Shown here piece after piece: positions 1 through 64,000 of a DNA stretch of 64,000 bases. Position 1 is the stretch's first letter; the number at the start of each line of letters is the position of its first letter. Source of the stretch: Anaerolineae bacterium (GTDB lineage: Bacteria; Chloroflexota; Anaerolineae; Aggregatilineales; UBA3940). The position numbers and the translations under genes are program-made. The notes below the pieces were generated by a model. It did no database searches. It was not told the origin of the DNA and was given only the letters and a program-made list of their open reading frames with translations. The DNA is taken from positions 1 through 64,000 of the forward strand of contig JAFGOY010000067.1 of NCBI GenBank assembly GCA_016926255.1, written 5' to 3'.

Positions 1-48
1 AGGAAGCAGCAGCAGGCCCAGCAAAGCGATTGGATAGGTCAGCGTCAT
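1..48 (-). CDS. Partial N-terminus of a membrane protein, probably VWA/BatA-type
   Basis: An ATG at 48 opens a frame that runs off the left edge. Its 16 visible residues (MTLTYPIALLGLLLLP) form a hydrophobic start. An AGGG lies 9-10 bases upstream. Short hydrophobic starts of this kind head the BatA/BatB-like von Willebrand proteins that accompany MoxR ATPases, and the neighbour at 569-2497 is such a protein, so a second VWA or related membrane protein is likely. Only the leader is seen and the function is inferred from context. Confidence 0.5.
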   Translation of the reverse strand, partial: MTLTYPIALLGLLLLP

Positions 49-66
49 CGAATCAATCCCTGTCTC

Positions 67-546
67 TTACCCGGTTTTCGCCGCCGGATAGTTCAGTTCC
101 ATCGCGTCAGGTTCGATAGGCTCGAAGCCCAGTTTACGATAAAGCGGCTCACCATCCTTCGTCGCCCGGAGCCATGCCCGCCCTACCCCCGCCGCTTTCG
201 CCGCATCGAGCACGGCCTCCATCAGCCGCTTACCGATACCCTTCCGACGCCACGCCGGGAGGGTATAGACGTTGAGAATGTAGGCGTCGCACCCGGTCAT
301 GTTCTTCGGAGTCGGCGGGCGCTGCCAGAAAACCGCCCCGCTCGTCCCGACGATCTCGCCGTCTGCTTCGGCCAGCCATGCGGCGTATTCACCGGTCGGG
401 AGCTTTTCCTCGAAATAGCGCCGTGTGGCTTCGACAAACACGTCCTCGTCGAAACCGCCCATGCTTTTCATCTCGCGCATGAAGTCGACGCGCATCCGGG
501 TCAGTGTGTCGATGTCGGTGGTGGTCGCCGGGCGAATCGTTATCAT
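67..546 (-). CDS. GNAT family N-acetyltransferase
   Basis: A 159-aa protein of typical single-domain GNAT length, expected to transfer an acetyl group from acetyl-CoA to an amine. The acetyl-CoA loop (motif A) is RRKGIGKRLM near residue 100, preceded by the beta4 strand ILNVYTLPAW. The family-typical C-terminal LYRKLGFEP follows near residue 138. The ATG at 546 is chosen, with AAAGG upstream. It sits between two VWA-type genes on the same strand and is probably co-transcribed with them. The substrate cannot be read from the sequence. Confidence 0.88.
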   Translation of the reverse strand: MITIRPATTTDIDTLTRMRVDFMREMKSMGGFDEDVFVEATRRYFEEKLPTGEYAAWLAEADGEIVGTSGAVFWQRPPTPKNMTGCDAYILNVYTLPAWRRKGIGKRLMEAVLDAAKAAGVGRAWLRATKDGEPLYRKLGFEPIEPDAMELNYPAAKTG

Positions 547-568
547 TACGATCTGAACCTTTCGTTAC

Positions 569-2497
569 TCAACTGCGGCGGCCCGGATACAGCAGGCCCC
601 GGCGCGGCTTTTCCGTGCGCTCTTTGCGCTCACGGTGGGTGATCACGCCGCCGCGATGGTACACCCACCACTCAATTACCAGAATCAACAGCGCCGCCCC
701 CGCCAGCCACTGCCAGAACTCGCGCTGTCCGAACTCCTCCTCGACCGCCTCCGCGCCGACCGGCTGCTGGCCGATCTGGATCGTCTCGCGCGGGGCGATA
801 TTGCTTTCCTCCGGCGAAAACAGGTTGACGGCGAAGCTGCGCGAAGCGAGGGTCTCCGATCCGGCCAGCAGTTCGACGCGATACGCGCCAAGCTGATCGG
901 TTTCGGTGAAGGTCAGCGTATCGGCATCCAGTTCGAAAGTCCGGCGCGTGCCGTCGGGCAGCGTGACGCGGTAGGCGTCGGCTTCACCCTGCGGGCGGAT
1001 TACCACCGGGTCGCCGGGAGTCAGGCCGCTGGTCACGTCGAAAGGCTGGGCGGGCGCATACCAGTCGAACAGGTTGGCCATCAGCAGCGGGAAAGCGACC
1101 TGCAGCGGCAGATCGGAGGCGTGCAGATCGAAGGTCAGCACAGCGACCTTGTGCCCGCCGGACGATCCGGCCAGCACCAGCGGCCCGCCTTCGGCCTCGA
1201 CGAGCGTCCGTGCCCAGCCGGTCGGCTCGACAGTCATCGCCTCGCGGACGGCAATCGAATCGAACTCGATGAAGGCCAGCAGCGGGTCGTCGACCTGCCG
1301 GACGAAGCGGGTCGTCTCGAACGGCTCCCGCACCACGAACAGATTGGTCGTCTGCTGCGGGTTGATGATCAGCAGGTTGGTCTGGGGGAGTTCGGCGGGC
1401 ACCCAGCCGTCGAAAATGACCAGGTCGAAGGGATCGGCGGGCAGTTCGCCCGGTTCGATGTGGTAGGCGTCGATTCCCGGTATCGAGCGTAATACCTGCG
1501 AGAGAAACAGGTTGCCTTCGGTCACGAGCAGCACCCGCCCGCCAACCGGCGGCGCGTAGACCGCCGTCGCGGTGTCGTCGAGAGGTAATACATCTATTGA
1601 CCCACCTTCGACCGGGGGTTGCAGCGACGCCTCGATCACTTCGGTGGTCACCGGCAGATCGTCATAGGTCTGATCGACGGTTTCACCCGGTGGGATGGTC
1701 AAGCGATCCGCCGTATACAACTCGCCGTCGACGGTCAGGCTGAGGATCACGTCGGCAGGTTGCGAACCGGTGTTGGTCATGGCGACGAAGACGACCGGCA
1801 CCCCTTCGAGCGCCCGAACCGCCAGGGCCGTGATTGCGACATTGTCGCCGCTCCGCCCGATGGGGACGTACTGCACTTCGGCAGGCAGGGTTGGCAGCGA
1901 ATCGGGCAGGCCGCCGTCGGAAATGATGACAATCGACGCCTGCTCGCGCCCGGCGACGGTCGCACTGGCCAGCGCCAGCGCCGATTCCCAATCGGCGGCG
2001 GACTGGGTTGGTTCGGCCCGGCTGATCGCCTCACGCAGCACCGCCCGGTCGCCGGTGGGCGGGGCAAGCACTTCAGGCGTGGGGCCGACCGAGATCACCG
2101 TCACCACCGAATCGGCGGTAAGATCACTGATCAGACTCCTGGCGGCGTCCTGAGCCGCTTCGAAGCGCGTATCACCGCCGGGCATATCGGCGGCCTGCAT
2201 CGACGCGGAGGCGTCAAGCAGCAGGGCAACGCTCCCCGATGCGACACTCGGCACCGGGATGAACGGGCGGGCCAGCGCGATCACCAGCGCGGCGAGGATC
2301 AGCAGTTGGAGCAGCAGCAGGAGATTGCGCCGCAGCTTCTGCCAGGGCATGTTGGCCTCGCGGTCGCGCATGAGGCGCTGCCAGAGCATCGTGGAGCTGA
2401 TCGTCACCTCGCGGCGTCGCAGCCGCAGCATGTACAGGACGATGATCGGTATCGCCAGTGCGCTTAATGCCAGTAGTGCCGGTCTGATAAACTGCAT
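569..2497 (-). CDS. BatA-like VWA-domain membrane protein
   Basis: A 642-aa protein. Residues about 1-80 form the N-terminal BatA domain: a hydrophobic helix, the LYMLRLRRREV segment, then a second helix (LLLLLQLLILAALVIALARP). A von Willebrand A domain follows with the metal-site motif DASASM near residue 94 and a later DGG. The C-terminus has another membrane helix (LAGAALLILVIEWWVY) and a basic tail. Family knowledge: such proteins are membrane-anchored with a periplasmic or extracellular VWA domain and act with MoxR ATPases. A DUF58 gene and moxR lie just upstream on the same strand, which supports that. No strong Shine-Dalgarno precedes the ATG. Confidence 0.85.
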   Translation of the reverse strand: MQFIRPALLALSALAIPIIVLYMLRLRRREVTISSTMLWQRLMRDREANMPWQKLRRNLLLLLQLLILAALVIALARPFIPVPSVASGSVALLLDASASMQAADMPGGDTRFEAAQDAARSLISDLTADSVVTVISVGPTPEVLAPPTGDRAVLREAISRAEPTQSAADWESALALASATVAGREQASIVIISDGGLPDSLPTLPAEVQYVPIGRSGDNVAITALAVRALEGVPVVFVAMTNTGSQPADVILSLTVDGELYTADRLTIPPGETVDQTYDDLPVTTEVIEASLQPPVEGGSIDVLPLDDTATAVYAPPVGGRVLLVTEGNLFLSQVLRSIPGIDAYHIEPGELPADPFDLVIFDGWVPAELPQTNLLIINPQQTTNLFVVREPFETTRFVRQVDDPLLAFIEFDSIAVREAMTVEPTGWARTLVEAEGGPLVLAGSSGGHKVAVLTFDLHASDLPLQVAFPLLMANLFDWYAPAQPFDVTSGLTPGDPVVIRPQGEADAYRVTLPDGTRRTFELDADTLTFTETDQLGAYRVELLAGSETLASRSFAVNLFSPEESNIAPRETIQIGQQPVGAEAVEEEFGQREFWQWLAGAALLILVIEWWVYHRGGVITHRERKERTEKPRRGLLYPGRRS

Positions 2498-2597
2498 ATG
2501 GATTCAGCCCACAGATTTCACAGATAAATGGGATACTTTCACAACACTATCCTTTTGTGGTGCAATCACCGCTTTCTGAAATCGTTTGGCAGGGGAC

Positions 2598-2624
2598 GGG
2601 CGACCGCAAGGGTCGCCCCTACAA
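2598..2624. repeat. Intergenic GGGCGACC palindromic repeat
   Basis: A GGGCGACC...GGTCGCCC palindrome followed by CCTAC lies between the BatA-like gene and panD. A close copy lies at about 56971-56998 (GGGCGACCACAAGCGTCGCCCC). It looks like a small dispersed hairpin element. Confidence 0.6.
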
Positions 2625-2645
2625 GATGTGATCCCCTGATCCGCG

Positions 2646-3032
2646 TTAATTGTTGGTAAATCGGTATTTTCCCTTGTTCTCAATCGAAACGACTTTATTG
2701 TTCTCGTCAAGCACCAGCACACGCGGCTGCCAGTCTTTGGGTGGTGGGGCATAGACCTGGGCGAAGGCCATCACGATGATCCGGTCACCAACACTCACCA
2801 GGCGTGCCGCCGCGCCGTTCAGCTGCATCGTACCGCTGCCTGCTTCGGCGGGAATGATATAGGTTTCGAGCCGCGCCCCGTTGTCAATGTCGACAACGAG
2901 CACTTTCTCCCAGGCCCACATGCCCGCCTGCTCCAAGATGTCGGTATCAATCGAAATACTACCCACGTAATGCAGGTCGGCCCCGGTCACGGCTGCCCGG
3001 TGAAGCTTCGACCGCAGTAAAGTCACACGCAT
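2646..3032 (-). CDS. panD: Aspartate 1-decarboxylase (pyruvoyl enzyme)
   Basis: A 128-aa protein of normal PanD length. It makes beta-alanine from L-aspartate for pantothenate and coenzyme A. The self-cleavage site is intact: Y22-V23-G24-S25, where Ser25 becomes the pyruvoyl group. Lys9, Arg54 and Tyr58 (in RLETYIIPAEAGSG) sit at the positions known from the E. coli enzyme, and the NGAAARL motif of the family is present. GAGGT lies about 10 bases before the ATG at 3032. The gene is embedded in the MoxR/VWA block on the same strand, an unusual place, with no other pantothenate gene visible. Confidence 0.96.
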   Translation of the reverse strand: MRVTLLRSKLHRAAVTGADLHYVGSISIDTDILEQAGMWAWEKVLVVDIDNGARLETYIIPAEAGSGTMQLNGAAARLVSVGDRIIVMAFAQVYAPPPKDWQPRVLVLDENNKVVSIENKGKYRFTNN

Positions 3033-3054
3033 ATATCAGTACCTCGCAAAAGAA

Positions 3055-3972
3055 CTAGCGCACTACGCCCGCGCGACGCAGCGCGTACAAAATCACGTTT
3101 TCCCAGGGCGTTCCGGTCTCGACCGCCACGTAATGGGCCATCCGGTTGAGGCAGGTCGAGGCGATCTCGTCACGCCACTCGCGCAGCCGACGCGCGTACA
3201 GGCCGCGCGTCGGCCCGTCGAGCGTGACGTCCTGCCCCTGCCCCGATTCGCTGTCGACCAGCCGCAGGTCACCGGCCAGCTCCGGCTCGATCTCGTCCGG
3301 GGCCAGCAGGTGGATGATCCCCGCCTCGTAGCCCCGCCCCTGAAGCGCGCTCAACCCGTCGAGATAGCCCTCCGGCGAAAACAGGTCGCTGATCACGAAC
3401 AACAGGCCGGGTCGACCGCCGCGAAGGGCGTAATCGGCAAGCGCGGCATTGAGATCGGTGACTCCCTGCTCGACCGGCTGCTGATCTTCGAGCCAGTCCA
3501 GCAGGCGGAGCGTCTGCCCGCGCCCGCGATGCGGCCCCCAGCGCCCGATGACTCGATCACCGCCGAGCAGTGCCACAGTCACCCGGTCGCCGGTACTCAA
3601 ACCGATATGGCAGAGCGCCCCGGCCAGCCGCTGCGCGTAGCGGAACTTGTGAACGTCGAGCGGGCTGATGTCGAGTGGATCGTCCAGCGGCCAGTCCATC
3701 GACTGGCTGGCATCGACCAGGATGTGGACGGTCAGGTCTTCCTCTTCTTCGAGAAGTTTGATGAAGGGCCGATCCAGCCGCGCGTAGATGTTCCAATCGA
3801 GGCGGCGCAGGTCGTCGCCCTGGACGTAATCGCGGTAATCGGCGAACTCAATCGACGTGCCGCGCTTCGTGCTGCGGCGTTCGCCTTTCAGCGCACCGGC
3901 CCGCACTTTGTGGGCAACCAGCGAAAGCTGTTCGAGTTTGCGCAGCGTCTTCTCGTCAAACAGGCGGGGCAT
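3055..3972 (-). CDS. DUF58 domain protein (VWA-like MoxR partner)
   Basis: A 305-aa protein with the DUF58 core, including the basic RRSTKRGTSIEFADYRDY segment, GDDLRRLDW and a metal-site-like DASQSM near residue 88. No membrane helix is seen, as expected for cytoplasmic short DUF58 proteins. These occur almost always next to MoxR AAA+ ATPases, as here. The ATG at 3972 is preferred over the GTG at 3975: it forms a TGATG junction with the stop of the upstream lipoprotein gene, so the two are translationally coupled. Confidence 0.88.
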   Translation of the reverse strand: MPRLFDEKTLRKLEQLSLVAHKVRAGALKGERRSTKRGTSIEFADYRDYVQGDDLRRLDWNIYARLDRPFIKLLEEEEDLTVHILVDASQSMDWPLDDPLDISPLDVHKFRYAQRLAGALCHIGLSTGDRVTVALLGGDRVIGRWGPHRGRGQTLRLLDWLEDQQPVEQGVTDLNAALADYALRGGRPGLLFVISDLFSPEGYLDGLSALQGRGYEAGIIHLLAPDEIEPELAGDLRLVDSESGQGQDVTLDGPTRGLYARRLREWRDEIASTCLNRMAHYVAVETGTPWENVILYALRRAGVVR

Positions 3973-4706
3973 CACTCACCGCCGATCTCGACGTAGTGAT
4001 CGTCCTGCCACTCGAAGTGATACTCGACCATCGGTGATACGACAGACACGCCCCCGCTGCTCGAATCATTCATGTAGGAAATGGTCAGCGACCGGTAGCC
4101 ATCGGAGAAATAGGCCATCGGCCAGTCGGGGGCGCTGACCAGCGGTTCGCTGCCTTCCTCCGATGGGTAGAACTGCACCCATTGTCCATCCTGCTGCCCG
4201 ATGAGATGAATCTTCACGACATACATCCCCGATCCCACGCTGGTGACCACCGCCCAGGTGTCACCAAGCCATTGAGCATCGAGGATGGTAGCCAGGTCAT
4301 CCGTCTGACCGGCGAAGGTTACGCTGCCGTCGGGTTCGATCACCAGAAACTGGTAATTCCGATACTGCCCGTACCAGTCGACGATGGCGAGAACTATACC
4401 GATATCACCTTCCAGTAAATAGAACATCGGCGAGGCATCGACCAACTCGGCTCCGGCTGCCGCGTCGGTGAATAACTGTACGTATTCATCAGAATTATAG
4501 TCAAAGAGTCCATGCCCTCCGAGCACCTCCACCAGAGACGCGGCCATCACATCACCATCGTCTGGAAGCGAGTCGGAGTACGAGGCGGCCGCTGAGTACA
4601 GATCGGGTTCTTCGACAGGCTCGCTACCGCAGGCGGAGAGGATCACCCCAACGGCAAGCAGGGCAATCACGAACAACACAACTTTCTTCCCATCTGGTTT
4701 GATCAT
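3972..4706 (-). CDS. Putative lipoprotein of unknown function
   Basis: A 244-aa protein with a basic start, a hydrophobic core and a lipobox (VILSAC, Cys26), so probably lipid-anchored outside the membrane. The mature part is acidic and aromatic-rich (repeated W, Y and D) with no family I recognise. It alternates short strands around WYGQYRNYQFLVIEPDGSV, which suggests a beta-rich fold. AGGAT precedes the ATG by 8 bases. The stop overlaps the DUF58 start by one base and moxR lies 29 bases upstream, so it probably belongs to the MoxR system. Confidence 0.75.
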   Translation of the reverse strand: MIKPDGKKVVLFVIALLAVGVILSACGSEPVEEPDLYSAAASYSDSLPDDGDVMAASLVEVLGGHGLFDYNSDEYVQLFTDAAAGAELVDASPMFYLLEGDIGIVLAIVDWYGQYRNYQFLVIEPDGSVTFAGQTDDLATILDAQWLGDTWAVVTSVGSGMYVVKIHLIGQQDGQWVQFYPSEEGSEPLVSAPDWPMAYFSDGYRSLTISYMNDSSSGGVSVVSPMVEYHFEWQDDHYVEIGGE

Positions 4707-4735
4707 TTATGCCATCCTGAAATATCGAGTCAGGT

Positions 4736-5734
4736 TTATCGCTGTGGGACAGCGCGGAGCAGATCGCCGATCACGTCGTCGGTGGTGACGCCTTCCGCCT
4801 GCCCCTCGAAGTTCAAGAGCAGCCGGTGACGCAGCGAGGCCGGGGCGACCGCCTGGACATCCTCGAAGGCGACATTGTAGCGGCCATCGAGCAGCGCGTT
4901 GACCTTCGCGCCAAGGATCATCGCCTGCGCCCCGCGCGGGCTTGAACCATAGCGCACGTAGCGATTAACCATGTCCGGGGCCTGATCCGAGCCGGAATGG
5001 GTAGCGACAACCAGCCGGGCGACATATTCACTCACGTGGCCGGGGATCAGCACCTTGCGGGCCAGATCGCCCATGCGGATGATCGCCGCACCGTCTGCGG
5101 CGATGGCCGGGGTGGGCATCTCCGCGCCGGTGGTGCGCGCCAAAATTTCGACCAGTTCACCCGACGACGGGAACAGCACGTCGATCTTGAACATGAAGCG
5201 GTCGAGCTGCGCTTCGGGGAGCGGGTAGGTGCCCTCCATCTCCAGCGGGTTCTGCGTCGCCAGCACAAAGAACGGCTCGTCGAGGTGATAGGTGCGGTTG
5301 GCGACCGTCACCGATTTTTCCTGCATGGCTTCGAGCAGCGCCGACTGTGTTTTCGGCGTCGCCCGGTTGATCTCGTCGGCGAGCAGGAGGTTGGTGAAGA
5401 CCGGCCCCGGCTGGAACAGCCGCTCTTTGCGGCCATCCGCCGACTCGTCGAGGATGTCGGTGCCGGTGATGTCGGCGGGCATCAGGTCGGGGGTGAACTG
5501 GATGCGCGAGAATTGCAGATCGAGCACCTCGGAGAGGGTGCGGATCAGCATCGTCTTGCCGAGGCCGGGCACGCCTTCGAGCAGGGCATGCCCCCCGGCG
5601 ATGACGCACATCAGCACCAGCCGCACGACTTCGTGCTGCCCGACGATCACCTGCCCGACCTGCTCCTCGATGGCGGCAGCGGTCTGCCGGAACTCAGCCG
5701 GTGAAATTTCAGATTGAACGGTTGCGTCACTCAT
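4736..5734 (-). CDS. MoxR family AAA+ ATPase
   Basis: A 332-aa protein. The Walker A motif is GVPGLGKT (residues 54-61) and the Walker B region is LLADEINR. Sensor motifs follow: ATQNPLEMEGTYPLPEAQLDRF and later SPRGAQA (arginine finger/sensor 2 region). MoxR ATPases are chaperone-like and work with VWA proteins. DUF58 and BatA-like genes follow downstream. The ATG at 5734 is chosen because GGAGG lies 6 bases before it; an in-frame ATG at 5761 has no such site. This is the best-preserved enzyme of the cluster and supports reading the block as one functional unit. Confidence 0.95.
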   Translation of the reverse strand: MSDATVQSEISPAEFRQTAAAIEEQVGQVIVGQHEVVRLVLMCVIAGGHALLEGVPGLGKTMLIRTLSEVLDLQFSRIQFTPDLMPADITGTDILDESADGRKERLFQPGPVFTNLLLADEINRATPKTQSALLEAMQEKSVTVANRTYHLDEPFFVLATQNPLEMEGTYPLPEAQLDRFMFKIDVLFPSSGELVEILARTTGAEMPTPAIAADGAAIIRMGDLARKVLIPGHVSEYVARLVVATHSGSDQAPDMVNRYVRYGSSPRGAQAMILGAKVNALLDGRYNVAFEDVQAVAPASLRHRLLLNFEGQAEGVTTDDVIGDLLRAVPQR

Positions 5735-5774
5735 ATTGTCCTCCAGCGACCTGTACGTCATTGCAAATAGTGGG

Positions 5775-5868
5775 AACTTGCCCTCACCCTAAATCCCTCT
5801 CCCTCATGGAGAGGGACTTAACCTTGCTTGTTCGCCCTTCTCCCTGAGGGAAGGGCCGGGGATGAGGG
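5775..5868. repeat. CCCTCTCC-type intergenic repeat
   Basis: A run containing CCCTAAATCCCTCTCCCTC, GAGAGGG and CTTCTCCCTGAGGGAAGGG, forming two short hairpins between moxR and the coiled-coil gene. Related sequence lies at 58298-58340. It resembles the small palindromic elements scattered through the gaps of this window. Confidence 0.5.
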
Positions 5869-5915
5869 CTGTTACTTACCAGATAGAGTCCTCATATATC
5901 AGAGAGTACTATGCC

Positions 5916-7511
5916 CTACTGCTCCGGCTCTGGATCGAGCCGCGAAAAATACCCCTGAACGATATCGCGCATGCCGAGCGGAATATAGCCCGACTCCAGC
6001 GCCTCGTTGACCGCGCCCGAATAATCGCCCCAGACTTCGTTGTAGGGGACGGTCGCCTCACCGGTCGGGTTGTCGACCATCTCGCCCTCGGCGATGGGCA
6101 GCCCGGTTTCCGGGTCGATGGGAATGTCTACCTGCTCGCCGCCCTCCCCGCCGATCCGCTGGGGCGCGTAAATATCGTCGAACGGCTCCTCACCGCCGTC
6201 GGGGGCACCACCGCCGCGCGGTTCTTCACCGGCCTCCTGGCCGGGATCGAGGCCGTCGCCGCCCCCCTGACCCTCGCCTCCTGACCCTTCCCCTGGCTGC
6301 TGCCCGGAGCCGGATTGACCCGCTCCCGGTTCAATCGGCTGAGCCTCTCCCATACCGCCCTCTCCGGGCTGCGAAGGTGACTCGCCCTGCCCCGATTCGC
6401 CTTTCGGAACCTTGCCAGCGTATTCCCCGGCGGCTCCTGCCCCTTCCATCTGTGCGGCGGCGTCTTCGAGCGCTTCCTGTGCCGCACCAACATCGCCCGA
6501 TTGGAGGGCTTCGGCGGCATCTTGCAGCGATTCAGCTAAATCCGGGTTGGTGCCTTCGAGCGACTCGGCGAGGGATTCCAACTGCTCGGCGAATTCGGCC
6601 ATCTCTTCGGGTGACATGCCTTCGAGGGCGTTTTCCAGGGCCTCCGCCGCCTCTGCCATGTCACCTTCGGCCAGCGCCCCGGCGACCTCGTCCATCCCCG
6701 GTGTGTCTTCGAGCAGTCCACTCGCCTCTTCGAGCGCCTCCTGGCGCTCCTCGGCGAACTGCTCGCTCATGTCTTCGAGTTCCTGCTGGGTTTCGTTCAA
6801 TTCCGCGAGTGCTTCTTCCTCGGTCAGCCCTTCCTGCGACAGAGACTCGATGGCCTCGTCAAGCGTCTCGACAATTGCGACCTGTTCTTCCTCGGTAAGG
6901 CCGGTATCTTCCAGTGCCTCTTCGCGCAGTTCTTCGAGTGCCTCCAACTGCTCGGCGATCACTTCCTCGGCGGCGACCTGCTCTGCTCGAACTTCCTCCT
7001 GCGGGTTGGGCAGATAGATCGCAAGGATGAGCAGTGTCAGCACGATCAGCACCAGCAGCATGTCACGCATCTCGACCCGCGCGGCGAAGACGTCTTTTTC
7101 GTCGACGCGGGCAAGCACCGCTGCGGCGTCGGCGCGCTGGGCCGCCGCCAGCCGGTCGGACTGGATCGGCAGGCCGCCCTCGGCCACCTCTACCGCAGTC
7201 GAGAGGCGTTCTTTGAGGCCGAATGTGCGGTCGAAACGTCGGGCGATTTGCAGCGGCGATCGCCGCCACACCCACACGCCAATTGAGACGGCGGCAATCC
7301 CGGCCAGGGCCAGCAGCGCGCTGTTGCGGATCAGTTCCAACTGCGTGAACAGGGGCCACATCCGCGCCGCCGATGCCATGATCAGCGCCAGAGCGAAGCC
7401 GACCAGTAATCCGCGCGGCAGCCAGGTGATATTCTGCTGCACCCGCAAACGGGTATCCCAGCGGCTCAGTGCCGCCCCGATGTGTCTCAGTTCAGTCTGT
7501 TTGCTTGCCAT
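5916..7511 (-). CDS. Membrane-anchored acidic coiled-coil protein
   Basis: A 531-aa protein. Three hydrophobic segments lie near residues 34-50, 63-82 and 147-167. After the last one come about 220 residues extremely rich in Glu and Ala with heptad-like spacing (EEQVAIVETLDEAIESL and similar), then a Gly/Gln/Pro/Ser-rich stretch (about 355-445), then a short C-terminal domain with GEATVPYNEVWGDYSGAV and a final SRLDPEPEQ. No enzyme motif is visible. The order (membrane helices, long acidic helical rod, flexible linker, short tail) suggests a scaffold or tether. It lies between moxR and an ABC exporter on the same strand. Its exact role is unknown. Confidence 0.7.
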   Translation of the reverse strand: MASKQTELRHIGAALSRWDTRLRVQQNITWLPRGLLVGFALALIMASAARMWPLFTQLELIRNSALLALAGIAAVSIGVWVWRRSPLQIARRFDRTFGLKERLSTAVEVAEGGLPIQSDRLAAAQRADAAAVLARVDEKDVFAARVEMRDMLLVLIVLTLLILAIYLPNPQEEVRAEQVAAEEVIAEQLEALEELREEALEDTGLTEEEQVAIVETLDEAIESLSQEGLTEEEALAELNETQQELEDMSEQFAEERQEALEEASGLLEDTPGMDEVAGALAEGDMAEAAEALENALEGMSPEEMAEFAEQLESLAESLEGTNPDLAESLQDAAEALQSGDVGAAQEALEDAAAQMEGAGAAGEYAGKVPKGESGQGESPSQPGEGGMGEAQPIEPGAGQSGSGQQPGEGSGGEGQGGGDGLDPGQEAGEEPRGGGAPDGGEEPFDDIYAPQRIGGEGGEQVDIPIDPETGLPIAEGEMVDNPTGEATVPYNEVWGDYSGAVNEALESGYIPLGMRDIVQGYFSRLDPEPEQ

Positions 7512-7539
7512 TTCATCGTTCCAATAAACTCAATTACGA

Positions 7540-8478
7540 TCACTCGTCTATATGTCGCACCTGATTGACCGTGATCAGCACCAGAATAAACGCCAGCCCC
7601 AGGTAAAACACGGTAAAGACCACCCACGGCGACAGCATTGGGAGGATCGCCCCGTTCGAGAGCACTTCGGTGTAATAAAAAGCCGATCCCTGCTGCTGGA
7701 GAATGAGTTCGGTGCCGACCGCCGCCGATACCGGGTTGGTCGCCGCAACCAGCGTATACAGGTACGAAACGACCGCTTCGGCAACCGGGTGGTTGTAATA
7801 ACCAATCGACGAAGGCGAAAACAACCCGATGATCCCCGCGCCGAGCGGCAGCGCGATGGTCACCATCAGGGCGAAGGTATAAGTCAGGATGCTGGCGACC
7901 AGCGTCCGCCTGGTGAGCGCCGAAAAGAAAATCCCGACCGCCCCATAGCCGATGGCCGTCACGATCAGAATCTCGACCGACAGCACGACTTCCTCGACGG
8001 TAATGCCGCCCATCAGGAAGGCGAGGCTTTGCAGCGGTATGGCAACCGCCAGCAGCAGAATGATATAAGCCAGCGCCGATATCAGTTTACCGACGACGAT
8101 CCGGCGGGCGGGGAGAAGCGTGGTTCGCAGCAAATGGAATGTCCGGCGCTCGCGCTCCCCGCTGATCGACCCCGCCGTGAACGCCGGGGCGACGAAGCAA
8201 ACCAGGAATAACTCAATCGCCACCACCCCGGCAAAAATGATTTTCCCGATCACCCCGCCAGTCGTGTTGAGCGTAATGCTCGACGACGCGGCATAGATCA
8301 AATAGAGGATGACGGCGAACAGACTCATCAGAACGACATAAACCGTCAGCACGATGAAGGCACGCGGCCCACGCATCCGCCCGCGCAGTTCCTTCAACGC
8401 GATCGGGTTGCGCCGGATGGATCGACCCAACCGGGGCGGCGGTTTGATGACCGGGGTTTGTTCGGATGTGGTTGTCAT
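7540..8478 (-). CDS. ABC-2 type transporter permease
   Basis: A 312-aa protein with a cytoplasmic N-terminus (PPPRLGRSIRRNPIALKELR) and six or so hydrophobic segments. The ABC-2 signature region AGSISGERERRTFHLLRTT is present at about residue 110-130. It is the membrane subunit of an exporter; the substrate is unknown. The ATG at 8478 is chosen because AAGGA lies upstream; the longer frame from 8493 would start with TTG. The ATPase subunit is at 9446, separated by one membrane protein gene. Confidence 0.88.
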   Translation of the reverse strand: MTTTSEQTPVIKPPPRLGRSIRRNPIALKELRGRMRGPRAFIVLTVYVVLMSLFAVILYLIYAASSSITLNTTGGVIGKIIFAGVVAIELFLVCFVAPAFTAGSISGERERRTFHLLRTTLLPARRIVVGKLISALAYIILLLAVAIPLQSLAFLMGGITVEEVVLSVEILIVTAIGYGAVGIFFSALTRRTLVASILTYTFALMVTIALPLGAGIIGLFSPSSIGYYNHPVAEAVVSYLYTLVAATNPVSAAVGTELILQQQGSAFYYTEVLSNGAILPMLSPWVVFTVFYLGLAFILVLITVNQVRHIDE

Positions 8479-8494
8479 ACGCGATTCCTTCAAC

Positions 8495-9415
8495 TCATGA
8501 TTCGTCAGCCGCCAGCGCCTGTGCCGAAAGCCGGTTCAGGCGATCCGATGCCCACACAATCAGCGCCGCAAACCCGCCATACACGATCAGCCTGAAAACC
8601 TCCCATACACCGGCAAGGTAGGGCGTCAGCGAGAGAAAGCTCCACGCCGCGCCGATCAGCGCAATCAGGGGCAGTTCGGCCAGCAGCGCCGCCAGCATAC
8701 TCAGGCTGGAATCTTCGAGCCAGAGCGCCGCAGCCGCGCCGGAGATCGCCATCAGCGGCAGCGACAGCCAGGGCAGCAGCCCCGCGCTAATCGCCCGCAT
8801 CAGCAGACGGAAAACCGGCACACGGCCCTCTCCAAGATGCCAGGCCGCACGGCTTGCGTCGGTCGCGGTGCCAAGCGCCCGCGCCGATTCACGCCAGACG
8901 ATGAAATCGGCCATGTCGAGCCGCAGCACGCCGATCACCAGCGCGGGGGTAAAGGCCAGCCCGATCAGGATCGGCCAGCGCAGCCGCCATAAGACAGTCA
9001 ACGCCAATCCCCAGGTGACACTCTCCGGGGCGAGATCGCTCAGCTGGCGCGGATTGTTGGCGGGATCGTCCAGCCGCTTCGCCACCCATGCGGCGGCCAT
9101 CATCGGGGCAGCGAGCGCCGGGATCAGCACCGCGCCGAGGCTCAACCCGGTCAGAATCGCGCCGGGGAGCCTGCCGAACTGCGTATGTCCAGCGATCCAG
9201 AAGACAACCGCCAGCCCTGCCAGTCCACCCGCAGCCGGGAGCCACCATTTTCTTTGCTGTTTAATCGAAAGCGGATTCAATCGGCGGGCATGGCTCAACA
9301 GCGGATTAGCCCACCAGCGATCCAGGACAGGCTCGACCCGCCCCCAGATCGCCGCACAGCCGTCGATCAACGGCTGGCGGGCCGCCGATAAGTGCCGGCG
9401 CGTCTGATCGCTCAC
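8495..9415 (-). CDS. Multi-pass membrane protein linked to ABC transporter
   Basis: A 306-aa protein with about seven hydrophobic segments, no signal peptide and no motif I recognise. The first about 55 residues are soluble and contain WWANPLLSHARRLNPLSIKQ. It lies between the ATPase and permease genes of an ABC-2 exporter, so it may be an accessory or second membrane subunit. The GTG at 9415 is preferred because AGGAGG lies 7-9 bases before it; a frame from the GTG at 9442 would put that Shine-Dalgarno inside the gene. Confidence 0.7.
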   Translation of the reverse strand: MSDQTRRHLSAARQPLIDGCAAIWGRVEPVLDRWWANPLLSHARRLNPLSIKQQRKWWLPAAGGLAGLAVVFWIAGHTQFGRLPGAILTGLSLGAVLIPALAAPMMAAAWVAKRLDDPANNPRQLSDLAPESVTWGLALTVLWRLRWPILIGLAFTPALVIGVLRLDMADFIVWRESARALGTATDASRAAWHLGEGRVPVFRLLMRAISAGLLPWLSLPLMAISGAAAALWLEDSSLSMLAALLAELPLIALIGAAWSFLSLTPYLAGVWEVFRLIVYGGFAALIVWASDRLNRLSAQALAADES

Positions 9416-9445
9416 TGCTGGCCGCTCCTCCTGATCTACCACCGA

Positions 9446-10396
9446 TTACGAAACAATCCCCTTGGTCGCCCGCATGAACACCGATTCGAGATCGCGGGTT
9501 TCCTCGGCAAAGCGGATCACCGGCACACCGGCCTGGATCAGACGCGACAGCAAATGCGCCACTTCCTCGTCACCGCCGGTAAAGCTGACATGAAATTGAT
9601 CCCGCCCGTTGTCCGGCTTCAGGTCTTCGATCTCTATCACACCTTCAACTCCAAACAGCGTATCCTTTGCTAATTGACCATCCCCCAGAACGCCAACGAG
9701 AATCTCGCGGTTCGGGATCAGGCGGCGCTGCATCTCCTCGATGTCGCCTTCCATCACCAGTTCACCTGCCTCGATGATCCCCACCTGCGTGCAGACTTCC
9801 TCCACGTCGGCAAGAATATGGGTCGAGAAGAAGATCGTCTTGCCCATGTTCGACAGTTCGACCAGAAGCTGGCGGATTTCGACGCGGGCGCGTGGATCGA
9901 GGCCGGAGGCCGGTTCGTCTAGGATCAACACCTGCGGATCGTGGGTCAGGGTGCGGGCGAGGCACAGGCGCTGCTTCATCCCGCGTGAGAGACTGTCGAC
10001 CATGTCGTCGGCGCGGTGGCCGAGATCGACCAGGTCGAGCAGGTCGCGGATCAGCGGCGGGCGGGTGCTCTCCGGGATGTCGTAGCAAGCGGCGAAGAAG
10101 TCGAGGTACTCCCAGACTTTCATGTCGTCGTAGACGCCGAAGAAGTCGGGCATATAACCGATCACCCGCCGGACGTCACGCGGCTGTTTGGTGACCGAGA
10201 ACCCGCCCACCAGCGCGTCGCCGCTGGTGGGCTGGAGCAGCGTGGTCATAATCTGCATGGTGGTCGTCTTGCCTGCCCCGTTGGGGCCGACGAATCCGTA
10301 AATCCCGCCCTCTTCGACGCTCAGGTTGAGTTCCTGAATGGCCTTGATATTACCGTAGTGTTTGGTCAGGCCCTTGGTTTCGATAATGACAGCCAT
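9446..10396 (-). CDS. ABC transporter ATP-binding protein
   Basis: A 316-aa protein with Walker A GPNGAGKT (residues 37-44), the signature LSRGMKQRL, Walker B VLILDEPASGLDP and the switch-histidine region FFSTHIL. A C-terminal regulatory segment of about 90 residues follows, as in ABC-2 exporter ATPases of the drug or gliding-motility type. GAGGAG lies 10 bases before the ATG. It would power the permease at 7540-8478. Its stop is only 30 bases from the next start. Confidence 0.94.
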   Translation of the reverse strand: MAVIIETKGLTKHYGNIKAIQELNLSVEEGGIYGFVGPNGAGKTTTMQIMTTLLQPTSGDALVGGFSVTKQPRDVRRVIGYMPDFFGVYDDMKVWEYLDFFAACYDIPESTRPPLIRDLLDLVDLGHRADDMVDSLSRGMKQRLCLARTLTHDPQVLILDEPASGLDPRARVEIRQLLVELSNMGKTIFFSTHILADVEEVCTQVGIIEAGELVMEGDIEEMQRRLIPNREILVGVLGDGQLAKDTLFGVEGVIEIEDLKPDNGRDQFHVSFTGGDEEVAHLLSRLIQAGVPVIRFAEETRDLESVFMRATKGIVS

Positions 10397-10402
10397 TGGC
10401 TC

Positions 10403-12859
10403 TTACTCCTCGCTGCGCGTGGTTCCGATAAATGTGACGTCCAGGCGGTCGATGGTCAGCCCGTAGGTATCGCCGATCCCCGTTTCGATTCTGATCGTCA
10501 CCCCACCCCCGGCATCGACATAATCCGCAGCATTGCCGACTATATTATCGCCAAAATCGAACTGGAACTGGTCGAACTTCCCTGTTTGTACATTGTACAG
10601 CGATACACGGGGAATCCGGTTGTATTCTTCGTCGAAATAGGAGGCTTCCATGTGGACAACAAACGAGTCGACCCCCATCGGCGGCACGTACGGGCCGGGT
10701 TCGAAGTGGAAGGTTGGTGCGTTGTCCTGCCACAGGCTGAAGTAATAGGGTGACATGTCGGGGTACCAGTAACCATCGTCGTCGATCAGTTCCCACACGG
10801 TCAGCCCCGGCGGAACTTCCATCTGCTGCCGATCCTGTTCCTCAAGCGTCGTCGGCAGTTCGACGACATACAGGGCCATATCGACCACTTCGGAGGCCGC
10901 GTCCTGAACGTCGGTGGTCAGCGGAATACTGTCTCCCCAGCCAAACAGGTAAACACCCGATCCATGCGCCAGCCCGGTGCGCACGCTGGCGAGCAGGTTG
11001 CAGCGACGCTGGTATTCCGGGCTGCCGTAGCAGTAGCCATTGATGACCTGTGTGGAGAATTCATCATAATAGGATGAATAGTACGAATAGTCGGCTGGAT
11101 ACGGATCGAGGGCCGCGCCGGGAGCCGCCGACGCGCTTCCCAACCCGGAGATCTGGTCGATGGGCAGCACCTCCCCGGCGGCAAGATCTCCCAGTTGAAC
11201 GACCGACTGCCCCAGGACGAGCGACGCATCTTCCAGGGTCATGCCGGTATCGTTGACGACTTCGCCGACAAAACGGAGCCCGTCTAGATCGGGCTGAATG
11301 GTGATGCTTCCCGATATCTCAGGCACTTCAGTGGTATAACCTTCGATGACATAGGGTTGCACCGATCCGACGTCGACCCGCACGTCGCTGAGGGTAAACG
11401 CTTCGCCCTCGGTGATCGTCGCTCCCCCGGTGCCGGTCAGCGCGCCGCCAATATCGCGTGACATCGGGTAGGCGACCATGCCGGGCTGCACGTCGATGTC
11501 ATACCGCGCCCGGCGCGGCGACCAGACTCCCAGCAGCGCATCGACGCGGGCCGGTTCGTCTTCACCCCACGACTGAATCAGCGCCAGCCGGTGGAGGATC
11601 ACCCGCGACCCGCGCAGTTGGAAACCGGTGATGTAGGCGATCCCGGAAAACAGGATGATCAATAAGGGAATCGTGAACCAGGCCAGTTCGCGTTTTTTCA
11701 TCCGGGCCAGCACGAAATAATTCACCGGGCCGATCAACACGACGTACAGCCCCAGGAACCCACACAACTGGATCACCGACGGGAGTTTCACCCCCGGCAC
11801 GGCAGCGACCGCGTCACGCGCATACTGCCAGTAAGGGATGAAGCCGTAAGCCCAGGCCGGGCGCGCTTCACCCTCGGACAGAATATAAGCCCACACAGCG
11901 GGCATCGCCTTCCAGCTGTTGAGCGGTTCGAGGTAGGGGTCGAAGGCCACAAAGCTGACCCGGCCATACCCGACCTGCTGCATACAGATCAGCGGCACGC
12001 CATCGCTCGACGCCAGAACATGCGCACTCGGAGTCAGGTCACCCGTGGCGACCGGCGCTTCCATGATCGCCTGAGCAGGCATTCCGATGCCGATCAGCGT
12101 AACCAACGGCTCCATCGAAACGGTTTCCGTGCTGTCAGGCATTAGAGGGGTCAGATCGCCCAGCCCGGCGGTCGTCCGGCCTGCACCCAGCCCTCCGACG
12201 ATCAGCAGCCGTCCACCGCCCGACAGCCAGCCATAGAGCGCGGCCAACTGCGGATCGGTCAGCTTGCCGGTGTCGGCATCAGCGACGACCAACACGTCGA
12301 GCGCCGACCAGCCGGTAGTCGTCTCCGGGAGATCGTCTTCGGTCAGAAAGGCGACCCGCGTTTCGCCGCTCGACGGCATAACCAGTGCCAGATCGACCAA
12401 TCCGGCGGGCGCGTCGCTCCACAGGCCGATCAGCAGTGTATCAGCGCTGACGGGTTCGATCTTGACCTGTTCGACCAGGATCAGCCGATTGTCCTCGTAC
12501 AACCCGACTTCCAGTTGATCGCCGAATCCGCTCACGCCGTTGATGTACAGGGTGACCTGTTTACGCGATCCACCCGGCAGTTCGATGGGACGGCTGTAGG
12601 TGGTCGACACCCCGGAGATACCGTCGACTTCAATGTGGAGTTCGCCCGAAATGTCGGCACCATCGTTGCTGGCGGTGATGAACACCGGCGTCCAGGCTTC
12701 GGTCTGGACATAACCATCAAAGCCGACCCGGACCGTCATCTGCACATCGCCCGTATCAGCCTGATCGACCGGCTGGGCTGACACAGCGCCAGCCGACCAG
12801 GCCAACGCGGCCAGGCAGAGCGTTACACTCACCAGAAAAAATCGAGTTACCCGCTTCAC
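10403..12859 (-). CDS. Large secreted/membrane protein with GATase-like region
   Basis: An 818-aa protein with an N-terminal signal peptide (core FFLVSVTLCLAALAW, cleavage near VSA-QP). A beta-rich domain follows, then a Rossmann-like region (ALDVLVVADADTGKL, GGGRLLIVGGLGAG) reminiscent of the glutamine-amidotransferase-like fold seen in such exporter-linked proteins. Two membrane helices lie near residues 370-430 (GFLGLYVVLIGPVNYFVLA, FTIPLLIILFSGIAYI), and the rest is a large extracytoplasmic part. The GTG at 12859 is chosen: GGAG lies 8 bases upstream and the signal peptide starts at once. It ends 7 bases before the ABC ATPase start, so it heads the exporter operon. Confidence 0.8.
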   Translation of the reverse strand: MKRVTRFFLVSVTLCLAALAWSAGAVSAQPVDQADTGDVQMTVRVGFDGYVQTEAWTPVFITASNDGADISGELHIEVDGISGVSTTYSRPIELPGGSRKQVTLYINGVSGFGDQLEVGLYEDNRLILVEQVKIEPVSADTLLIGLWSDAPAGLVDLALVMPSSGETRVAFLTEDDLPETTTGWSALDVLVVADADTGKLTDPQLAALYGWLSGGGRLLIVGGLGAGRTTAGLGDLTPLMPDSTETVSMEPLVTLIGIGMPAQAIMEAPVATGDLTPSAHVLASSDGVPLICMQQVGYGRVSFVAFDPYLEPLNSWKAMPAVWAYILSEGEARPAWAYGFIPYWQYARDAVAAVPGVKLPSVIQLCGFLGLYVVLIGPVNYFVLARMKKRELAWFTIPLLIILFSGIAYITGFQLRGSRVILHRLALIQSWGEDEPARVDALLGVWSPRRARYDIDVQPGMVAYPMSRDIGGALTGTGGATITEGEAFTLSDVRVDVGSVQPYVIEGYTTEVPEISGSITIQPDLDGLRFVGEVVNDTGMTLEDASLVLGQSVVQLGDLAAGEVLPIDQISGLGSASAAPGAALDPYPADYSYYSSYYDEFSTQVINGYCYGSPEYQRRCNLLASVRTGLAHGSGVYLFGWGDSIPLTTDVQDAASEVVDMALYVVELPTTLEEQDRQQMEVPPGLTVWELIDDDGYWYPDMSPYYFSLWQDNAPTFHFEPGPYVPPMGVDSFVVHMEASYFDEEYNRIPRVSLYNVQTGKFDQFQFDFGDNIVGNAADYVDAGGGVTIRIETGIGDTYGLTIDRLDVTFIGTTRSEE

Positions 12860-12916
12860 CGTCACACTCCGATAATAGAAACGTTCCACACCGGTTACCG
12901 GTTCCAACCCGCAGGC

Positions 12917-12922
12917 ATTGTA
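12917..12922 (-). promoter_or_regulatory. Extended -10 promoter element for the exporter operon
   Basis: On the minus strand the sequence reads TGCTACAAT, an extended -10 (TGnTACAAT), about 55 bases before the GTG at 12859. No convincing -35 is seen, which is normal for extended -10 promoters. Transcription would start near 12910 and could run through the exporter and MoxR block. Confidence 0.45.
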
Positions 12923-13014
12923 GCACAGCCGGGGAAAATCTACCCTACCCTTTCTACGCTGATCATGTACCCCCGTTCGATGGCTGCCCCACCGGATCAG
13001 GACGGTGAAGCAAA

Positions 13015-13036
13015 CACCGCCGGAATACCGGCGGTG
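13015..13036 (-). terminator. Intrinsic terminator after the FHA gene
   Basis: A perfect 9-bp stem CACCGCCGG/CCGGCGGTG with a 4-base loop. On the minus strand it is followed by TTTGCTT. It lies 40 bases after the stop of the FHA gene. Confidence 0.8.
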
Positions 13037-13075
13037 ATAATTCTTTAAACCTGACCTGCATCCCGATTGATGCCC

Positions 13076-14899
13076 TTACGTCCCGACGTCATTGCCAGCA
13101 CCGGGTGCCGGGGTGTCCGGCAGCGGCGTGACGGTCGGCGTGGGAGTCGCCTTACCGCCGACGGTTACCGGTATCTGTGCCGGGTAGCAGGTTGTCAGGT
13201 CTTCGGCGCGGACGAAGCCATGGGTTCCCCTCACGTCCTCAGCCGGGGATATATTGAACCATTCCCCATCCAACGTCGGGGAGATGGCGACAAAGGATAC
13301 GCCCACGAACGAATCAATCTGCCCGGCGTCAGGATCAACCGACTCGTATACCTCGACCTCCGGGTCAAGTACGCAGCCCCGCCACACGCTGACCGTCACC
13401 GACTCATCGACGCGAACCGCACCGTACCCGGCTTCTAACCGGAAATCGTGAGAGCCAACCGACAGTCCGTCGAGCGGGATTTCGTAAGCGTCCTGCGTCA
13501 CGCCCGGTTCGACCAAGAGTTCGTACAGGGCAACGGTCGGGTCGGCCTGATTATAAAGCGTGATCCGGTCGGCGTAGAGGACATTCCAGGTCAACCGGAT
13601 ACCGGTGTCATATCCATGAACGACATCGCTCTTTTCGACCTCGAAACTGCCGATTGCGACGGCGGGCAAAGGCGTTTCGGTCGGCGAGTCGGTGGGAATC
13701 GGCACCAGGGTCGGGGTGGGTTCGACGACGGACAGACTTTCTTCGGGGGTTGGAACAGTTGCAGCCGGTTTCTCCGGAAACAGAATCCCGTTGCGATAGA
13801 GAAGCACCCCGGCGACAACGGCAATACCCACCACCACCGCCAGGATCGCCAGTACCGTAACAAGCGCCCCTCCGGCAATGAAGGGCAGAGCCCGGCCCGC
13901 CGACAGGTTGTAATGCATCATCACCGGCGCTTCGAAGCCTGAGACATCGGTCGAATGGGCCACAACAGCAAACGGCATTTCACCGGAGATATTACTTGTC
14001 ATACCCCCACGCGGGCTGACCCGCATCGTCGCCTGTTCGGTTTCTCCGGGCTGGATCGTCAGCTGGTCTGGCCTGGAACGGTAGCTCAGCAGCTCGGCCC
14101 GATCATGCCCGCGCAGTTCAATCGACGCCGGGACGTTGCCCTGATTCTGAACGGCAATATGGTAGATACCGTTCTGGCTTCCCGGTTTGACAACCATCGC
14201 CAGGCCATGAAAGTCAACCACGTCGATCTCGCGCACCGCTTCGAGATATTCGTTAGGGTTGCCTTTATTCGAAACGCGGATCGAAAGCGGGTAGCGGCCA
14301 GGACGTGTTTTGCTCGAACGCGGCGGCAGCACGGCAACCAGCACCTCGGTCTGCTCGCCGGGCGTCACGACCAGTTCCCGCCAGTTGGTTTTCGTCCATT
14401 CGTGGGGCATCCCACCCAGCGCAATCTCAAGGGTCAGTTCTTCGTCGGACTGGTTCTCAAGCACCAGCGCAAGCTGCATCCGCGCACCGGGGGCGACGAC
14501 CATATGGGGCTTGTCGACCGTCATACGGAACGGCACATGGGCATCTTCTATGGTGGTCGTCGAGGGAGTCAGGGTAATATCCTGGCGCCGGCGCGCTTGA
14601 GGCAGATTGAACACCAGCATCATATCGCCCATGACGATTTCGTCACCGGCTTTGAGGGGAACGCGGCTGTTCAGTGCGACCTGTACGTCATTGACAAACG
14701 TCCCGTTGACCGTCCCCAGGTCGACCAGATAGACCTGTCCATCGGCAACGGCGAACTGCGCGTGGTATCTTGAAACCGCGCTTGTGTTTAAAACAATGTC
14801 GTTTCCAGGCTGGCGGCCAACAGAAGTGATGGGGTTAGTCAGTTCGTATTCCTGCTGCTCCCCGCTTTCCGTCCAGACTGTTACAATACCAAATGCCAT
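13076..14899 (-). CDS. FHA-domain membrane protein with SH3-like tail
   Basis: A 607-aa protein. The N-terminal forkhead-associated domain (about residues 20-100) has the phosphothreonine-binding motifs SVGRQPGNDIVL, SRYHAQF and GTVNGTFVN. Two Ig-like beta domains follow (around residues 120-330). A membrane helix near residue 350 (GALVTVLAILAVVVGIAVV) is followed by a Pro/Thr linker, an Ig-like segment and a C-terminal SH3-like module with GCVLDPEVEVY and GFVRAEDLT. The FHA side is probably cytoplasmic and would read Ser/Thr-kinase signals, passing them to the surface. The ATG at 14899 follows a strong GGGAGGG; the longer frame from 14932 does not. Confidence 0.85.
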   Translation of the reverse strand: MAFGIVTVWTESGEQQEYELTNPITSVGRQPGNDIVLNTSAVSRYHAQFAVADGQVYLVDLGTVNGTFVNDVQVALNSRVPLKAGDEIVMGDMMLVFNLPQARRRQDITLTPSTTTIEDAHVPFRMTVDKPHMVVAPGARMQLALVLENQSDEELTLEIALGGMPHEWTKTNWRELVVTPGEQTEVLVAVLPPRSSKTRPGRYPLSIRVSNKGNPNEYLEAVREIDVVDFHGLAMVVKPGSQNGIYHIAVQNQGNVPASIELRGHDRAELLSYRSRPDQLTIQPGETEQATMRVSPRGGMTSNISGEMPFAVVAHSTDVSGFEAPVMMHYNLSAGRALPFIAGGALVTVLAILAVVVGIAVVAGVLLYRNGILFPEKPAATVPTPEESLSVVEPTPTLVPIPTDSPTETPLPAVAIGSFEVEKSDVVHGYDTGIRLTWNVLYADRITLYNQADPTVALYELLVEPGVTQDAYEIPLDGLSVGSHDFRLEAGYGAVRVDESVTVSVWRGCVLDPEVEVYESVDPDAGQIDSFVGVSFVAISPTLDGEWFNISPAEDVRGTHGFVRAEDLTTCYPAQIPVTVGGKATPTPTVTPLPDTPAPGAGNDVGT

Positions 14900-15000
14900 C
14901 GAGCATCCCTCCCTACCCGTGAACGGGAGCAACTATGCGCCCTCAGTCTAGCACGGAGGGAAAACCAGAACAAGTGGATAACCGGGAGGAATAACAGCTT

Positions 15001-15522
15001 ATGCCCATCAAGCTGCAAAAAGCCACCAGAGAGCAGGCAAGAATACTGGGGAATCTGCTTCAATTCTACCTGTACGACTTCAGCGTATACTTCTGCAACG
15101 AACCGGACGGGTACGTAGAAAAGAACGGCCTGTTCGATCCCGGCTTCGATCTCAACCGGTATTTTGATCAGGCCGGGTACTGGGCTTACCTGGCACGGGT
15201 GAAAAACCAGTGGGCCGGGTTCGCGCTGATCAGCGACCGGGTTGATCAGGCTCCACCGGGCACGCCGGGTCGCAGCATCGACGAGTTCTTCGTCATGCGC
15301 TGTTTCCGGCGAAAAGGCATCGGCAGGGCGATGGCCTTCCAGGTTTTCGAGACGTATCGGGGATTCTGGCAGATCGGGGCCATCGAACCCAATCTGCCCG
15401 CACAGAACTTCTGGCGGGTGACGGTCAGCGCCTACACCGGGGGCCGCTACCAGGAGTCGATCACCGATGCCTATGACGAGGTGGTCGTCTGGCAGACTTT
15501 CGACAGCAGCACGTGGCGCTGA
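15001..15522 (+). CDS. GNAT family N-acetyltransferase
   Basis: A 173-aa protein. The acetyl-CoA motif is RRKGIGRAM near residue 105, following FFVMRCF. An NFWRVTV-type strand and Tyr-rich end (YTGGRYQE) follow, as in GNATs of the Chloroflexota and Firmicutes that lack assigned substrates. A GGGAGG lies about 11 bases before the ATG. It is divergent from the FHA gene and convergent with the kinase gene, whose stop is 8 bases away. Confidence 0.85.
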   Translation: MPIKLQKATREQARILGNLLQFYLYDFSVYFCNEPDGYVEKNGLFDPGFDLNRYFDQAGYWAYLARVKNQWAGFALISDRVDQAPPGTPGRSIDEFFVMRCFRRKGIGRAMAFQVFETYRGFWQIGAIEPNLPAQNFWRVTVSAYTGGRYQESITDAYDEVVVWQTFDSSTWR

Positions 15523-15530
15523 TCTTGCGG

Positions 15531-16190
15531 CTACTGCCCGTTTTGCAATTCCGGTGGGAAGACGACTTCTTCTTTGCCGGACAGCTTCTCCTCGATCCGG
15601 TCGATGATGATCGAGATGTGCTTTTCGTTGGTCACGAAGTTCAGGTTCTCGGCGGGGATGGTCAGCACCGGGCAGATGTTGAACCCTTCGATCCATTCAT
15701 CATAGAAACGTCTGAGCAGTGACAGGTAATCGGCGGAGATCGTGCTTTCGATATCGCGGCCCCGGCTGGCGATCCGTTCCATCAGCACCGGGACACTCGC
15801 ATCGAGATAGAGCAGCAGGTCGGGTTTGGGCAGCGATTCGATCACCAGGTCGTAGACCCGCCGGTAGGACAGGTATTCACGTTCGCTCAGGTTACCCATT
15901 TCGCGCAGCGCCCGGCAGAAGATATGCGCATCCTCATAGATACTGCGGTCGATGATCGCCGAGTCGGGCAGCCGGGCCAGCCGCCGGTGCAGTTCGGCCC
16001 GGTCGCCAAGGAAATAGACCTGGAGATGGAAGGCCCATTTGCCCATATCGCGGTAAAAATCGGCCAGAAAGGGATTGGTCGAGACGGTTTCGAAGCCGGT
16101 TTCCCAGCCCAGGCGCGCACCGATCCGCTCGGTGATGGTCGTCTTGCCCGCGCCGATGTTCCCCGCTACAAGTAGAAATCGCTTCGTCAT
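15531..16190 (-). CDS. Deoxynucleoside kinase (dNK/dGK-dCK family)
   Basis: A 219-aa protein. The P-loop is GNIGAGKT (residues 10-17), and the family DRS motif appears as IIDRSIYEDAHIF near residue 80, which places the catalytic and substrate-binding acids. The LID-type arginines are in ERIASRGRDIES. It phosphorylates deoxynucleosides for salvage; base specificity cannot be decided by eye. GGAG lies 7 bases before the ATG. The nearby class II ribonucleotide reductase supplies the same dNTP pools by the de novo route. Confidence 0.92.
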   Translation of the reverse strand: MTKRFLLVAGNIGAGKTTITERIGARLGWETGFETVSTNPFLADFYRDMGKWAFHLQVYFLGDRAELHRRLARLPDSAIIDRSIYEDAHIFCRALREMGNLSEREYLSYRRVYDLVIESLPKPDLLLYLDASVPVLMERIASRGRDIESTISADYLSLLRRFYDEWIEGFNICPVLTIPAENLNFVTNEKHISIIIDRIEEKLSGKEEVVFPPELQNGQ

Positions 16191-16252
16191 GGTTGACTCC
16201 GGTTACCGTTTGCTACACTGAGATGGTCAAGAATAACCTCAAACCTGATCCG

Positions 16253-16480
16253 CTATGCACTGATCTGGTATATAAAGGGGCGATATCGAGGCGCAGGGAT
16301 CGGTTTCCCTTGTTCCCGCGCAGCCTCCAGCCACAGGTCCTTAGCTTCAAGAACTTCTCGCAGGGCCTCGTCAGGCGTTGCCCCTGAAGCAGAGCAGTAC
16401 TTCAGATCGGGAATATCGGCAATATATTCTCCGTCTTCTTCGCTGTAGAAGATATTGATATGATAATCTTTCATGATCAT
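16253..16480 (-). CDS. hicB: HicB-family antitoxin
   Basis: A 75-aa protein of the short HicB type: a partial RNase H-like fold with INIFYSEEDGEYIADIPDL and CSASGATPDEAL, ending in PAPRYRP. It would bind and block HicA. The ATG at 16480 overlaps the hicA stop (ATGA), with GGAGG 4 bases upstream; a second ATG at 16474 sits at a more usual distance and may be used. No separate DNA-binding domain is present. The partner toxin upstream appears broken by a stop codon, so the antitoxin may be a leftover. Confidence 0.88.
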   Translation of the reverse strand: MIMKDYHINIFYSEEDGEYIADIPDLKYCSASGATPDEALREVLEAKDLWLEAAREQGKPIPAPRYRPFIYQISA

Positions 16481-16734
16481 TCTTCCTCCGGGCTGAGGTT
16501 ATATTGCTCAACCATTGTAAGGAACTGACGTAGTTGGTAAGGCTTGGCTTTGCCATCTTTACGTGGTTGGACGGAAAGGAGTTCGGCTACATCGGGATGC
16601 GTAAAGATATGGTGGCTGCCCCGTACCCAAACGAGGACAAAGCCGAATCTCTCCAAAAGCAGCACCATATCATCAAAACGGATATCTACTGAACCTGAGT
16701 TTCACTTATCAAGCAACTTGCGCCACTTCGCCAT
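16477..16734 (-). pseudogene. hicA: hicA-type toxin with in-frame stop codon
   Basis: The full reading frame from the ATG at 16734 gives MAKWRKLLDK, then TGA at 16704-16702, then NSGSVDIRFDDMV and a complete HicA body with the catalytic-histidine motif RGSHHIFTHP and the KPYQLRQFL end. HicA proteins of this group normally continue through this point without a break, and a TTA leucine codon would differ from TGA by one base. An internal ATG at 16668 could still give a 63-aa product with the His motif but without the first strand and helix. Either the toxin is inactivated or it restarts; a sequencing error is the other option. Confidence 0.75.
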
Positions 16735-16769
16735 CGTTTATTGCCCTGTCACATAGAACAGCAGCGGAC

Positions 16770-17249
16770 TCAGTAGGGATACGCCTTCACGAATTCACTG
16801 AGCGCCATCCACTCCGGCCCGGTCGCAACGAACACCCACTCGGCGTTCGTCCAGCCGACCAGCCGCCCCGATCCGTGTTTGCACACAATATAGCTGTGAT
16901 CGCCAGCCAGCCGCGCCGCATAGACCACACGCCGGTCGCGGCTGCGCCGGAGCCGGGAAAGCGCCCGCACCGCTTCGCGTACGCTCGGAGCCTTTGCCGC
17001 CATCAGTTCGACGTCGCCCAGCATTCCCTTGTAACTGACCCGCCACGCCTTCGACTCCGCGTCGATCTGCGGTTCGTCCTCTGCCCGGAAATCGCCGAAC
17101 TGCTCGACGATCACGTCTTTTGATCCGCGCCCCGCCGCCGAGGACTTCGACTTGAAATCGGCAGGCTGTGCTTTGTGGAGAATGAAGATAGTCAGGCCGA
17201 CAATGGCGACAACGAGCAGGGGGATGGCAATAATCGGCAGAAACGACAT
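16770..17249 (-). CDS. Hypothetical protein with N-terminal membrane helix
   Basis: A 159-aa protein with one membrane segment at residues 5-25 (IIAIPLLVVAIVGLTIFIL) and a soluble domain of about 120 residues containing VREAVRALSRLRRSRDRRVVY and HSYIVCKHGSGRLVGWTNAEW. No family is recognised. It is a plausible single-anchor cytoplasmic protein. GAGG lies 8 bases before the ATG. Confidence 0.7.
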   Translation of the reverse strand: MSFLPIIAIPLLVVAIVGLTIFILHKAQPADFKSKSSAAGRGSKDVIVEQFGDFRAEDEPQIDAESKAWRVSYKGMLGDVELMAAKAPSVREAVRALSRLRRSRDRRVVYAARLAGDHSYIVCKHGSGRLVGWTNAEWVFVATGPEWMALSEFVKAYPY

Positions 17250-17387
17250 CCTTTTTCCTCAATTCGAGTACTGGATCGACAGGGCAATCTTACCACAAGA
17301 ATCCCCGCGCCGGGTTCTCCCCCAATCGCCGAACCTTAAAATATTCCCCCCCGGCGAAGGTTTTAAGATTGCCGCCCGTGAAGCCGT

Positions 17388-17416
17388 TTGCAGCAGGTCG
17401 GCGGGCATGCTATGAT
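17388..17416 (+). promoter_or_regulatory. Sigma-70-like promoter of nrdR
   Basis: The -35 is TTGCAG (17388-17393), then a 17-base spacer, then the -10 TATGAT (17411-17416) with an extended TGn. Transcription would start near 17423, about 55 bases before nrdR. I found no NrdR-box pair in this region. Confidence 0.65.
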
Positions 17417-17478
17417 TTTGCCCACTTCCACGTCAGTCTGAATCAAATCAGGCAGATCAAACCGAAAGGAAGGCAGCG

Positions 17479-17952
17479 GTGCGTTGCCCACATTGCGGCG
17501 CGTCTCAGTCCAGAGTCGTCGATACAACCAGCGATCCAAACAACGAAGAGATACGCCGCAGGCGGGTTTGCCTTGGCTGCGATCAGCGATTCTCGACCGT
17601 CGAGAGCGTCCGGGCAGGGCTGCCGCTGGTCGTCAAAGATCGTGCTTCCGGCATACCCGCCCGACGCGAACCGTTCGATGCCGAAAAGCTGCACCAGAGC
17701 ATCCTGATCGCCTGCGCCAAGCGCCCGATCCCGGCTCCGGCGGTCGACCGGCTCGTCGACGGGATCGAGAGTCATTTCCGCGCCGAGAACATCGCCGAGA
17801 TTTCCAGCCGCGAGATCGGCCAGATGGTGATCGACGGGCTGCACGCGCTGGATGAGATCGCTTATATTCGCTATGCCATTGTGTTTCTGGAACTGGACGA
17901 TTTAGCCGCCGTCCGAGATGAGATTGACCGTGTATTGAACCGTACAAACTGA
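17479..17952 (+). CDS. nrdR: Transcriptional repressor NrdR
   Basis: A 157-aa protein. The zinc ribbon has Cys3, Cys6, Cys31 and Cys34 with the family segment RRRRVCLGCDQRFSTVE, and an ATP-cone domain follows (VVKDRASGIPARREPFDAEK). NrdR senses ATP/dATP and represses ribonucleotide reductase genes. The nrdJ gene is 73 bases downstream on the same strand, the expected target. The start is GTG with AAGGAAGG upstream. Confidence 0.95.
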   Translation: MRCPHCGASQSRVVDTTSDPNNEEIRRRRVCLGCDQRFSTVESVRAGLPLVVKDRASGIPARREPFDAEKLHQSILIACAKRPIPAPAVDRLVDGIESHFRAENIAEISSREIGQMVIDGLHALDEIAYIRYAIVFLELDDLAAVRDEIDRVLNRTN

Positions 17953-18025
17953 CCCGGCCTGAGTTGTGAGGTTTACCGGCAGCCATTATTAACCGGGTTG
18001 TGTAACGCTTCGAGGAGAATAGAAC

Positions 18026-20605
18026 GTGGCAGACAGGAAAAAGGACAAGACCGTTGTTGATACGCAGCGCCCCGATCTCGAAAACCCGATCGAGCTGAGC
18101 GACAACGCGCGGATCGTGCTGGAGAAGCGCTATCTGCGCAAAGGTCCCGATGGCAAGCCAAGCGAGACGCCGGAAGAGATGTTCTGGCGCGTCGCCTGGC
18201 ATATCGCCGGGTCCGAGTCGAAGCACAACGGCGATCACAGCGCCGTTGCCCGCCGCTTTTACGATCTGCTCACCGGGAAGCGCTTCTTCCCCAACTCGCC
18301 GACCTTTACCGGCGCAGGAACCCCCCTCGGACAGCTCGCTGCCTGCTTCGTGCTGGCCATCGACGACGACATGGGCCGCTCGCCGGAGGGCATCTTCCAG
18401 ACGCTTCGCAACGCGGCGCTGATCCAGCAGACGGGCGGTGGCAACGGGTTCAGCTTCAGCCGCCTGCGGCCAAAAGGGGCGCGGGTCTCGTCGAGCAACG
18501 GCGAAGCGACGGGGCCGGTCGGCTTCCTGCGCGTCTACGATCAGGCATTCGGTGAGATCGCCCAGGGCGGCACGCGCCGGGGGGCGAACATGGGCGTCCT
18601 GCGCGTCGATCATCCCGACATCCGCGAGTTCGTCACCTGTAAGACGAGCGAGGATGCGATCACCAATTTCAATATTTCGGTGGCGATCACCGACGCTTTC
18701 ATGCAGGCGGTCAAAAGCGATGCCAAGTACGATCTGGTCAGCCCGCACGACGGCTCAGTCTGGGAAACCGTCCGTGCCCGCGACATTTTCGAGCGGATCG
18801 TCCACCATGCCCACCACAACGGCGAGCCGGGCCTGCTTTTCGTCGACGCGGCCAACCGTGACAATCCCGTCCCGCAGTTGTACGACCTCGAAGCGACGAA
18901 TCCCTGCGGCGAACAGTGGTTAGGCCCTTACGAGAACTGCTGCCTGGGATCGATCAACCTTGCCAAACACATCACACCGGATGGCAAAATCGACTGGGAG
19001 GGACTGCGGCAGACCGTCGAACTTTCGACTCGATTCCTTGATGATGTAGTCGATGCAAACGCCTACGTCCCCGCCGTCCCGCAGCTCGAAGAGGCCGCCC
19101 ACCGCGTCCGGCGGCTGGGCCTGGGGATCATGGGGCTGGCCGACCTGATGTATCACCTGGGTGTGCGCTACGGTTCGGAAGAAGGGCAGGAGTTCGCCGC
19201 GCAGGTGATGGAATTTGTCCACTACCACGCGATGCGCACGAGCGTCGATCTGGCCGAGCAGCGCGGGGCGTTCCCTGCCATCGAAGGCAGCCTGTTCGAT
19301 CCCGCCGACCTGAAGTGGGAGCCGCCCACCCCGATCAGCCCCTATACCCGCGATTGGGGCCGCCCCGATGTCGACTGGCAGGCGCTTCGTGATGGAATCA
19401 AAAAGCACGGCATCCGCAACGGCGCGCATACCACCATCGCCCCGACCGGGACGATCAGCACCGTTGCGGGCGTCGAAGGCTACGGCTGCGAGCCGGTCTT
19501 CGCGCTGGCCTACGTCCGCTATTTCGACGACAGCGGCGTACGCCGCGAATTACAGTACACCAGCCCGCTCTTCGAAAAGGCGCTCACCGAAGCGGGAGTC
19601 GACGAGACGGCCCGGCGGAAGATCGTCGAGAAGGTCAACCAGAGCGGCACCTGCCAGGGGATCGCCGAAATCCCGGCGGAGGTGCAGCACACATTCGTCG
19701 TTTCCTCCGATATTTCCGCCGGGGAACACGTCAGGATGCAGGCGGCGCTCCAGCGCTTCGTCTCGAACTCGATCTCGAAGACCTGCAACCTGCCTGCCGG
19801 ATCGACCGAGGAGGATGTCGCAAAGACATTCCAGCTTGCCTGGGAGCTTGGCTGCAAGGGCCTGACGGTCTATGTCGCCGGGTCGCGGGACAAGGTGGTA
19901 TTGGAGACGAGCGATACGGCGAAATCACGCGAGGAAGAAAAACCCGTCGCCGATCCGGTGGCCACCGTGCCGGTGGTGGTGATGGACACCATCGTCGAGG
20001 AGCCGGTGACCCAACCGCATCTGGTGCAGAAAACCGAACCGACGAAGGTGGCGATCAGCCCCGGCCTGCTGCCGCTGTTCGGGCAGGAGGCGAAGAAGCC
20101 GCGCGGCCATAAGCTGCCCGGCTACACCTACCGGATCAAGACGCCGCTGGGGACGACCTTCATCACGGTCAACGAGAATGGGGGCAGCGAACCCTTCGAA
20201 GTGTTCATCCATACCTCGAAGGCAGGCAGCGAGACCGCCGCCGTCAGCGAGGCGATTGGCCGCCTGATCAGCCACATCCTGCGCCTGCGGTCGCCAGTGC
20301 CGCCGCACGAGCGGGTCACCGAGATCGTCCGGCAGTTGGAGGGGATCGGCGGTGGGCGGAGCCTGGGCCTCGGCCCGAACCGGGTGCGCTCGCTGCCCGA
20401 CGGAGTCGCCCAGACACTGGCTGAATATTTAGATGATCGCCACTCCGGGGAGAAGAAACAAGCTGCGGCAGACGCGCACCAGCCCGCGCCGGGCCAGATG
20501 GCCCTGATGAAGTTCGGCGACCTGTGCCCCGAATGCGGCGAAGCGGCGGTGGTCAATGAGGAGGGCTGCCGGAAGTGCTACGCGTGTGGGTACAGTGAGT
20601 GCTGA
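18026..20605 (+). CDS. nrdJ: Vitamin B12-dependent ribonucleotide reductase (class II)
   Basis: An 859-aa protein. It reduces ribonucleotides to deoxyribonucleotides with adenosylcobalamin as radical source, so it needs no oxygen. The substrate-site motif NPCGEQ holds the catalytic Asn, Cys and Glu. Other family features are [28 protein letters not shown] and [17 protein letters not shown]-type domain follows (around residues 695-790), and the last about 27 residues are a Cys-rich zinc/redox tail ([16 protein letters not shown]) thought to re-reduce the active site. The GTG start follows GAGGAG. It follows nrdR and ends at a strong terminator. Confidence 0.96.
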
Positions 20606-20627
20606 GAGACACGAAATACCTGATAGT

Positions 20628-20662
20628 AAAACGGTCACCAATCGGTGGCCGTTTTCGTTTTT
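20628..20662 (+). terminator. Intrinsic terminator after nrdJ
   Basis: A 12-bp stem AAAACGGTCACC/GGTGGCCGTTTT (one G-U pair) with a 4-base loop, followed by CGTTTTT. It lies 23 bases after the nrdJ stop. Confidence 0.88.
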
Positions 20663-20689
20663 CGCAGCCAAACGATTTCCAGCTACAAC

Positions 20690-20852
20690 ACCCCCTTTGA
20701 CCGACCTGCGGTCGGCTGGCAACGTTCTTTGTTGCCCATTTCCCCCTGATAGGGGGCAAGTGTGCCGCGTATTTATTCGCCCCCTGGAAGGGGGAGACGG
20801 CGAACCGAAGGTTCGGCTGAGGGGGTCGGCGGCACTCTGTCATCCGGCAGGA
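20690..20852. repeat. Composite intergenic repeat region
   Basis: The CCCCCTTTGACCGACC / GGTCGGC element (20690-20720) and a CCCCTGATAGGGGGCAAG hairpin are followed by GCGAACCGAAGGTTCGGC and GGGGGTCGGCGG. Copies of both halves recur: the first at 21868-21917, the second at 23828-23862. The second half runs into TCATCCGGCA, the motif that also begins the copies of the ftsA 3' end. These are dispersed small palindromic elements. Confidence 0.65.
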
Positions 20853-20873
20853 ACAATACCAGCGCTGCCTTAT

Positions 20874-21407
20874 TTATCGACGGCGGGCGCTTTTTGGTGG
20901 CCAACTTTCATTACGATAATCCAGCAAAACCTCATCCACCAGGGCTTCGCCCTCTTTTGAAACACAGATAGCTTTGAACGCAGCCAACACGCGCTGCCAC
21001 TTTTCATGGTTAGGGTCTGGTTTATGACCGGGCTTACCCGACTTTTTCCGGGCCTCACTCTGGCTCAGCATCATATCCCGCCCCGGAATACTGATTGAAC
21101 GCGCCGATCCTTTCACCGTGCGATATTTGATCACCCATTTTTGTCCACCAATGCTGTATGGTGATAATCTGTCCAACTCATCCCGGTAATCCGGCACAAC
21201 AAATACACGATGCCCGATTTTGTATTCACCAAGCACACACAGCGACACATCATCGACAGCTTTGATCAGCGCCTCGATCTGTTCCTGCGTCGCATCATCA
21301 CGCACATAGAAAGTCGTCGTAAACGGAACATCCTTCAGGCGGTCGTAGAAAGTCAGTTGAACAGGTATCGCACGTGGCAATTCCCGGCCCAGCGAATTAT
21401 CAGTCAT
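20874..21407 (-). CDS. Hypothetical protein
   Basis: A 177-aa soluble, basic protein with no family I recognise. The first half has strands around IPVQLTFYDRLKDVPFTTTFYV and a helix ATQEQIEALIKAV. The C-terminal part is Lys-rich (ARKKSGKPGHKPDPNHEKW) and ends in a basic tail. AGAGGAA lies about 10 bases before the ATG. The DUF559 nuclease-like gene lies just upstream and ends 7 bases before this start, so the two probably share a transcript. Confidence 0.65.
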   Translation of the reverse strand: MTDNSLGRELPRAIPVQLTFYDRLKDVPFTTTFYVRDDATQEQIEALIKAVDDVSLCVLGEYKIGHRVFVVPDYRDELDRLSPYSIGGQKWVIKYRTVKGSARSISIPGRDMMLSQSEARKKSGKPGHKPDPNHEKWQRVLAAFKAICVSKEGEALVDEVLLDYRNESWPPKSARRR

Positions 21408-21413
21408 ATGTCG

Positions 21414-21788
21414 CTATTCCTCTCCCGGCAGTTGATCGACACACATCTTGATCGCAGTCAAGATACCCTCCAGGTTATGCAGAACATCCTGATTTGTAAA
21501 GCGCAGCACATGGTATCCCTGTGACGTGAGCCACGCAGTACGAGCCTCGTCATAGTCAACCTGATAGTGATGCGACTCGCCATCAATCTCGATGATCAAG
21601 CCGTATTTCGCGCAATAGAAATCTACGATGTAATGTCCGATGGGATGCTGACGCCGGAAATGCAGTTCGAAAAATCGCCGTTTACACAGTCGATTCCAGA
21701 GTCGGCGTTCCATCGGGGTTTGTAACTGGCGAAGCTCTCTTGCATTCTGCTTGATTGGTGGATTGACCCGGTGTAGTTTGTCGGGCAT
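21414..21788 (-). CDS. DUF559 / Vsr-like endonuclease domain protein
   Basis: A 124-aa protein of the DUF559 family, which shares the very-short-patch-repair endonuclease fold. Typical motifs are TPMERRLWNRL, FRRQHPIGHYIVDFYCAKYGLIIEIDGESHH and GYHVLRFTNQDVL. The Asp in IVDFYC and the Glu-Asp in IEIDGESHH are the likely metal-binding residues. Biological role of the family is not settled. The ATG at 21788 has AAGGGG upstream; the frame from 21812 does not. It precedes a hypothetical gene on the same strand. Confidence 0.88.
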   Translation of the reverse strand: MPDKLHRVNPPIKQNARELRQLQTPMERRLWNRLCKRRFFELHFRRQHPIGHYIVDFYCAKYGLIIEIDGESHHYQVDYDEARTAWLTSQGYHVLRFTNQDVLHNLEGILTAIKMCVDQLPGEE

Positions 21789-21867
21789 ATCATCCCCTTG
21801 ATATTGCACCATACAATCGACTACTTAGTGAGGCACCGCGATTCGTTCTTTTGCATTGGAGTACTTA

Positions 21868-22013
21868 CCCCCTTTGACCGACCTCCGGTCGGCCATTTCC
21901 CCCTAACAGGGGGCAAGGATCAGCACAGCATATCACCTCAACACTATCAACGTTCAGCACCCTCCACCTTGAGGGGGAGGACGCAGCCGTTTTACGGCTG
22001 CAAGGTGGGGGTG
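21868..22013. repeat. Second copy of the composite intergenic repeat
   Basis: CCCCTTTGACCGACCTCCGGTCGG, then a CCCCTAACAGGGGGCAAGG hairpin, then CACCTTGAGGGGGAGGACGCAGCCG with GTTTTACGGCTGCAAGGTGGGGGTG. It matches the element at 20690-20760 and separates the DUF559 gene from the zinc-ribbon gene. Confidence 0.6.
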
Positions 22014-22059
22014 AAAACGTCTCGGTTTTCAAACAGAGGATTGAGGCAATAGTCCTACC

Positions 22060-22095
22060 TCAACCATCCGGCAATAATCGCCCGAAGAAGTCGCT
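22060..22095 (-). repeat. Short copy of the ftsA 3' end
   Basis: On the minus strand this reads SDFFGRLLPDG then a stop, matching the last 11 residues of ftsA (GDFFGRLLPDD). The match to 23868-23903 is about 33 of 39 bases. It is followed by unrelated sequence. Confidence 0.6.
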
Positions 22096-22108
22096 ATACA
22101 ATTCAGCC

Positions 22109-22648
22109 TCAAAACATCAATAAGTCGGAGACCAATATATTGAATGAGCCAATAACAATAGCGACTGTGCCACCTCTGGCATTCCCGATCAAAGCCGCAA
22201 CGCCACATAGAATGCCTACCGCAGCCAGTGGCAGACCGCCAGCAAACAATGCAATGAGACTGATGATAATTCCAAGTGTGGCAAGTGTTTTTTCTCCCTG
22301 CGTGGGGCTGTCATCACTATTGACTACCGATACAGACTCTTTTCCCTCGCCTGCTGCTAGCTGATGTCCACAGTGTTTACAAACCAAATCTTCTGCGGAG
22401 AGAATCGCACTGCAATTTGGGCATTTCTTAGTTGAAATAGCCTCATTTTTGTCTGCAATTCCCTCCCCTGATCCCAACCGGTATCCACAGTGCTTACAGA
22501 TTTCATCCTCTTCAAGAACAGTCTCCCCACAGTTGGGACATTCGGAGAGTGACAGGAACATCTTCTTCCAACTGTTTTTACCACCTCCCTGACGTGGGCT
22601 TTTCCTGGTTGGGTTATTCTCATTATCGACCGGCGGCGTTGAAGTCAT
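22109..22648 (-). CDS. Double zinc-ribbon membrane protein
   Basis: A 179-aa protein. Two zinc ribbons (CPNCGETVLEEDEICKHCG and CPNCSAILSAEDLVCKHCG, each CxxC-N-CxxC) lie near residues 37-55 and 75-95. Then come two hydrophobic segments (LGIIISLIALFAGGLPLAA and GTVAIVIGSFNILVSDLLMF). The role is unknown; such proteins are common and poorly characterised. The ATG at 22648 has AAGGA 8 bases upstream and is preferred to earlier in-frame codons. Confidence 0.75.
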   Translation of the reverse strand: MTSTPPVDNENNPTRKSPRQGGGKNSWKKMFLSLSECPNCGETVLEEDEICKHCGYRLGSGEGIADKNEAISTKKCPNCSAILSAEDLVCKHCGHQLAAGEGKESVSVVNSDDSPTQGEKTLATLGIIISLIALFAGGLPLAAVGILCGVAALIGNARGGTVAIVIGSFNILVSDLLMF

Positions 22649-22974
22649 GATGGCATCCTTTTTTTGACTATATATTGAAACGGAAATCGTCCGGCAGCAT
22701 CCCGGCTGCTTCATGATCAATTCTAGCCGCATGCAGCCACAAGGCAAGTTGATCAGACCTGTTACGCACAGAGTGAGGATTTACAGCGATAAGTTGATAA
22801 GAGGAATCAGCCCCGATCAATCATCCGGCAGCAGACGACCAAAGAAATCGCCAATCGCCTTACCGATGTCGCGATCCTCGCGGCGCGGACACCATCCGTA
22901 AGCTGGTTATTTCGAGTACCGCCTGCCATACTCAGATAGTTTTGATCAGCATGCAATAGACAGGGAGGCATTAC
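22649..22974. other. Gene-free gap with an ftsA tail copy
   Basis: The 326 bases between the zinc-ribbon gene and gpmA hold no gene. The only recognisable content is the longer ftsA 3'-end copy at 22817-22889 (listed separately) and the GGGAGG site of gpmA at its right end. Confidence 0.6.
22817..22889 (-). repeat. Longer copy of the ftsA 3' end
   Basis: The minus strand encodes PRREDRDIGKAIGDFFGR then LLPDD and a stop. The last 17 residues are identical to the C-terminus of ftsA, about 1 kb away. Upstream of it the frame is lost. It is a fragment without a start of its own. Confidence 0.75.
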
Positions 22975-23730
22975 GTGTCGAAGCTTGTTCTTATTCGCCA
23001 CGGCGAAAGCGTCTGGAATAAAGAGAATCGATTTACCGGCTGGACGGACGTCGATTTAAACGATCTGGGTCTTGCCCAGGCAAAACAGGCCGGGCAGCAG
23101 CTTCTTGCAGAGGGCTTCGAGTTCGATATCGCGCTCACCTCCGTGCTCAAACGGGCGATCCGAACCTTATGGATCGTGCTGGACGAAATGGATCAGATGT
23201 GGATTCCCGTCGAACGGGACTGGCGTCTCAACGAGCGTCATTACGGCGCACTGCAAGGATTGAACAAGGCCGAGACCGCCGAAAAACATGGCGCTGAACA
23301 GGTTCATCAATGGCGGCGCAGCTATGATGTCAGGCCCCCGGCGCTCTCCCTCGATGATCCCCGCCACCCGAAATTCGACCGGCGCTATGCGCACCTGACA
23401 CCCGATCAACTGCCCGCAACCGAGTGTTTGAAGGACACACTGGCGCGCGTCATGCCGTGCTGGGAGGATACGGTAGTACCCTCGATGAAGCAGGGTGCCC
23501 GCATCGTGATCGTCGCGCATGGTAACAGCCTGCGCGCTCTGGTCAAACACCTCGATCATATTTCCGACGAAGATATCCCCGGCCTGAACATCCCGACCGG
23601 CATACCGCTGATCTACGAGTTGGACAACAAATTCGAGGCCGTTGATCGCTACTATCTGGGCAACCCGGACGAGGTCAAGGCGGCGGCTGAAGCGGTCGCC
23701 CGGCAGGCGGACATTCGCAAAGAAGAGTAA
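22975..23730 (+). CDS. gpmA: 2,3-bisphosphoglycerate-dependent phosphoglycerate mutase
   Basis: A 251-aa protein of the usual length. It interconverts 3- and 2-phosphoglycerate in glycolysis. The catalytic LIRHGES motif (His9) is at the start, the [13 protein letters not shown] loop near residue 90, and the second histidine lies in [16 protein letters not shown]. The start is GTG with GGGAGG 8 bases upstream. It has its own gap on both sides, with the ftsA gene convergent. Confidence 0.95.
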
Positions 23731-23827
23731 GTGGTGACTGTTGTTCAGCCATACTCCGTACTATAAAATGCTCGAATAACACCCTCTGATCGGCACAGCA
23801 TAAATATTCACCCAATGGAAGGGAAAG

Positions 23828-23862
23828 ACGACGAACCAAAGGTTCGGTCAAGGGGGGTCGGT
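23828..23862. repeat. GAACC-GGTTC / GGGGTCGG repeat
   Basis: GACGACGAACCAAAGGTTCGG followed by GGGGGGTCGG, matching 20803-20832. It abuts the ftsA stop codon directly. Confidence 0.55.
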
Positions 23863-23867
23863 GTTAC

Positions 23868-25124
23868 TCAATCATCCGGCAATAACCGCCCAAAGAAATC
23901 GCCAATCGCCTTGCCGATATCCGGCCCTTCGCGGCGCGGGCGGCGGGGCCGCGTGCCGAGACGATCACTGCTGCCGGTATCGATCCGGTTGGCGAAGTGG
24001 AGCAGCCCCACGCCGGTCGCGTGGGCGGGGGTGTGAAGCTTGTCAGTCAGGCCGATCATATTGCCCGGTTCGGCGACCCGCGCCGGGAGGCGCATCACCT
24101 TGCTGGCAACATTGCGGATATTCGTCAGCGCCGAGGTGCCGCCGGTCAGCACCGCCCCGGCAGGCATCAGGCCATCGTAGCCGGAGCGCTTAAGGTCTTT
24201 CATCACCAGCGAGAAAATCTCCTCGACGCGCGCCTCGATGATCTGCGAGAGGTCATAGGCTAATAACTGCGTGGGCATGTCCTCGCCAAACGGCGCAACG
24301 GTGATCACCGCGTCCCGGTCGACCGTATCGGGGGCGGCGTTGCCCTCCTCGACCTTGATCCGCTCGGCCTCGACGACCGGCAGGTGCAGCACGTGGGCGA
24401 TATCGTTGGTGATGTGGTTACCGCCCACTTCGATCACGGCGGTATGCCAGACAGTCCCTTCGATAAAGACGGCAATGTCGGTCGTCCCGCCGCCGATATC
24501 GATCACGACCACGCCGGAGTTGCGCTCCGCCTCGGTCAGCACCGCCTCACCGCTGGCGAGCGGATTCAGCACAAAGCGATCAACCGCTAACCCGGCATCG
24601 GTGACGCACTTTTCGAGGTTGCGCAGCGACGACGACGCAGCGGTAATGATGTGGGCCTCGACTTCGAGGCGGTAGGCGTGGAGTCCGACCGGGTTGTGGA
24701 TGCCATCCTGCCCGTCGACGGTGAAGGTGCGCGGGATGACGTGGAGCACTTCGCGGTTGTGGGGCAGCGCGACGGCGCGGGCCGCTTCGAGCGCCCGCTC
24801 GATATCTTCATTCCCGACCACACCCTGGTTGGGGTTCAGACCAGTGACGCCCCGGCTGTTGACCGCGAGGATATGTTTACCGGCAACACTGACATAGGCC
24901 CGCCCGATCTCGTAGCCGGACGAACGCTCGGCCTGACGCTTGGAGGCCCGGACGGATTCGGCGGCGAGGGCAACGTCGACCACCATCCCCTTGTTCATCC
25001 CCTGGGCGGGTTCGATCCCCACACCGATGATCCGCACATTTTCAGAGCCGTCGATTTCGGCGACCAGGGTAACCGTTTTCGTTGTGCCGACATCGAGGCC
25101 GACAATAATGCGTTCAGTGCTCAC
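23868..25124 (-). CDS. ftsA: Cell division protein FtsA
   Basis: A 418-aa actin-like ATPase that tethers FtsZ to the membrane. Phosphate-1 motif GLDVGTTKTVTLVAE is at the start; the phosphate-2 motif VVVIDIGGGTTDIAVF lies near residue 205; the adenosine region AVLTGGTSALTNI near residue 330. The C-terminus, GKAIGDFFGRLLP, can form the amphipathic helix that binds the membrane, after an Arg/Pro linker. The GTG start at 25124 follows GGGATGAG. ftsQ lies 92 bases upstream on the same strand. ftsZ is not adjacent but about 17 kb away. Two partial copies of the 3' end lie nearby. Confidence 0.95.
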   Translation of the reverse strand: MSTERIIVGLDVGTTKTVTLVAEIDGSENVRIIGVGIEPAQGMNKGMVVDVALAAESVRASKRQAERSSGYEIGRAYVSVAGKHILAVNSRGVTGLNPNQGVVGNEDIERALEAARAVALPHNREVLHVIPRTFTVDGQDGIHNPVGLHAYRLEVEAHIITAASSSLRNLEKCVTDAGLAVDRFVLNPLASGEAVLTEAERNSGVVVIDIGGGTTDIAVFIEGTVWHTAVIEVGGNHITNDIAHVLHLPVVEAERIKVEEGNAAPDTVDRDAVITVAPFGEDMPTQLLAYDLSQIIEARVEEIFSLVMKDLKRSGYDGLMPAGAVLTGGTSALTNIRNVASKVMRLPARVAEPGNMIGLTDKLHTPAHATGVGLLHFANRIDTGSSDRLGTRPRRPRREGPDIGKAIGDFFGRLLPDD

Positions 25125-25216
25125 AATCTCATCCCAGTCCGACAGCTAAACCTATCTATAAACCGCTTCAGATAGCTCGATTCTGTATCTATCCGAAATG
25201 AATTTACGGATAGATA

Positions 25217-26038
25217 TTACTGCGCCACCCGGTAATAGGGTGCATCGGGATTGGCAACGTCGATGTAAATGGGCCGGATACCCCGCGCCAGCAGGTCATC
25301 GACAAGCTGTTCGTAGACCGCCAGTTTGTAGTCCATATCGGTGCCGATGCCGAAGTAGGCCCGCCATCCACGGCCATCCTGGTAGCCCAGGCCGCGTGAC
25401 GGCTCATAGTATAGCACGTCGATGTTGTTTCGGAGAGTCTTCAAATGCTGGGTGCCAAGCACCAGTTGGGTGTCGATGCTCAGGGCGTCCTGCTCTTTGC
25501 AGGCCGGGCCGGGGCAGAGAAAAGGAATCTCCTCACCCTCGTTGACCACCCGCACCAGCGACGGCAAATCCTGCCGCTGGAGCATCAGGTGGCCGCGCGA
25601 ATCGACCCAATAGCGTGCGCCCCCCTGCTCCCAGACAATGGCCGGGTCGCGCTCGCGGACAAGGATGATCACCCGTGCAGGCCAGCGAACGACCACTTCT
25701 GCCGAATCGATGCTGGGAGACTCGGTGACCCGCCGGGTTACCTCGACAGGATCGATCCACAGAATGTGATATCCGGCAATGCCACTCCTGGTGAATATCT
25801 CCTCTGCCGGTACGTAGCGCACCCCGCCGATCTCGGCGCGAGTCACATAAAACATCGGGTTGGTGAACAACATAACCCCTGCCCCGGCGATCACGAGGAC
25901 GATCCCCAGGCTGATCAGCCGCCAGGGGAACAATCCACGCGGGCGACGTCGGCGGGGCAGCGGGATGCGCCGCTTGCGGCGGGCCGCAGGCTCATGTGAT
26001 TCGGTGCGGCGGGGGGTGGTGATTCTCGGTCCGGTCAT
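25217..26038 (-). CDS. ftsQ: Cell division protein FtsQ/DivIB
   Basis: A 273-aa single-pass protein. The first about 38 residues are very basic (ARRKRRIPLPRRRRPRGLF), followed by a membrane helix (about 42-60) and a POTRA domain (FYVTRAEIGGVRYVPAEEIFTRSGIAGYHIL shortened here to its start and end) with the typical IDSAEVVVRWPARVIILV strand. It scaffolds the divisome outside the membrane. The placement directly before ftsA supports the name. The ATG at 26038 has only a weak Shine-Dalgarno. Confidence 0.9.
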   Translation of the reverse strand: MTGPRITTPRRTESHEPAARRKRRIPLPRRRRPRGLFPWRLISLGIVLVIAGAGVMLFTNPMFYVTRAEIGGVRYVPAEEIFTRSGIAGYHILWIDPVEVTRRVTESPSIDSAEVVVRWPARVIILVRERDPAIVWEQGGARYWVDSRGHLMLQRQDLPSLVRVVNEGEEIPFLCPGPACKEQDALSIDTQLVLGTQHLKTLRNNIDVLYYEPSRGLGYQDGRGWRAYFGIGTDMDYKLAVYEQLVDDLLARGIRPIYIDVANPDAPYYRVAQ

Positions 26039-26113
26039 TCTCGGCGATCAGCTTTCAGGTAGCAAAAAATCTGATGACAGTATACTGCAAACCATTGATC
26101 GCAGACACTTCGA

Positions 26114-27679
26114 TCAGTACCGGCAGTCATAGACAACAGTTGGCTGGCCCTGGGCATTCTGGCCGTAGGCCCCGAAGTACGGATCGTCGACGCTGCCGAT
26201 CACCGCGCAGGCGCTTTGCAGATAGTCGGCCAGCGCCGCGTCGATAGCGGTGGGTGTGACCGCGCTGCCGGTCGCCCCATCCTCGACGACGATCTCGATT
26301 CCGAGGTCGTCTATCAACCGCCCGATCTCCGCCGCGTCGAGCGGACCGCACAGGTCAGCCGGGCCGCACTCGTGGAAAACCTGATCGGACGTGAAAGTAT
26401 TCGAGTTGTGCAGCGCGGGCCAGAGCGTCACGTCGGCGAGGACATGGGTATCGTCGGGCACCATCTCGGCGACCCGCCCCTGGTACTGATCGACATCCCT
26501 GGGAGCGAATTTAAGGGTCAGCCAGACCTGCGCACCCAGGTTGGCGATCAGCACCGGGCCGATCACGATCAGCGCCAGCGCCGATGGACTGGCAGGCAGT
26601 TTTCTATCAGAAAACCATTTTGCTGCGGCAGCGACCGCTGCCCCAGACATCAGCGCCAGGAGCGAGTTCCACAGGATGCCATAGTACGGATTCTTATGAG
26701 CCATCGCCAGCGCGAAGGCGATCACCGACAGGCCCCAGAAGGCCAGCAGCAGGCGGTCGCTCTCGGAGCGGCGGACGGCGGCAAAAACCAACCCGGCCAC
26801 CATATAAGCCGACAGCACAATCACCGACCGGTTCATGCTGGTGAAGTAAGTCGTAGCGAACAGGTTCAACTGGTCGACGAGCCGGGTGCCAATACTCCCG
26901 GTAGCCAGCGAGTTGACCTGGTTGGTGTGGGCCATGTGCGCCAGCGCGATCTCAGGATCGGGGAGCAGGTGGACACCAATGAACGCCCCTACCCCGATCA
27001 GCCCGGCCAGCCCGCAAAGCAGAATACCGATGCGCCCCTCGCGGGTGCGGTAGTGAACCCAGACGATCAGCGCGGCGGTCGGCAGGCCGAACCAGACCAC
27101 GTTAGGGTGAATATCAAGCGACACGGCCATCAACAGGCCGATCAGCGCAAACTTCCAGCGGGCGGGATCATCGCGGAGGGTCAGGGCAAAATAGAACAGT
27201 CCCATCCCGGCAGCGATCACCCAGAGTTCTTCGCGCCCGATATGGCTGGCGTAAAAGATGTTGTTACCGATGGCATACAACAGCCCACCGATTATCCCAA
27301 CAGACTCGTCGTAGAGTTTTTTCCCGACCAGATAGGTGAAGAACACACCGATCAGCCAGCCGAGCGTTGAGAAGAGACGTCCGGCAACAAGTCGATAGCC
27401 GAACAGTTCGAGCCACAGCCCTTTTAGCAACTGGTAAAGCCGCCCCTGTGAGGTGAAGTTCTCCCGATAGTAGCCGATCCCGTCGAGGTGATCGACGCCG
27501 AAGCGCCCCTCGTGCATCACGTTGTAGCTGAGGGCGATGTGATTCACCTCGTCGTAATGCGGCGCGGGATAATCGGCCAGCCCCCAGAGGTTGACCACGA
27601 GGAAAACGATCAGTATGCCCAGCGCGGCAATTCGCATCTGCCGGTTTGGAACGGAATCGTTGTTGGCGTTAGCTGTCAT
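26114..27679 (-). CDS. GT-C glycosyltransferase (GT39/PMT-like)
   Basis: A 521-aa polytopic protein with about ten membrane helices. After the first helix comes the PMT-like catalytic acid pair in YPAPHYDEVNH. A short extracytoplasmic domain forms the last about 110 residues. These enzymes use polyprenyl-phosphate sugars to glycosylate proteins or polymers outside the membrane. It is a distant paralog of 31986-33542, sharing the PDPE(I/L)A and HKNPYYGILWN / FKPSYYAVLWH regions. ATG 27679 is chosen over the TTG at 27688; neither has a clear Shine-Dalgarno. Confidence 0.82.
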   Translation of the reverse strand: MTANANNDSVPNRQMRIAALGILIVFLVVNLWGLADYPAPHYDEVNHIALSYNVMHEGRFGVDHLDGIGYYRENFTSQGRLYQLLKGLWLELFGYRLVAGRLFSTLGWLIGVFFTYLVGKKLYDESVGIIGGLLYAIGNNIFYASHIGREELWVIAAGMGLFYFALTLRDDPARWKFALIGLLMAVSLDIHPNVVWFGLPTAALIVWVHYRTREGRIGILLCGLAGLIGVGAFIGVHLLPDPEIALAHMAHTNQVNSLATGSIGTRLVDQLNLFATTYFTSMNRSVIVLSAYMVAGLVFAAVRRSESDRLLLAFWGLSVIAFALAMAHKNPYYGILWNSLLALMSGAAVAAAAKWFSDRKLPASPSALALIVIGPVLIANLGAQVWLTLKFAPRDVDQYQGRVAEMVPDDTHVLADVTLWPALHNSNTFTSDQVFHECGPADLCGPLDAAEIGRLIDDLGIEIVVEDGATGSAVTPTAIDAALADYLQSACAVIGSVDDPYFGAYGQNAQGQPTVVYDCRY

Positions 27680-27782
27680 AATGGGCAATTATGCATTACT
27701 TTACACGGCACACCCAAAATTGAGTTATGCAGCTTCAGTTCGTCGGCAAACAGCGCGGCGGCTATAATGTCACCGCAAAAAT

Positions 27783-27810
27783 CGTATATACTGTGTATAC
27801 AGGATATACG
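27783..27810. promoter_or_regulatory. Palindromic operator upstream of the toxin-antitoxin pair
   Basis: CGTATAT (27783-27789) and ATATACG (27804-27810) are perfect inverted arms around a TGTATACA core. The site lies 16 bases before the antitoxin ATG and overlaps the expected promoter, so it is the likely autoregulatory site of the AbrB-like antitoxin. Confidence 0.6.
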
Positions 27811-27826
27811 TACTTTTGGAGGAAAT

Positions 27827-28042
27827 ATGTTTTACGGACAACTGCGAAAAGTCGGTAACAGCTATGTCGTCACCATTCCAAAGGAAGAGGTAGAACGCCT
27901 CAAGGCAGATGAAGGAACGCTGTTAGCCGTTCATGTTCAACCGGCTGAGATGCGACCAGTTCTCAGCGATGAAGTGCGCCAGGCATTCGAAGATAGCTGG
28001 GCCGACAATGAAGATGGCTATCGCTATCTGGCAGGCCGCTAA
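27827..28042 (+). CDS. AbrB/MazE-like antitoxin
   Basis: A 71-aa protein. The N-terminal swapped-hairpin (SpoVT-AbrB) motif is LRKVGNSYVVTIPKEEVERL, and the C-terminal 35 residues are acidic and would wrap the toxin. The ATG at 27827 is chosen because GGAGG lies 4 bases upstream and the domain begins at once; a far upstream in-frame start adds unrelated residues. The doc-like gene follows 3 bases after the stop. Confidence 0.85.
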   Translation: MFYGQLRKVGNSYVVTIPKEEVERLKADEGTLLAVHVQPAEMRPVLSDEVRQAFEDSWADNEDGYRYLAGR

Positions 28043-28045
28043 TCG

Positions 28046-28447
28046 ATGGCCGGTATCCGCTACCTGGAACTGGCTGAGGTCATTGCCTTGCATGCGTTGA
28101 TCATGGAACGTACTGGAGCATCACCGGCATCACTTCGAAGCGAATCCCAATTAGAAGCCGCCCTGATGCGTGCGCCTATGGCTGCTCATTATGAAGAGGC
28201 TGATCTGGTACGGCAGGCTGTACTGCTGGCTGTAGGTATTTCTCAGGCGCAGGCCTTTCTAGATGGCAACAAACGTACAGGCTTCGCGGCGATGGATGTG
28301 TTCCTTCGTTTGAACGGGCAGCGATTCAACGGGGACTCTATCGGATTAGCGCAACACCTCGAAACCATCGCAAGTGAACAGCAGCAGCGCAGGGCGGCGA
28401 TTGATGCATTCGAACAATGGCTTAGATCGCACCTGGAGTCAATCTAA
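28046..28447 (+). CDS. doc: Doc/Fic-family toxin, variant active site
   Basis: A 133-aa protein of Doc length. The Fic core is AQAFLDGNKRTGFAAM near residue 73. The usual Fic/Doc motif is HxFxDGNKR; here the first position is Gln, not His, while Asp, Gly, Asn, Lys and Arg are kept. Doc toxins phosphorylate EF-Tu, and the His is normally the catalytic base, so activity may be altered. Preceding helices (YLELAEVIALHALIM, LRSESQLEAALMRAP) fit Doc. It directly follows an AbrB-like antitoxin. Confidence 0.85.
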   Translation: MAGIRYLELAEVIALHALIMERTGASPASLRSESQLEAALMRAPMAAHYEEADLVRQAVLLAVGISQAQAFLDGNKRTGFAAMDVFLRLNGQRFNGDSIGLAQHLETIASEQQQRRAAIDAFEQWLRSHLESI

Positions 28448-28500
28448 GCAGCACCATACACCTGCCCTGCGCTGTAGTTCTTCCCCTTGAATGTCAGCTA

Positions 28501-29625
28501 CTAACTACCCGGATCGAAGCTGGTTTTGTTGCGCCGCTTATCGGCGTGACGCTCCAGCGCCAGTTGAATCAGCCGGTCGATCAGATCGGGGTAGGAAATG
28601 CCGCTGGCCTCGAACAATTTCGGGTACATACTGATCGAGGTGAAGCCGGGCAGCGTGTTGACCTCGTTGACCCACAGTTCATCGGTTTCACGGTCGAGCA
28701 GGAAATCGCAGCGGGCCAGCCCTGCACAGTCAATCGCCTGGTAGGTCTTGACGGCTGTCTGGCGTATATATTCGGTCAATGCCTCATCCAGCGGGGCGGG
28801 GATCACCAGCTGGGCATCGTCGTTGATGTATTTGTCGGTGTAGGAATAGAACACGTCGCCGGGGATGACCTCGCCGGGCACCGACGCGATGGGATTGTCG
28901 TTGCCCAGGACGCTGACCTCGATCTCGCGGGCGGGGATACCATGCTCGACGAGCAGGCGGCGGTCGTACTGGGCGGCTTCGTCGAGCGCGGCGATCAACG
29001 ATTCGCGGTCGACCGCCTTGCTGATCCCGACGCTGCTGCCCAGGTTGGCAGGCTTGACGAACATCGGGTATTCGAGCGTCTCCTCGACACGGTCGAGCAC
29101 CGCTTCTCGATCAGCATCCCACTCGGAGCGAAGGAGCAGCACGTAGGGCAGGACGGGCAGATCGTGGGCGATCATGATCGCCTTGAAGATCGCCTTGTCC
29201 ATCCCGGTTGCCGATCCGACCACTCCCGCACCCACATAGGGGATATCGGCCAGTTCGAGCAAACCCTGGACGGTGCCGTCCTCGCCGTAGGTACCGTGGA
29301 GCACCGGAAAAATCACGTCGACGGTGGCGATATCGCGCAGGCCGGAGGAAGATTCCCCCACCGGCTCGATAGCCTTGAGCGTCGGATCGCCCGGCTCGCC
29401 GATCAGCGCCGCCGGGGCGGAGGCGACTTCGCCGGAAGTCAGGGTCAGCATCGGGTCGCCCCCGGCGATCCAGCCGCCTTCCTTCGTGATGCCGATGGGC
29501 AGCACCTCGTATTTGTCTTTGTCAATCGCGTCCATCACCGATTGGGCGGAACGGAGGGAAACTTCGTGTTCACCACTGCGGCCACCAAAAATAATGCCAA
29601 CGCGGATTCGTTTATCGCTCATCAT
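28501..29625 (-). CDS. ddl: D-alanine--D-alanine ligase
   Basis: A 374-aa ATP-grasp enzyme joining two D-alanines for peptidoglycan. N-terminal motif FGGRSGEHEVSLRSA; ATP-binding loop VKPANLGSSVGISKA; YTDKYIND; and the metal/substrate motif NEVNTLPGFTSISMYPKLF near the C-terminus. The ATG at 29625 (or the next codon, 29622) follows AAAGGGG. It stands alone on the minus strand, away from mur genes, and a terminator of the next gene separates it from the aldo/keto reductase. Confidence 0.95.
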   Translation of the reverse strand: MMSDKRIRVGIIFGGRSGEHEVSLRSAQSVMDAIDKDKYEVLPIGITKEGGWIAGGDPMLTLTSGEVASAPAALIGEPGDPTLKAIEPVGESSSGLRDIATVDVIFPVLHGTYGEDGTVQGLLELADIPYVGAGVVGSATGMDKAIFKAIMIAHDLPVLPYVLLLRSEWDADREAVLDRVEETLEYPMFVKPANLGSSVGISKAVDRESLIAALDEAAQYDRRLLVEHGIPAREIEVSVLGNDNPIASVPGEVIPGDVFYSYTDKYINDDAQLVIPAPLDEALTEYIRQTAVKTYQAIDCAGLARCDFLLDRETDELWVNEVNTLPGFTSISMYPKLFEASGISYPDLIDRLIQLALERHADKRRNKTSFDPGS

Positions 29626-29702
29626 GGGTACCCCTTTCGCTGGTGACCTATGATAGCGAGGCGAGGATAGGCTGGCAACAATGCGGAGGCTGTCCAAATG
29701 GA

Positions 29703-29731
29703 AACCGGTCAGCTAACGGTGCTGACCGGTT
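29703..29731 (-). terminator. Intrinsic terminator after the aldo/keto reductase
   Basis: An 11-bp perfect stem AACCGGTCAGC/GCTGACCGGTT with a 7-base loop, followed on the minus strand by TTTCCATTT. It lies 25 bases after the stop of the aldo/keto reductase gene. Confidence 0.75.
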
Positions 29732-29755
29732 GAATTAGACTGGCAACTGTTTGGT

Positions 29756-30748
29756 TTAGCGTCCCAATATCTGGTCGATCTGCGCCATCTGGTCGGGAGT
29801 CAGTGGGCCGAAGTCCATCGCCCCGGCGTTATCCTCGGCCTGCTTCGTATTCTTGAAACCCGGTATCGGGATGGTGCGGTCGCTGTAGGCCCATATCCAG
29901 GCCAGCGCGCCCTGCGCCATCGTCCGGCCTCCGCTGGTCAGCACTTCCTTGATCGAGTCAAGCATGTCGAGCCAGTCGGGGTTGGGTTGGCCATCTTTGA
30001 ACGCGCCAAACCACTCGACCTGACGCCGGACATCGCCCTCCGGGAAAGTCATCCCGCGTTTAAACTTGCCCGTGAGAAGGCCCATCGCCAGCGGTGAGCG
30101 GTTAAGACTCGCCATGTCTTTTTCTTCGCACAATTCGAGGATTGCATCCGTATCACCGGTCGAATGCTTGCCCAGTGCGTGGAGTTCCTGCTGCACGGCG
30201 ATGCAGTTCGGGCCTTCGGCGAAGACTTTCTGGCTCTCCAGCACGTCGGTGCTCCAGCCGTAGCCGCGTATCTTCCCCGCCTTGACCTCCTCTTCGAGCG
30301 CCTCACGCAGTTCCACCGCCTGATCCGCCGGATGGCCCCAGATATGGAACTGGTACAGGTCGATGGTGTCAGTTTGAAGGCGGCGCAGGCTTTCATCGAG
30401 CGAGCGGCGCATGTTCCCCACACTGGGATCGTCGCCCAGGTGGAGACGCTTTTCACTGTCGAAGGTGCCGCCGAACTTGGTGGCGATCACCACCTCGCCG
30501 CGCCGACTGGCGAGGGCCTTGCCGAGCACCTCTTCGCTGTGGCCGCTGCCGTAGACATTGGCCGTATCGAAGAAATTGACGCCCAGGTCGATGGCGCGAT
30601 GAATGGCGCGGATCGATTCGTTGTCGTCGATGCCCGTCCAGCCGATTGCCACGCCTTCCTGGTTATATGATTGCCCCCCAATGGCCCAGCAGCCCATCCC
30701 CAGCGGGCTGACCATGATTCCCGATTTGCCGAGTGATCGTTTCTCCAT
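29756..30748 (-). CDS. Aldo/keto reductase
   Basis: A 330-aa NADPH-dependent oxidoreductase. The start is EKRSLGKSGIMVSPLGMGCW, and the catalytic tetrad is visible: Asp and Tyr in FFDTANVYGSGHSEEVLG, Lys in VIATKFGG, and His in YQFHIWGHP. The C-terminal NADP-binding IPIPGFKN is present. The exact substrate cannot be read. GAGGAG lies 6 bases before the ATG. It lies downstream of an LLM oxidoreductase on the same strand, 47 bases away, so both may be read from the MerR-type promoter at 31843. Confidence 0.93.
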   Translation of the reverse strand: MEKRSLGKSGIMVSPLGMGCWAIGGQSYNQEGVAIGWTGIDDNESIRAIHRAIDLGVNFFDTANVYGSGHSEEVLGKALASRRGEVVIATKFGGTFDSEKRLHLGDDPSVGNMRRSLDESLRRLQTDTIDLYQFHIWGHPADQAVELREALEEEVKAGKIRGYGWSTDVLESQKVFAEGPNCIAVQQELHALGKHSTGDTDAILELCEEKDMASLNRSPLAMGLLTGKFKRGMTFPEGDVRRQVEWFGAFKDGQPNPDWLDMLDSIKEVLTSGGRTMAQGALAWIWAYSDRTIPIPGFKNTKQAEDNAGAMDFGPLTPDQMAQIDQILGR

Positions 30749-30795
30749 TTTATTCTCCTCACATGATTAGCATTACAGGTAAAAGTCTGATGGCA

Positions 30796-31671
30796 CTAAA
30801 TCTCTGCTACCTCTGGTATAATTTCACGACCAATCCGCGCAACAGTCTCGGCAGTCAAGTCATGTTTGAGACAGCAAATAACATGCGTAATGCCCAGCTT
30901 CGCGAAGACCTTCCACCGTTCGATCACATCAGATGGGGACATTTCTTCCAGATTGATCGTATCATGCAGCGTCTTTTCAATCTCATCGTAAGGTCGCCCG
31001 ATATCCGCACAGTGCCCTTTAAGTACTTCGAGCTTATGACGCAATATATCAAGGTCTGTCTGACTAAACAGGTTGCAGGCATCAGCATATTGTGCCACAA
31101 GGCGCAGTGTTCTTTTCTCACCCATGCCACCAATTAGGATTGGTGGGTGTGGTTTAGTGAGTGGTTGAGGATTATTCATGGGTTGAAGCATTTTATAATG
31201 CTTGCTCTCGAATGGCCCTGTGTTTCCGCTCCACATATGCTTTGCAATCTGTAATTGTTCTTCGAGAAGTTCAAAGCGCTCCTGCACGGGCGGGAACGGA
31301 ATACCCAGACTCTGACACTCAAATTCGTACCAGGATGCGCCAATGCCAAAATAGGCGCGCCCCCCGGATAGTACATCCAACGTAGATATGATCTTGACTA
31401 CAATTGCAGGATGGCGATAGACCACCCCCCCTACCAGCAGCCCCAGTTTGACATTCTGGGTCAGCCCTGCGAAGTATCCTAGAGTAGTGTAACCTTCCAC
31501 CATATCAGTTTCTGGCTTACCAAACCAGCTTCCCAACTGAAAGAAGTGATCCATTACCCATAAGCTATAAAATCCATTTTCATCTGCTGCCTGTGCCACA
31601 GATTTGAACCAATCGCGCATTGTCCGGGGTGTGCTGGGACGAAAGTGAGGGATTTGTAATCCTATGTACAT
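30796..31671 (-). CDS. LLM class F420-dependent oxidoreductase
   Basis: A 291-aa TIM-barrel protein of the luciferase-like monooxygenase family, F420-dependent subgroup. Features are LQIPHFRPSTPRTMRDWF, the FYSLWVMDHFFQL strand, KLGLLVGGVVYRHP and PHPPILIGGMGEKRTLRL. It probably uses reduced F420 or FMN; the substrate is unknown. The ATG follows GAGGAG by 7 bases. A 170-base leader separates it from a MerR-type promoter. Its GC is lower than that of its neighbours, which could reflect transfer. Confidence 0.88.
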   Translation of the reverse strand: MYIGLQIPHFRPSTPRTMRDWFKSVAQAADENGFYSLWVMDHFFQLGSWFGKPETDMVEGYTTLGYFAGLTQNVKLGLLVGGVVYRHPAIVVKIISTLDVLSGGRAYFGIGASWYEFECQSLGIPFPPVQERFELLEEQLQIAKHMWSGNTGPFESKHYKMLQPMNNPQPLTKPHPPILIGGMGEKRTLRLVAQYADACNLFSQTDLDILRHKLEVLKGHCADIGRPYDEIEKTLHDTINLEEMSPSDVIERWKVFAKLGITHVICCLKHDLTAETVARIGREIIPEVAEI

Positions 31672-31985
31672 GTCAAACTCCTCTTGCTATAAAGTATATG
31701 CTGGTCAATTTATGTTCGCATGAAATTCGCCCATATACTGGGGCGTGTAGATAAGTGATCAGAATCAGATTACAACTCCCCTTGTGATGTGGCAGCTCAT
31801 CGGTCAACATGTAACCACTATCCAAAAAACAAGCCTGAATACAGTCTATCACTTAGAGTGCGCTCTAAGTCAAGGGTATGTCAAAGGATGCGTCACTTTG
31901 CCGCAGGCAAAACGGCTGCCGCCGCTGTTGCCGCTGGATGGGGTGGTCGTTATACTGTGCGGGCTGATCGATACAGGAGACTCGC
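31672..31985. other. Divergent intergenic region with a MerR-type promoter
   Basis: The 314 bases between the LLM gene (minus) and the GT-C gene (plus) hold no gene. The recognisable content is the MerR-type promoter at 31843-31873 and the AGGAG site (31975-31979) of the GT-C gene. ORFs crossing it are shadows. Confidence 0.55.
31843..31873 (-). promoter_or_regulatory. MerR-family type promoter/operator
   Basis: On the minus strand the -35 is TTGACT (31873-31868), the -10 is TAGACT (31848-31843), and the spacer is 19 bases. The spacer holds the palindrome ACTTAGAG-TGCG-CTCTAAGT. An over-long spacer filled by a dyad is the hallmark of promoters twisted by MerR-type activators. It points toward the LLM oxidoreductase gene; no MerR gene is in the window. 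Confidence 0.7.
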
Positions 31986-33542
31986 TTGCAAAAGACCTTC
32001 GAAAAGCTGCGGAACAAGATCACCTGGCAGGAATGGCTGCTGATCATCGGGATCGGCGCGTGGCTGGCGCTGAACCTGTGGAGCCTGCTGCGCTACCCGC
32101 CGCCCTCCTGCGACGAAGCGTACTATACGGCATCGGCCTATCACCTGCTCAAAACGGCTCGTTTCGGGCTGCCCTTCATCGCCGATCTTGCCGGTGCGGA
32201 GACCTCCTACGTGGTCTACGGTCGGTTGTTCCTGTTCGGTCAGGCGATCTTCTTAGCCTTCTTCCGATCCCCGCTCGTCGCCGCGCGGATGTTCAGCTTC
32301 GTTGGAGTGATCGCGCTGGCGCTGATCACCTATGCGCTGGCCAATCGATTGTTCGACCGGCGTGTCGCGCTGTGGTCTATGCTGATCATCGCCGTCGATT
32401 GGCCGGTGTTCATGCAGGGCCACTCCGGTCGCCCCGACATCTGGATGACCGCCGCCGTGGCCTTCGGTTTGCTGCTGGTCTTCTGGCTGGCCGATAAGCC
32501 ATCGGCAGGCCGGGCGCTGCTGGCCGGTTTCGCCGCCGCGCTGTTACAGGATATTCACCTCAACGGGGTGCATTTCATCGCCGCCATCGGCCTGATCGCG
32601 CTGATCGAGATCGGCTTCCGGCAAAAACGCTGGGGCGCGGTCGGGATGTTCGTGCTGGGCGGGATACTCGGTGCGGGCTATTTCCTGATCGTCCACCTGT
32701 TCCCCGATCCACAACTGGCGATCACGCAGTACCGCTCACTGACACTGGGCGAAGATCGGGAGTTCTGGCAGCATTCGTTGTGGTTCCACGCCCGGAATCT
32801 GGGGATGTTCCTGTGGAACAATTTCGTCAGGGGGCAGAGCGGGCTGGCAATCATCACGGCAGCGTTTTTCGCTTTAGGGTTGATCGGTGCACCGCTGCGA
32901 AAAGAGAAACGAAACGCGCTCTATCTCGTGATCTTCTTTGTGATATCGCTGCTGTCGTTTAGCTGGGTGAATGTCTTCAAACCGTCGTATTACGCGGTTC
33001 TGTGGCACCCGGTGCTGGTGATCCTGGGCGCTGCGGGGATTTTTTGGTTGGCTGGCGATGCCGGGGGTATCATCAAGCGGCTGTCCGACCCGGTCAGGCA
33101 GCGGATTGCGCCCGGTTTGTTGAGCCTGTTACTGATCGCGCTGGCTGCCGGGGACGTGTACCTCGCGGTGAAGTTCCGGACGGTCGACTACGCGGGGATG
33201 GTCGGCGAGATGCGCGGCCTGATCGAACCCGGCAGCCGCGTAATGGCCGACGAATTGTGGTGGTACGGGCTGTACGATCAGGACATGGTAGCGTCGATCA
33301 CGCTGAACATGGCCCAGTACACCCGCCACGAGCAGCCCGGCGACCGGGACAATTTACGCGCCGATATGGACTCGCTCCAACCCGATTATGTTATCCTCGA
33401 CAACGCGCTGGCCTGTCAGGACGTGAGCGAGGCGGCGCGGGAATACCTCGGCGAATACGTCGACGAGCGGTGTGAGGCGGTCGGCAGCGTCGACGGGGAA
33501 TGGTTCGAGACGAGCACGGTCTATGCGTGTTCATATGATTGA
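31986..33542 (+). CDS. GT-C glycosyltransferase (PMT/ArnT-like)
   Basis: A 518-aa polytopic protein with about eleven membrane helices. The catalytic acid region after helix 1 is YPPPSCDEAYY, and a short extracytoplasmic tail ends the protein. It transfers a sugar from a polyprenyl phosphate to an acceptor outside. The start is TTG at 31986 with AGGAG 6 bases before; no better start lies nearby. Next come a flippase-like gene (19 bases) and a GT2 gene, which together form a sugar-activation, flipping and transfer module. It is a paralog of the gene at 26114. Confidence 0.85.
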   Translation: MQKTFEKLRNKITWQEWLLIIGIGAWLALNLWSLLRYPPPSCDEAYYTASAYHLLKTARFGLPFIADLAGAETSYVVYGRLFLFGQAIFLAFFRSPLVAARMFSFVGVIALALITYALANRLFDRRVALWSMLIIAVDWPVFMQGHSGRPDIWMTAAVAFGLLLVFWLADKPSAGRALLAGFAAALLQDIHLNGVHFIAAIGLIALIEIGFRQKRWGAVGMFVLGGILGAGYFLIVHLFPDPQLAITQYRSLTLGEDREFWQHSLWFHARNLGMFLWNNFVRGQSGLAIITAAFFALGLIGAPLRKEKRNALYLVIFFVISLLSFSWVNVFKPSYYAVLWHPVLVILGAAGIFWLAGDAGGIIKRLSDPVRQRIAPGLLSLLLIALAAGDVYLAVKFRTVDYAGMVGEMRGLIEPGSRVMADELWWYGLYDQDMVASITLNMAQYTRHEQPGDRDNLRADMDSLQPDYVILDNALACQDVSEAAREYLGEYVDERCEAVGSVDGEWFETSTVYACSYD

Positions 33543-33561
33543 ATTGTAGGGAGATCGTAAT

Positions 33562-33942
33562 TTGGCATTCAATATTCTTCTGGCAATCATTGCAGCACTG
33601 ATCTCCGTTGTGGGGCAGACGCTATTAAAAGCAGTGATGACCAACGTCGGCGCGATTGATTCATTTGCTATCGCCGACCTGTTCGCCATCGTTCTGACGA
33701 TGCTCAAACAACCGCTGTTCTATGTCGCCGGGATCGTCTACGTGATGGGCTTTGGCGCGTGGCTGGTCGTCCTTTCACGTGTCGAGTTGAACGTTGCCTA
33801 CCCGGTGCTGGCCCTGAGCTATGTGTTCATCCCCATTGCGGGGATGTTATTTTTCGGAGAGACGGTCACGCCACTGCGCTGGCTAGGAATCGCCATCATT
33901 CTGGCCGGCGTGGTCGTGGTCGGCCTGAGCTACGGCAAATAG
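33562..33942 (+). CDS. EamA/SMR-like small membrane protein (ArnE/F-like flippase)
   Basis: A 126-aa protein with four membrane helices and the EamA/SMR features GQTLLKAVM in helix 1, YPVLALSYVFIPIAGMLFFGE in helix 3, and PLRWLGIAIILAGV in helix 4. Small members of this family flip polyprenyl-phosphate sugars. It lies between a GT-C gene and a GT2 gene, the context expected for that job. The start is TTG after GGGAG. Unlike ArnE/F it is a single gene and may form a homodimer. Confidence 0.85.
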   Translation: MAFNILLAIIAALISVVGQTLLKAVMTNVGAIDSFAIADLFAIVLTMLKQPLFYVAGIVYVMGFGAWLVVLSRVELNVAYPVLALSYVFIPIAGMLFFGETVTPLRWLGIAIILAGVVVVGLSYGK

Positions 33943-33953
33943 GACTTACCTCG

Positions 33954-34700
33954 ATGCCTGAATGCGATCTCTCGGTCGTTCTACCCTGCCATAACGCAGC
34001 ACCCTTCGTCGAACGGTCGCTTGGCGAGCTTCAAGCCTATCTCGATTCGCTGGGCGTCGACTGGGAGATCGTCGTTGTGAATGATGGCAGCACCGATGAC
34101 ACCCCGGCGATCCTGGATCGCTGCGCGGGCGAACGCTGCCGGGTGATCCACCAGGTGCCAAATCAGGGGAAAGGCCGGGCGGTGGTCAAGGGGATGATGC
34201 AGGCCGGGGGCCGCATCCGGATTTTTACCGATATCGACCTGCCGTACCAGTTGAACGATCTAAAACGCTGCTACGAACAGCTTCTCGCCGGAACGGATCA
34301 GGCGGTGTTCGGCAACCGCAAGCTCTCCAACTCGACAAGCGAAACCGATATCCCGCTCAAACGGAAGATCGGCAGCAAGGTCTTTTCGACCTATGCCGGG
34401 TTGATCATCGGGCGATACGACCTCGACACACAGTGCGGGCTGAAAGGCTTCAGCGGTGAACTGGCCGGGCGATTGTTCCCGCTGGTGACCACCGACCGCT
34501 TTGCCTTCGACGTGGAGATCGCCTATCTACTGACTGCCGCCGGGCTGGGGATCGGGTCGATACCAGTCACGCTGGTCAATAACGACCTCTCGACGATCAC
34601 CGTGTTCGGATCGGGACTGCGGACCTTCGTCGATGCAGCGGAAATCTGGCTGCGGAAGCTGGCGGGCCGCTACGACGTTTCGGCGCTGCGGGAACTGTAA
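33954..34700 (+). CDS. GT2 polyprenyl-phosphate glycosyltransferase
   Basis: A 248-aa GT-A fold protein. It starts with DLSVVLPCHNAAPFVERSL; the nucleotide-binding part is VVVNDGSTDDTPAIL and NQGKGRAVVKGM; the metal motif is FTDIDLPY; then QCGLKGFSG. These features match dolichyl- or undecaprenyl-phosphate glucose/mannose synthases. No C-terminal membrane helices are seen, so it acts on the inner face. The ATG at 33954 lies 11 bases after the flippase stop, with AGGA overlapping that stop. It would supply the lipid-linked sugar to the flippase and GT-C gene upstream. Confidence 0.9.
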   Translation: MPECDLSVVLPCHNAAPFVERSLGELQAYLDSLGVDWEIVVVNDGSTDDTPAILDRCAGERCRVIHQVPNQGKGRAVVKGMMQAGGRIRIFTDIDLPYQLNDLKRCYEQLLAGTDQAVFGNRKLSNSTSETDIPLKRKIGSKVFSTYAGLIIGRYDLDTQCGLKGFSGELAGRLFPLVTTDRFAFDVEIAYLLTAAGLGIGSIPVTLVNNDLSTITVFGSGLRTFVDAAEIWLRKLAGRYDVSALREL

Positions 34701-34736
34701 AAAAACATTTTCATAGCATACCCACCCCTGCGCCAG

Positions 34737-34781
34737 TTGAGTTTATATCGCGAGGCTGGTATATTGAAGTATCAAGCCTCG
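34737..34781 (+). promoter_or_regulatory. Promoter of the CAP-LysM gene with flanking inverted repeat
   Basis: The -35 is TTGAGT (34737-34742), a 17-base spacer, and the -10 TATATT (34760-34765). The inverted arms CGAGGCT (34751-34757) and AGCCTCG (34775-34781) flank the -10, which could be an operator or an RNA hairpin at the 5' end. Confidence 0.6.
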
Positions 34782-34821
34782 TTAGCTTGAACACAATGTA
34801 TCAAAGGATGGGCCTGACCTG

Positions 34822-36000
34822 ATGAGCAAGCGAGCAGTTGTCTCTATTGTGGGCATCCTGCTTCTCGTACTCCTTCTCCCCCAATCCGCCGCTGCCCAAT
34901 CGAACGATGCCGACACTTTAATCGCGCTGGTCAACCAGCTCCGCGCAGATTATGGTCTGCCACCTTACCAGGTGAACGTGGCCCTGATGTCAGCGGCGCA
35001 GGCCCACACCGATTGGGCCGCCTCGGTAGGAACCCACTCGCATATCGGACAGGGTGGGACAACCTACGAAGACCGGATCGTCGCAGCAGGCTACGGCCCG
35101 CGCGATTTGATACATGTCGGTGAAAACATTTACTGGGGAACTGATGCCACAGCGCAGACCGCGTTTGACTGGTGGAGGGGCAGTTCCATTCATTTCCAGA
35201 ACATGACCTCGACCGACTTCGAGGAGATCGGAGCAGGGGTAGCTTCGAACGGCAGCGCATGGTTCTACACATTGAACTTTGGCAGAGTCGGCGAAGACAC
35301 CCCGGGGAACAACCCCGGCGATGGGGCGGAGGAGGATACCAGCAGCGAAATCAACGACCCGGAGGGTGCGGGGACGGTCGTTGAGGAAAATGGATCGTCG
35401 GTCTATATAGTGCAGTCAGGCGACAGCCTGTATGGGATCGCCGACAAATTCGGGTTGGAAATATACGATCTTCGAAAAATAAACGGCATGAATGAGGATC
35501 AGGGCATCCATCCCGGCGACAGGCTGATCGTCTCCATCTCGGCAGCAGCCACTTCGACGGGAGCTACAGCAATGCCGACTCCCCGTCCGCCCCTGTACCA
35601 CACGGTTGTCGAGGGGGATACGGCACTGGGGATCGCCCTGCTGTACGGAATCGAGGTAGGCGACCTCTATACACTCAACGATATCAACGATGCTACGGTC
35701 CTCTTCGTAGGCGATCAACTGCTGATCCGCGAAGGCGACCCGACCCCCACCCCGACGCCATCCCCTACCCCACCGCCGACCATTACCCCGGTCGCGACCA
35801 TTACCCCAACGCCCAGCCTGTTACCGACTGCAGCAGCAGCCCTTCCAACGCCAGCCGAAACACCAGAAGGTGAGGCCGAATCCGGTCAACAGGGCGTACT
35901 GCGCCCGCTGCTGATCGGCGGGCTGATCGGCGCAGTGATCGTCGGTGCTGCGATGGGCACCTTTGCCCTCCTGGTCAGGCGGCGGGCCGCCCGCCGGTAA
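34822..36000 (+). CDS. Secreted CAP-domain protein with two LysM domains
   Basis: A 392-aa protein. The signal peptide ends near AAAQ. A CAP/SCP domain (about residues 30-160) holds LVNQLRADYGLPP, QAHTDWAA, SHIGQGG and HVGENIYWG, the family His/Glu sites. Two LysM domains (about residues 193-235 and 255-295; YIVQSGDSLYGIA and YHTVVEGDTALGIA) should bind peptidoglycan. A Pro/Thr-rich stalk follows, then a C-terminal membrane helix (PLLIGGLIGAVIVGAAMG) with RRRAARR. It is probably displayed at the cell surface. The gene has its own promoter. Confidence 0.9.
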   Translation: MSKRAVVSIVGILLLVLLLPQSAAAQSNDADTLIALVNQLRADYGLPPYQVNVALMSAAQAHTDWAASVGTHSHIGQGGTTYEDRIVAAGYGPRDLIHVGENIYWGTDATAQTAFDWWRGSSIHFQNMTSTDFEEIGAGVASNGSAWFYTLNFGRVGEDTPGNNPGDGAEEDTSSEINDPEGAGTVVEENGSSVYIVQSGDSLYGIADKFGLEIYDLRKINGMNEDQGIHPGDRLIVSISAAATSTGATAMPTPRPPLYHTVVEGDTALGIALLYGIEVGDLYTLNDINDATVLFVGDQLLIREGDPTPTPTPSPTPPPTITPVATITPTPSLLPTAAAALPTPAETPEGEAESGQQGVLRPLLIGGLIGAVIVGAAMGTFALLVRRRAARR

Positions 36001-36010
36001 GGAAGCGCGA

Positions 36011-36580
36011 TCAGGGAATGACCAAAAGCACGACCTGGGAGATCGCCCACAGTGCCAGGGCAATGATCAGGAAGTTGGTGCTCCGACCCACTCTCTTGAA
36101 CTTATAGCTGGCGATCAGGCTCTTGGTATAGACCTGCCCCAGCAGCGCCTCCCGGATGTCATCTTCGGACTGGTTCAGAAACTGGTCGGTGAACTCGTCT
36201 GGGTTGCAATCGGTGATGTGCCCGAAGAAGAAGAGATTACGCTCCTGTTGGGGGGCTTTGAGGATCGGCTTCGAGGCGAGGACCGCGAAGAAGATCGAGA
36301 TAATCAGCGAGAGAAAAAGCAGCACACCGGCAATATTGGAAAGCGTCTCACCAAGCGTCATACCGGCGCCGAATATCGCCCGGATGCCACCCCCGGACAG
36401 CGTCAGCGCAGCGGCGAGGAATGTATCGGCGGCGAGGATCAACTGGGCTTTGTTGTCAGCACGGGAAAGCTGCCCTTCGATATGGTCGAACAGCAGTGAG
36501 GCCATTTCGGTCAGCGTGCCAGGGTCGGGGAGACTTTCGGCGGGCGGAACGCTGAAAGGCGACGGCTCATTGATAGTCAT
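36011..36580 (-). CDS. PycTM-like (DUF5706) two-helix membrane protein
   Basis: A 189-aa protein. Its layout matches the PycTM/DUF5706 family: a cytoplasmic N-terminal helix ending in ISRADNKAQ-type sequence (here QLSRADNKAQLILAADTFL), a membrane hairpin, the FFFGHI signature after ERN, a helical segment (SEDDIREALLGQVYTKS) and a C-terminal helix (FLIIALALWAISQVVLLVI). In Pycsar phage defence, PycTM is activated by cyclic pyrimidine nucleotides and damages the membrane. Here no cyclase is adjacent, but a cNMP-binding kinase follows. GGAGG lies 5 bases before the ATG. Family assigned by motif recall. Confidence 0.78.
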   Translation of the reverse strand: MTINEPSPFSVPPAESLPDPGTLTEMASLLFDHIEGQLSRADNKAQLILAADTFLAAALTLSGGGIRAIFGAGMTLGETLSNIAGVLLFLSLIISIFFAVLASKPILKAPQQERNLFFFGHITDCNPDEFTDQFLNQSEDDIREALLGQVYTKSLIASYKFKRVGRSTNFLIIALALWAISQVVLLVIP

Positions 36581-36600
36581 TGCATCCTCCGCGATGATAC

Positions 36601-36626
36601 AAAAAAGGCCGCAGGGTTCTCCTGCG
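36601..36626 (-). terminator. Terminator after tRNA-Phe
   Basis: A 6-bp stem CGCAGG/CCTGCG with a 5-base loop, followed on the minus strand by GCC and six T, directly downstream of the tRNA gene. Confidence 0.85.
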
Positions 36627-36634
36627 ACCGTCAG

Positions 36635-36707
36635 TGCCGAGGCCCAGACTTGAACTGGGGACCCTTTGATTTTCAGTCAAATGCTCTACCAACTGAGCTA
36701 CCTCGGC
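36635..36707 (-). tRNA. tRNA-Phe(GAA)
   Basis: A 73-base cloverleaf: acceptor GCCGAGG/CCTCGGC, D-arm GCTC-AGTTGGTA-GAGC, anticodon stem TTTGA/TCAAA with loop CTGAAAA (anticodon GAA), T-arm CCCAG-TTCAAGT-CTGGG, discriminator A. The 3' CCA is not encoded. Confidence 0.97.
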
Positions 36708-36756
36708 GGAATGCGGGTATTATAGCGTATCCCGCACGACTGTCAAAACGAATCGA

Positions 36757-37908
36757 TCAACGATAGGGTTTGCTGACCGGGAGCGAGAAAACAAACCGCG
36801 ATCCTTCGCCGTAGGGTGTATCTTCGACTCTGATGACTCCGCCGTGCGCCTGGATCGCCGATCGGCAGTAGGCCAATCCCAGCCCGAAGCCGCGCGTGCC
36901 TTTGCGATTATCGTCAAGCTGCACGAAGCGATCAAATACCCGGCTTCGCTGGTCGGCAGGGATTCCCGGCCCCTGGTCATCAACGGCGACGAACACCTGA
37001 CCGCCTTCCTCCCAGGTGACGACCGTCACCATGCCATCGGCGCGGGTAAATTTCAAGGCATTGCCAATCAGGTTGTTGAGCACCCGCTCAAGACGTTCGG
37101 TATCACCCATAACCAGGGGAAGATCCGCACATACATGCCTGGATTCCAGTTCGATCTGTGAAGCCCAGGCTAACGGCCTGTGTTCTTCGACAATACCATC
37201 AACAATACTGCGCATGTCGATGAGGTTGACATGAAGAGAGGCAATTCCCGATTCGAGACGTTCGACGTCAAGCAGGGATTCGGTCAGGGAATACATCCGT
37301 TTGACCCCCCCAATTGCCAGGGCCAGAAAGCGCCGGGATTCGGCGTTTTGGTTGTAGGCATCGTCCGCTTCGATCATCGAAAGCGCCATCATGATCAGGT
37401 TGAGCGGGTTGCGCAGGTCATGGACGATGAAGCGCATCGTTTCCTGGCGCAGGTTGACGATCTCGGCCAGTTGATCGTGTTCGCTGGCTAATGAGCCAAG
37501 CCGTTCGAACAGGTCACGTTCCTCAGCTGCCGACTGCTTTCGGCTTTCGTCGGCGTTGAGCAGCAGGTTGACGACGGTCTGGAAGATCATTTCGCGAAAG
37601 ACGGGTTTATCGTGAAACAGGTCCCAGAACTCTTTCCGGCTGATCCCGATCAGGCGGGTCTTCTCGACCGCCATCGCTGAAGCGGTGCGTGGCCCATACT
37701 GGAGCAGGCTGACCTCGCCGAAAATCTGATCGGCAGTGCAGTAGCTCAGCACCAGCGGTGCCGATCCTTCGGCGTCTTTGATAATCGCCACCTGACCGGA
37801 AATCACCAGGTACAGTTCATTTCCCGGATCGCCTTCTTTGAAGACGTATTCACCCGGCTCATATTCCAGGACTTCCGCGTATTCGCTCCAACGGGTATCG
37901 ATCTGCAT
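36757..37908 (-). CDS. Histidine kinase with cyclic-nucleotide-binding domain
   Basis: A 383-aa soluble protein. The N-terminal cNMP-binding (CAP_ED) domain has YEPGEYVFKEGDPGNELYLV and DQIFGEVSLLQYGPRTASA, close to the phosphate-binding cassette. The kinase core follows: H-box RFIVHDLRNPLN (about residue 190), N-box LNNLIGNALKF, G1 VDDQGPGIP, G2 GFGLGLAYC. It would autophosphorylate in response to a nucleotide or redox ligand. The ATG at 37908 fits the domain start, though its Shine-Dalgarno is weak. No response regulator is adjacent; a receiver protein lies at 38902. Confidence 0.9.
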   Translation of the reverse strand: MQIDTRWSEYAEVLEYEPGEYVFKEGDPGNELYLVISGQVAIIKDAEGSAPLVLSYCTADQIFGEVSLLQYGPRTASAMAVEKTRLIGISRKEFWDLFHDKPVFREMIFQTVVNLLLNADESRKQSAAEERDLFERLGSLASEHDQLAEIVNLRQETMRFIVHDLRNPLNLIMMALSMIEADDAYNQNAESRRFLALAIGGVKRMYSLTESLLDVERLESGIASLHVNLIDMRSIVDGIVEEHRPLAWASQIELESRHVCADLPLVMGDTERLERVLNNLIGNALKFTRADGMVTVVTWEEGGQVFVAVDDQGPGIPADQRSRVFDRFVQLDDNRKGTRGFGLGLAYCRSAIQAHGGVIRVEDTPYGEGSRFVFSLPVSKPYR

Positions 37909-38168
37909 CGGGTGTTCAACATTTCTTTCAGATAGTGGGCAGCCTACAATGTCGGCTGATATTGTACATGAATCCAGACGTAAGCGCGAAGTAATAAACC
38001 TCACGACTCGCCGGGGAAATATCACCTTCTCGACTGCCGGTGATTACAAATATGTAACAGCTCAACCAGGCGGTCTTTGTGCCCCGACAGACACCCCGGA
38101 GATGTCTGTAGACCTCACGGCTGGTTTATGGTATCGTTTCGTGCATATTCCAGAACGAGAGGACAAAA

Positions 38169-38747
38169 ATGTTCCACCAGATATCCCTCGCCATGTCAAA
38201 CCGGATGCACGAACTTGAAGAAAAGGATGCCATAGATCGCCAGGATGGCACGCCGCGCTTGCAGCGGCTGCGACAGATTCCACCAGAAACAGGCAAATTC
38301 CTGGCGCTGCTCGCCGCGAGCGCCCCGTCCGGGGAGATCGTGGAGATAGGAACCAGTGCAGGGTATTCGACAATGTGGCTGTCATTGGCCAGGCGGCACA
38401 TCACCACGTTTGAAATCCTGCCTGAAAAGGCCGCATTAGCACGAGAAACGTTCAAAGCGGCAGGGATCGAGGAGCAGGTCACCCTGATCGAGGGAGATGC
38501 ACGGGATCATCTCAACTCTATTCACAATGCCGCCTTCAGCTTTCTTGACGCAGAAAAAGACGCGTACGAAGCCTGCTACAACCTGATAATCCCCAGGATC
38601 AAACCGGGCGGAATACTTGCCGCCGACAATGCTATCAACCATGCGCCAACACTCCAGCCCTGGATGGACTGTGTGCTGGAGGACAGGCGTGTCGATGCGC
38701 TGATCGTACCAATCGGCAAAGGCGTATTCGTGTGCCGTAAGATATAA
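38169..38747 (+). CDS. SAM-dependent O-methyltransferase
   Basis: A 192-aa protein of the class I O-methyltransferase family 3 type. The SAM-binding motif is [15 protein letters not shown] near residue 58; then [23 protein letters not shown] and the metal-ligand region [15 protein letters not shown], with DNAINH further on. The acceptor is unknown. AGAGGA precedes the ATG. Confidence 0.9.
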
Positions 38748-38901
38748 AACTCCCCGGATTGAGAACCGATACTATGTGTGAACCGGGATACTACTACCTG
38801 TCCAGTTGGAGCGAAATGAACCCAATAGGAGGTAGGTCTGATTGCATAGTGACTGGCACCTGTTAAAATTCTGAGTAGGATGATTATTGGTAGTAAGCAA
38901 C

Positions 38902-39381
38902 ATGAGTGAATCAGTATTGAAGTGGTTATTTGGGATGGCTGACAAAGCAAAAAACACCAACGGAAAATCGATGACGTGGTTGGTCGTTGAAGATGACTAC
39001 GCCATTCGAAATATCCTCGACGCGATGTGCGAGTTGTGGAACTTCAACATTGTTGTTTTCGAGGATGGCTATAAGGTGAGCGCCTACCTGGAAAGCGAAT
39101 CGCTCCCCGAACCGGTTCCCGATATCGCCCTGCTGGATATCCGCATCCCCGGACCCTGGGGTCACGAGGTCGCAGCAAAAATCCGGCAGCACCCGCATAT
39201 CAAAGATATCGGGATTGTCTTGATGACCGCCTACGAACTGTCGAACGCCGACCGGGAAAAGTATCTGAATACGGCTGAGGCAGACATGCTGATGGGTAAA
39301 CCGCTGCCGCCCATGGACGAAATGCTCGAACTGGTCAAGTCGATTGTCGAGAAAAGGCAGTCAGCCGGAACAAGTCACTAG
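38902..39381 (+). CDS. Receiver-domain response regulator
   Basis: A 159-aa protein consisting of one REC domain after a short N-terminal segment. Acid pocket VVEDD; phosphoacceptor Asp in LLDIRIPG; conserved Thr in VLMTAYEL; Lys in GKPLPP. No output domain is present, so it may relay phosphate or act through contacts, perhaps with the cNMP-binding histidine kinase at 36757. A TTG at 38887 with AGGA upstream is an alternative start, adding five residues. Confidence 0.85.
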   Translation: MSESVLKWLFGMADKAKNTNGKSMTWLVVEDDYAIRNILDAMCELWNFNIVVFEDGYKVSAYLESESLPEPVPDIALLDIRIPGPWGHEVAAKIRQHPHIKDIGIVLMTAYELSNADREKYLNTAEADMLMGKPLPPMDEMLELVKSIVEKRQSAGTSH

Positions 39382-40199
39382 GAAATTCCAAGTTCAACAA
39401 GCCACTCATGGATCGTCTCTACTGTGCGCACCGTAGAGGGCTCCATCATCAGGTTGTGTGCTTCCCCTTCGATTACCCGATAATCGGCACCATAGAAAGC
39501 CGCCGACCGACGCTGCTTGCGCTCCGGGATGACGGCATCGGCACCGCCTGCCAGCCAGAGCAGCGGCGTCTCGACCGACCGGGACGGCTGCCAGAACAGC
39601 GGGTTATATTGAAGCAGCACCAGCAGCGACTCCGGGCCAACCTGTGTATGTAAATCTTTGGGAGTGATCAGCGCCCGCCGGGTGATCAGGGCGCGGGCGG
39701 CGCTCTCCGGGGAGCGGACGACGGGGGCCGCCGACAGGGTGGCAAGACTCATCAGCGTGCCGACCGGGTCCATCAGTGCGTAGCCAGCAACCTGAAGCAG
39801 CATATCACGGGCAGGCCAGGGAGCGACAAGGACTGCCGCAGGGAGGTCTTCGACGGGTTTTTTGAGATACCGCTGGATCAGCGCCCCACCCATGCTGTGG
39901 CCGATCACAATTGGCGGGGTATCGAAGCGGGCGATTTCCGCCTTGAGGAATTCGAGATAATAGCCCAGGGTACACCGGCGGATCGGCCTCTGGACGGGCG
40001 ATCCAGCATGGCCGGGGAGACTGTGAGCGGTCGATTCCCAGCCCCATTCGGCAAGCTGATCCTGCCAGGGTTCCCAGCACCACGCACCATGCCACATCCC
40101 ATGCTGAAAGAGGATGGGCGTCTCGAAACGCTTCTTCTCCGGCGTGTAGACGACTCGCTCGATCCCGTCTTCGACGGTCTGCGTGACGTGGTGGCTCAT
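39378..40199 (-). CDS. Alpha/beta hydrolase
   Basis: A 273-aa protein. The oxyanion-hole motif is QHGMWHGAWCWE, the nucleophile elbow GHSMGG (Ser near residue 104), and the triad His is in EGEAHNLM near the end. The likely Asp is in LAGGADAVIP. It is a serine hydrolase of unknown substrate. The ATG at 40199 has AAGG upstream; the TTG at 40202 would add one residue. The stop overlaps the end of the convergent response regulator gene. Confidence 0.9.
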   Translation of the reverse strand: MSHHVTQTVEDGIERVVYTPEKKRFETPILFQHGMWHGAWCWEPWQDQLAEWGWESTAHSLPGHAGSPVQRPIRRCTLGYYLEFLKAEIARFDTPPIVIGHSMGGALIQRYLKKPVEDLPAAVLVAPWPARDMLLQVAGYALMDPVGTLMSLATLSAAPVVRSPESAARALITRRALITPKDLHTQVGPESLLVLLQYNPLFWQPSRSVETPLLWLAGGADAVIPERKQRRSAAFYGADYRVIEGEAHNLMMEPSTVRTVETIHEWLVELGIS

Positions 40200-40226
40200 C
40201 AATTTACCTTATAGCGACTGCCGCAA

Positions 40227-40652
40227 TCAGAACCAGTTTCGCAGCCCCAGGCCAAGCTCGGCGCACAGCGAGAAAAAGCGGCGCAGCTCGACAATCTCAC
40301 CGGTGGTATACTCCCGCGAACGCCACACCTCGTTCTGGATATCGGCGAGCACCTGTTCAGGGTCGCAGCGATTGAACGCCTCAGCCATCTTTTCGACCGT
40401 TTCCGGCGCGATCCATTCCTGGTAAAGGCTCTCGCCGGTAATGTAGCTAACCAGCGTGGCATAATGCTTGCCGTGAAAACTTCCGCCGTTGTGACTGAAC
40501 AAACCGCCCATCAGGTAGATATTGGCTTGCTCAAAGGCTTCTAAATCCTTGCCGTTCAAATCTTCACCCGGTGTGCGGGCCGCGAATGTATCTAACCCGG
40601 CTCGTTCAAGTGGATCATGTTCGCGGTCTTCAAAATCAAACTCCAGGGTCAT
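40227..40652 (-). CDS. Hypothetical protein
   Basis: A 141-aa, acidic, soluble, mostly helical protein without a family I recognise. It has the phrase GGLFSHNGGSFHGKHYATLV in the middle and a C-terminal helical run (AEAFNRCDPEQVLADIQ). It shares a TGATG junction with the upstream zinc-ribbon gene, so the two are co-translated and may act together. Confidence 0.65.
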   Translation of the reverse strand: MTLEFDFEDREHDPLERAGLDTFAARTPGEDLNGKDLEAFEQANIYLMGGLFSHNGGSFHGKHYATLVSYITGESLYQEWIAPETVEKMAEAFNRCDPEQVLADIQNEVWRSREYTTGEIVELRRFFSLCAELGLGLRNWF

Positions 40653-41146
40653 CAAATGCGTACCTTACCTTGTCCATTGCAGTGTGTACAGGTTTCGTGT
40701 CTGGTGATCTTTCCGCTTCCCCACTTGCCGATATGCTCGGAGGCATTGATAAACGGGTAGCCAGTTTGATACGGCTGATCGGGAAACAGGCTGTCCATTT
40801 TACCGCCACATGTGAGACACGCAACTGCAAAAGTCGTCCCGATCGGCAGCCCCCCTTCCCCGACCGGCTGGGAAGCAAAGTATTCCAGTACGAAGCCCTT
40901 GCCGCCGCAGTCCGGGCAGGTTTCCTTCAGCCAGACCTCCCCCGTTCCCTTACACATGCGGCAGTCGACCAGGTCACTCTGGATTTCGATGTCGCCCCCG
41001 GCGACGTTGACACTGCCTTCCACGCTGCCACCGACATTAACATCTATCGACTGGCCGGCAGGAGGAGAGGACAGGGACCTGCCACATGACGGGCAAAACC
41101 GCGCACCGGATGGAACGGACGCACCACACTCACAGGTTCTCGCCAT
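40652..41146 (-). CDS. Multi-zinc-ribbon protein with DnaJ-like CxxCxGxG repeats
   Basis: A 164-aa protein. An N-terminal zinc ribbon (CECGASVPSGARFCPSCG) is followed by a glycine/valine-rich beta segment (SIDVNVGGSVEGSVNVAGG) and DnaJ-type repeats CRMCKGTGEV, CPDCGGKGF, CLTCGG and CTHCNGQGKV. Such repeats bind zinc and may act in protein binding. It is not a true DnaJ, as no J domain is present. GGGGG lies 7 bases before the ATG at 41146. It is coupled to the next gene. Confidence 0.78.
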   Translation of the reverse strand: MARTCECGASVPSGARFCPSCGRSLSSPPAGQSIDVNVGGSVEGSVNVAGGDIEIQSDLVDCRMCKGTGEVWLKETCPDCGGKGFVLEYFASQPVGEGGLPIGTTFAVACLTCGGKMDSLFPDQPYQTGYPFINASEHIGKWGSGKITRHETCTHCNGQGKVRI

Positions 41147-41321
41147 GCTGACCCCCGATCTGGAAACCACCACGTCAGGCTTTATTGTATGGGAATAGGC
41201 GAGATTGTAAAGTATGCCGGACGGGCAGGGGTCATATTCCCGCCCGGCACCGGGTTTGCGGAGAAGAAAAGCAGCATGTGGGGCAGCGAGCGGATCTCCG
41301 CCCCACAGCTTCGATCAACGC

Positions 41322-42209
41322 TTAAATATCGAGGGCTACTTCGTCCATCTTCTTGTTCTCGTTATTCCAGCTCTGGATCACAGTGGGGACTCGCAAGCCG
41401 GGATTCTCATAGATCGACCGTATCTCCCCAAAGTCAGGCGACTCGCCGGTGGTAAGCCTGGCCGCCCGGTCGAGCAGCGCCCATTCTTCTTCACTGTGAT
41501 CGGGGCCGCCGAGCATCAACCCCCAGCAGTCCCAGGGCAGCAGTTCAACCTTGTTCAGTGCGGCCAGATCGCGCAGCAGGTTGCCTTCGATGAAGTCAAG
41601 CCCGTGCATGTCGAAGATGCCGAACTTCTCCGGGTCGACTTCACCGGCGCGGGCGGGCGTCCAACCCTGACCGGCCACCACAAACTGATCGCGGGGAACG
41701 TCGTTTGTATCGAAGGTGATCTTCAACTGCTCCTGCTGGAAGGTATCCAACTGGGCATCGACCAGCCGCCAGCGTTTCTGACCGGAATCCCAGTATTCGC
41801 CGCTCCAGTGATCCTCGTAATGATCGGGTAAAAAGTACGTTCCGAACCCACAGCGGGCGCGGGCCGGGATTCCTTTGTGCCTAAGCAGGGCAACGAACAG
41901 CACCGAGAAATCGCGGCAGTTGCCGATCAGCTTCTTCTCTAATGGGCGAGCAGCCGTCGAGGGGCGGTCGTCTTTCTCGCGGATGCGGGCCAGCATGTCA
42001 TCCGCTGCGCGGATATTCACTTCGGCCTGTTTGATGCTCTCGTCAGCTTCGACACCATACCTGTCCATCCAGAAAATGTGGATCATCCAGCCCTGGACAA
42101 GCTCACACAATGCGGGGATGTCATCGGGCAGATTGCCGAGCCACTCAGCATGAGCGCTCACGTCGGTCATCACGCCCGGCTGGGCATAATAGGTCAACTC
42201 GTTTGCCAT
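41322..42209 (-). CDS. Transglutaminase-like protein
   Basis: A 295-aa protein with the transglutaminase/protease core. The catalytic Cys is in IGNCRDFSVLFVALLRHKGIP, His in YEDHWSGEYWD, and Asp in WRLVDAQLD. The rest is mostly helical with a C-terminal segment of unknown role. No signal peptide is seen, so it is probably cytoplasmic. AGGAG lies 8 bases before the ATG. Confidence 0.88.
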   Translation of the reverse strand: MANELTYYAQPGVMTDVSAHAEWLGNLPDDIPALCELVQGWMIHIFWMDRYGVEADESIKQAEVNIRAADDMLARIREKDDRPSTAARPLEKKLIGNCRDFSVLFVALLRHKGIPARARCGFGTYFLPDHYEDHWSGEYWDSGQKRWRLVDAQLDTFQQEQLKITFDTNDVPRDQFVVAGQGWTPARAGEVDPEKFGIFDMHGLDFIEGNLLRDLAALNKVELLPWDCWGLMLGGPDHSEEEWALLDRAARLTTGESPDFGEIRSIYENPGLRVPTVIQSWNNENKKMDEVALDI

Positions 42210-42362
42210 CGTTTATTCTCCTGAATACTTTTTATGACTGAGGAACTTCGTCGCGACGTGTGACTATTATAGACCACTTGTTCGGGTGTATCAATGAGCA
42301 AAAAGTGGGATGTTCAGGGAAAACAGGGTAAAATACACTTCCAATCAGATGGTTTTTTTCGG

Positions 42363-42393
42363 CCCTGTCAGCACAGGGCTTTTTGTTTTTTTA
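42363..42393 (+). terminator. Orphan intrinsic terminator before ftsZ
   Basis: A 7-bp stem GCCCTGT/ACAGGGC with a 4-base loop, followed by TTTTTGTTTTTTT. It points toward ftsZ but lies upstream of the ftsZ promoter, and no plus-strand gene lies upstream for 2.9 kb. Confidence 0.8.
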
Positions 42394-42414
42394 TGCAGCT
42401 CGGCCTGTGGTAGT

Positions 42415-42443
42415 TGCGCATTTTGCCCGTTTTGCATAATATG
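42415..42443 (+). promoter_or_regulatory. Probable ftsZ promoter
   Basis: TTGCGC (42415-42420), a 17-base spacer, then TAATAT (42438-42443). It gives an untranslated leader of about 95 bases before the ATG at 42546. Confidence 0.5.
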
Positions 42444-42545
42444 TACCTAACTGCACCTGTGCGAGATTTAAAGCAGCAGTCGAGTATCAACTATAGATTG
42501 GTCGGGGAGGTCACCCGCGTTTCCGGTTGGTTGAGGAGAGAAGCA

Positions 42546-43658
42546 ATGGCGGAGGGAAGTCGAAGGGCACCTATGTCCTATGCGAAGATAAAAGTCATCG
42601 GCGTCGGCGGCGCCGGGAATAACGCAGTAAACCGCATGATCACCGAGGGAATGGCTGGTGTTGATTTCATCACTGTCAATACCGACGCCCAGGCGCTCGA
42701 CGCGTCGCTGGCGAAGACGCGCTTACAGGTCGGCAAGAAGCTCACGCGCGGGCTGGGCGCGGGCGGCGACCCGGAGGTCGGGAGGAAAGCAGCAGAGGAA
42801 TCACGCGAGGAACTGTCGCAGGCGGTTGGAGAAGCAGACATGATCTTCATCACCGCCGGGATCGGCGGCGGAACCGGAACGGGCGCATCGCCGATTATTG
42901 CCGACATCGCGCGGAAGGCGGGCGCGCTGGCAATTGGCGTGGTAACCCGTCCCTTCTCCTTCGAAGGCAGGCAGCGCGAACGCGTCGCCGCCGAGGGAAT
43001 TGAACGCCTTAAAAACGCGGTCGACACCCTGATCGTGATTCAGAACGACCGGCTGTTGAAGATCGTCGACAAGCGGGCGAGCCTGCACGAAGCATTCTCC
43101 ACCGCCGACGACGTGCTCCGGCAGGGCATTCAGGGGATCAGCGAGTTGATTACCGTCCCGGGGCTGATCAACCTCGACTTTGCCGACGTGCGCACCATTA
43201 TGAGCGAAGGCGGCGCGGCATTGATGGCCGTTGGCGCGGCATCCGGCGAGGATCGCGCCCGCAAAGCAGCACAGCAGGCGATTACCAACGAACTGCTCGA
43301 CGTGACGATCAACGGAGCGAGCGGTATCCTGTTCAACGTGACGGGCGGCGTCGACATGAGCCTGTACGAAGTCAACCAGGCAGCGGAGATCATCAAGGAG
43401 ACTGCCGATCCAAACGCCAACCTGATTTTCGGCGCGGTGATCGACGAAGCCATGGGCGATACGATGCGCATCACGGTCATTGCCACCGGCTTCGGGCAGA
43501 TCAGGACGTCGCGGCCACGCTTCCGCACCGAGGCGGTGCCTCAGGATCTTCAGCGCCCGCTGACCATCGACGAGCAGCCCGCTGCCCCGCGTGACTACGA
43601 AGAAAACCTGGAGATGCCCGCCTTCCTGCGGCGGCGCAACCGCGACCAGGGACAGTAG
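42546..43658 (+). CDS. ftsZ: Cell division protein FtsZ
   Basis: A 370-aa tubulin-like GTPase that forms the division ring. Nucleotide-binding motifs: [15 protein letters not shown], the tubulin signature [13 protein letters not shown], and the T7 loop [11 protein letters not shown] with the catalytic Asp. The C-terminal core peptide for partner binding is [15 protein letters not shown] precedes the ATG at 42546 by 8 bases; a second ATG at 42573 is a weaker choice. It is transcribed alone and separate from ftsQA. Confidence 0.97.
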
Positions 43659-43685
43659 TCACAGGTACTTATTCCTTAACCATTG

Positions 43686-43720
43686 ACGCCCTGTTCATTT
43701 GAACGGGGCGTTTTTATTTT
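43686..43720 (+). terminator. Terminator after ftsZ
   Basis: An 11-bp stem ACGCCCTGTTC/GAACGGGGCGT (one G-U) followed by TTTTATTTTT. It lies 28 bases after the ftsZ stop. Confidence 0.88.
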
Positions 43721-44571
43721 TGACCGAACAGTGCTTCGTGGGGGAAGTGTAGATATTCCGGCTGCACCTGCCCCATTTCCAGGGCGTGCTTGTTCAGGCG
43801 TTCGAACTCACGGTGAGTCTCGCTGAGTTGATCAAGCTGAAGCGCGGTCGGCTCGGTAGTAAAGATGGCGATTGTCGTCGTATAGACATCGGTGACACTG
43901 CACAACCAGCGGCCCCCTTCGATCTGCGTATAACGCACCTTCTCACCATCGGGCAGCTTTTGCGAATGCTCCAGACTCTTGATCAGCGAGGCGAGGATAT
44001 CTTTGCCAAGCACGAAACTACCCAGCGTTCTGATCGCCCGCCCCGACCAGTTATCGACAATCAATATACCTTCGATTTTGGCCTGATGCTGCCTGAGCAG
44101 GAAATCGGTATGCCCCTCCCCGGCCACCCGCTGCCAGGCATCCGATTCGGGATTGCGATCCATCAGGCGCATGATCACGGCGTGCTGCTCGCTGAAGCGG
44201 GTGAACAGCGCCTCGAATTGGGCCTGGTTGATCTTACCCGTCGCAAGGTCTTCGGTAACCTGGGCCATCTTTTCCTGAAGCCTCGCCAGTGCTTTCCCGG
44301 GATTCTCAGGAAGTTGATCGGCGCGTTCAGGGCCGAGATCGGAGAGATCGATTGCGCTGAGGTCTTCAATGGTAAATGGGCTGACACTCGGCAGCGGCTC
44401 CGAGGGAGGCTCCGGCTCTGAGGGAGGCGGCGGCTCAGGTTCCGGCTCTGGTGCCGGTCGTTCCGGTTCGAATTTCTCTTTGTTCAAGCGGTTGAGCAGC
44501 GACCGTGCCGAAGGGGAAACCTCGAAGGGCTTTTCGTCTTTCTGGTTGGGGTCATCTGGATAGTCTGACAT
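43714..44571 (-). CDS. Hypothetical protein with roadblock-like C-terminal region
   Basis: A 285-aa protein. Residues about 35-60 are a Pro/Glu-rich linker, then a helical stretch with NPGKALARLQEKMAQVTEDL and an acidic spacer. The C-terminal about 110 residues (GILIVDNWSGRAIRTL, WLCSVTDVYTTTIAIF) have the alternating strands seen in roadblock/LC7-type modules, which bind GTPases. This resemblance is weak. The ATG at 44571 is chosen. The gene is convergent with ftsZ and shares its terminator. Confidence 0.65.
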   Translation of the reverse strand: MSDYPDDPNQKDEKPFEVSPSARSLLNRLNKEKFEPERPAPEPEPEPPPPSEPEPPSEPLPSVSPFTIEDLSAIDLSDLGPERADQLPENPGKALARLQEKMAQVTEDLATGKINQAQFEALFTRFSEQHAVIMRLMDRNPESDAWQRVAGEGHTDFLLRQHQAKIEGILIVDNWSGRAIRTLGSFVLGKDILASLIKSLEHSQKLPDGEKVRYTQIEGGRWLCSVTDVYTTTIAIFTTEPTALQLDQLSETHREFERLNKHALEMGQVQPEYLHFPHEALFGQK

Positions 44572-44651
44572 CACCGAACTTCCCACCTGCTTATCCCGAT
44601 CATATCACCCCGCAGCGCAGTATTCGCCAGTACGTTGGGGCTAAATCATGA

Positions 44652-44679
44652 TGGACAATGTATCTATCCTGACTATAAT
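44652..44679 (+). promoter_or_regulatory. Promoter of the adenylate cyclase gene
   Basis: TGGACA (44652-44657), a 16-base spacer and a perfect TATAAT (44674-44679), about 68 bases before the ATG. Confidence 0.65.
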
Positions 44680-44747
44680 GTGAGCAGGATAAACCTGCCA
44701 GTTCTCACCTGACGACAATGATACACCTTTCCCGGACGGAGTGGTAA

Positions 44748-46382
44748 ATGAACGAGCAAGATATAAAGACTCTGCGCCATCTCCTCGAACGCGAGCAGAG
44801 AAAGCTCGACCTGGTAATGACAATTGATACGATCCGCGATTCGGATAAGGACCCGACCTCGATGCTCTCGGCGATTGTCAACCTAGTGGCCGACGAGTTC
44901 GAAGCCGATCTGTGCCTGCTGGTGCTGATCGATAGAGATACCGGGGAACTGGAGTTAAAGGCGATCAATGACCGGAGCAAACGGTTCGGCAAGATCAGCC
45001 CGGACTCGATCCGCGAACTGGCCGAGCGGGCGATCAAGACCGATGCGGTCGACGTGTGGGAAGGGGCGGAGGTCTGTTCGGCACTGGGCATCGACAAAGA
45101 ATGCACCACACAGCTTGCCGTCGTGCCGATCATCATGGGAACGAAAATCCGGCTGGGGGCGCTGATGCTCACCCGGGAAGACCGCCCTTTCGACCAGGAT
45201 GAAATGCTGCTGCTCAAGGTCGCCGAGAGCCAGCTTGACTCAGCAGTGATCCAGGGTTATGACTACTACGAACTCGATCTGCGCAATAAAGAACTGGAAA
45301 CGATCTACCGTGTCGACCGAATTCGCGACGAGAAGATGGGTTTCGACGAGATGCTCGATCTCGTGCTTGAAGAACTGAGGCGTGCCATTCAAGCCGAAAT
45401 GGGGTTTATTATGTTATACGATCAAGCCGGACAGGGGCTTGAACTCCGGGCAGTGAGCCATGACGACCTCTTCAAAGTGACTGGCTATTACGATACGATC
45501 AACGCGGTGGCAAACGAGTCACTGGAAAAGGCACACCTTGTTCACGAGAACGAGATGGAAGGTTCGTTGAGTTCGGTGATGTGCATCCCACTGATATTGC
45601 ACAACGAAATCCTGGGCGTCTTTGGGGTTGCCAACAGTCGGCTGCCCGGCTTCGAGGAACGCGAGCGCCGCCTGCTGACCGCCATTGCCAGCCAGATGGA
45701 TACGGCGATCTTCGAGAGTCTCGCCCAGCGGCGGCTGCGGCGCGTGCTGGGGCGGTCGGTCGACCCACAGGTGATGGAACGCCTGCTCTCGAATCCCGAC
45801 GTGGATTTCCTGAAAGGTGAGCGCCAGGAATTGACCGTTCTCTACTCCGATATTCGCGGCTCGACCAAACTGGCCGAACGCACCGAACCCGAACTGCTGG
45901 TCGGGTTCATCAACGATTACCTGGGGAAAATGTCATCGACCATCTTGAAGTATGAAGGCACACTTGATAAATTCGTCGGTGACGAAGTGATGGCGCTGTT
46001 CGGCGCGCCCTTTCTACAATCTGATCACGCGCTGCGGGCGGTAAAAGTCGGGCTGGAGATGCAGCTGGCCCACCAGGACGTGATCGAGAAGTGGCAGAAG
46101 CAGGGCGTCGACGCTGCGCCGATTGGGATCGGGATTGCAACCGGCGAGTTGATCGTCGGGGAGATGGGATCGTCGCAGCGCACGGATTACACAGTGATCG
46201 GGCGGGCGGCGAACCTGGGAGCACGGATCTGCTCGGCAGCGCAGCCGGGACAGGTGTTGATCAGTCAGGCGACCTATGATCAGGTCATGGGCAAGATCGA
46301 CGCCAGGCCGATCAGCGGGCTGGCGTTCAAGGGCGTAAGCGGCGAAGTGATCGTCTACGAAGTCACGCAGGTGTTGGAATAA
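44748..46382 (+). CDS. GAF-GAF class III adenylate cyclase
   Basis: A 544-aa protein. Two GAF domains (around residues 30-165 and 195-325) sense ligands. The class III cyclase domain follows at about 360-530. Metal-binding Asp residues: YSDIRGST and GDEVMALFG. Adenine-selecting Lys is in LDKFVGD and Asp in RTDYTVIG. Transition-state Asn and Arg: AANLGARI. All catalytic residues are in place, so it should make cAMP. It is promoted by the element at 44652. An ATP-grasp gene follows 34 bases downstream. Confidence 0.93.
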   Translation: MNEQDIKTLRHLLEREQRKLDLVMTIDTIRDSDKDPTSMLSAIVNLVADEFEADLCLLVLIDRDTGELELKAINDRSKRFGKISPDSIRELAERAIKTDAVDVWEGAEVCSALGIDKECTTQLAVVPIIMGTKIRLGALMLTREDRPFDQDEMLLLKVAESQLDSAVIQGYDYYELDLRNKELETIYRVDRIRDEKMGFDEMLDLVLEELRRAIQAEMGFIMLYDQAGQGLELRAVSHDDLFKVTGYYDTINAVANESLEKAHLVHENEMEGSLSSVMCIPLILHNEILGVFGVANSRLPGFEERERRLLTAIASQMDTAIFESLAQRRLRRVLGRSVDPQVMERLLSNPDVDFLKGERQELTVLYSDIRGSTKLAERTEPELLVGFINDYLGKMSSTILKYEGTLDKFVGDEVMALFGAPFLQSDHALRAVKVGLEMQLAHQDVIEKWQKQGVDAAPIGIGIATGELIVGEMGSSQRTDYTVIGRAANLGARICSAAQPGQVLISQATYDQVMGKIDARPISGLAFKGVSGEVIVYEVTQVLE

Positions 46383-46416
46383 TCAAATTTCCGTACAGGA
46401 ATAATCCGAGGAGAAC

Positions 46417-47517
46417 ATGAAAATTGCCGTACTGGCTAACCTGAAAGAAAATGCGCCAACCTGGGATGGAATTTCTCCAGATTTATGGGATGACCTCGAC
46501 AGCCCGAAAACCATCGACAGCCTCGTCAAGGCGCTGGAGAGCGGCGGGCATGAAGCCACGTTTTTCGAAGCAAACATCGTCCCCCCACACAGCCTGATCG
46601 ACAAATTGATGGCCTATAAACCCGACCTGTGCTTCAACATTGCCGAGGGACATTTCGGCGATGGGCGCGAGGCACAGATTCCCTCGATCCTGGAGATGCT
46701 GCGCCTGGCCTATACCGGCAGCAAGGTGCTCACCCTGGCGCTGTCGCTCGACAAGCCGATGACCAAGCGGGTACTTACCTATCACGGGCTGCCCACGCCG
46801 GAGTTTCAGGTCTTCGAGGCATATGACGATCCCATCGACGACGACCTGGTCACCGGGGGAAGAGAACTGCGCTTTCCGATGTTCATCAAACCCAGCCGGG
46901 AAGGAACGGGGATGGGGGTCAGCGCCAAGAGCATCGTCCAGACGGTCGATGAACTCCGCGACCGCCTGAAGCTGATGCTCGAACGCTACCAGCAACCGAT
47001 CCTGTGTGAACGCTACATCAACGGGAGGGAGATCACCATTGGGATAGTGGGGAACTTCGAACCGCCTATCGCCTGGCGGCTGAGCGAGCGCACCGCTCCG
47101 AACATCCTGCCCGATGCGCTGACCTATCTCCCGCCAATGGAAGTCGACGTCGACGCCTACGGCGAATCAGAAGCAGGACTCTACACCAGCCGGATCAAAG
47201 TCGATCTGGTCGAGGATTTCTACTACATTTGCCCGGCTCCGATCAGCAAAGAACTGGAACACGAACTGTTCAGACTGGCGGCGGCGGTCTTCCGCGTGAC
47301 GGGCAGCAAAGACGTAGGACGGGTGGATTTCCGGCTCGATGCGGATAACAACAACACACCCTATATCCTGGAGATCAACCCGCTGCCGGGCCTGAACCCG
47401 ACGTACAGTGACCTGTGTCTTGAAGCATACGCGGCGGGTTGGACCTACGAGCAGTTGATCAACACAATCGTCGATCTCGCAGCAAAGCGTCAGAACCTCA
47501 TACCCGGTGGGGATTGA
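46417..47517 (+). CDS. ATP-grasp ligase, D-Ala-D-Ala ligase-like
   Basis: A 366-aa ATP-grasp enzyme. Features: CFNIAEGHFGDGREAQ, LDKPMTKRVL, the ATP-binding loop IKPSREGTGMGVSAKS, and the metal site ILEINPLPGLNP. These are shared with Ddl and with less characterised peptide ligases. Substrate differs from the true ddl at 28501, since the D-alanine recognition region is not clearly conserved. GAGGAG precedes the ATG. It follows the adenylate cyclase by 34 bases and may be co-transcribed. Confidence 0.87.
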   Translation: MKIAVLANLKENAPTWDGISPDLWDDLDSPKTIDSLVKALESGGHEATFFEANIVPPHSLIDKLMAYKPDLCFNIAEGHFGDGREAQIPSILEMLRLAYTGSKVLTLALSLDKPMTKRVLTYHGLPTPEFQVFEAYDDPIDDDLVTGGRELRFPMFIKPSREGTGMGVSAKSIVQTVDELRDRLKLMLERYQQPILCERYINGREITIGIVGNFEPPIAWRLSERTAPNILPDALTYLPPMEVDVDAYGESEAGLYTSRIKVDLVEDFYYICPAPISKELEHELFRLAAAVFRVTGSKDVGRVDFRLDADNNNTPYILEINPLPGLNPTYSDLCLEAYAAGWTYEQLINTIVDLAAKRQNLIPGGD

Positions 47518-47605
47518 ACCGCAGAGGTCGCAAAGAACGCAAAGAAGAGGAAAAAGGATTCTCGAACCCCCTGTGGCTATCGTTCCTTTTCCCTTTTTTC
47601 TTTTT

Positions 47606-49039
47606 TTACGGATGGCCGTTGGGGAACATCGTGCGGCGGGCGACGATCTCGGCGGCGGTGTGCCAGTGCTCGCGGACGGTACCGATCAGGTAGAGCGAGC
47701 CGGTCACGACGACGAGATCGCCTGGCCGAGCGATCTCCAATGCCCGGTGAAGCGCCGCCAGCGGCTCCTCGACCGCCTCTACCGAGTCGATCCCGGCTTC
47801 GCGGGCAAGATCGGCAAGCGCATCGGCTTTGATCGCCGGTTTGCCCAGCACGCGCGGGCAGGTGGTGATCATCGCGCTGCTGAGGCGGGCCAGCTTCTCG
47901 ACGATGGGCCGGGCGGCTTTGGTTTCCAGCATGCCAAGCACGACGATCAGGCGATCATAATCAAAGACCTGTTCGATAGCGGCGGTAAGCGCCGACATTT
48001 TTTCTTCGTTGTGCGCACCGTCGAGGACGACAGTCGGCTCCACCGCCATCAATTCGAGACGACCGGCAAAGCGGGCCGATTTGAGCGCGGTGCGGATCGC
48101 TTCTTCCTCCAGAGTCAAACCGGCCTGCCCCGCGTAGACTTCGACCGCAGCAAGAGCCGTGGCGGCATTGTCGACCTGGTGCGCACCCAGCATCCCGATA
48201 TGGAGATCGTCGAGCTTTAGTTCCAACCCTTCGTACGAAAAGCGGCTGCCCTGCGGGCCGATCTCCTGCACCCTGACATGGATCGTCTCACCGACCTGGA
48301 TCAGCCGGGCTCCGTTCCTCCGGGCCTCGTCCCAGATTACCCCCAGGGCGATATCGGGCATCCGCCCGACGACGACCGGAACGCCCGGTTTGACGATCCC
48401 GGCCTTGTGGCGGGCGATGGCGGGCAGTTCGTTGCCCAGCACACGCATGTGGTCGAAGTGAACGGTATTGATCACGGAAACGCGCGGGGTGATGATATTG
48501 GTCGAATCGTAGCGCCCGCCGATCCCCACTTCGACGATAGCCGAATCACAATCCTGGTCGAAGAAATGGCGCAGCGCCAGCGCCAGCCACGCCTCGGCGT
48601 AGTGCGGTGGTCCCAGGGCTGGCTGCTCGTCGAGGATCGCTTCGGCGGCCTGGATGACCGGATCGGCCAGCGCGATCACCTCGGCGGGATCGATCAGCTT
48701 TCCGTTCAGCCGGATTTTCTCAAGCGCGGTTTGCAGGTAGGGTGAAATATGCGTCCCGACTTTCTGACCAAGCGATCTGAGCATCGCCTCGCACAGGATC
48801 GCCACCGAGCCTTTGCCGGACGTTCCCCCTATGTGGATAAAATCGAGACGGCGGTGCGGGTCGCCCAGGTGGGACATCAACCGGCGGGTGCGTTCCAACC
48901 GGCGAAGGAACTCCGCCTGGCGCTCGTCGGGGTCGATGAGCGATTCGGCAGGCCGGGTGATCAGCCGTTCGATGCGTTTCAATGCCTGGTTGAGTTGTAG
49001 AGTCAGTGGGTCAGATTGTTCGGTCAAGAAGTCTATCAT
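47606..49039 (-). CDS. folC: Folylpolyglutamate synthase / dihydrofolate synthase
   Basis: A 477-aa Mur-ligase-like enzyme. P-loop HIGGTSGKGSVAILC; substrate loop GTHISPYLQTALEKIR; metal-binding GIGGRYDSTNI; C-terminal-domain region VLDGAHNEEKMSAL. It adds glutamate to (dihydro)folate or dihydropteroate. The ATG at 49039 is chosen. An extended -10 (TGATACAAT) lies 29-34 bases before, so the leader is short. A GAGG lies right at the start codon and is not well spaced. Confidence 0.93.
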   Translation of the reverse strand: MIDFLTEQSDPLTLQLNQALKRIERLITRPAESLIDPDERQAEFLRRLERTRRLMSHLGDPHRRLDFIHIGGTSGKGSVAILCEAMLRSLGQKVGTHISPYLQTALEKIRLNGKLIDPAEVIALADPVIQAAEAILDEQPALGPPHYAEAWLALALRHFFDQDCDSAIVEVGIGGRYDSTNIITPRVSVINTVHFDHMRVLGNELPAIARHKAGIVKPGVPVVVGRMPDIALGVIWDEARRNGARLIQVGETIHVRVQEIGPQGSRFSYEGLELKLDDLHIGMLGAHQVDNAATALAAVEVYAGQAGLTLEEEAIRTALKSARFAGRLELMAVEPTVVLDGAHNEEKMSALTAAIEQVFDYDRLIVVLGMLETKAARPIVEKLARLSSAMITTCPRVLGKPAIKADALADLAREAGIDSVEAVEEPLAALHRALEIARPGDLVVVTGSLYLIGTVREHWHTAAEIVARRTMFPNGHP

Positions 49040-49067
49040 CCTCGTCGTGGTCTGTGCTGCCGCGAGG

Positions 49068-49073
49068 ATTGTA
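49068..49073 (-). promoter_or_regulatory. Extended -10 promoter of folC
   Basis: On the minus strand TGATACAAT, the same element as at 12917. Transcription should start near 49061, about 22 bases before the ATG. Confidence 0.5.
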
Positions 49074-49121
49074 TCACATTCTGCCGGGTGTGGGCACAAG
49101 CATTGGATGTTTATATGGCGA

Positions 49122-49146
49122 AGCCCGGGGCTGAAGCCGCCGGGCT
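49122..49146. repeat. AGCCCGG...CCGGGCT hairpin
   Basis: AGCCCGG (49122-49128) and CCGGGCT (49140-49146) around GGCTGAAGCCG, between folC and the LLM gene. It may serve as a terminator for the LLM gene but lacks a T-run. Confidence 0.5.
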
Positions 49147-49164
49147 AAAGATGATCTGACAGGG

Positions 49165-50139
49165 CTATCTGAACATCGGCACGAGATAGTCAATATACTC
49201 GTCCAGACAGCCGGGATCGTCGGCCTGCGGCTGCAGGATGACGGCATCGACCCCCGCACCGGCCAAACGCTCGATGGCCGCTGCCGCCTGCTCCGGGGTG
49301 CCGGAAGCCGAGAATGCGTCGACCCAGGCATCGGGGAGATGCCGGGCCATATCCTCGCCATACTGCTGGTGCAGCGCGTGGGATTCACCGGTGATTCCCA
49401 GCGCATCAAGGTGAACATCGGCCCAGGTGGGGAACCCTTCAGCGAGCGACCGACGCATGGCATCCCGCGCGGCCTGTCCGTCGGGGTTTACTTTTGCCAG
49501 CGTGTAGACCACAACGCGATGATCAGCCTGATCCGCCTCACGCTGGCCGATTCCGGCATCGATCTGTTCCCTCGCCCACTGCACATAGACCGGTGCGGAC
49601 ATGCTCGTCAGGATGGTGCCGTTGGCGATCCGGCCTGACAACTGCAAGGACTTTTCGCGCATCGCGCCGATGTAAAGCGGCGGCACCTGATCGGGGATGA
49701 CCTCCATCTGCACATCATCGAGATCGACTCCGTGTGCGTGAACCGTCACCCGCTCCCCGCGCAGCAGATCGGCGATCACCTTCATTGTTTGTTCGAGCGT
49801 CTTCATCGACGAAACCGGGGCCGCGCCGATCTGTTTCATCCATACCTTGACGCCGTGCCCGAAACCGGGCAGGAAGCGCCCCGGAAAGGCACAGGCCAGC
49901 GTGGTGATCTCCATCGCGACGAACAGGGGATTGTAGACGGTAACCGGAAGCAGCCCGATCCCGACTTTGAGATGTTCGGTTGCGGACAATGCGACAGCGG
50001 CGGACGTAAACGCGCCGGGCAGGAAGCAGTCATTCCAGAGCCAGAGTTCATCAAAGCCTGCCGCTTCTGCGCGTCGGGCATAATCGATCAGCGTATCCGG
50101 TGGGAAACGAGGATGGAAAATAGTACCAAGTGCAGGCAT
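49165..50139 (-). CDS. LLM class flavin-dependent oxidoreductase
   Basis: A 324-aa TIM-barrel protein of the luciferase-like family. Signs: LGTIFHPRFPPDTLIDYARRAEA split here to its start, LWLWNDCFLPGAFTSAAVAL, VGIGLLPVTVYNPL, FPGRFLPGFGHGVKVWM and VPPLYIGAMREKSLQLSGR. It is typical of F420-dependent members. The substrate is unknown. The ATG at 50139 has GGGGG about 10 bases before. It follows a lipoprotein gene and a methyltransferase gene on the same strand. Confidence 0.88.
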   Translation of the reverse strand: MPALGTIFHPRFPPDTLIDYARRAEAAGFDELWLWNDCFLPGAFTSAAVALSATEHLKVGIGLLPVTVYNPLFVAMEITTLACAFPGRFLPGFGHGVKVWMKQIGAAPVSSMKTLEQTMKVIADLLRGERVTVHAHGVDLDDVQMEVIPDQVPPLYIGAMREKSLQLSGRIANGTILTSMSAPVYVQWAREQIDAGIGQREADQADHRVVVYTLAKVNPDGQAARDAMRRSLAEGFPTWADVHLDALGITGESHALHQQYGEDMARHLPDAWVDAFSASGTPEQAAAAIERLAGAGVDAVILQPQADDPGCLDEYIDYLVPMFR

Positions 50140-50166
50140 AGACGCGGCCCCCAATTGAAACGTCTC

Positions 50167-50592
50167 CTAGAATCCATATGCAGCAAGAAAGGCACGGCGA
50201 GACATATCGCTTGTGGCGGATAGGACAAAGACCCAATCCTCGTTGCCCCAGGCCGCATGATACTCACCACCGTAGAGGAAAAAGGTTCCCTGGCGCACAC
50301 CCAGCGAAGCATCATAACCGACCTCGGTTGAACCGACCGGAAGCCCGTTGAGCGCCTCATCGACCTGATCGGCACCGACCAGCCGGACGCGCAGCGTGAC
50401 CGAGCCGTCCGGCCCCCGGTAGGTCGCCACGTCAGCGCCGGAAGTGGCTTCGACAGCCGGGCCGCCAGTGCGCAGGTAATCACCAACCTGATAAGGGAAC
50501 AGGTCATCCTGCGAAACCGAGCCGCCCGCACAGCCGCTCAGGAGAAGCATCAAACCGATCAGACAGGGGATAAGTTGCCAAAAACGCCGCAC
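50167..50592 (-). CDS. Putative lipoprotein
   Basis: A 141-aa protein. Signal peptide MRRFWQLIPCLIGLMLLLSG then lipobox Cys. The mature part holds LFPYQVGDYLRTGGPAVEAT and a DUF-like beta fold around SVTLRVRLVGADQVDEALNG. The GTG at 50592 is chosen because AGGAG lies 7 bases before it and the signal peptide then has the right length; the much longer frame from 50721 would add a non-signal N-terminus overlapping the methyltransferase gene. Function unknown. Confidence 0.75.
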   Translation of the reverse strand: MRRFWQLIPCLIGLMLLLSGCAGGSVSQDDLFPYQVGDYLRTGGPAVEATSGADVATYRGPDGSVTLRVRLVGADQVDEALNGLPVGSTEVGYDASLGVRQGTFFLYGGEYHAAWGNEDWVFVLSATSDMSRRAFLAAYGF

Positions 50593-50635
50593 GCCGAAGC
50601 TCCTGATAAGTGATTGGCCCCGTTTTATCACGGAG

Positions 50636-51331
50636 TCAGATCGTACGCCACCATAAACCGGTGCATTCGGGAACAACCCTGCTCTGCTTAATGGCGACTT
50701 TCTCTGCCAGTTCGTCGCCAAAGAAAAAGCCGATCAGGTCAACGGCCTGCTCAACTGATTCGAAGCGGTAGTCGGTGCGAATCCAGTTCGAGGAGAAACC
50801 TTTTTCTTCTTCAAGCCAGCGGTAAAACGCGGAGAGACTCTCGTATCGCTTCGGTTCTTCGTAACCGGTGCCCAGTGTCTCGATCAGGATCATCGTGCCG
50901 CCGGGTCGGAGGATTCGCTCCATCTCGCCCAGTGCAAGCGATGCCTGCCGCTGCCAGCCATTGGGATACCAGGACGGCAGATGACCAAAGCTCCACCCCT
51001 CGATAGCGAGATCGGCACATTGAGAGACAGCCGGCATCTGGCGGTTCTCGCCCATACTGATCGCCCAGTTTGAAAGCCCAAGGGCGTTCATCTTTTCATG
51101 AGCAACTTCAAGCATCGGGTGGGAATAGTCAAACGCATGAATCGAGCGGGCAAGCGAGGCCACCTGACGGGTGATGCGGCCCGTTCCCGCGCCGAACTCA
51201 ACGACATCACGGCCTTCGAGCGGGCAAATCTCGCCAATGGCCCGGATCAGGATGTTCTTGTAGTCCTCGCAGGCGATCAAATCTTCGTACCGGTTGGCAT
51301 GGTGAAAATAGATAGCGCGCAGGTTTGGCAT
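50636..51331 (-). CDS. SAM-dependent class I methyltransferase
   Basis: A 231-aa protein. SAM motif VVEFGAGTGRITRQVA near residue 43; then HAFDYSHPMLEVA; ISMGENRQMP; and the post-II strand RPGGTMILIETLG. The acceptor is unknown. AGGAG lies 7 bases before the ATG at 51331. Confidence 0.9.
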   Translation of the reverse strand: MPNLRAIYFHHANRYEDLIACEDYKNILIRAIGEICPLEGRDVVEFGAGTGRITRQVASLARSIHAFDYSHPMLEVAHEKMNALGLSNWAISMGENRQMPAVSQCADLAIEGWSFGHLPSWYPNGWQRQASLALGEMERILRPGGTMILIETLGTGYEEPKRYESLSAFYRWLEEEKGFSSNWIRTDYRFESVEQAVDLIGFFFGDELAEKVAIKQSRVVPECTGLWWRTI

Positions 51332-51401
51332 CGACAACTCCTTTTATTGGCGGCTACTGCTTCATTATACAGAGATGTCGCTACCATGCGAACCGGATTC
51401 G

Positions 51402-51435
51402 AAAAGAAAAAAGGCAGAGACGAGCATCCCTGCCT
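51402..51435 (-). terminator. Terminator after asnB
   Basis: AGGCAG/CTGCCT stem with a 12-base loop, followed on the minus strand by TTTTTTCTTTT. It lies 23 bases after the asnB stop. Confidence 0.85.
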
Positions 51436-51457
51436 TCTGTACAATGCATGGTAGATT

Positions 51458-52972
51458 CTAATTCAGTTCACCGCGTGTGATCGACCGGGTACGTCCAATC
51501 ACCTCCGGCGAGATGCGGCTACCAAACATCTCATTGAATATCCGGTAATAGAGAAGTTCTTCTTTTGAACGCAGCACCACCTCATCCGAAACGCGGCGCT
51601 CACGCTCAAACACCGTATCGGAGATCGTCGCGTTGGCATGCTCCGCCAGCAGGTTAATCGATCCGGCACCATCGGAGAATTTCTGCTTGGGCCGCCGAAC
51701 GATGTTGTCGGGAAGCAAATCGGCTACTGATCGCCGCAAAAGTTCCTTCTCAGGCCAGTCATTTGACTGCATCTTCCATTCCGGGGGAAGGTTGAACACC
51801 AGATCGACCAAGTTTTCATCAAGGAAAGGGACGCGCGCTTCCAACCCGAAGGCCATCGACATACGATCCGCGCGCTGTAGATTGGTGTTGTGCAGGCTGG
51901 ATGTAATGGCCCACAACTCGCGGTGCAGACAGCCGGGATCGGTGAATGGACGGAGATAGGCATATCCGGCAAACAACTCGTCGGCTCCCTCACCGGTGAG
52001 GATCACCTTGACATGATCGGAGGCCAACTGCGCCAGGAAATAGTTGGGAATCGAGCTACGGATCAGAGCCGCATCGAACGACTCCAGGTGATAGATCACC
52101 TCCGGCAGCACGTTGAGCATCTCCTCGAAAGTGTAGATATAGCGATGATGCCGCGCACCGAGATAATCGGCCACCTGCTGCGATGCCTCGATATCCTCAC
52201 TCTCGATCGTGCCAACTACAAATGTATCCAGCCGGTCGCGGCCTTCACGCGCCAGCGCCGCCACAATGCTGCTGTCGAGTCCTCCGCTCAAGCTCACCCC
52301 AACCTTGACCAGATCATCGGCGATCAGGCGCTTTTGTACGGCTTCGCGCAGCGCGTTCTGGATTACCTTCAGGGCATTGTCATCAGGACGGTGCCTGCCA
52401 TCAAGGATGATCGGCGGGTGCGGTTTTTCGAGCCGGGTGTATTTGTCAAAGCCGCTGGCCGAATGCCAGCAGTAGCCGGGGGGAAATTCCTGGATATCAA
52501 CTGTCAGCCAGGCCAGTGATTTGATCTCCGAGGCAAAGTACAGGCGATCATTATGTAAAGACCAGTACAGGGGCTTGATCCCCAGCGGGTCGCGGGCAAG
52601 GAACAGCCCGTTCGAGTCCGAGATCGCAAAGGCAAACATTCCATCGAGCATGGAAACAGCCTCCGGGCCATGAGTCTTGTAGAGCTTAAGGATCACCTCG
52701 GTATCACTATCAGTTGCCACAGCCTCGTCGAAGCAGTCACGCAGATCGCGATAGTTATAGATTTCGCCGTTAAAGACGATCCAGCTATCGCGCTCGGCCA
52801 TTGGCTGCTGGCCTTCAGCCACGTCGAGAATTGCCAGCCGCGAGTGCCCCAGTGTCCCGGCAGGTGTCCCGGCGATGCCCTGCTCGTCCGGGCCACGATG
52901 CCTGAGCATCGCCAGCCCGCGCCCAATTGATTCTGCATCCTCCTCGGGATAAGTCCCCACTATTCCACACAT
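51458..52972 (-). CDS. asnB: Asparagine synthase (glutamine-hydrolysing)
   Basis: A 504-aa protein. The N-terminal glutaminase domain starts with the catalytic Cys2 (MCGIVG) and includes RHRGPDEQG and VFNGEIYNYRDLR. The C-terminal synthase domain has the PP-loop SLSGGLDSSIVAAL and GEGADELFAGY. It makes asparagine from aspartate, glutamine and ATP. The ATG at 52972 has AAGGAG 7 bases upstream; the longer frame from 53065 only reads through the leader. The 5' leader has a structured attenuator. Confidence 0.96.
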   Translation of the reverse strand: MCGIVGTYPEEDAESIGRGLAMLRHRGPDEQGIAGTPAGTLGHSRLAILDVAEGQQPMAERDSWIVFNGEIYNYRDLRDCFDEAVATDSDTEVILKLYKTHGPEAVSMLDGMFAFAISDSNGLFLARDPLGIKPLYWSLHNDRLYFASEIKSLAWLTVDIQEFPPGYCWHSASGFDKYTRLEKPHPPIILDGRHRPDDNALKVIQNALREAVQKRLIADDLVKVGVSLSGGLDSSIVAALAREGRDRLDTFVVGTIESEDIEASQQVADYLGARHHRYIYTFEEMLNVLPEVIYHLESFDAALIRSSIPNYFLAQLASDHVKVILTGEGADELFAGYAYLRPFTDPGCLHRELWAITSSLHNTNLQRADRMSMAFGLEARVPFLDENLVDLVFNLPPEWKMQSNDWPEKELLRRSVADLLPDNIVRRPKQKFSDGAGSINLLAEHANATISDTVFERERRVSDEVVLRSKEELLYYRIFNEMFGSRISPEVIGRTRSITRGELN

Positions 52973-53013
52973 AGTATTCTCCTTAACAGAAAAATCGACG
53001 ATTCCAATGCAAC

Positions 53014-53135
53014 AAAAAAAATGGACCCTGAGCATCCTTGATGCCAGACAGAGCCCATGATTCATGCGGATAGAAACCGTAGGGGATGATACAGGGTCAC
53101 TGCATTCTTTGCAACCAGATGTTCAACATCCCCCC
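53014..53135 (-). promoter_or_regulatory. Candidate attenuator/riboswitch-like leader of asnB
   Basis: Reading the minus strand. P1: GGGGATG (53133-53127) pairs with CATCCCC (53088-53082). Between them a P2 hairpin: GGT-TGCA-AAGAA-TGCA-GTG-ACC (53116-53095). Terminator: GGGCTCTG (53056-53049) with CAGGGTCC (53030-53023), inner stem GCATC/GATGC, then eight T. Antiterminator: GACCCTG (53098-53092) with CAGGGTC, and CATCC (53088-53084) with GGATG (53037-53033). The antiterminator uses both the P1/P2 3' strands and the terminator 3' arm, so the folds exclude each other. It is not a T-box by motif. Confidence 0.72.
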
Positions 53136-53222
53136 AGCGATACCCACTTGCCCCGAATTTAATTTTAGTCCACACTTAGCAATGCAGAGGGATATCAAAA
53201 TTTAATCATTGGAGATGAAAAG

Positions 53223-53978
53223 ATGAAGTTAAACAAATGGTGGCCAGCAGTGGCACTGGTACTACTCAGTCTGTTCTTGACCGGCTGCATCACGATGGAT
53301 ATGACCCTGAGCCTGGGAAGTGACGAAAACTGGGATGTGGTCACCGACATTATCATCGACGAAGATATGCTCGCCATGGCCGAAGAGATGGGCGAAGAGA
53401 TGGATTTCTCCGACCTGGAAGCCGACATGGACACAACGGTCGGGGACATCCAGGACGAGTATGCCAGCCAGGGCATCAGTGCCTCCTGGGAACCGCTCCC
53501 GGCTGAAGGCGAGGATATTGGCTATCGGATGACCGTCAGCGGCCAGGGGTATGACGTTCTCGAAGAAGCCATGTTCGAAGGTGGCGCCAGCTTTACCACC
53601 GGCACCGAAGGCGGTAAGGATGTCGTCTATGCCGAGATCGGGACCAGCCCGTTCGGCGAAGACATGGGCGATATGGAAGGTATGGACGAGATGGGTGCCA
53701 TGATGGACATCGAGTTCCGCTTTACCATCGAAGGTAAAGAGATACTCGAAACCAACGGCACCCTGAGTGATGACGGTACCAGCGTGACCTGGGTGAACAC
53801 CCCCGCCCCATACACCGCGACGGTCGTCACCGGCGGCGGCTTCCCAACCTGGGGCTGGATTGCCATTGCGCTCGTCTGCCTGCTGCTGGTGGTCGTGGTG
53901 ATCGCGGCAGTTGTCGTGATCGTCGTGCTTAGCAAGAAGAAAAAGAAAGAGCAAGAAACAGAGGCACCGGCGGAATAG
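53223..53978 (+). CDS. LppM-like lipoprotein with C-terminal membrane helix
   Basis: A 251-aa protein. The signal peptide ends in a lipobox FLTGC (Cys21). The extracytoplasmic domain (about residues 22-195) is very acidic and Met-rich (MAEEMGEEMDF, MGDMEGMDEMGAMMD). A second membrane helix lies near residue 215 (WIAIALVCLLLVVVVIAAVV), and a KKKKK tail follows. Similar in layout to LppM-type proteins, which I recall only by pattern. The ATG follows GGAG. A terminator follows at 54017. Confidence 0.75.
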   Translation: MKLNKWWPAVALVLLSLFLTGCITMDMTLSLGSDENWDVVTDIIIDEDMLAMAEEMGEEMDFSDLEADMDTTVGDIQDEYASQGISASWEPLPAEGEDIGYRMTVSGQGYDVLEEAMFEGGASFTTGTEGGKDVVYAEIGTSPFGEDMGDMEGMDEMGAMMDIEFRFTIEGKEILETNGTLSDDGTSVTWVNTPAPYTATVVTGGGFPTWGWIAIALVCLLLVVVVIAAVVVIVVLSKKKKKEQETEAPAE

Positions 53979-54016
53979 CGCTTCGCTGACCGGCACTCTG
54001 GAAAGACAGAGATCGA

Positions 54017-54051
54017 AAATCCCCCTCGGACAGATGGTTCGAGGGGGATTT
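54017..54051. terminator. Bidirectional terminator
   Basis: AAATCCCCCTCG (54017-54028) and CGAGGGGGATTT (54040-54051) with an 11-base loop, between the LppM-like gene and the convergent ABC exporter gene. Confidence 0.85.
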
Positions 54052-54089
54052 GATTCTCCATCCGATATCAGGCACTACACAGATTGCGT

Positions 54090-55883
54090 TTAACTGGCTG
54101 CAACAACCTTTTCGCCGGTCTGAACCCGCCACAGCGCAGCATAGAGTCCATTCCGCGCCAGAAGTTCCTCGTGCCGCCCCTGCTCGGCGATCTCGCCTTT
54201 CTCCAGCACAACTATCCAATCCGAGTGGCGGATGGTCGAGAGGCGGTGGGCGATCATGATCGTGGTGCGGTCGACGACGATCCGCTCCAGTGATCGCTGG
54301 ATCGCCGCCTCGGTTTCGTTATCGACGGCAGAGGTTGCCTCATCGAGGACGAGGATCGGCGGGTCTTTGAGCACCGCACGGGCCAGTGACAATCGCTGAC
54401 GCTGACCCCCGGAAAGCTTCTGCCCGCGCTCGCCGACTATCGTATCGTAGCCCTGGGGCAGCTCGGTGATGAAGGTGTGCGCCTCGGCGATCTTCGCCGC
54501 TTCGATAATCGCCTCGTCGGTGGCATCGAAGGTGCCATAGGCGATATTCTCGCGCACCGTCCCATGAAATATATAGACATCCTGGCTGACATAGCCGACC
54601 GCCTTGCGCAGGTCGGTCAGGTTCAGCGAGGGCAGATCATGCCCATCGACGGTGATATGCCCGCCGGTCAGATCGTAGAAACGCAGCAGCAGTTTCACCA
54701 CAGTCGACTTGCCTGAACCGGTCGGGCCGACGATGGCGACCGTCTGCCCGGCTTTGACCTGCAAATCGAGCGATTCGACGACGGGCAGGTTGCCTGAATC
54801 GTAGCGGAAGGTGACGTCATCGAAAACAATTTCGCCTTTGACATTATCGAATGGCAGCGAGACAGGACCATCGACGATACGCGGCTTCGTGTCAAGCAGG
54901 TTCATAATCCGGTCAATCGAGGCCATTGCCCGCTGGTAGAGATCGAAGGTTTCGCCGAGACGGGTCAGCGGCCAGAGCAGGCGCTGGGTCATGAACATCA
55001 TCGTGCTGTAGGAAGCGACCGTCAGACGACCGGAGCCTTTGACGACCAGAAAGCCACCAGCAACGGTGATCGCAATAAAGCCACCCACGATCACCATACG
55101 GATCAGCGGGACAAAGGCAGCGCTCAACTGAATCGCACGGCGATTCGCATCCCAGTAATCGCGGCTCTCGACGGTCACGCGGTCGACTTCGTGCGCTTCG
55201 GCGGTGAAGGACTTGATGGTCGCCACGCCAGTCAGATTGTTCGAGAGAATCCCGTTCAGAATGCCGACCTGCTCACGGACACGGGCATAGCGTGGAGCCA
55301 GCCAGTGCTGAAACTTCACCGATCCCCAGATGATAAAGGGCATCGGGATGAGCGCCATCCAGGCCACCGTCGGCGCAAGATAGATAAAGACCCCGCTGAT
55401 TACCAGAACGGTTGTCGTGACCTGGATCAGATCACTTGCGCCGACATCGAGAAAGCGCTCAAGCTGGTTGATGTCGTCGTTGAGGATCGACATGAGGCCG
55501 CCGGTAGAACGATCTTCGAAGTAAGCGAGTTCGAGATGCTGGACATGATCGTAGGTTTCGACACGCATGTCGTGCTGGACAGCCTGGGCAAGATTGCGCC
55601 ACGCCAGTTGATAGATGTACTGAAACAGCGATTCGAACATCCATACGACGAGCGTAATCCCGGCCAGAAGCCAGATTTGCGAGGTGGGTTCGACAACGCC
55701 CAGCCGACGGGCGAAAAAGGATTCGTATGGCGAGGCAACGATATCGACCGCAAGGCCGATCAGCGCAGGCGGAGCGAGGTCGAAGATTTTGTTGAGCACC
55801 GAAAAGATCGATGCCAGCACGATCCGGGGTCGGTAGGCGGCGGCATATTTCCACAGGCGAACGACAGGATGTTTCTTTTCCAT
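54090..55883 (-). CDS. MsbA-type ABC exporter (permease-ATPase fusion)
   Basis: A 597-aa half-transporter. Six membrane helices span residues about 15-320, and the nucleotide-binding domain follows: Walker [11 protein letters not shown]-loop [10 protein letters not shown], signature LSGGQRQRL, Walker [14 protein letters not shown]-loop [10 protein letters not shown]. It probably forms a homodimer exporting lipids or drugs. The ATG at 55883 begins the normal topology; the frame upstream to 56132 lies in the repeat region and is unlikely to be translated. Its Shine-Dalgarno is weak (GAAAG). Confidence 0.95.
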
Positions 55884-56255
55884 ATCAGGCTTTCTTATCA
55901 CATTGAACTTCAAGCGACAGATTGTATCACACCCACTGTGGGGGATCATGCAGAATATTGACTCACCACCGATATTTTGATATAATAGAACATATGTTTC
56001 ACAACCAGTGTTTTGTATGGGCCAGGAGTTTTCACGGGGGAAACCATCTACATCAGTGTTTTGTAACGCGGTTTTTAGGGCTACCTGTCGCTGATTGAAT
56101 CTCGATTTTCGTGACGTCACAAAATGGGCCATGCAGGGGTTTTGTAACGTGGAATCTTACCCCGGGCGTCGCGGCTGATTCTGGGACACTACCGAGGTTT
56201 TGTAACGCGATTTCTGGAGTGGGGTGTCGTCAATCTGCCAGAAATGGTATAAATT
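55884..56255. other. Divergent intergenic region with repeat units
   Basis: A 372-base gap between the ABC exporter (minus) and the GC-poor orphan gene (plus). It contains three copies of a 33-bp motif (listed separately) and an inverted pair ACAAAA...TTTTGT at 56119-56144. No gene is convincing. Confidence 0.55.
56058..56229 (+). repeat. Three copies of a 33-bp bipartite repeat
   Basis: GTTTTGTAACGYG begins at 56058, 56139 and 56197. Exactly 28 bases after each start lies YGTCG (56086, 56167, 56225). The 15 bases between the two conserved parts differ in every copy. A partial copy of the first half (GTTTTGTA) lies at 56010. Units are 81 and 58 bases apart. No CRISPR-like regular spacing. 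Confidence 0.75.
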
Positions 56256-56933
56256 GTGGTGCTGATCCTGATTCATCTACATGCTGATGATATCGCATGT
56301 TTCCAAATGCACAGATTACCCACTCGAACAAACAAAACAATACTAACCAATGACGAACTCCTGATCTTTGATTTCCTCTTTGATAAATTTGCTGCAATAC
56401 GTCATCTTTTTCGCCGTTCTTTCAGTTGGTGCCACAATGTCCCATATACCCACAACCTTACAGATGAAGGCGTAAAAGCCTCTGTCGCAAGGCTTATAAA
56501 CAATGGGCTGCTTCAGAGTAGAGTTGGTTCTCGAAACGAGTCTGTCTATACGTTATCGGAAGAAGGTGGGCACTTCTGGGAATTAGAGCGTCAACCTCTC
56601 TGGGATAAATATTGCACTGATATAACCTGGCCAACGGACGATAGTTGGGATTATTGGATGCTCTCCGTCAAGGCCGTCTCTCATGATGTTTGTCGGGCAT
56701 ACTTTGAATACATTGTCGCTACTGGACGTTGTCAAATAGCGACATCCCCCAGTTTTAGTATGAACCATAATCTTCAACTCATTCCGTGGAAATCATTTCC
56801 AGTTGTATATGAACTTCGTGTTCCCCTGGAGTCTATTGAACCAATTCCTTTTTCCGAGAGGAGTAAAAACTTACAACTGCAAAACTGGTGGAACCACGTA
56901 AGCGAACTTGAGATAGTGCGGTCACAGGAATGA
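56256..56933 (+). CDS. Hypothetical protein, GC-poor
   Basis: A 225-aa protein (or 208 aa from ATG 56307). N-terminal half may form a winged helix: LIFDFLFDKFAAIRHLF, then NLTDEGVKASVARLINNGLLQSRVG, and YTLSEEGGHFWELER. The C-terminal half is aromatic-rich with unknown fold. Codon use and GC (about 43 percent by eye) are unlike its neighbours, so it may be acquired DNA. The GTG at 56256 and ATG at 56307 have poor Shine-Dalgarno sites; the start is not decided. Confidence 0.6.
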   Translation: MVLILIHLHADDIACFQMHRLPTRTNKTILTNDELLIFDFLFDKFAAIRHLFRRSFSWCHNVPYTHNLTDEGVKASVARLINNGLLQSRVGSRNESVYTLSEEGGHFWELERQPLWDKYCTDITWPTDDSWDYWMLSVKAVSHDVCRAYFEYIVATGRCQIATSPSFSMNHNLQLIPWKSFPVVYELRVPLESIEPIPFSERSKNLQLQNWWNHVSELEIVRSQE

Positions 56934-56970
56934 CCTTCATTCCAATACCCCAGAGAAGTTAAAGTCACAA

Positions 56971-56998
56971 CGGGCGACCACAAGCGTCGCCCCTACCC
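56971..56998. repeat. Second GGGCGACC palindromic repeat
   Basis: GGGCGACCACAAGCGTCGCCCC, then TACC, a near copy of 2598-2624. Confidence 0.6.
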
Positions 56999-57143
56999 TG
57001 GCTCCCGGTATAACCCATACACAAAATAGTGACGGATACAGTGATAATCCTGACTGGCCGATGAGATATCGTTCGCCTATTTGACTTTCGGGTTAAACTC
57101 GGTCATTATGATGGTCGTTCACCAACCTGATACGGAAGGACCC

Positions 57144-58235
57144 ATGACCGAATCGAGCGCCAAAACACCTGCCTGGCCCGGTGTGATCAGGCAATATCAC
57201 CCACTGCTGGAAATCGCGCAGGACGCGGAGCCGGTATCACTGCTCGAAGGCAACACGCCGCTGATCCCAGTACCCCGGCTGGCGAAGGTCGTCGCGCCAG
57301 AAATCGACGGGGATTTCGACCTGCGCCTGAAATATGAGGGACTCAATCCGACCGGGTCGTTCAAAGACCGGGGGATGACCACCGCAATCACGCAGGCGGT
57401 TTACGAAGGCGCTCAAGCCGTGATCTGCGCCAGCACGGGCAACACAGCCGCATCGGCTGCCGCGTATGCCGCACGCGCCGGGCTGCGCTGCATCGTGATC
57501 GTGCCTGAAGGGAAAATCGCAAAAGGCAAGCTGGCGGGATCGCTGGCTTACGGGGCCGACGTGATCAACATTACGGGCAATTTCGACGAAGGTCTCGATC
57601 TCGTGCGGGAAGTTGCCAAGAAACTGCCGATCACGCTGGTCAACTCGGTCAACCAGTACCGGATCGAGGGGCAGAAAAGCGGCGCGTTCGAGATTGTAGA
57701 CGAGCTGGGCGACTCCCCCGACTGGATGTGCCTGCCGGTGGGCAACGCGGGGAATATCACCGCGTACTGGGCAGGCTACAAACAGTATCACGAGAAGGGA
57801 ATCGCAAAAAGCAGGCCGCGTCTGCTGGGCGCGCAGGCCGCCGGTTCCGCGCCAATCGTGCGCGGCGAGATCGTCAAGAACCCGGAGACGGTGGCAACGG
57901 CGATCCGGATCGGGAACCCGGCGCGCTGGCACGAGGCCGCAGCAGCACTCGAAGAATCGGATGGGAAGATCACCGCAGTAACCGATGATTTCATATTAGA
58001 AACGTGGCGGATGATCGCCACGCTGGAAGGCATCTTCGTCGAACCGGCCTCGGCGGCAGGAGTGGCCGGGCTGCGACAATTGATCGCGCAGGGCGAGGTC
58101 GACGTGCAGGGCAAGCAGGTGGTGTGCATCGTGACGGGACATGGATTGAAAGACCCGGAGATCGTGCTGAAGTCGGCGATTGAGACGGTGACGCTGCCGC
58201 CGACATTCGAGGCGCTGGAGCGGTTTCTGGGGTAA
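57144..58235 (+). CDS. thrC: Threonine synthase
   Basis: A 363-aa PLP enzyme that converts O-phosphohomoserine to threonine. PLP-binding Lys74 is in NPTGSFKDRG; the phosphate-binding and substrate parts are ASTGNTAASAAAYAA and PVGNAGNITAYW; VTGHGLKDP lies near the end. The ATG at 57144 is chosen because GGAAGGA precedes it by 3-5 bases. thrB follows 314 bases downstream, so the two steps of threonine synthesis are close together. Confidence 0.95.
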   Translation: MTESSAKTPAWPGVIRQYHPLLEIAQDAEPVSLLEGNTPLIPVPRLAKVVAPEIDGDFDLRLKYEGLNPTGSFKDRGMTTAITQAVYEGAQAVICASTGNTAASAAAYAARAGLRCIVIVPEGKIAKGKLAGSLAYGADVINITGNFDEGLDLVREVAKKLPITLVNSVNQYRIEGQKSGAFEIVDELGDSPDWMCLPVGNAGNITAYWAGYKQYHEKGIAKSRPRLLGAQAAGSAPIVRGEIVKNPETVATAIRIGNPARWHEAAAALEESDGKITAVTDDFILETWRMIATLEGIFVEPASAAGVAGLRQLIAQGEVDVQGKQVVCIVTGHGLKDPEIVLKSAIETVTLPPTFEALERFLG

Positions 58236-58549
58236 ATCGAACCATTTACATATTGAACATTTACATAATAGTAAGGTAAGAGAACGTGACACTTTCACCC
58301 CCTCCCTGTCCCTCCCCCTATCAGGGAGAGGGAACAGAATCGTGTGGTGTTTTTCGCTAAATTCGATTACCTCATTAATTTGTTAACACACAAGATGTAA
58401 ATGGAGTCGATCACCCCCCTGTGTGGAACTTCGTTCCGCATCCGTCCCCCCTTAGCAAAGGGGGACAACATATCTTAGACTGTGGCACTTCTTGAAGGTG
58501 CACCTACGAGATGGTATTGGGATAATCAAGCAGCAGGGAGTAGTATTAC
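58236..58549. other. Repeat-bearing gap between thrC and thrB
   Basis: A 314-base gap without a gene. It holds CCCCCTCCCTGTCCCTCCCC with TATCAGGGAGAGGGAAC (58298-58333), and CCCCCCTGTGTGGAACTTCG with TTCCGCATCCGTCCCCCC and CAAAGGGGGAC (58410-58467). These are small palindromic elements related to 5775-5868. The thrB Shine-Dalgarno lies at its end. Confidence 0.55.
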
Positions 58550-59461
58550 GTGCAAGCGGTACGCATTCAAATACCGGCGACGACGGCCAATCTGGGTCCC
58601 GGCTTCGACAGCCTGGGGATGGCGCTCGGCCTTTACAACACGGTAGAAATCAATCCTATCGAGAGCGGGATCAGCGTCGAGGTTCACGGCGAGGGCAGTG
58701 ATTCGCTTCCCGCCGACGAGAACAACCTGGTCGTGCAGACCGCGTTCTCGGTATTCCGGCATGTCGGGGAAGAACCGGATGGGTTGCATTTCAAGCTGAC
58801 CAACCGGATTCCGCCCTCCGGCGGGATGGGCAGCAGCGCCGCCGCGATAGTCGGCGGGGTGGTGGCAGCCAATGAGTGGCTGAACAAACCGCTCGACGTC
58901 GACGAACTGCTTCAACTGGCGACACGGATCGAAGGGCACCCGGACAACGTCACCCCGGCGATGCTGGGCGGGCTGGTGGTCTGCCAGCAGGACGACGAGG
59001 GCGTGATCTATGCCCGCGTGCCGGTGGCCGACCTGACGGTGGTGGTCTGCGTGCCCCGGATCGAGGTCTCGACCCGGTCGCAGCGGGCCGGGCTGCCCGA
59101 TCTGGTGCCAATGAAGATCGCCGCGGCGAGCATCGGGCGGGCAGCGCTGGTCGTGCAGGCATTGACGACCGGCGACACCGATCTGCTGGGCAAGGCGATG
59201 CACGATGAACTCCACGAACCCTACCGGAAAACGGTGATCCCCGGCGCGGACGAGGTATTCAAGGCGGCATTCGACAACGGTGCGGTGGCAGTCGCATTAA
59301 GCGGCGCAGGCCCCGGCATCATCGCCCACGCCACAAGCGGACACGAGAAGATCGGCGCGGCGATGGTCAGGGCGTTCGAGGCTGCCGGGCAGGAAGCCCG
59401 CTCGTGGCCGCTGACGGTCGATCAGCAGGGCGCGCAGCGCATCGATACCCCATCAGAATGA
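58550..59461 (+). CDS. thrB: Homoserine kinase
   Basis: A 303-aa GHMP kinase phosphorylating homoserine. ATP loop PPSGGMGSSAAAIVGG (around residue 85); N-terminal IQIPATTANLGPGFDSLGMALG; C-terminal ALSGAGPGIIAHA. GTG at 58550 follows GGGAG by about 10 bases. Its product is the substrate of ThrC. Its stop overlaps the next start (ATGA). Confidence 0.95.
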   Translation: MQAVRIQIPATTANLGPGFDSLGMALGLYNTVEINPIESGISVEVHGEGSDSLPADENNLVVQTAFSVFRHVGEEPDGLHFKLTNRIPPSGGMGSSAAAIVGGVVAANEWLNKPLDVDELLQLATRIEGHPDNVTPAMLGGLVVCQQDDEGVIYARVPVADLTVVVCVPRIEVSTRSQRAGLPDLVPMKIAAASIGRAALVVQALTTGDTDLLGKAMHDELHEPYRKTVIPGADEVFKAAFDNGAVAVALSGAGPGIIAHATSGHEKIGAAMVRAFEAAGQEARSWPLTVDQQGAQRIDTPSE

Positions 59462-60081
59462 CTTCCAGCGAAACTCGCTACCCGATACCGGCAAAGACGA
59501 TCCGCGTCGAACTGCGGATCGTCAATTCACGATTCATCGCCACAATCGGGGAAGCGCGGACGGTCGACGAGGCGAAGGCGTTCATCGACGCCATCCGGGA
59601 AGAATTCCACGATGCGACTCACAACGTGCATGTATTCCGGGTGGGCTACGGGGGATCGGTCACCGAGGGGATGACCGACGACGGGGAGCCACCGGGGACG
59701 GCGGGCCGCCCCGCGCTGGCCGTTTTGCGTGGTGCCGATTTAGGCGACGTGGTGCTGGTCATTACGCGCTACTTTGGCGGGACGAAGCTGGGCACCGGCG
59801 GGCTGGTGCGGGCCTACACCGAATCGGCGCAGGAGGCGCTGGCCGCCCTGCCCCGCGATGTGCGTATCGAAAAACGGTGGGGGACTATCGTTTTGCCTTA
59901 CAGCCTTTATGAGCCGGTCAAGCGACTGGTCGACTCGCAGGGTGGAGAGATCGGTGAGGAGGCGTTCGGAGCCGAGGTGACGATAGAGGTGATCTTTCCG
60001 GTGGATCGGATCGATGGATTCGAGGATGCATTGGGGGAGATCAGCGCCGGGCGGGTGGTGGTGGAGTGGGCGGCGGGGTAG
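59458..60081 (+). CDS. YigZ/IMPACT family protein
   Basis: A 207-aa protein of the YigZ (UPF0029) family. Signature segments: HNVHVFRVGYGGSVTEGMTDDGEPPGTAG split into HNVHVFRVG and DDGEPPGTAGRPAL, and VITRYFGGTKLGTGGLVRAY. The C-terminal half is the DUF1949-type domain. Role unsettled. The ATG at 59458 overlaps the thrB stop by four bases, giving tight coupling. Confidence 0.92.
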   Translation: MTSSETRYPIPAKTIRVELRIVNSRFIATIGEARTVDEAKAFIDAIREEFHDATHNVHVFRVGYGGSVTEGMTDDGEPPGTAGRPALAVLRGADLGDVVLVITRYFGGTKLGTGGLVRAYTESAQEALAALPRDVRIEKRWGTIVLPYSLYEPVKRLVDSQGGEIGEEAFGAEVTIEVIFPVDRIDGFEDALGEISAGRVVVEWAAG

Positions 60082-60396
60082 GATATTTTTTCCGCGAATT
60101 ACGCGAGTTACGCGAATTAACAACTGCTCGCTACCGCTCGCAAAAATGTCATGGGGACGATCAGATTTTGCGCGTGACGGAGCACCCCCGGCAGCCGGGC
60201 GTCCGGCTGCGGCAGCTTTACTAGCTGCTTGGGAGTTTGGGGCTTAGCCCCCAAACTCCTATTAATCGGCAATTTGCCGATTATCCATCTCCCCCACCGG
60301 GGGCGATCAAAAACATACGGGCGGGGACAAGCCCCACCCCTACAATCGATTTCGCTATTTTTCAACAACAGAAAACCAGAACGAAAGCGGTTTAGT
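60082..60396. repeat. Gap with an array of hairpins
   Basis: A 315-base gap with GCGAATTACGCGAGTTACGC direct repeats at its left end. Then follow GCAGCCGG/CCGGCTGC (60191-60210), GCAGCT/AGCTGC (60212-60228), GGAGTTTGGGG/CCCCAAACTCC (60232-60259), AATCGGCAA/TTGCCGATT (60264-60282), CCCCC/GGGGG (60291-60303), and GGGG/CCCC (60323-60335). No gene is present. Confidence 0.65.
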
Positions 60397-61188
60397 TTAC
60401 AGCGAGCCTTTGTATGATCCGCCGTCGACCTGAAGCATCACGCCATTCACATAGGACGCGGCGGGCGAGCAGAGGAAGGTCGCAACATTGGCGAATTCCT
60501 CCGGCGTGGCGACCCGGCCCAGCGGTGTGCTGGCCGTCTGTTTTGCGATCTCCTCCTCGACGGATGTACCGTTCCGCTCGGCACGATCTTCCATCAATTC
60601 GAGGACACGCTCGGTTTCCGTCCAACCGGGAAGAATACTGTTAAAGCGAATTCCCTCAGCGCCCAACTCCAAGGCCAGCGTTTTGGTCAAACCGATAACG
60701 GCCATGCGGATGCTGTTGCTCAACACCAGATTGGCAATCGGCTGCTTGACGGACACCGAGGTAATGGTCAGCACCGAGGGAGCGGTCGACTGGCGAAGGT
60801 GGGGCAGCGCACCCCGGATCAGGCGCACGGCGCTCATCAAGGTCAGGTCAACCGATTTCTTCCACAGGGCATCGTCGATCTCGTCGAAGGCGGCAGTGGG
60901 CGGGCCACCCGCATTGGTCACCAGGATGTCAAGACCGCCGAACTCCTCAACCGCGAGGTCGAGCAGACATTCGATATCGCCGGGGATGGTTACGTCGGCC
61001 CGGACTGCCAGCACCGGGCTGCCGGTTTCGGTGCGAATGGCATCCCGGGCGGCGTTGATCTTCGCCTCGTCACGTGAGCAGATCACCACCAGTGCACCCT
61101 CGCGTGAAAGCTGTAATGCAGTCGCGTAGCCAAGTCCCTGTGAAGCAGCGGCGACCAGCGCCACACGGTTGTCAAGTTGTAAATCCAC
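60397..61188 (-). CDS. Short-chain dehydrogenase/reductase
   Basis: A 263-aa Rossmann protein. Cofactor motif VAAASQGLGYATAL (a variant of TGxxxGxG) near residue 14; NAGGPP; catalytic Ser in TITSVSVKQP. The usual YxxxK is replaced in this region by LSNSIRMAV, where the Tyr and Lys are not evident, a divergent feature of this SDR subgroup. C-terminal motif GVMLQVDGGSYKGSL. The start is GTG with AGGAG 8 bases before. Confidence 0.9.
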   Translation of the reverse strand: MDLQLDNRVALVAAASQGLGYATALQLSREGALVVICSRDEAKINAARDAIRTETGSPVLAVRADVTIPGDIECLLDLAVEEFGGLDILVTNAGGPPTAAFDEIDDALWKKSVDLTLMSAVRLIRGALPHLRQSTAPSVLTITSVSVKQPIANLVLSNSIRMAVIGLTKTLALELGAEGIRFNSILPGWTETERVLELMEDRAERNGTSVEEEIAKQTASTPLGRVATPEEFANVATFLCSPAASYVNGVMLQVDGGSYKGSL

Positions 61189-61287
61189 GATGCGTACTCC
61201 TGTAGAATCATCAAAATAAGGGCTGATCCCCCGGAAGGATATCGAGAGGGACAGTCTTTACTAGAATAGTCGCATTTCATAACGAAA

Positions 61288-61309
61288 ATCAACCCCCTGG
61301 GGGGTTGAT
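61288..61309 (-). terminator. Hairpin after the membrane-protein gene
   Basis: ATCAACCCC/GGGGTTGAT with a 4-base loop, followed on the minus strand by TTTTCGTT. It lies 34 bases after the stop of 61343-62098. Confidence 0.55.
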
Positions 61310-61342
61310 CTGAGAAATTGCCTCATTATGCCGGTCGAACAG

Positions 61343-62098
61343 TCAGTTTCGTTTGCCCATGAAGCCAACCAACAGAGCCAGCCCCAGACCGATCAGCATG
61401 ATCGGTTTGAGCAGGTTCCAGTCGATGCCGAGCAGGGCAACAATACCAGTCGCGCCGACAGAAATCATCGCAATGAGGTTGGCAACCAGCAGCGCCGCAG
61501 TCCGGTCGGGGGACAGCAACGTGCGAAGGATCATAATCAGGCCGCCGACAGCCGGGATCAGGATAAACAGCGCCCACCAGTTGGGATGAACCGCAGCCGG
61601 GTCGAACACACCGGCATTCTTCGCCAGGAAGGTCAATCCGAGCAGCGCCGCCGAGAGGCCCATCCAGCCGAGCCAGGTCTTCAACGAACGCAGCGCCAGC
61701 GATGGCTTACCACTGCGCGGTTTCGCCGCCAATCCGAAGGCCAGCAGGCCAAGTCCGGGTAGCAGGACAAACAGCGGCCACCAGATCGACCAGCTCATTT
61801 CAAACAGGAAGATCACCGCGACGGCCAGCGGGAATATCCCCGAATAGATCAGGGTGATCACACCCCAGTTGACCCGCCCCGCTGCGCGGTAGGCAGCATA
61901 GGCGCTCCAATAGCAGCCCAGCGTCCCCAGCAGGATGAACAATGCCCACCAGTTCCTGAAGCCGACCATCGTGAAGTCGCGCAGGATCAACAGGCCGCCC
62001 AGACTGATCAGCATCACCGCCGTCCAGATCACCGCCGACGGCTGGCGACCGGTCATTGCATTTTTATCATTTGCCGGAAGCACACTTTCCTCGCTCAC
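61343..62098 (-). CDS. Multi-pass membrane protein of unknown function
   Basis: A 251-aa protein with about eight hydrophobic segments, containing three NWWALF- or SIWWPLF-type phrases (FRNWWALFILLG, SIWWPLFVLLPG, HPNWWALFILIP). Such repeated Trp-rich hairpins suggest internal duplication. No enzyme motif. The GTG at 62098 is chosen with AAAGGA 6 bases upstream; a frame from TTG 62104 would overlap that site. Confidence 0.7.
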   Translation of the reverse strand: MSEESVLPANDKNAMTGRQPSAVIWTAVMLISLGGLLILRDFTMVGFRNWWALFILLGTLGCYWSAYAAYRAAGRVNWGVITLIYSGIFPLAVAVIFLFEMSWSIWWPLFVLLPGLGLLAFGLAAKPRSGKPSLALRSLKTWLGWMGLSAALLGLTFLAKNAGVFDPAAVHPNWWALFILIPAVGGLIMILRTLLSPDRTAALLVANLIAMISVGATGIVALLGIDWNLLKPIMLIGLGLALLVGFMGKRN

Positions 62099-62313
62099 GC
62101 CCAATCCTTTCGAATACCGTGTTGATTTCTCTCTTCATCAGGCTATACGCATCAGCGGGCCGGTTCGTTTCACAGTGTCGGACATCTTACGACGGGAAGG
62201 AGTCGAAAAATGGCAGTGATCGCGTATAAGGCAAAATCGGCAACAGGGTCTATAATTCGCCCCGGTCTATATCCCGGCCCTGACCCGGCCAATAACGGAG
62301 GTTTATCAATACA

Positions 62314-62727
62314 ATGTCCAGGAACTATGATCACATTACAGGCGAAATCAAATACCTGATGGACAGCGGCCACAGCTGCGCCGAAGCAATCGTCCTGACC
62401 GTCGGGAAAGAGGTGATCGACGATTACGATCCTTCGATGTGCCGACTGGCGACCGGTTTCAGAGGCGGCATTGGTGCCTGCCACGACGAGGTCTGCGGCG
62501 CGATCAGCGGCGGCGTGATGGTGATCGGCGCGGTGTACGGGCGAACTGATCCGAAGGCAAGCACGGAACGATCCGATGCACTGGTGAACGATCTCCGAAG
62601 GCAGTTTATCGAGCGCTTTGGTTCAACCTGCTGCCGCGATCTCTATCAAGGCCCGATTTCCTGCACGCAGATCGTCCAGGAGACGGCGCTGATGCTTCTC
62701 CGGGCGCTCGAAGGCAGCGAGAAATGA
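62314..62727 (+). CDS. C_GCAxxG_C_C family protein
   Basis: A 137-aa protein of the family named for its cysteine pattern: GHSCAEAIVL, GGIGACHDEVCGAISGGVM and STCCRD. The Cys residues probably bind a metal or cofactor, or form redox pairs; such proteins are common near electron-transfer genes but uncharacterised. The ATG follows GGAGG by 11 bases. A YozE-like gene lies downstream. Confidence 0.9.
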   Translation: MSRNYDHITGEIKYLMDSGHSCAEAIVLTVGKEVIDDYDPSMCRLATGFRGGIGACHDEVCGAISGGVMVIGAVYGRTDPKASTERSDALVNDLRRQFIERFGSTCCRDLYQGPISCTQIVQETALMLLRALEGSEK

Positions 62728-62823
62728 TCGACTGGTGATGCCCCCCGCGCCGCGGACGTGCTTCATTGCGCCGAATACGTTATCATTGTATGACGCATGA
62801 TCAGTTGGAAGGACAACGGTTGT

Positions 62824-63321
62824 ATGGAGATTGTGAAAGAGTTTGACACGTCGAGGGGATCGAAAAAAGTGGCCATCGTACAGACCGGCTACGGATTGAA
62901 GATCATGGTCGATGTCTCTGGCGATGGAGAGGTTGTCGACTGGCCCATTCTGAACGAAGACGGCTCCATCACCTACCAAGACCCCAACAACATTCCGAAG
63001 TATGTTGACAAACTTGTAGAAAAGGCCCAACAAGAACTCCAAATTATGAAAGAAACAAACAAAGACACCTTTACTTTTACATCCTGGCTGTTTTCGCAGA
63101 ATGACCGCAGTGACCCGGTCGGCGAGCTGGCGCGCGGAGCCGAGCGCGACCGGACGTGGCCGCGCAAGGGGAACACTTACCACGTTTTCGAAGAGTATCT
63201 AGCCGTTGACGATGCTTCTCGTGGGCTGCTCGATGCGCTGGCACTGGCCTGGGCCGAGTTCGAGCAACACGTGCAGGAGGAGCCTGTTTCGGAAGAAGAT
63301 TTATTTGAGCAACTCAGCTAA
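62824..63321 (+). CDS. Protein with C-terminal YozE-like (SAM-fold) domain
   Basis: A 165-aa protein. The first 70 residues have strands (VAIVQTGYGLKIMVDV) of unknown fold. The C-terminal 85 residues match the YozE pattern: FTSWLFSQNDRSDPVGELARG, then WPRKGNTYHVFEEYL and LDALALAWAEFEQH. YozE proteins are small and uncharacterised. The ATG at 62824 is chosen with AAGGA upstream. It is followed after 158 bases by the FeoA-domain gene. Confidence 0.78.
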   Translation: MEIVKEFDTSRGSKKVAIVQTGYGLKIMVDVSGDGEVVDWPILNEDGSITYQDPNNIPKYVDKLVEKAQQELQIMKETNKDTFTFTSWLFSQNDRSDPVGELARGAERDRTWPRKGNTYHVFEEYLAVDDASRGLLDALALAWAEFEQHVQEEPVSEEDLFEQLS

Positions 63322-63404
63322 TATCCGGCAGTGATCGTCAGGGGAAGAGGCATCCGAGCGTTGTTCTCCCGGTATGTGACATTCATAAAACCGGATAATG
63401 ACAC

Positions 63405-63432
63405 TTGACATTCTTCTGGTTACCCTTATGAT
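63405..63432 (+). promoter_or_regulatory. Strong promoter of the FeoA-domain gene
   Basis: A perfect -35 TTGACA (63405-63410), a 16-base spacer and -10 TATGAT (63427-63432). Confidence 0.75.
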
Positions 63433-63449
63433 GTATTATAAGGGTAACC
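63418..63449. promoter_or_regulatory. Palindromic operator over the feoA promoter
   Basis: GGTTACCCTTAT (63418-63429) and ATAAGGGTAACC (63438-63449) are perfect inverted arms of 12 bases around GATGTATT. They overlap the -10 and the expected start of transcription. Position and the downstream FeoA domain suggest a metal-sensing repressor site, possibly of the DtxR/MntR or Fur type; the exact regulator is unknown. Confidence 0.7.
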
Positions 63450-63479
63450 ATAAAAATTTGATTGATTGCAGGAGCCTGC

Positions 63480-63944
63480 ATGCCACCTCGACACCACCAT
63501 ACTCCCTCCGAAGAAAGCGACGAACGTTCGCGCAGACGGTTCCGGTATCATATGCGCCGGGCCGCACGCGAGTGTCGAAACGCCGCACGGACAGGCCGGT
63601 TTGACCAACGACGCGTCCGGCGGCATCTGCGGCGCGCTGCCCGTGCCCAATTCCACGAAACCTACAAACCACTTCGATTCAAAGATGCGGTGACTCTCGC
63701 CGAGGCGGCTATCCACCAGCCGCTTCGACTGGTCGGGATATACGGCGGCGCGACGATCAGAAAGCGCCTGCTCGATCTTGGCCTGAACCCCGGCAGTGAG
63801 ATTCGGATTATCAAGCGCGGGCATCACGGCCCGGTGATCGTCGCCGTCAAGGTCGATTCCCGGCTGGCGATTGGCCGCCGGATGGCCGACAATATCTTCG
63901 TGATGCCGATACCCCAGAGCGCCCCCGCTGCCGGAGATCGGTGA
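63480..63944 (+). CDS. FeoA-domain protein with Arg/His-rich N-terminal extension
   Basis: A 154-aa protein. The first about 70 residues are rich in His and Arg (MPPRHHHTPSEESDERSRRR, then RRVRRHLRRAARA). The C-terminal about 75 residues are an SH3-like FeoA domain: LVGIYGGATIRKRLLDLGLNPGSEIRII split here at its start and end, and VDSRLAIGRRMADNIFVMP. Normal FeoA is about 75-80 aa, so this is a fusion. FeoA helps FeoB import ferrous iron. The ATG at 63480 has AGGAG 5 bases before. A strong promoter with a palindromic operator precedes it. Confidence 0.85.
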   Translation: MPPRHHHTPSEESDERSRRRFRYHMRRAARECRNAARTGRFDQRRVRRHLRRAARAQFHETYKPLRFKDAVTLAEAAIHQPLRLVGIYGGATIRKRLLDLGLNPGSEIRIIKRGHHGPVIVAVKVDSRLAIGRRMADNIFVMPIPQSAPAAGDR

Positions 63945-63960
63945 TACAAGCCCATCCCCA

Positions 63961-64000
63961 ATGCTACAAGCCACGATAGAACATCCACAAGGGTTGGGCG
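63961..64000 (+). CDS. Possible partial gene at the right edge
   Basis: An ATG at 63961 opens a frame (MLQATIEHPQGLG) that runs off the right edge, 16 bases after the FeoA-domain stop. No clear Shine-Dalgarno. It may be a second feo gene of the same transcript, which is a guess. Confidence 0.3.
   Translation, partial: MLQATIEHPQGLG

Follow-up and report, generated by a model that had tools for sequence, protein, structure and literature searches.

We place a probability of about 0.55 on the reading that asnB on this contig is preceded by an ordinary intrinsic terminator in its leader, which would lower transcription of the gene by a fixed or loosely regulated amount. This reading draws on the anatomy of the terminator, a divergent upstream neighbour, a default fold in which the terminator is formed and the lack of any conserved or clearly above-chance alternative to it. 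A transcript would start somewhere within the divergent intergenic region (52973-53222), the nascent RNA would first form a stable upstream hairpin, followed by that of the terminator, and RNA polymerase would stop at the T tract in some rounds of transcription and read through into asnB in the others. Expression of asnB would then depend on read-through, presumably with no specific trigger acting on it. Positions are those of the window, i.e. the whole stretch of 64,000 nucleotides that was analysed, and the features concerned are as follows.

51461 to 52972, minus strand: asnB, asparagine synthase B, 504 aa, MCGI start, Shine-Dalgarno AAGGAG
53014 to 53021, minus strand: run of eight T belonging to the terminator, the first of them pairing at the foot of the hairpin
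53021 to 53058, minus strand: hairpin of the intrinsic terminator within the asnB leader, 16 pairs, -19.8 kcal/mol, with the T tract after it
53024 to 53037, minus strand: proposed 3' strand of the antiterminator, identical to the terminator 3' arm
53063 to 53148, minus strand: imperfect upstream hairpin (outer helix, P1 and P2), -32.2 kcal/mol, no copy elsewhere
53084 to 53098, minus strand: proposed 5' strand of the antiterminator (GACCCTGTATCATCC), pairing with 53037-53024 and overlapping the P1 3' strand
53086 to 53114, minus strand: highest-scoring candidate for a sigma-70-like promoter of asnB (TTGCAA-17-TATCAT, start site at about 53079), inside the proposed aptamer
53118 to 53130, unstranded: perfect 13-bp palindrome GATGTTGAACATC, a possible DNA operator or hairpin
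53223 to 53978, plus strand: divergent lipoprotein-like gene upstream of the leader, with signal sequence MKLNKWWPAVALVLLSLFLTGC in its translation

The product of the downstream gene scores above the cut-off of the NCBIfam model of asparagine synthase B (PRK09431), in agreement with the first-pass annotation, and contains the Pfam domains Asn_synthase and GATase_7. An MCGI N-terminus is typical of glutamine-dependent asparagine synthases. The start codon lies at 52972, with its Shine-Dalgarno sequence in place, and a second terminator (51437-51410) comes after the gene, which is therefore apparently monocistronic. A further open frame begins at an ATG at 53065 and runs in frame through the terminator into asnB (53065-52973, minus strand), without a good Shine-Dalgarno sequence; since the enzyme needs an N-terminal cysteine, this frame is probably meaningless. 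The product of the neighbouring gene matched no family in a Pfam search. As this neighbour is divergent, the 250-nt intergenic region (52973-53222) must accommodate the leader together with the promoters of the two genes. In the genome there are some seven strong genes of the Asn_synthase family (contigs C49, C30, C17, C62 and C15 are among the carriers), and asnB may thus not be the sole asparagine synthase. No such leader was found before the five other family genes of the genome for which a start was found (L108 being left out).

The terminator is the sole feature of the leader that stands clearly above chance. As had been noted from the letters, it is a strong hairpin followed by exactly eight T on the asnB strand (53021-53014); its arms are AUGGGCUCUG...CAGGGUCCAU (53058-53021), the stable GC-rich hairpin stands directly before the T run, and the end of the run lies approximately 41 nt from the start codon. 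A simple terminator scan misses it, probably owing to a 3-nt bulge in the hairpin, whilst a second scan detects it at 53058-53021. Because the upstream neighbour is divergent, the terminator serves no adjacent gene on the same strand. No recognisable promoter was found in the stretch that separates the T tract from the start codon; this and the divergent neighbour together suggest that asnB is probably transcribed through the terminator, and read-through is the likely route to the gene. Moreover, an ordinary terminator is favoured by the finding that the divergent intergenic region before ftsZ, also in the window, has a terminator-like hairpin too. The latter (42361-42380, plus strand; ftsZ is the ORF at 42414-43658) carries T runs on both flanks, with a transglutaminase-like gene (41322-42209, minus strand) on its other side. 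Against an ordinary terminator, a strong one without relief before a biosynthetic gene would be odd, as such arrangements are often regulatory.

One alternative moves the start of transcription. TTGCAA-17-TATCAT is the top-scoring sigma-70-like site on the asnB strand and the sole site in a simpler scan, and the palindrome at 53118-53130 lies just upstream of its -35 box, where it would look like an operator if the site were a promoter. We consider it unlikely that this is the true promoter (53114-53086), with the palindrome as an operator centred near -45, the "aptamer" as untranscribed control DNA and a short leader with a terminator following. If so used, the site would leave the P1 5' strand untranscribed and abolish the proposed aptamer. 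However, about 9% of shuffles hold a site as good, which is therefore not significant, the palindrome recurs in no other intergenic region of the genome and the terminator in the leader would still be unexplained. As a genome-wide operator the palindrome was rejected, its sole other exact copy lying inside a coding gene (C66:11605-11617).

Upstream of the terminator, the first-pass annotation had described a stem P1 enclosing a P2 hairpin. Both are present, with P1 formed by GGGGATG (53133-53127) and CATCCCC (53088-53082) and a P2-like hairpin in between. The hairpin of which they are part (53148-53063) is moderately stable against shuffles (z = -2.8, p = 0.007); 15% of 86-nt pieces drawn at random from the window are as stable (p = 0.15), and for a longer piece (53160-53062) the stability gives p = 0.08. 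The whole 151-nt leader also folds better than its shuffles (z = -2.68), a value to which the terminator contributes. Folding of partial leaders, as a model of the growing RNA, predicts that the upstream hairpin is complete (-32.9 kcal/mol) before the arms of the terminator exist.

The 12-bp complementarity on which a switch had been proposed also exists. GACCCTG (53098-53092) can pair with CAGGGTC (53030-53024) and CATCC (53088-53084) with GGATG (53037-53033), and neither P1 nor the terminator can form together with this pairing. Between the upstream 99 nt and the terminator 3' arm, pairing reaches -19.7 kcal/mol, a value equalled by 8.3% of dinucleotide-shuffled leaders (p = 0.083) and by 3.5% of random window pieces (p = 0.035). 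Pairing with the terminator 5' arm, the usual target of an antiterminator, is unremarkable (p = 0.78). Across 464 kb of the genome (400 kb of genome stretches plus the window, with genes from a simple longest-ORF caller), an upstream partner for the 3' arm at least as strong was found for 5 of 56 terminators (9%); the asnB terminator is itself missing from this set, since the longest open frame of asnB begins at 53065. The complementarity is thus not convincingly above chance. In roughly one in 11 terminators of the genome, upstream sequence could pair with the 3' arm just as strongly, a reminder that pairings which exclude one another come about readily near GC-rich terminators.

Folding energies were computed for the leader and for pieces of it. 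The minimum free energy fold includes the terminator whether the upstream hairpin is present or not. Imposing the antiterminator carries a cost of 19.2 kcal/mol for the full leader and 13.0 kcal/mol for a piece starting at 53137. Given the 19.2 kcal/mol cost and an upstream hairpin that forms first, the leader is predicted to be OFF by default. The local terminator hairpin should also win kinetically, since its 3' arm, the last part to be made, is three bases away from the arm with which it pairs. The cost falls to 1.4, 4.1 and 0.5 kcal/mol in three pieces that lack the P1 5' strand, and near parity of the folds is predicted only when this strand is removed, for example by a ribosome. That the antiterminator and terminator folds would come within 0.5-4 kcal/mol of one another once the strand is withheld counts against an ordinary terminator.

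A ribosome could remove the strand if the leader were translated. The candidate leader ORF, MLNIWLQRMQ, begins at 53129 (with an alternative TTG start at 53126), has one Asn and two Gln codons and ends with a stop codon that overlaps the antiterminator 5' strand. In a lineage-specific attenuator of this kind, a ribosome on the ORF would hold the P1 5' strand and the freed 3' strand would compete with the terminator. Although the near parity just described, the codons of an ORF that ends at the antiterminator strand and the G-rich stretch before it speak for such control, we regard it as rather improbable. The start context is poor, the G-rich stretch abutting the start codon at a spacing of 0-4 nt; the single Asn codon stands in no run of control codons; and the antiterminator would take the 3' arm of the terminator, unlike in classical attenuators. 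A translatable ORF with a run of control codons was therefore not found in MLNIWLQRMQ.

Next, conservation of the leader was examined. BLAST and two single-sequence covariance models, searched against the genome itself and approximately 150 relatives, returned only the copy in the window, as did a covariance model of the upstream hairpin searched against 396 genomes of the class; above 40 genomes the covariance searches apply stricter filters that may miss weak matches, and a model built on one sequence has limited reach. The asnB clade is patchy in the order, the best homologue being 57% identical, and gave no match at E 1e-60 in the eight other family genomes examined, some of them incomplete. 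Among 82 asnB starts from mixed phyla, each with at least 150 nt upstream, a terminator-like hairpin within 200 nt was found at only one (L037) besides the present one. Chloroflexota asnB homologues with readable starts (L136 and L138 left out) showed no leader terminator and no shared element. The first-pass annotation had proposed comparing the stems across the leaders of asnB orthologues and had itself named a lack of conservation as telling against its switch; neither stem nor the terminator is conserved in the genomes examined. In a literature search, no account of an asnB leader from Chloroflexi was found. The asnB homologues closest to this one stand, in several Chloroflexota, directly behind an octopine/nopaline-dehydrogenase-like gene (PF02317; e.g. 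L135:367-1473 and L012:1821-2921). In the present genome asnB stands by itself, and PF02317 is matched once, on a different contig (C19).

This patchy distribution, the missing matches in the eight family genomes and a leader common to no homologue would also suit a terminator at the end of an independent short transcript (a small RNA), or one that is the remnant of a gene lost when asnB arrived, with asnB reached by incidental read-through or from an unrecognised promoter. We think this improbable, as the roughly 41 nt from T tract to start codon leave little space and hold no recognisable promoter, and no gene remnant was found. An ordinary leader terminator, by comparison, is our preferred reading of the same region.

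Known RNA families were sought in the same sequence. At gathering scores the whole window gave no Rfam match other than a tRNA elsewhere, and a permissive search of the leader (E up to 5) gave nothing relevant; low-scoring snoRNA-type matches there were far below the cut-offs and were discarded. A covariance-model search against Rfam, suggested at first pass as a check on the switch, therefore returned no relevant family. In line with the same annotation, the T-box motif TGGNACCGCG was not found within 52973-53222 at up to two mismatches, and the leader contains neither this motif nor a match to the Rfam T-box model.

Taken together, the proposal of a riboswitch or attenuator divides. A generic attenuator stands, in that the leader has a terminator which asnB transcription probably passes; a riboswitch does not, given a chance-level pairing, a 19.2 kcal/mol penalty and no conservation, with no aptamer found again in other operons or in the related genomes searched. 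The asparagine- or nitrogen-linked signal that had been guessed at is tied to the leader by its position before asnB alone. We consider it very unlikely that a lineage-restricted RNA switch, found so far in a single genome, senses asparagine or nitrogen, directly or through a ribosome on the leader ORF, and frees asnB by capturing the terminator 3' arm. A metabolite-sensing riboswitch for such a signal is likewise very unlikely: mutually exclusive pairings do exist before asnB, yet they lie within chance, the ON fold is heavily penalised, Rfam gives no match and, unusually for a riboswitch, there is no second copy in the genome or the relatives searched. If true, an asparagine- or nitrogen-sensing riboswitch would be a new class.

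Finally, the leader can be set beside known systems. T-box riboswitches have been reported from Chloroflexi, where they precede an ile tRNA ligase gene and trp genes (PMC2494555). Like these, the asnB leader places a terminator before an amino-acid gene, but it has no T-box sequence or Rfam model match. With leader-peptide attenuators of the trp/his type it shares a short ORF that overlaps the 5' strand of the upstream hairpin; it differs from them in lacking tandem control codons, in its poor initiation context and in a competing strand that pairs with the terminator 3' arm. In transcriptional OFF riboswitches, a terminator follows a hairpin that can give up its 3' strand to another pairing. 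The asnB leader shares this design, having a hairpin whose 3' strand is able to pair elsewhere and then a terminator, whereas its alternative pairs with the terminator 3' arm at chance level, is disfavoured by 19.2 kcal/mol and comes with no conserved aptamer that we could find. With intrinsic (rho-independent) terminators of 5' leaders it shares a GC-rich hairpin and eight T before the start codon of the gene that follows; it differs in having no demonstrated antiterminator or trigger.
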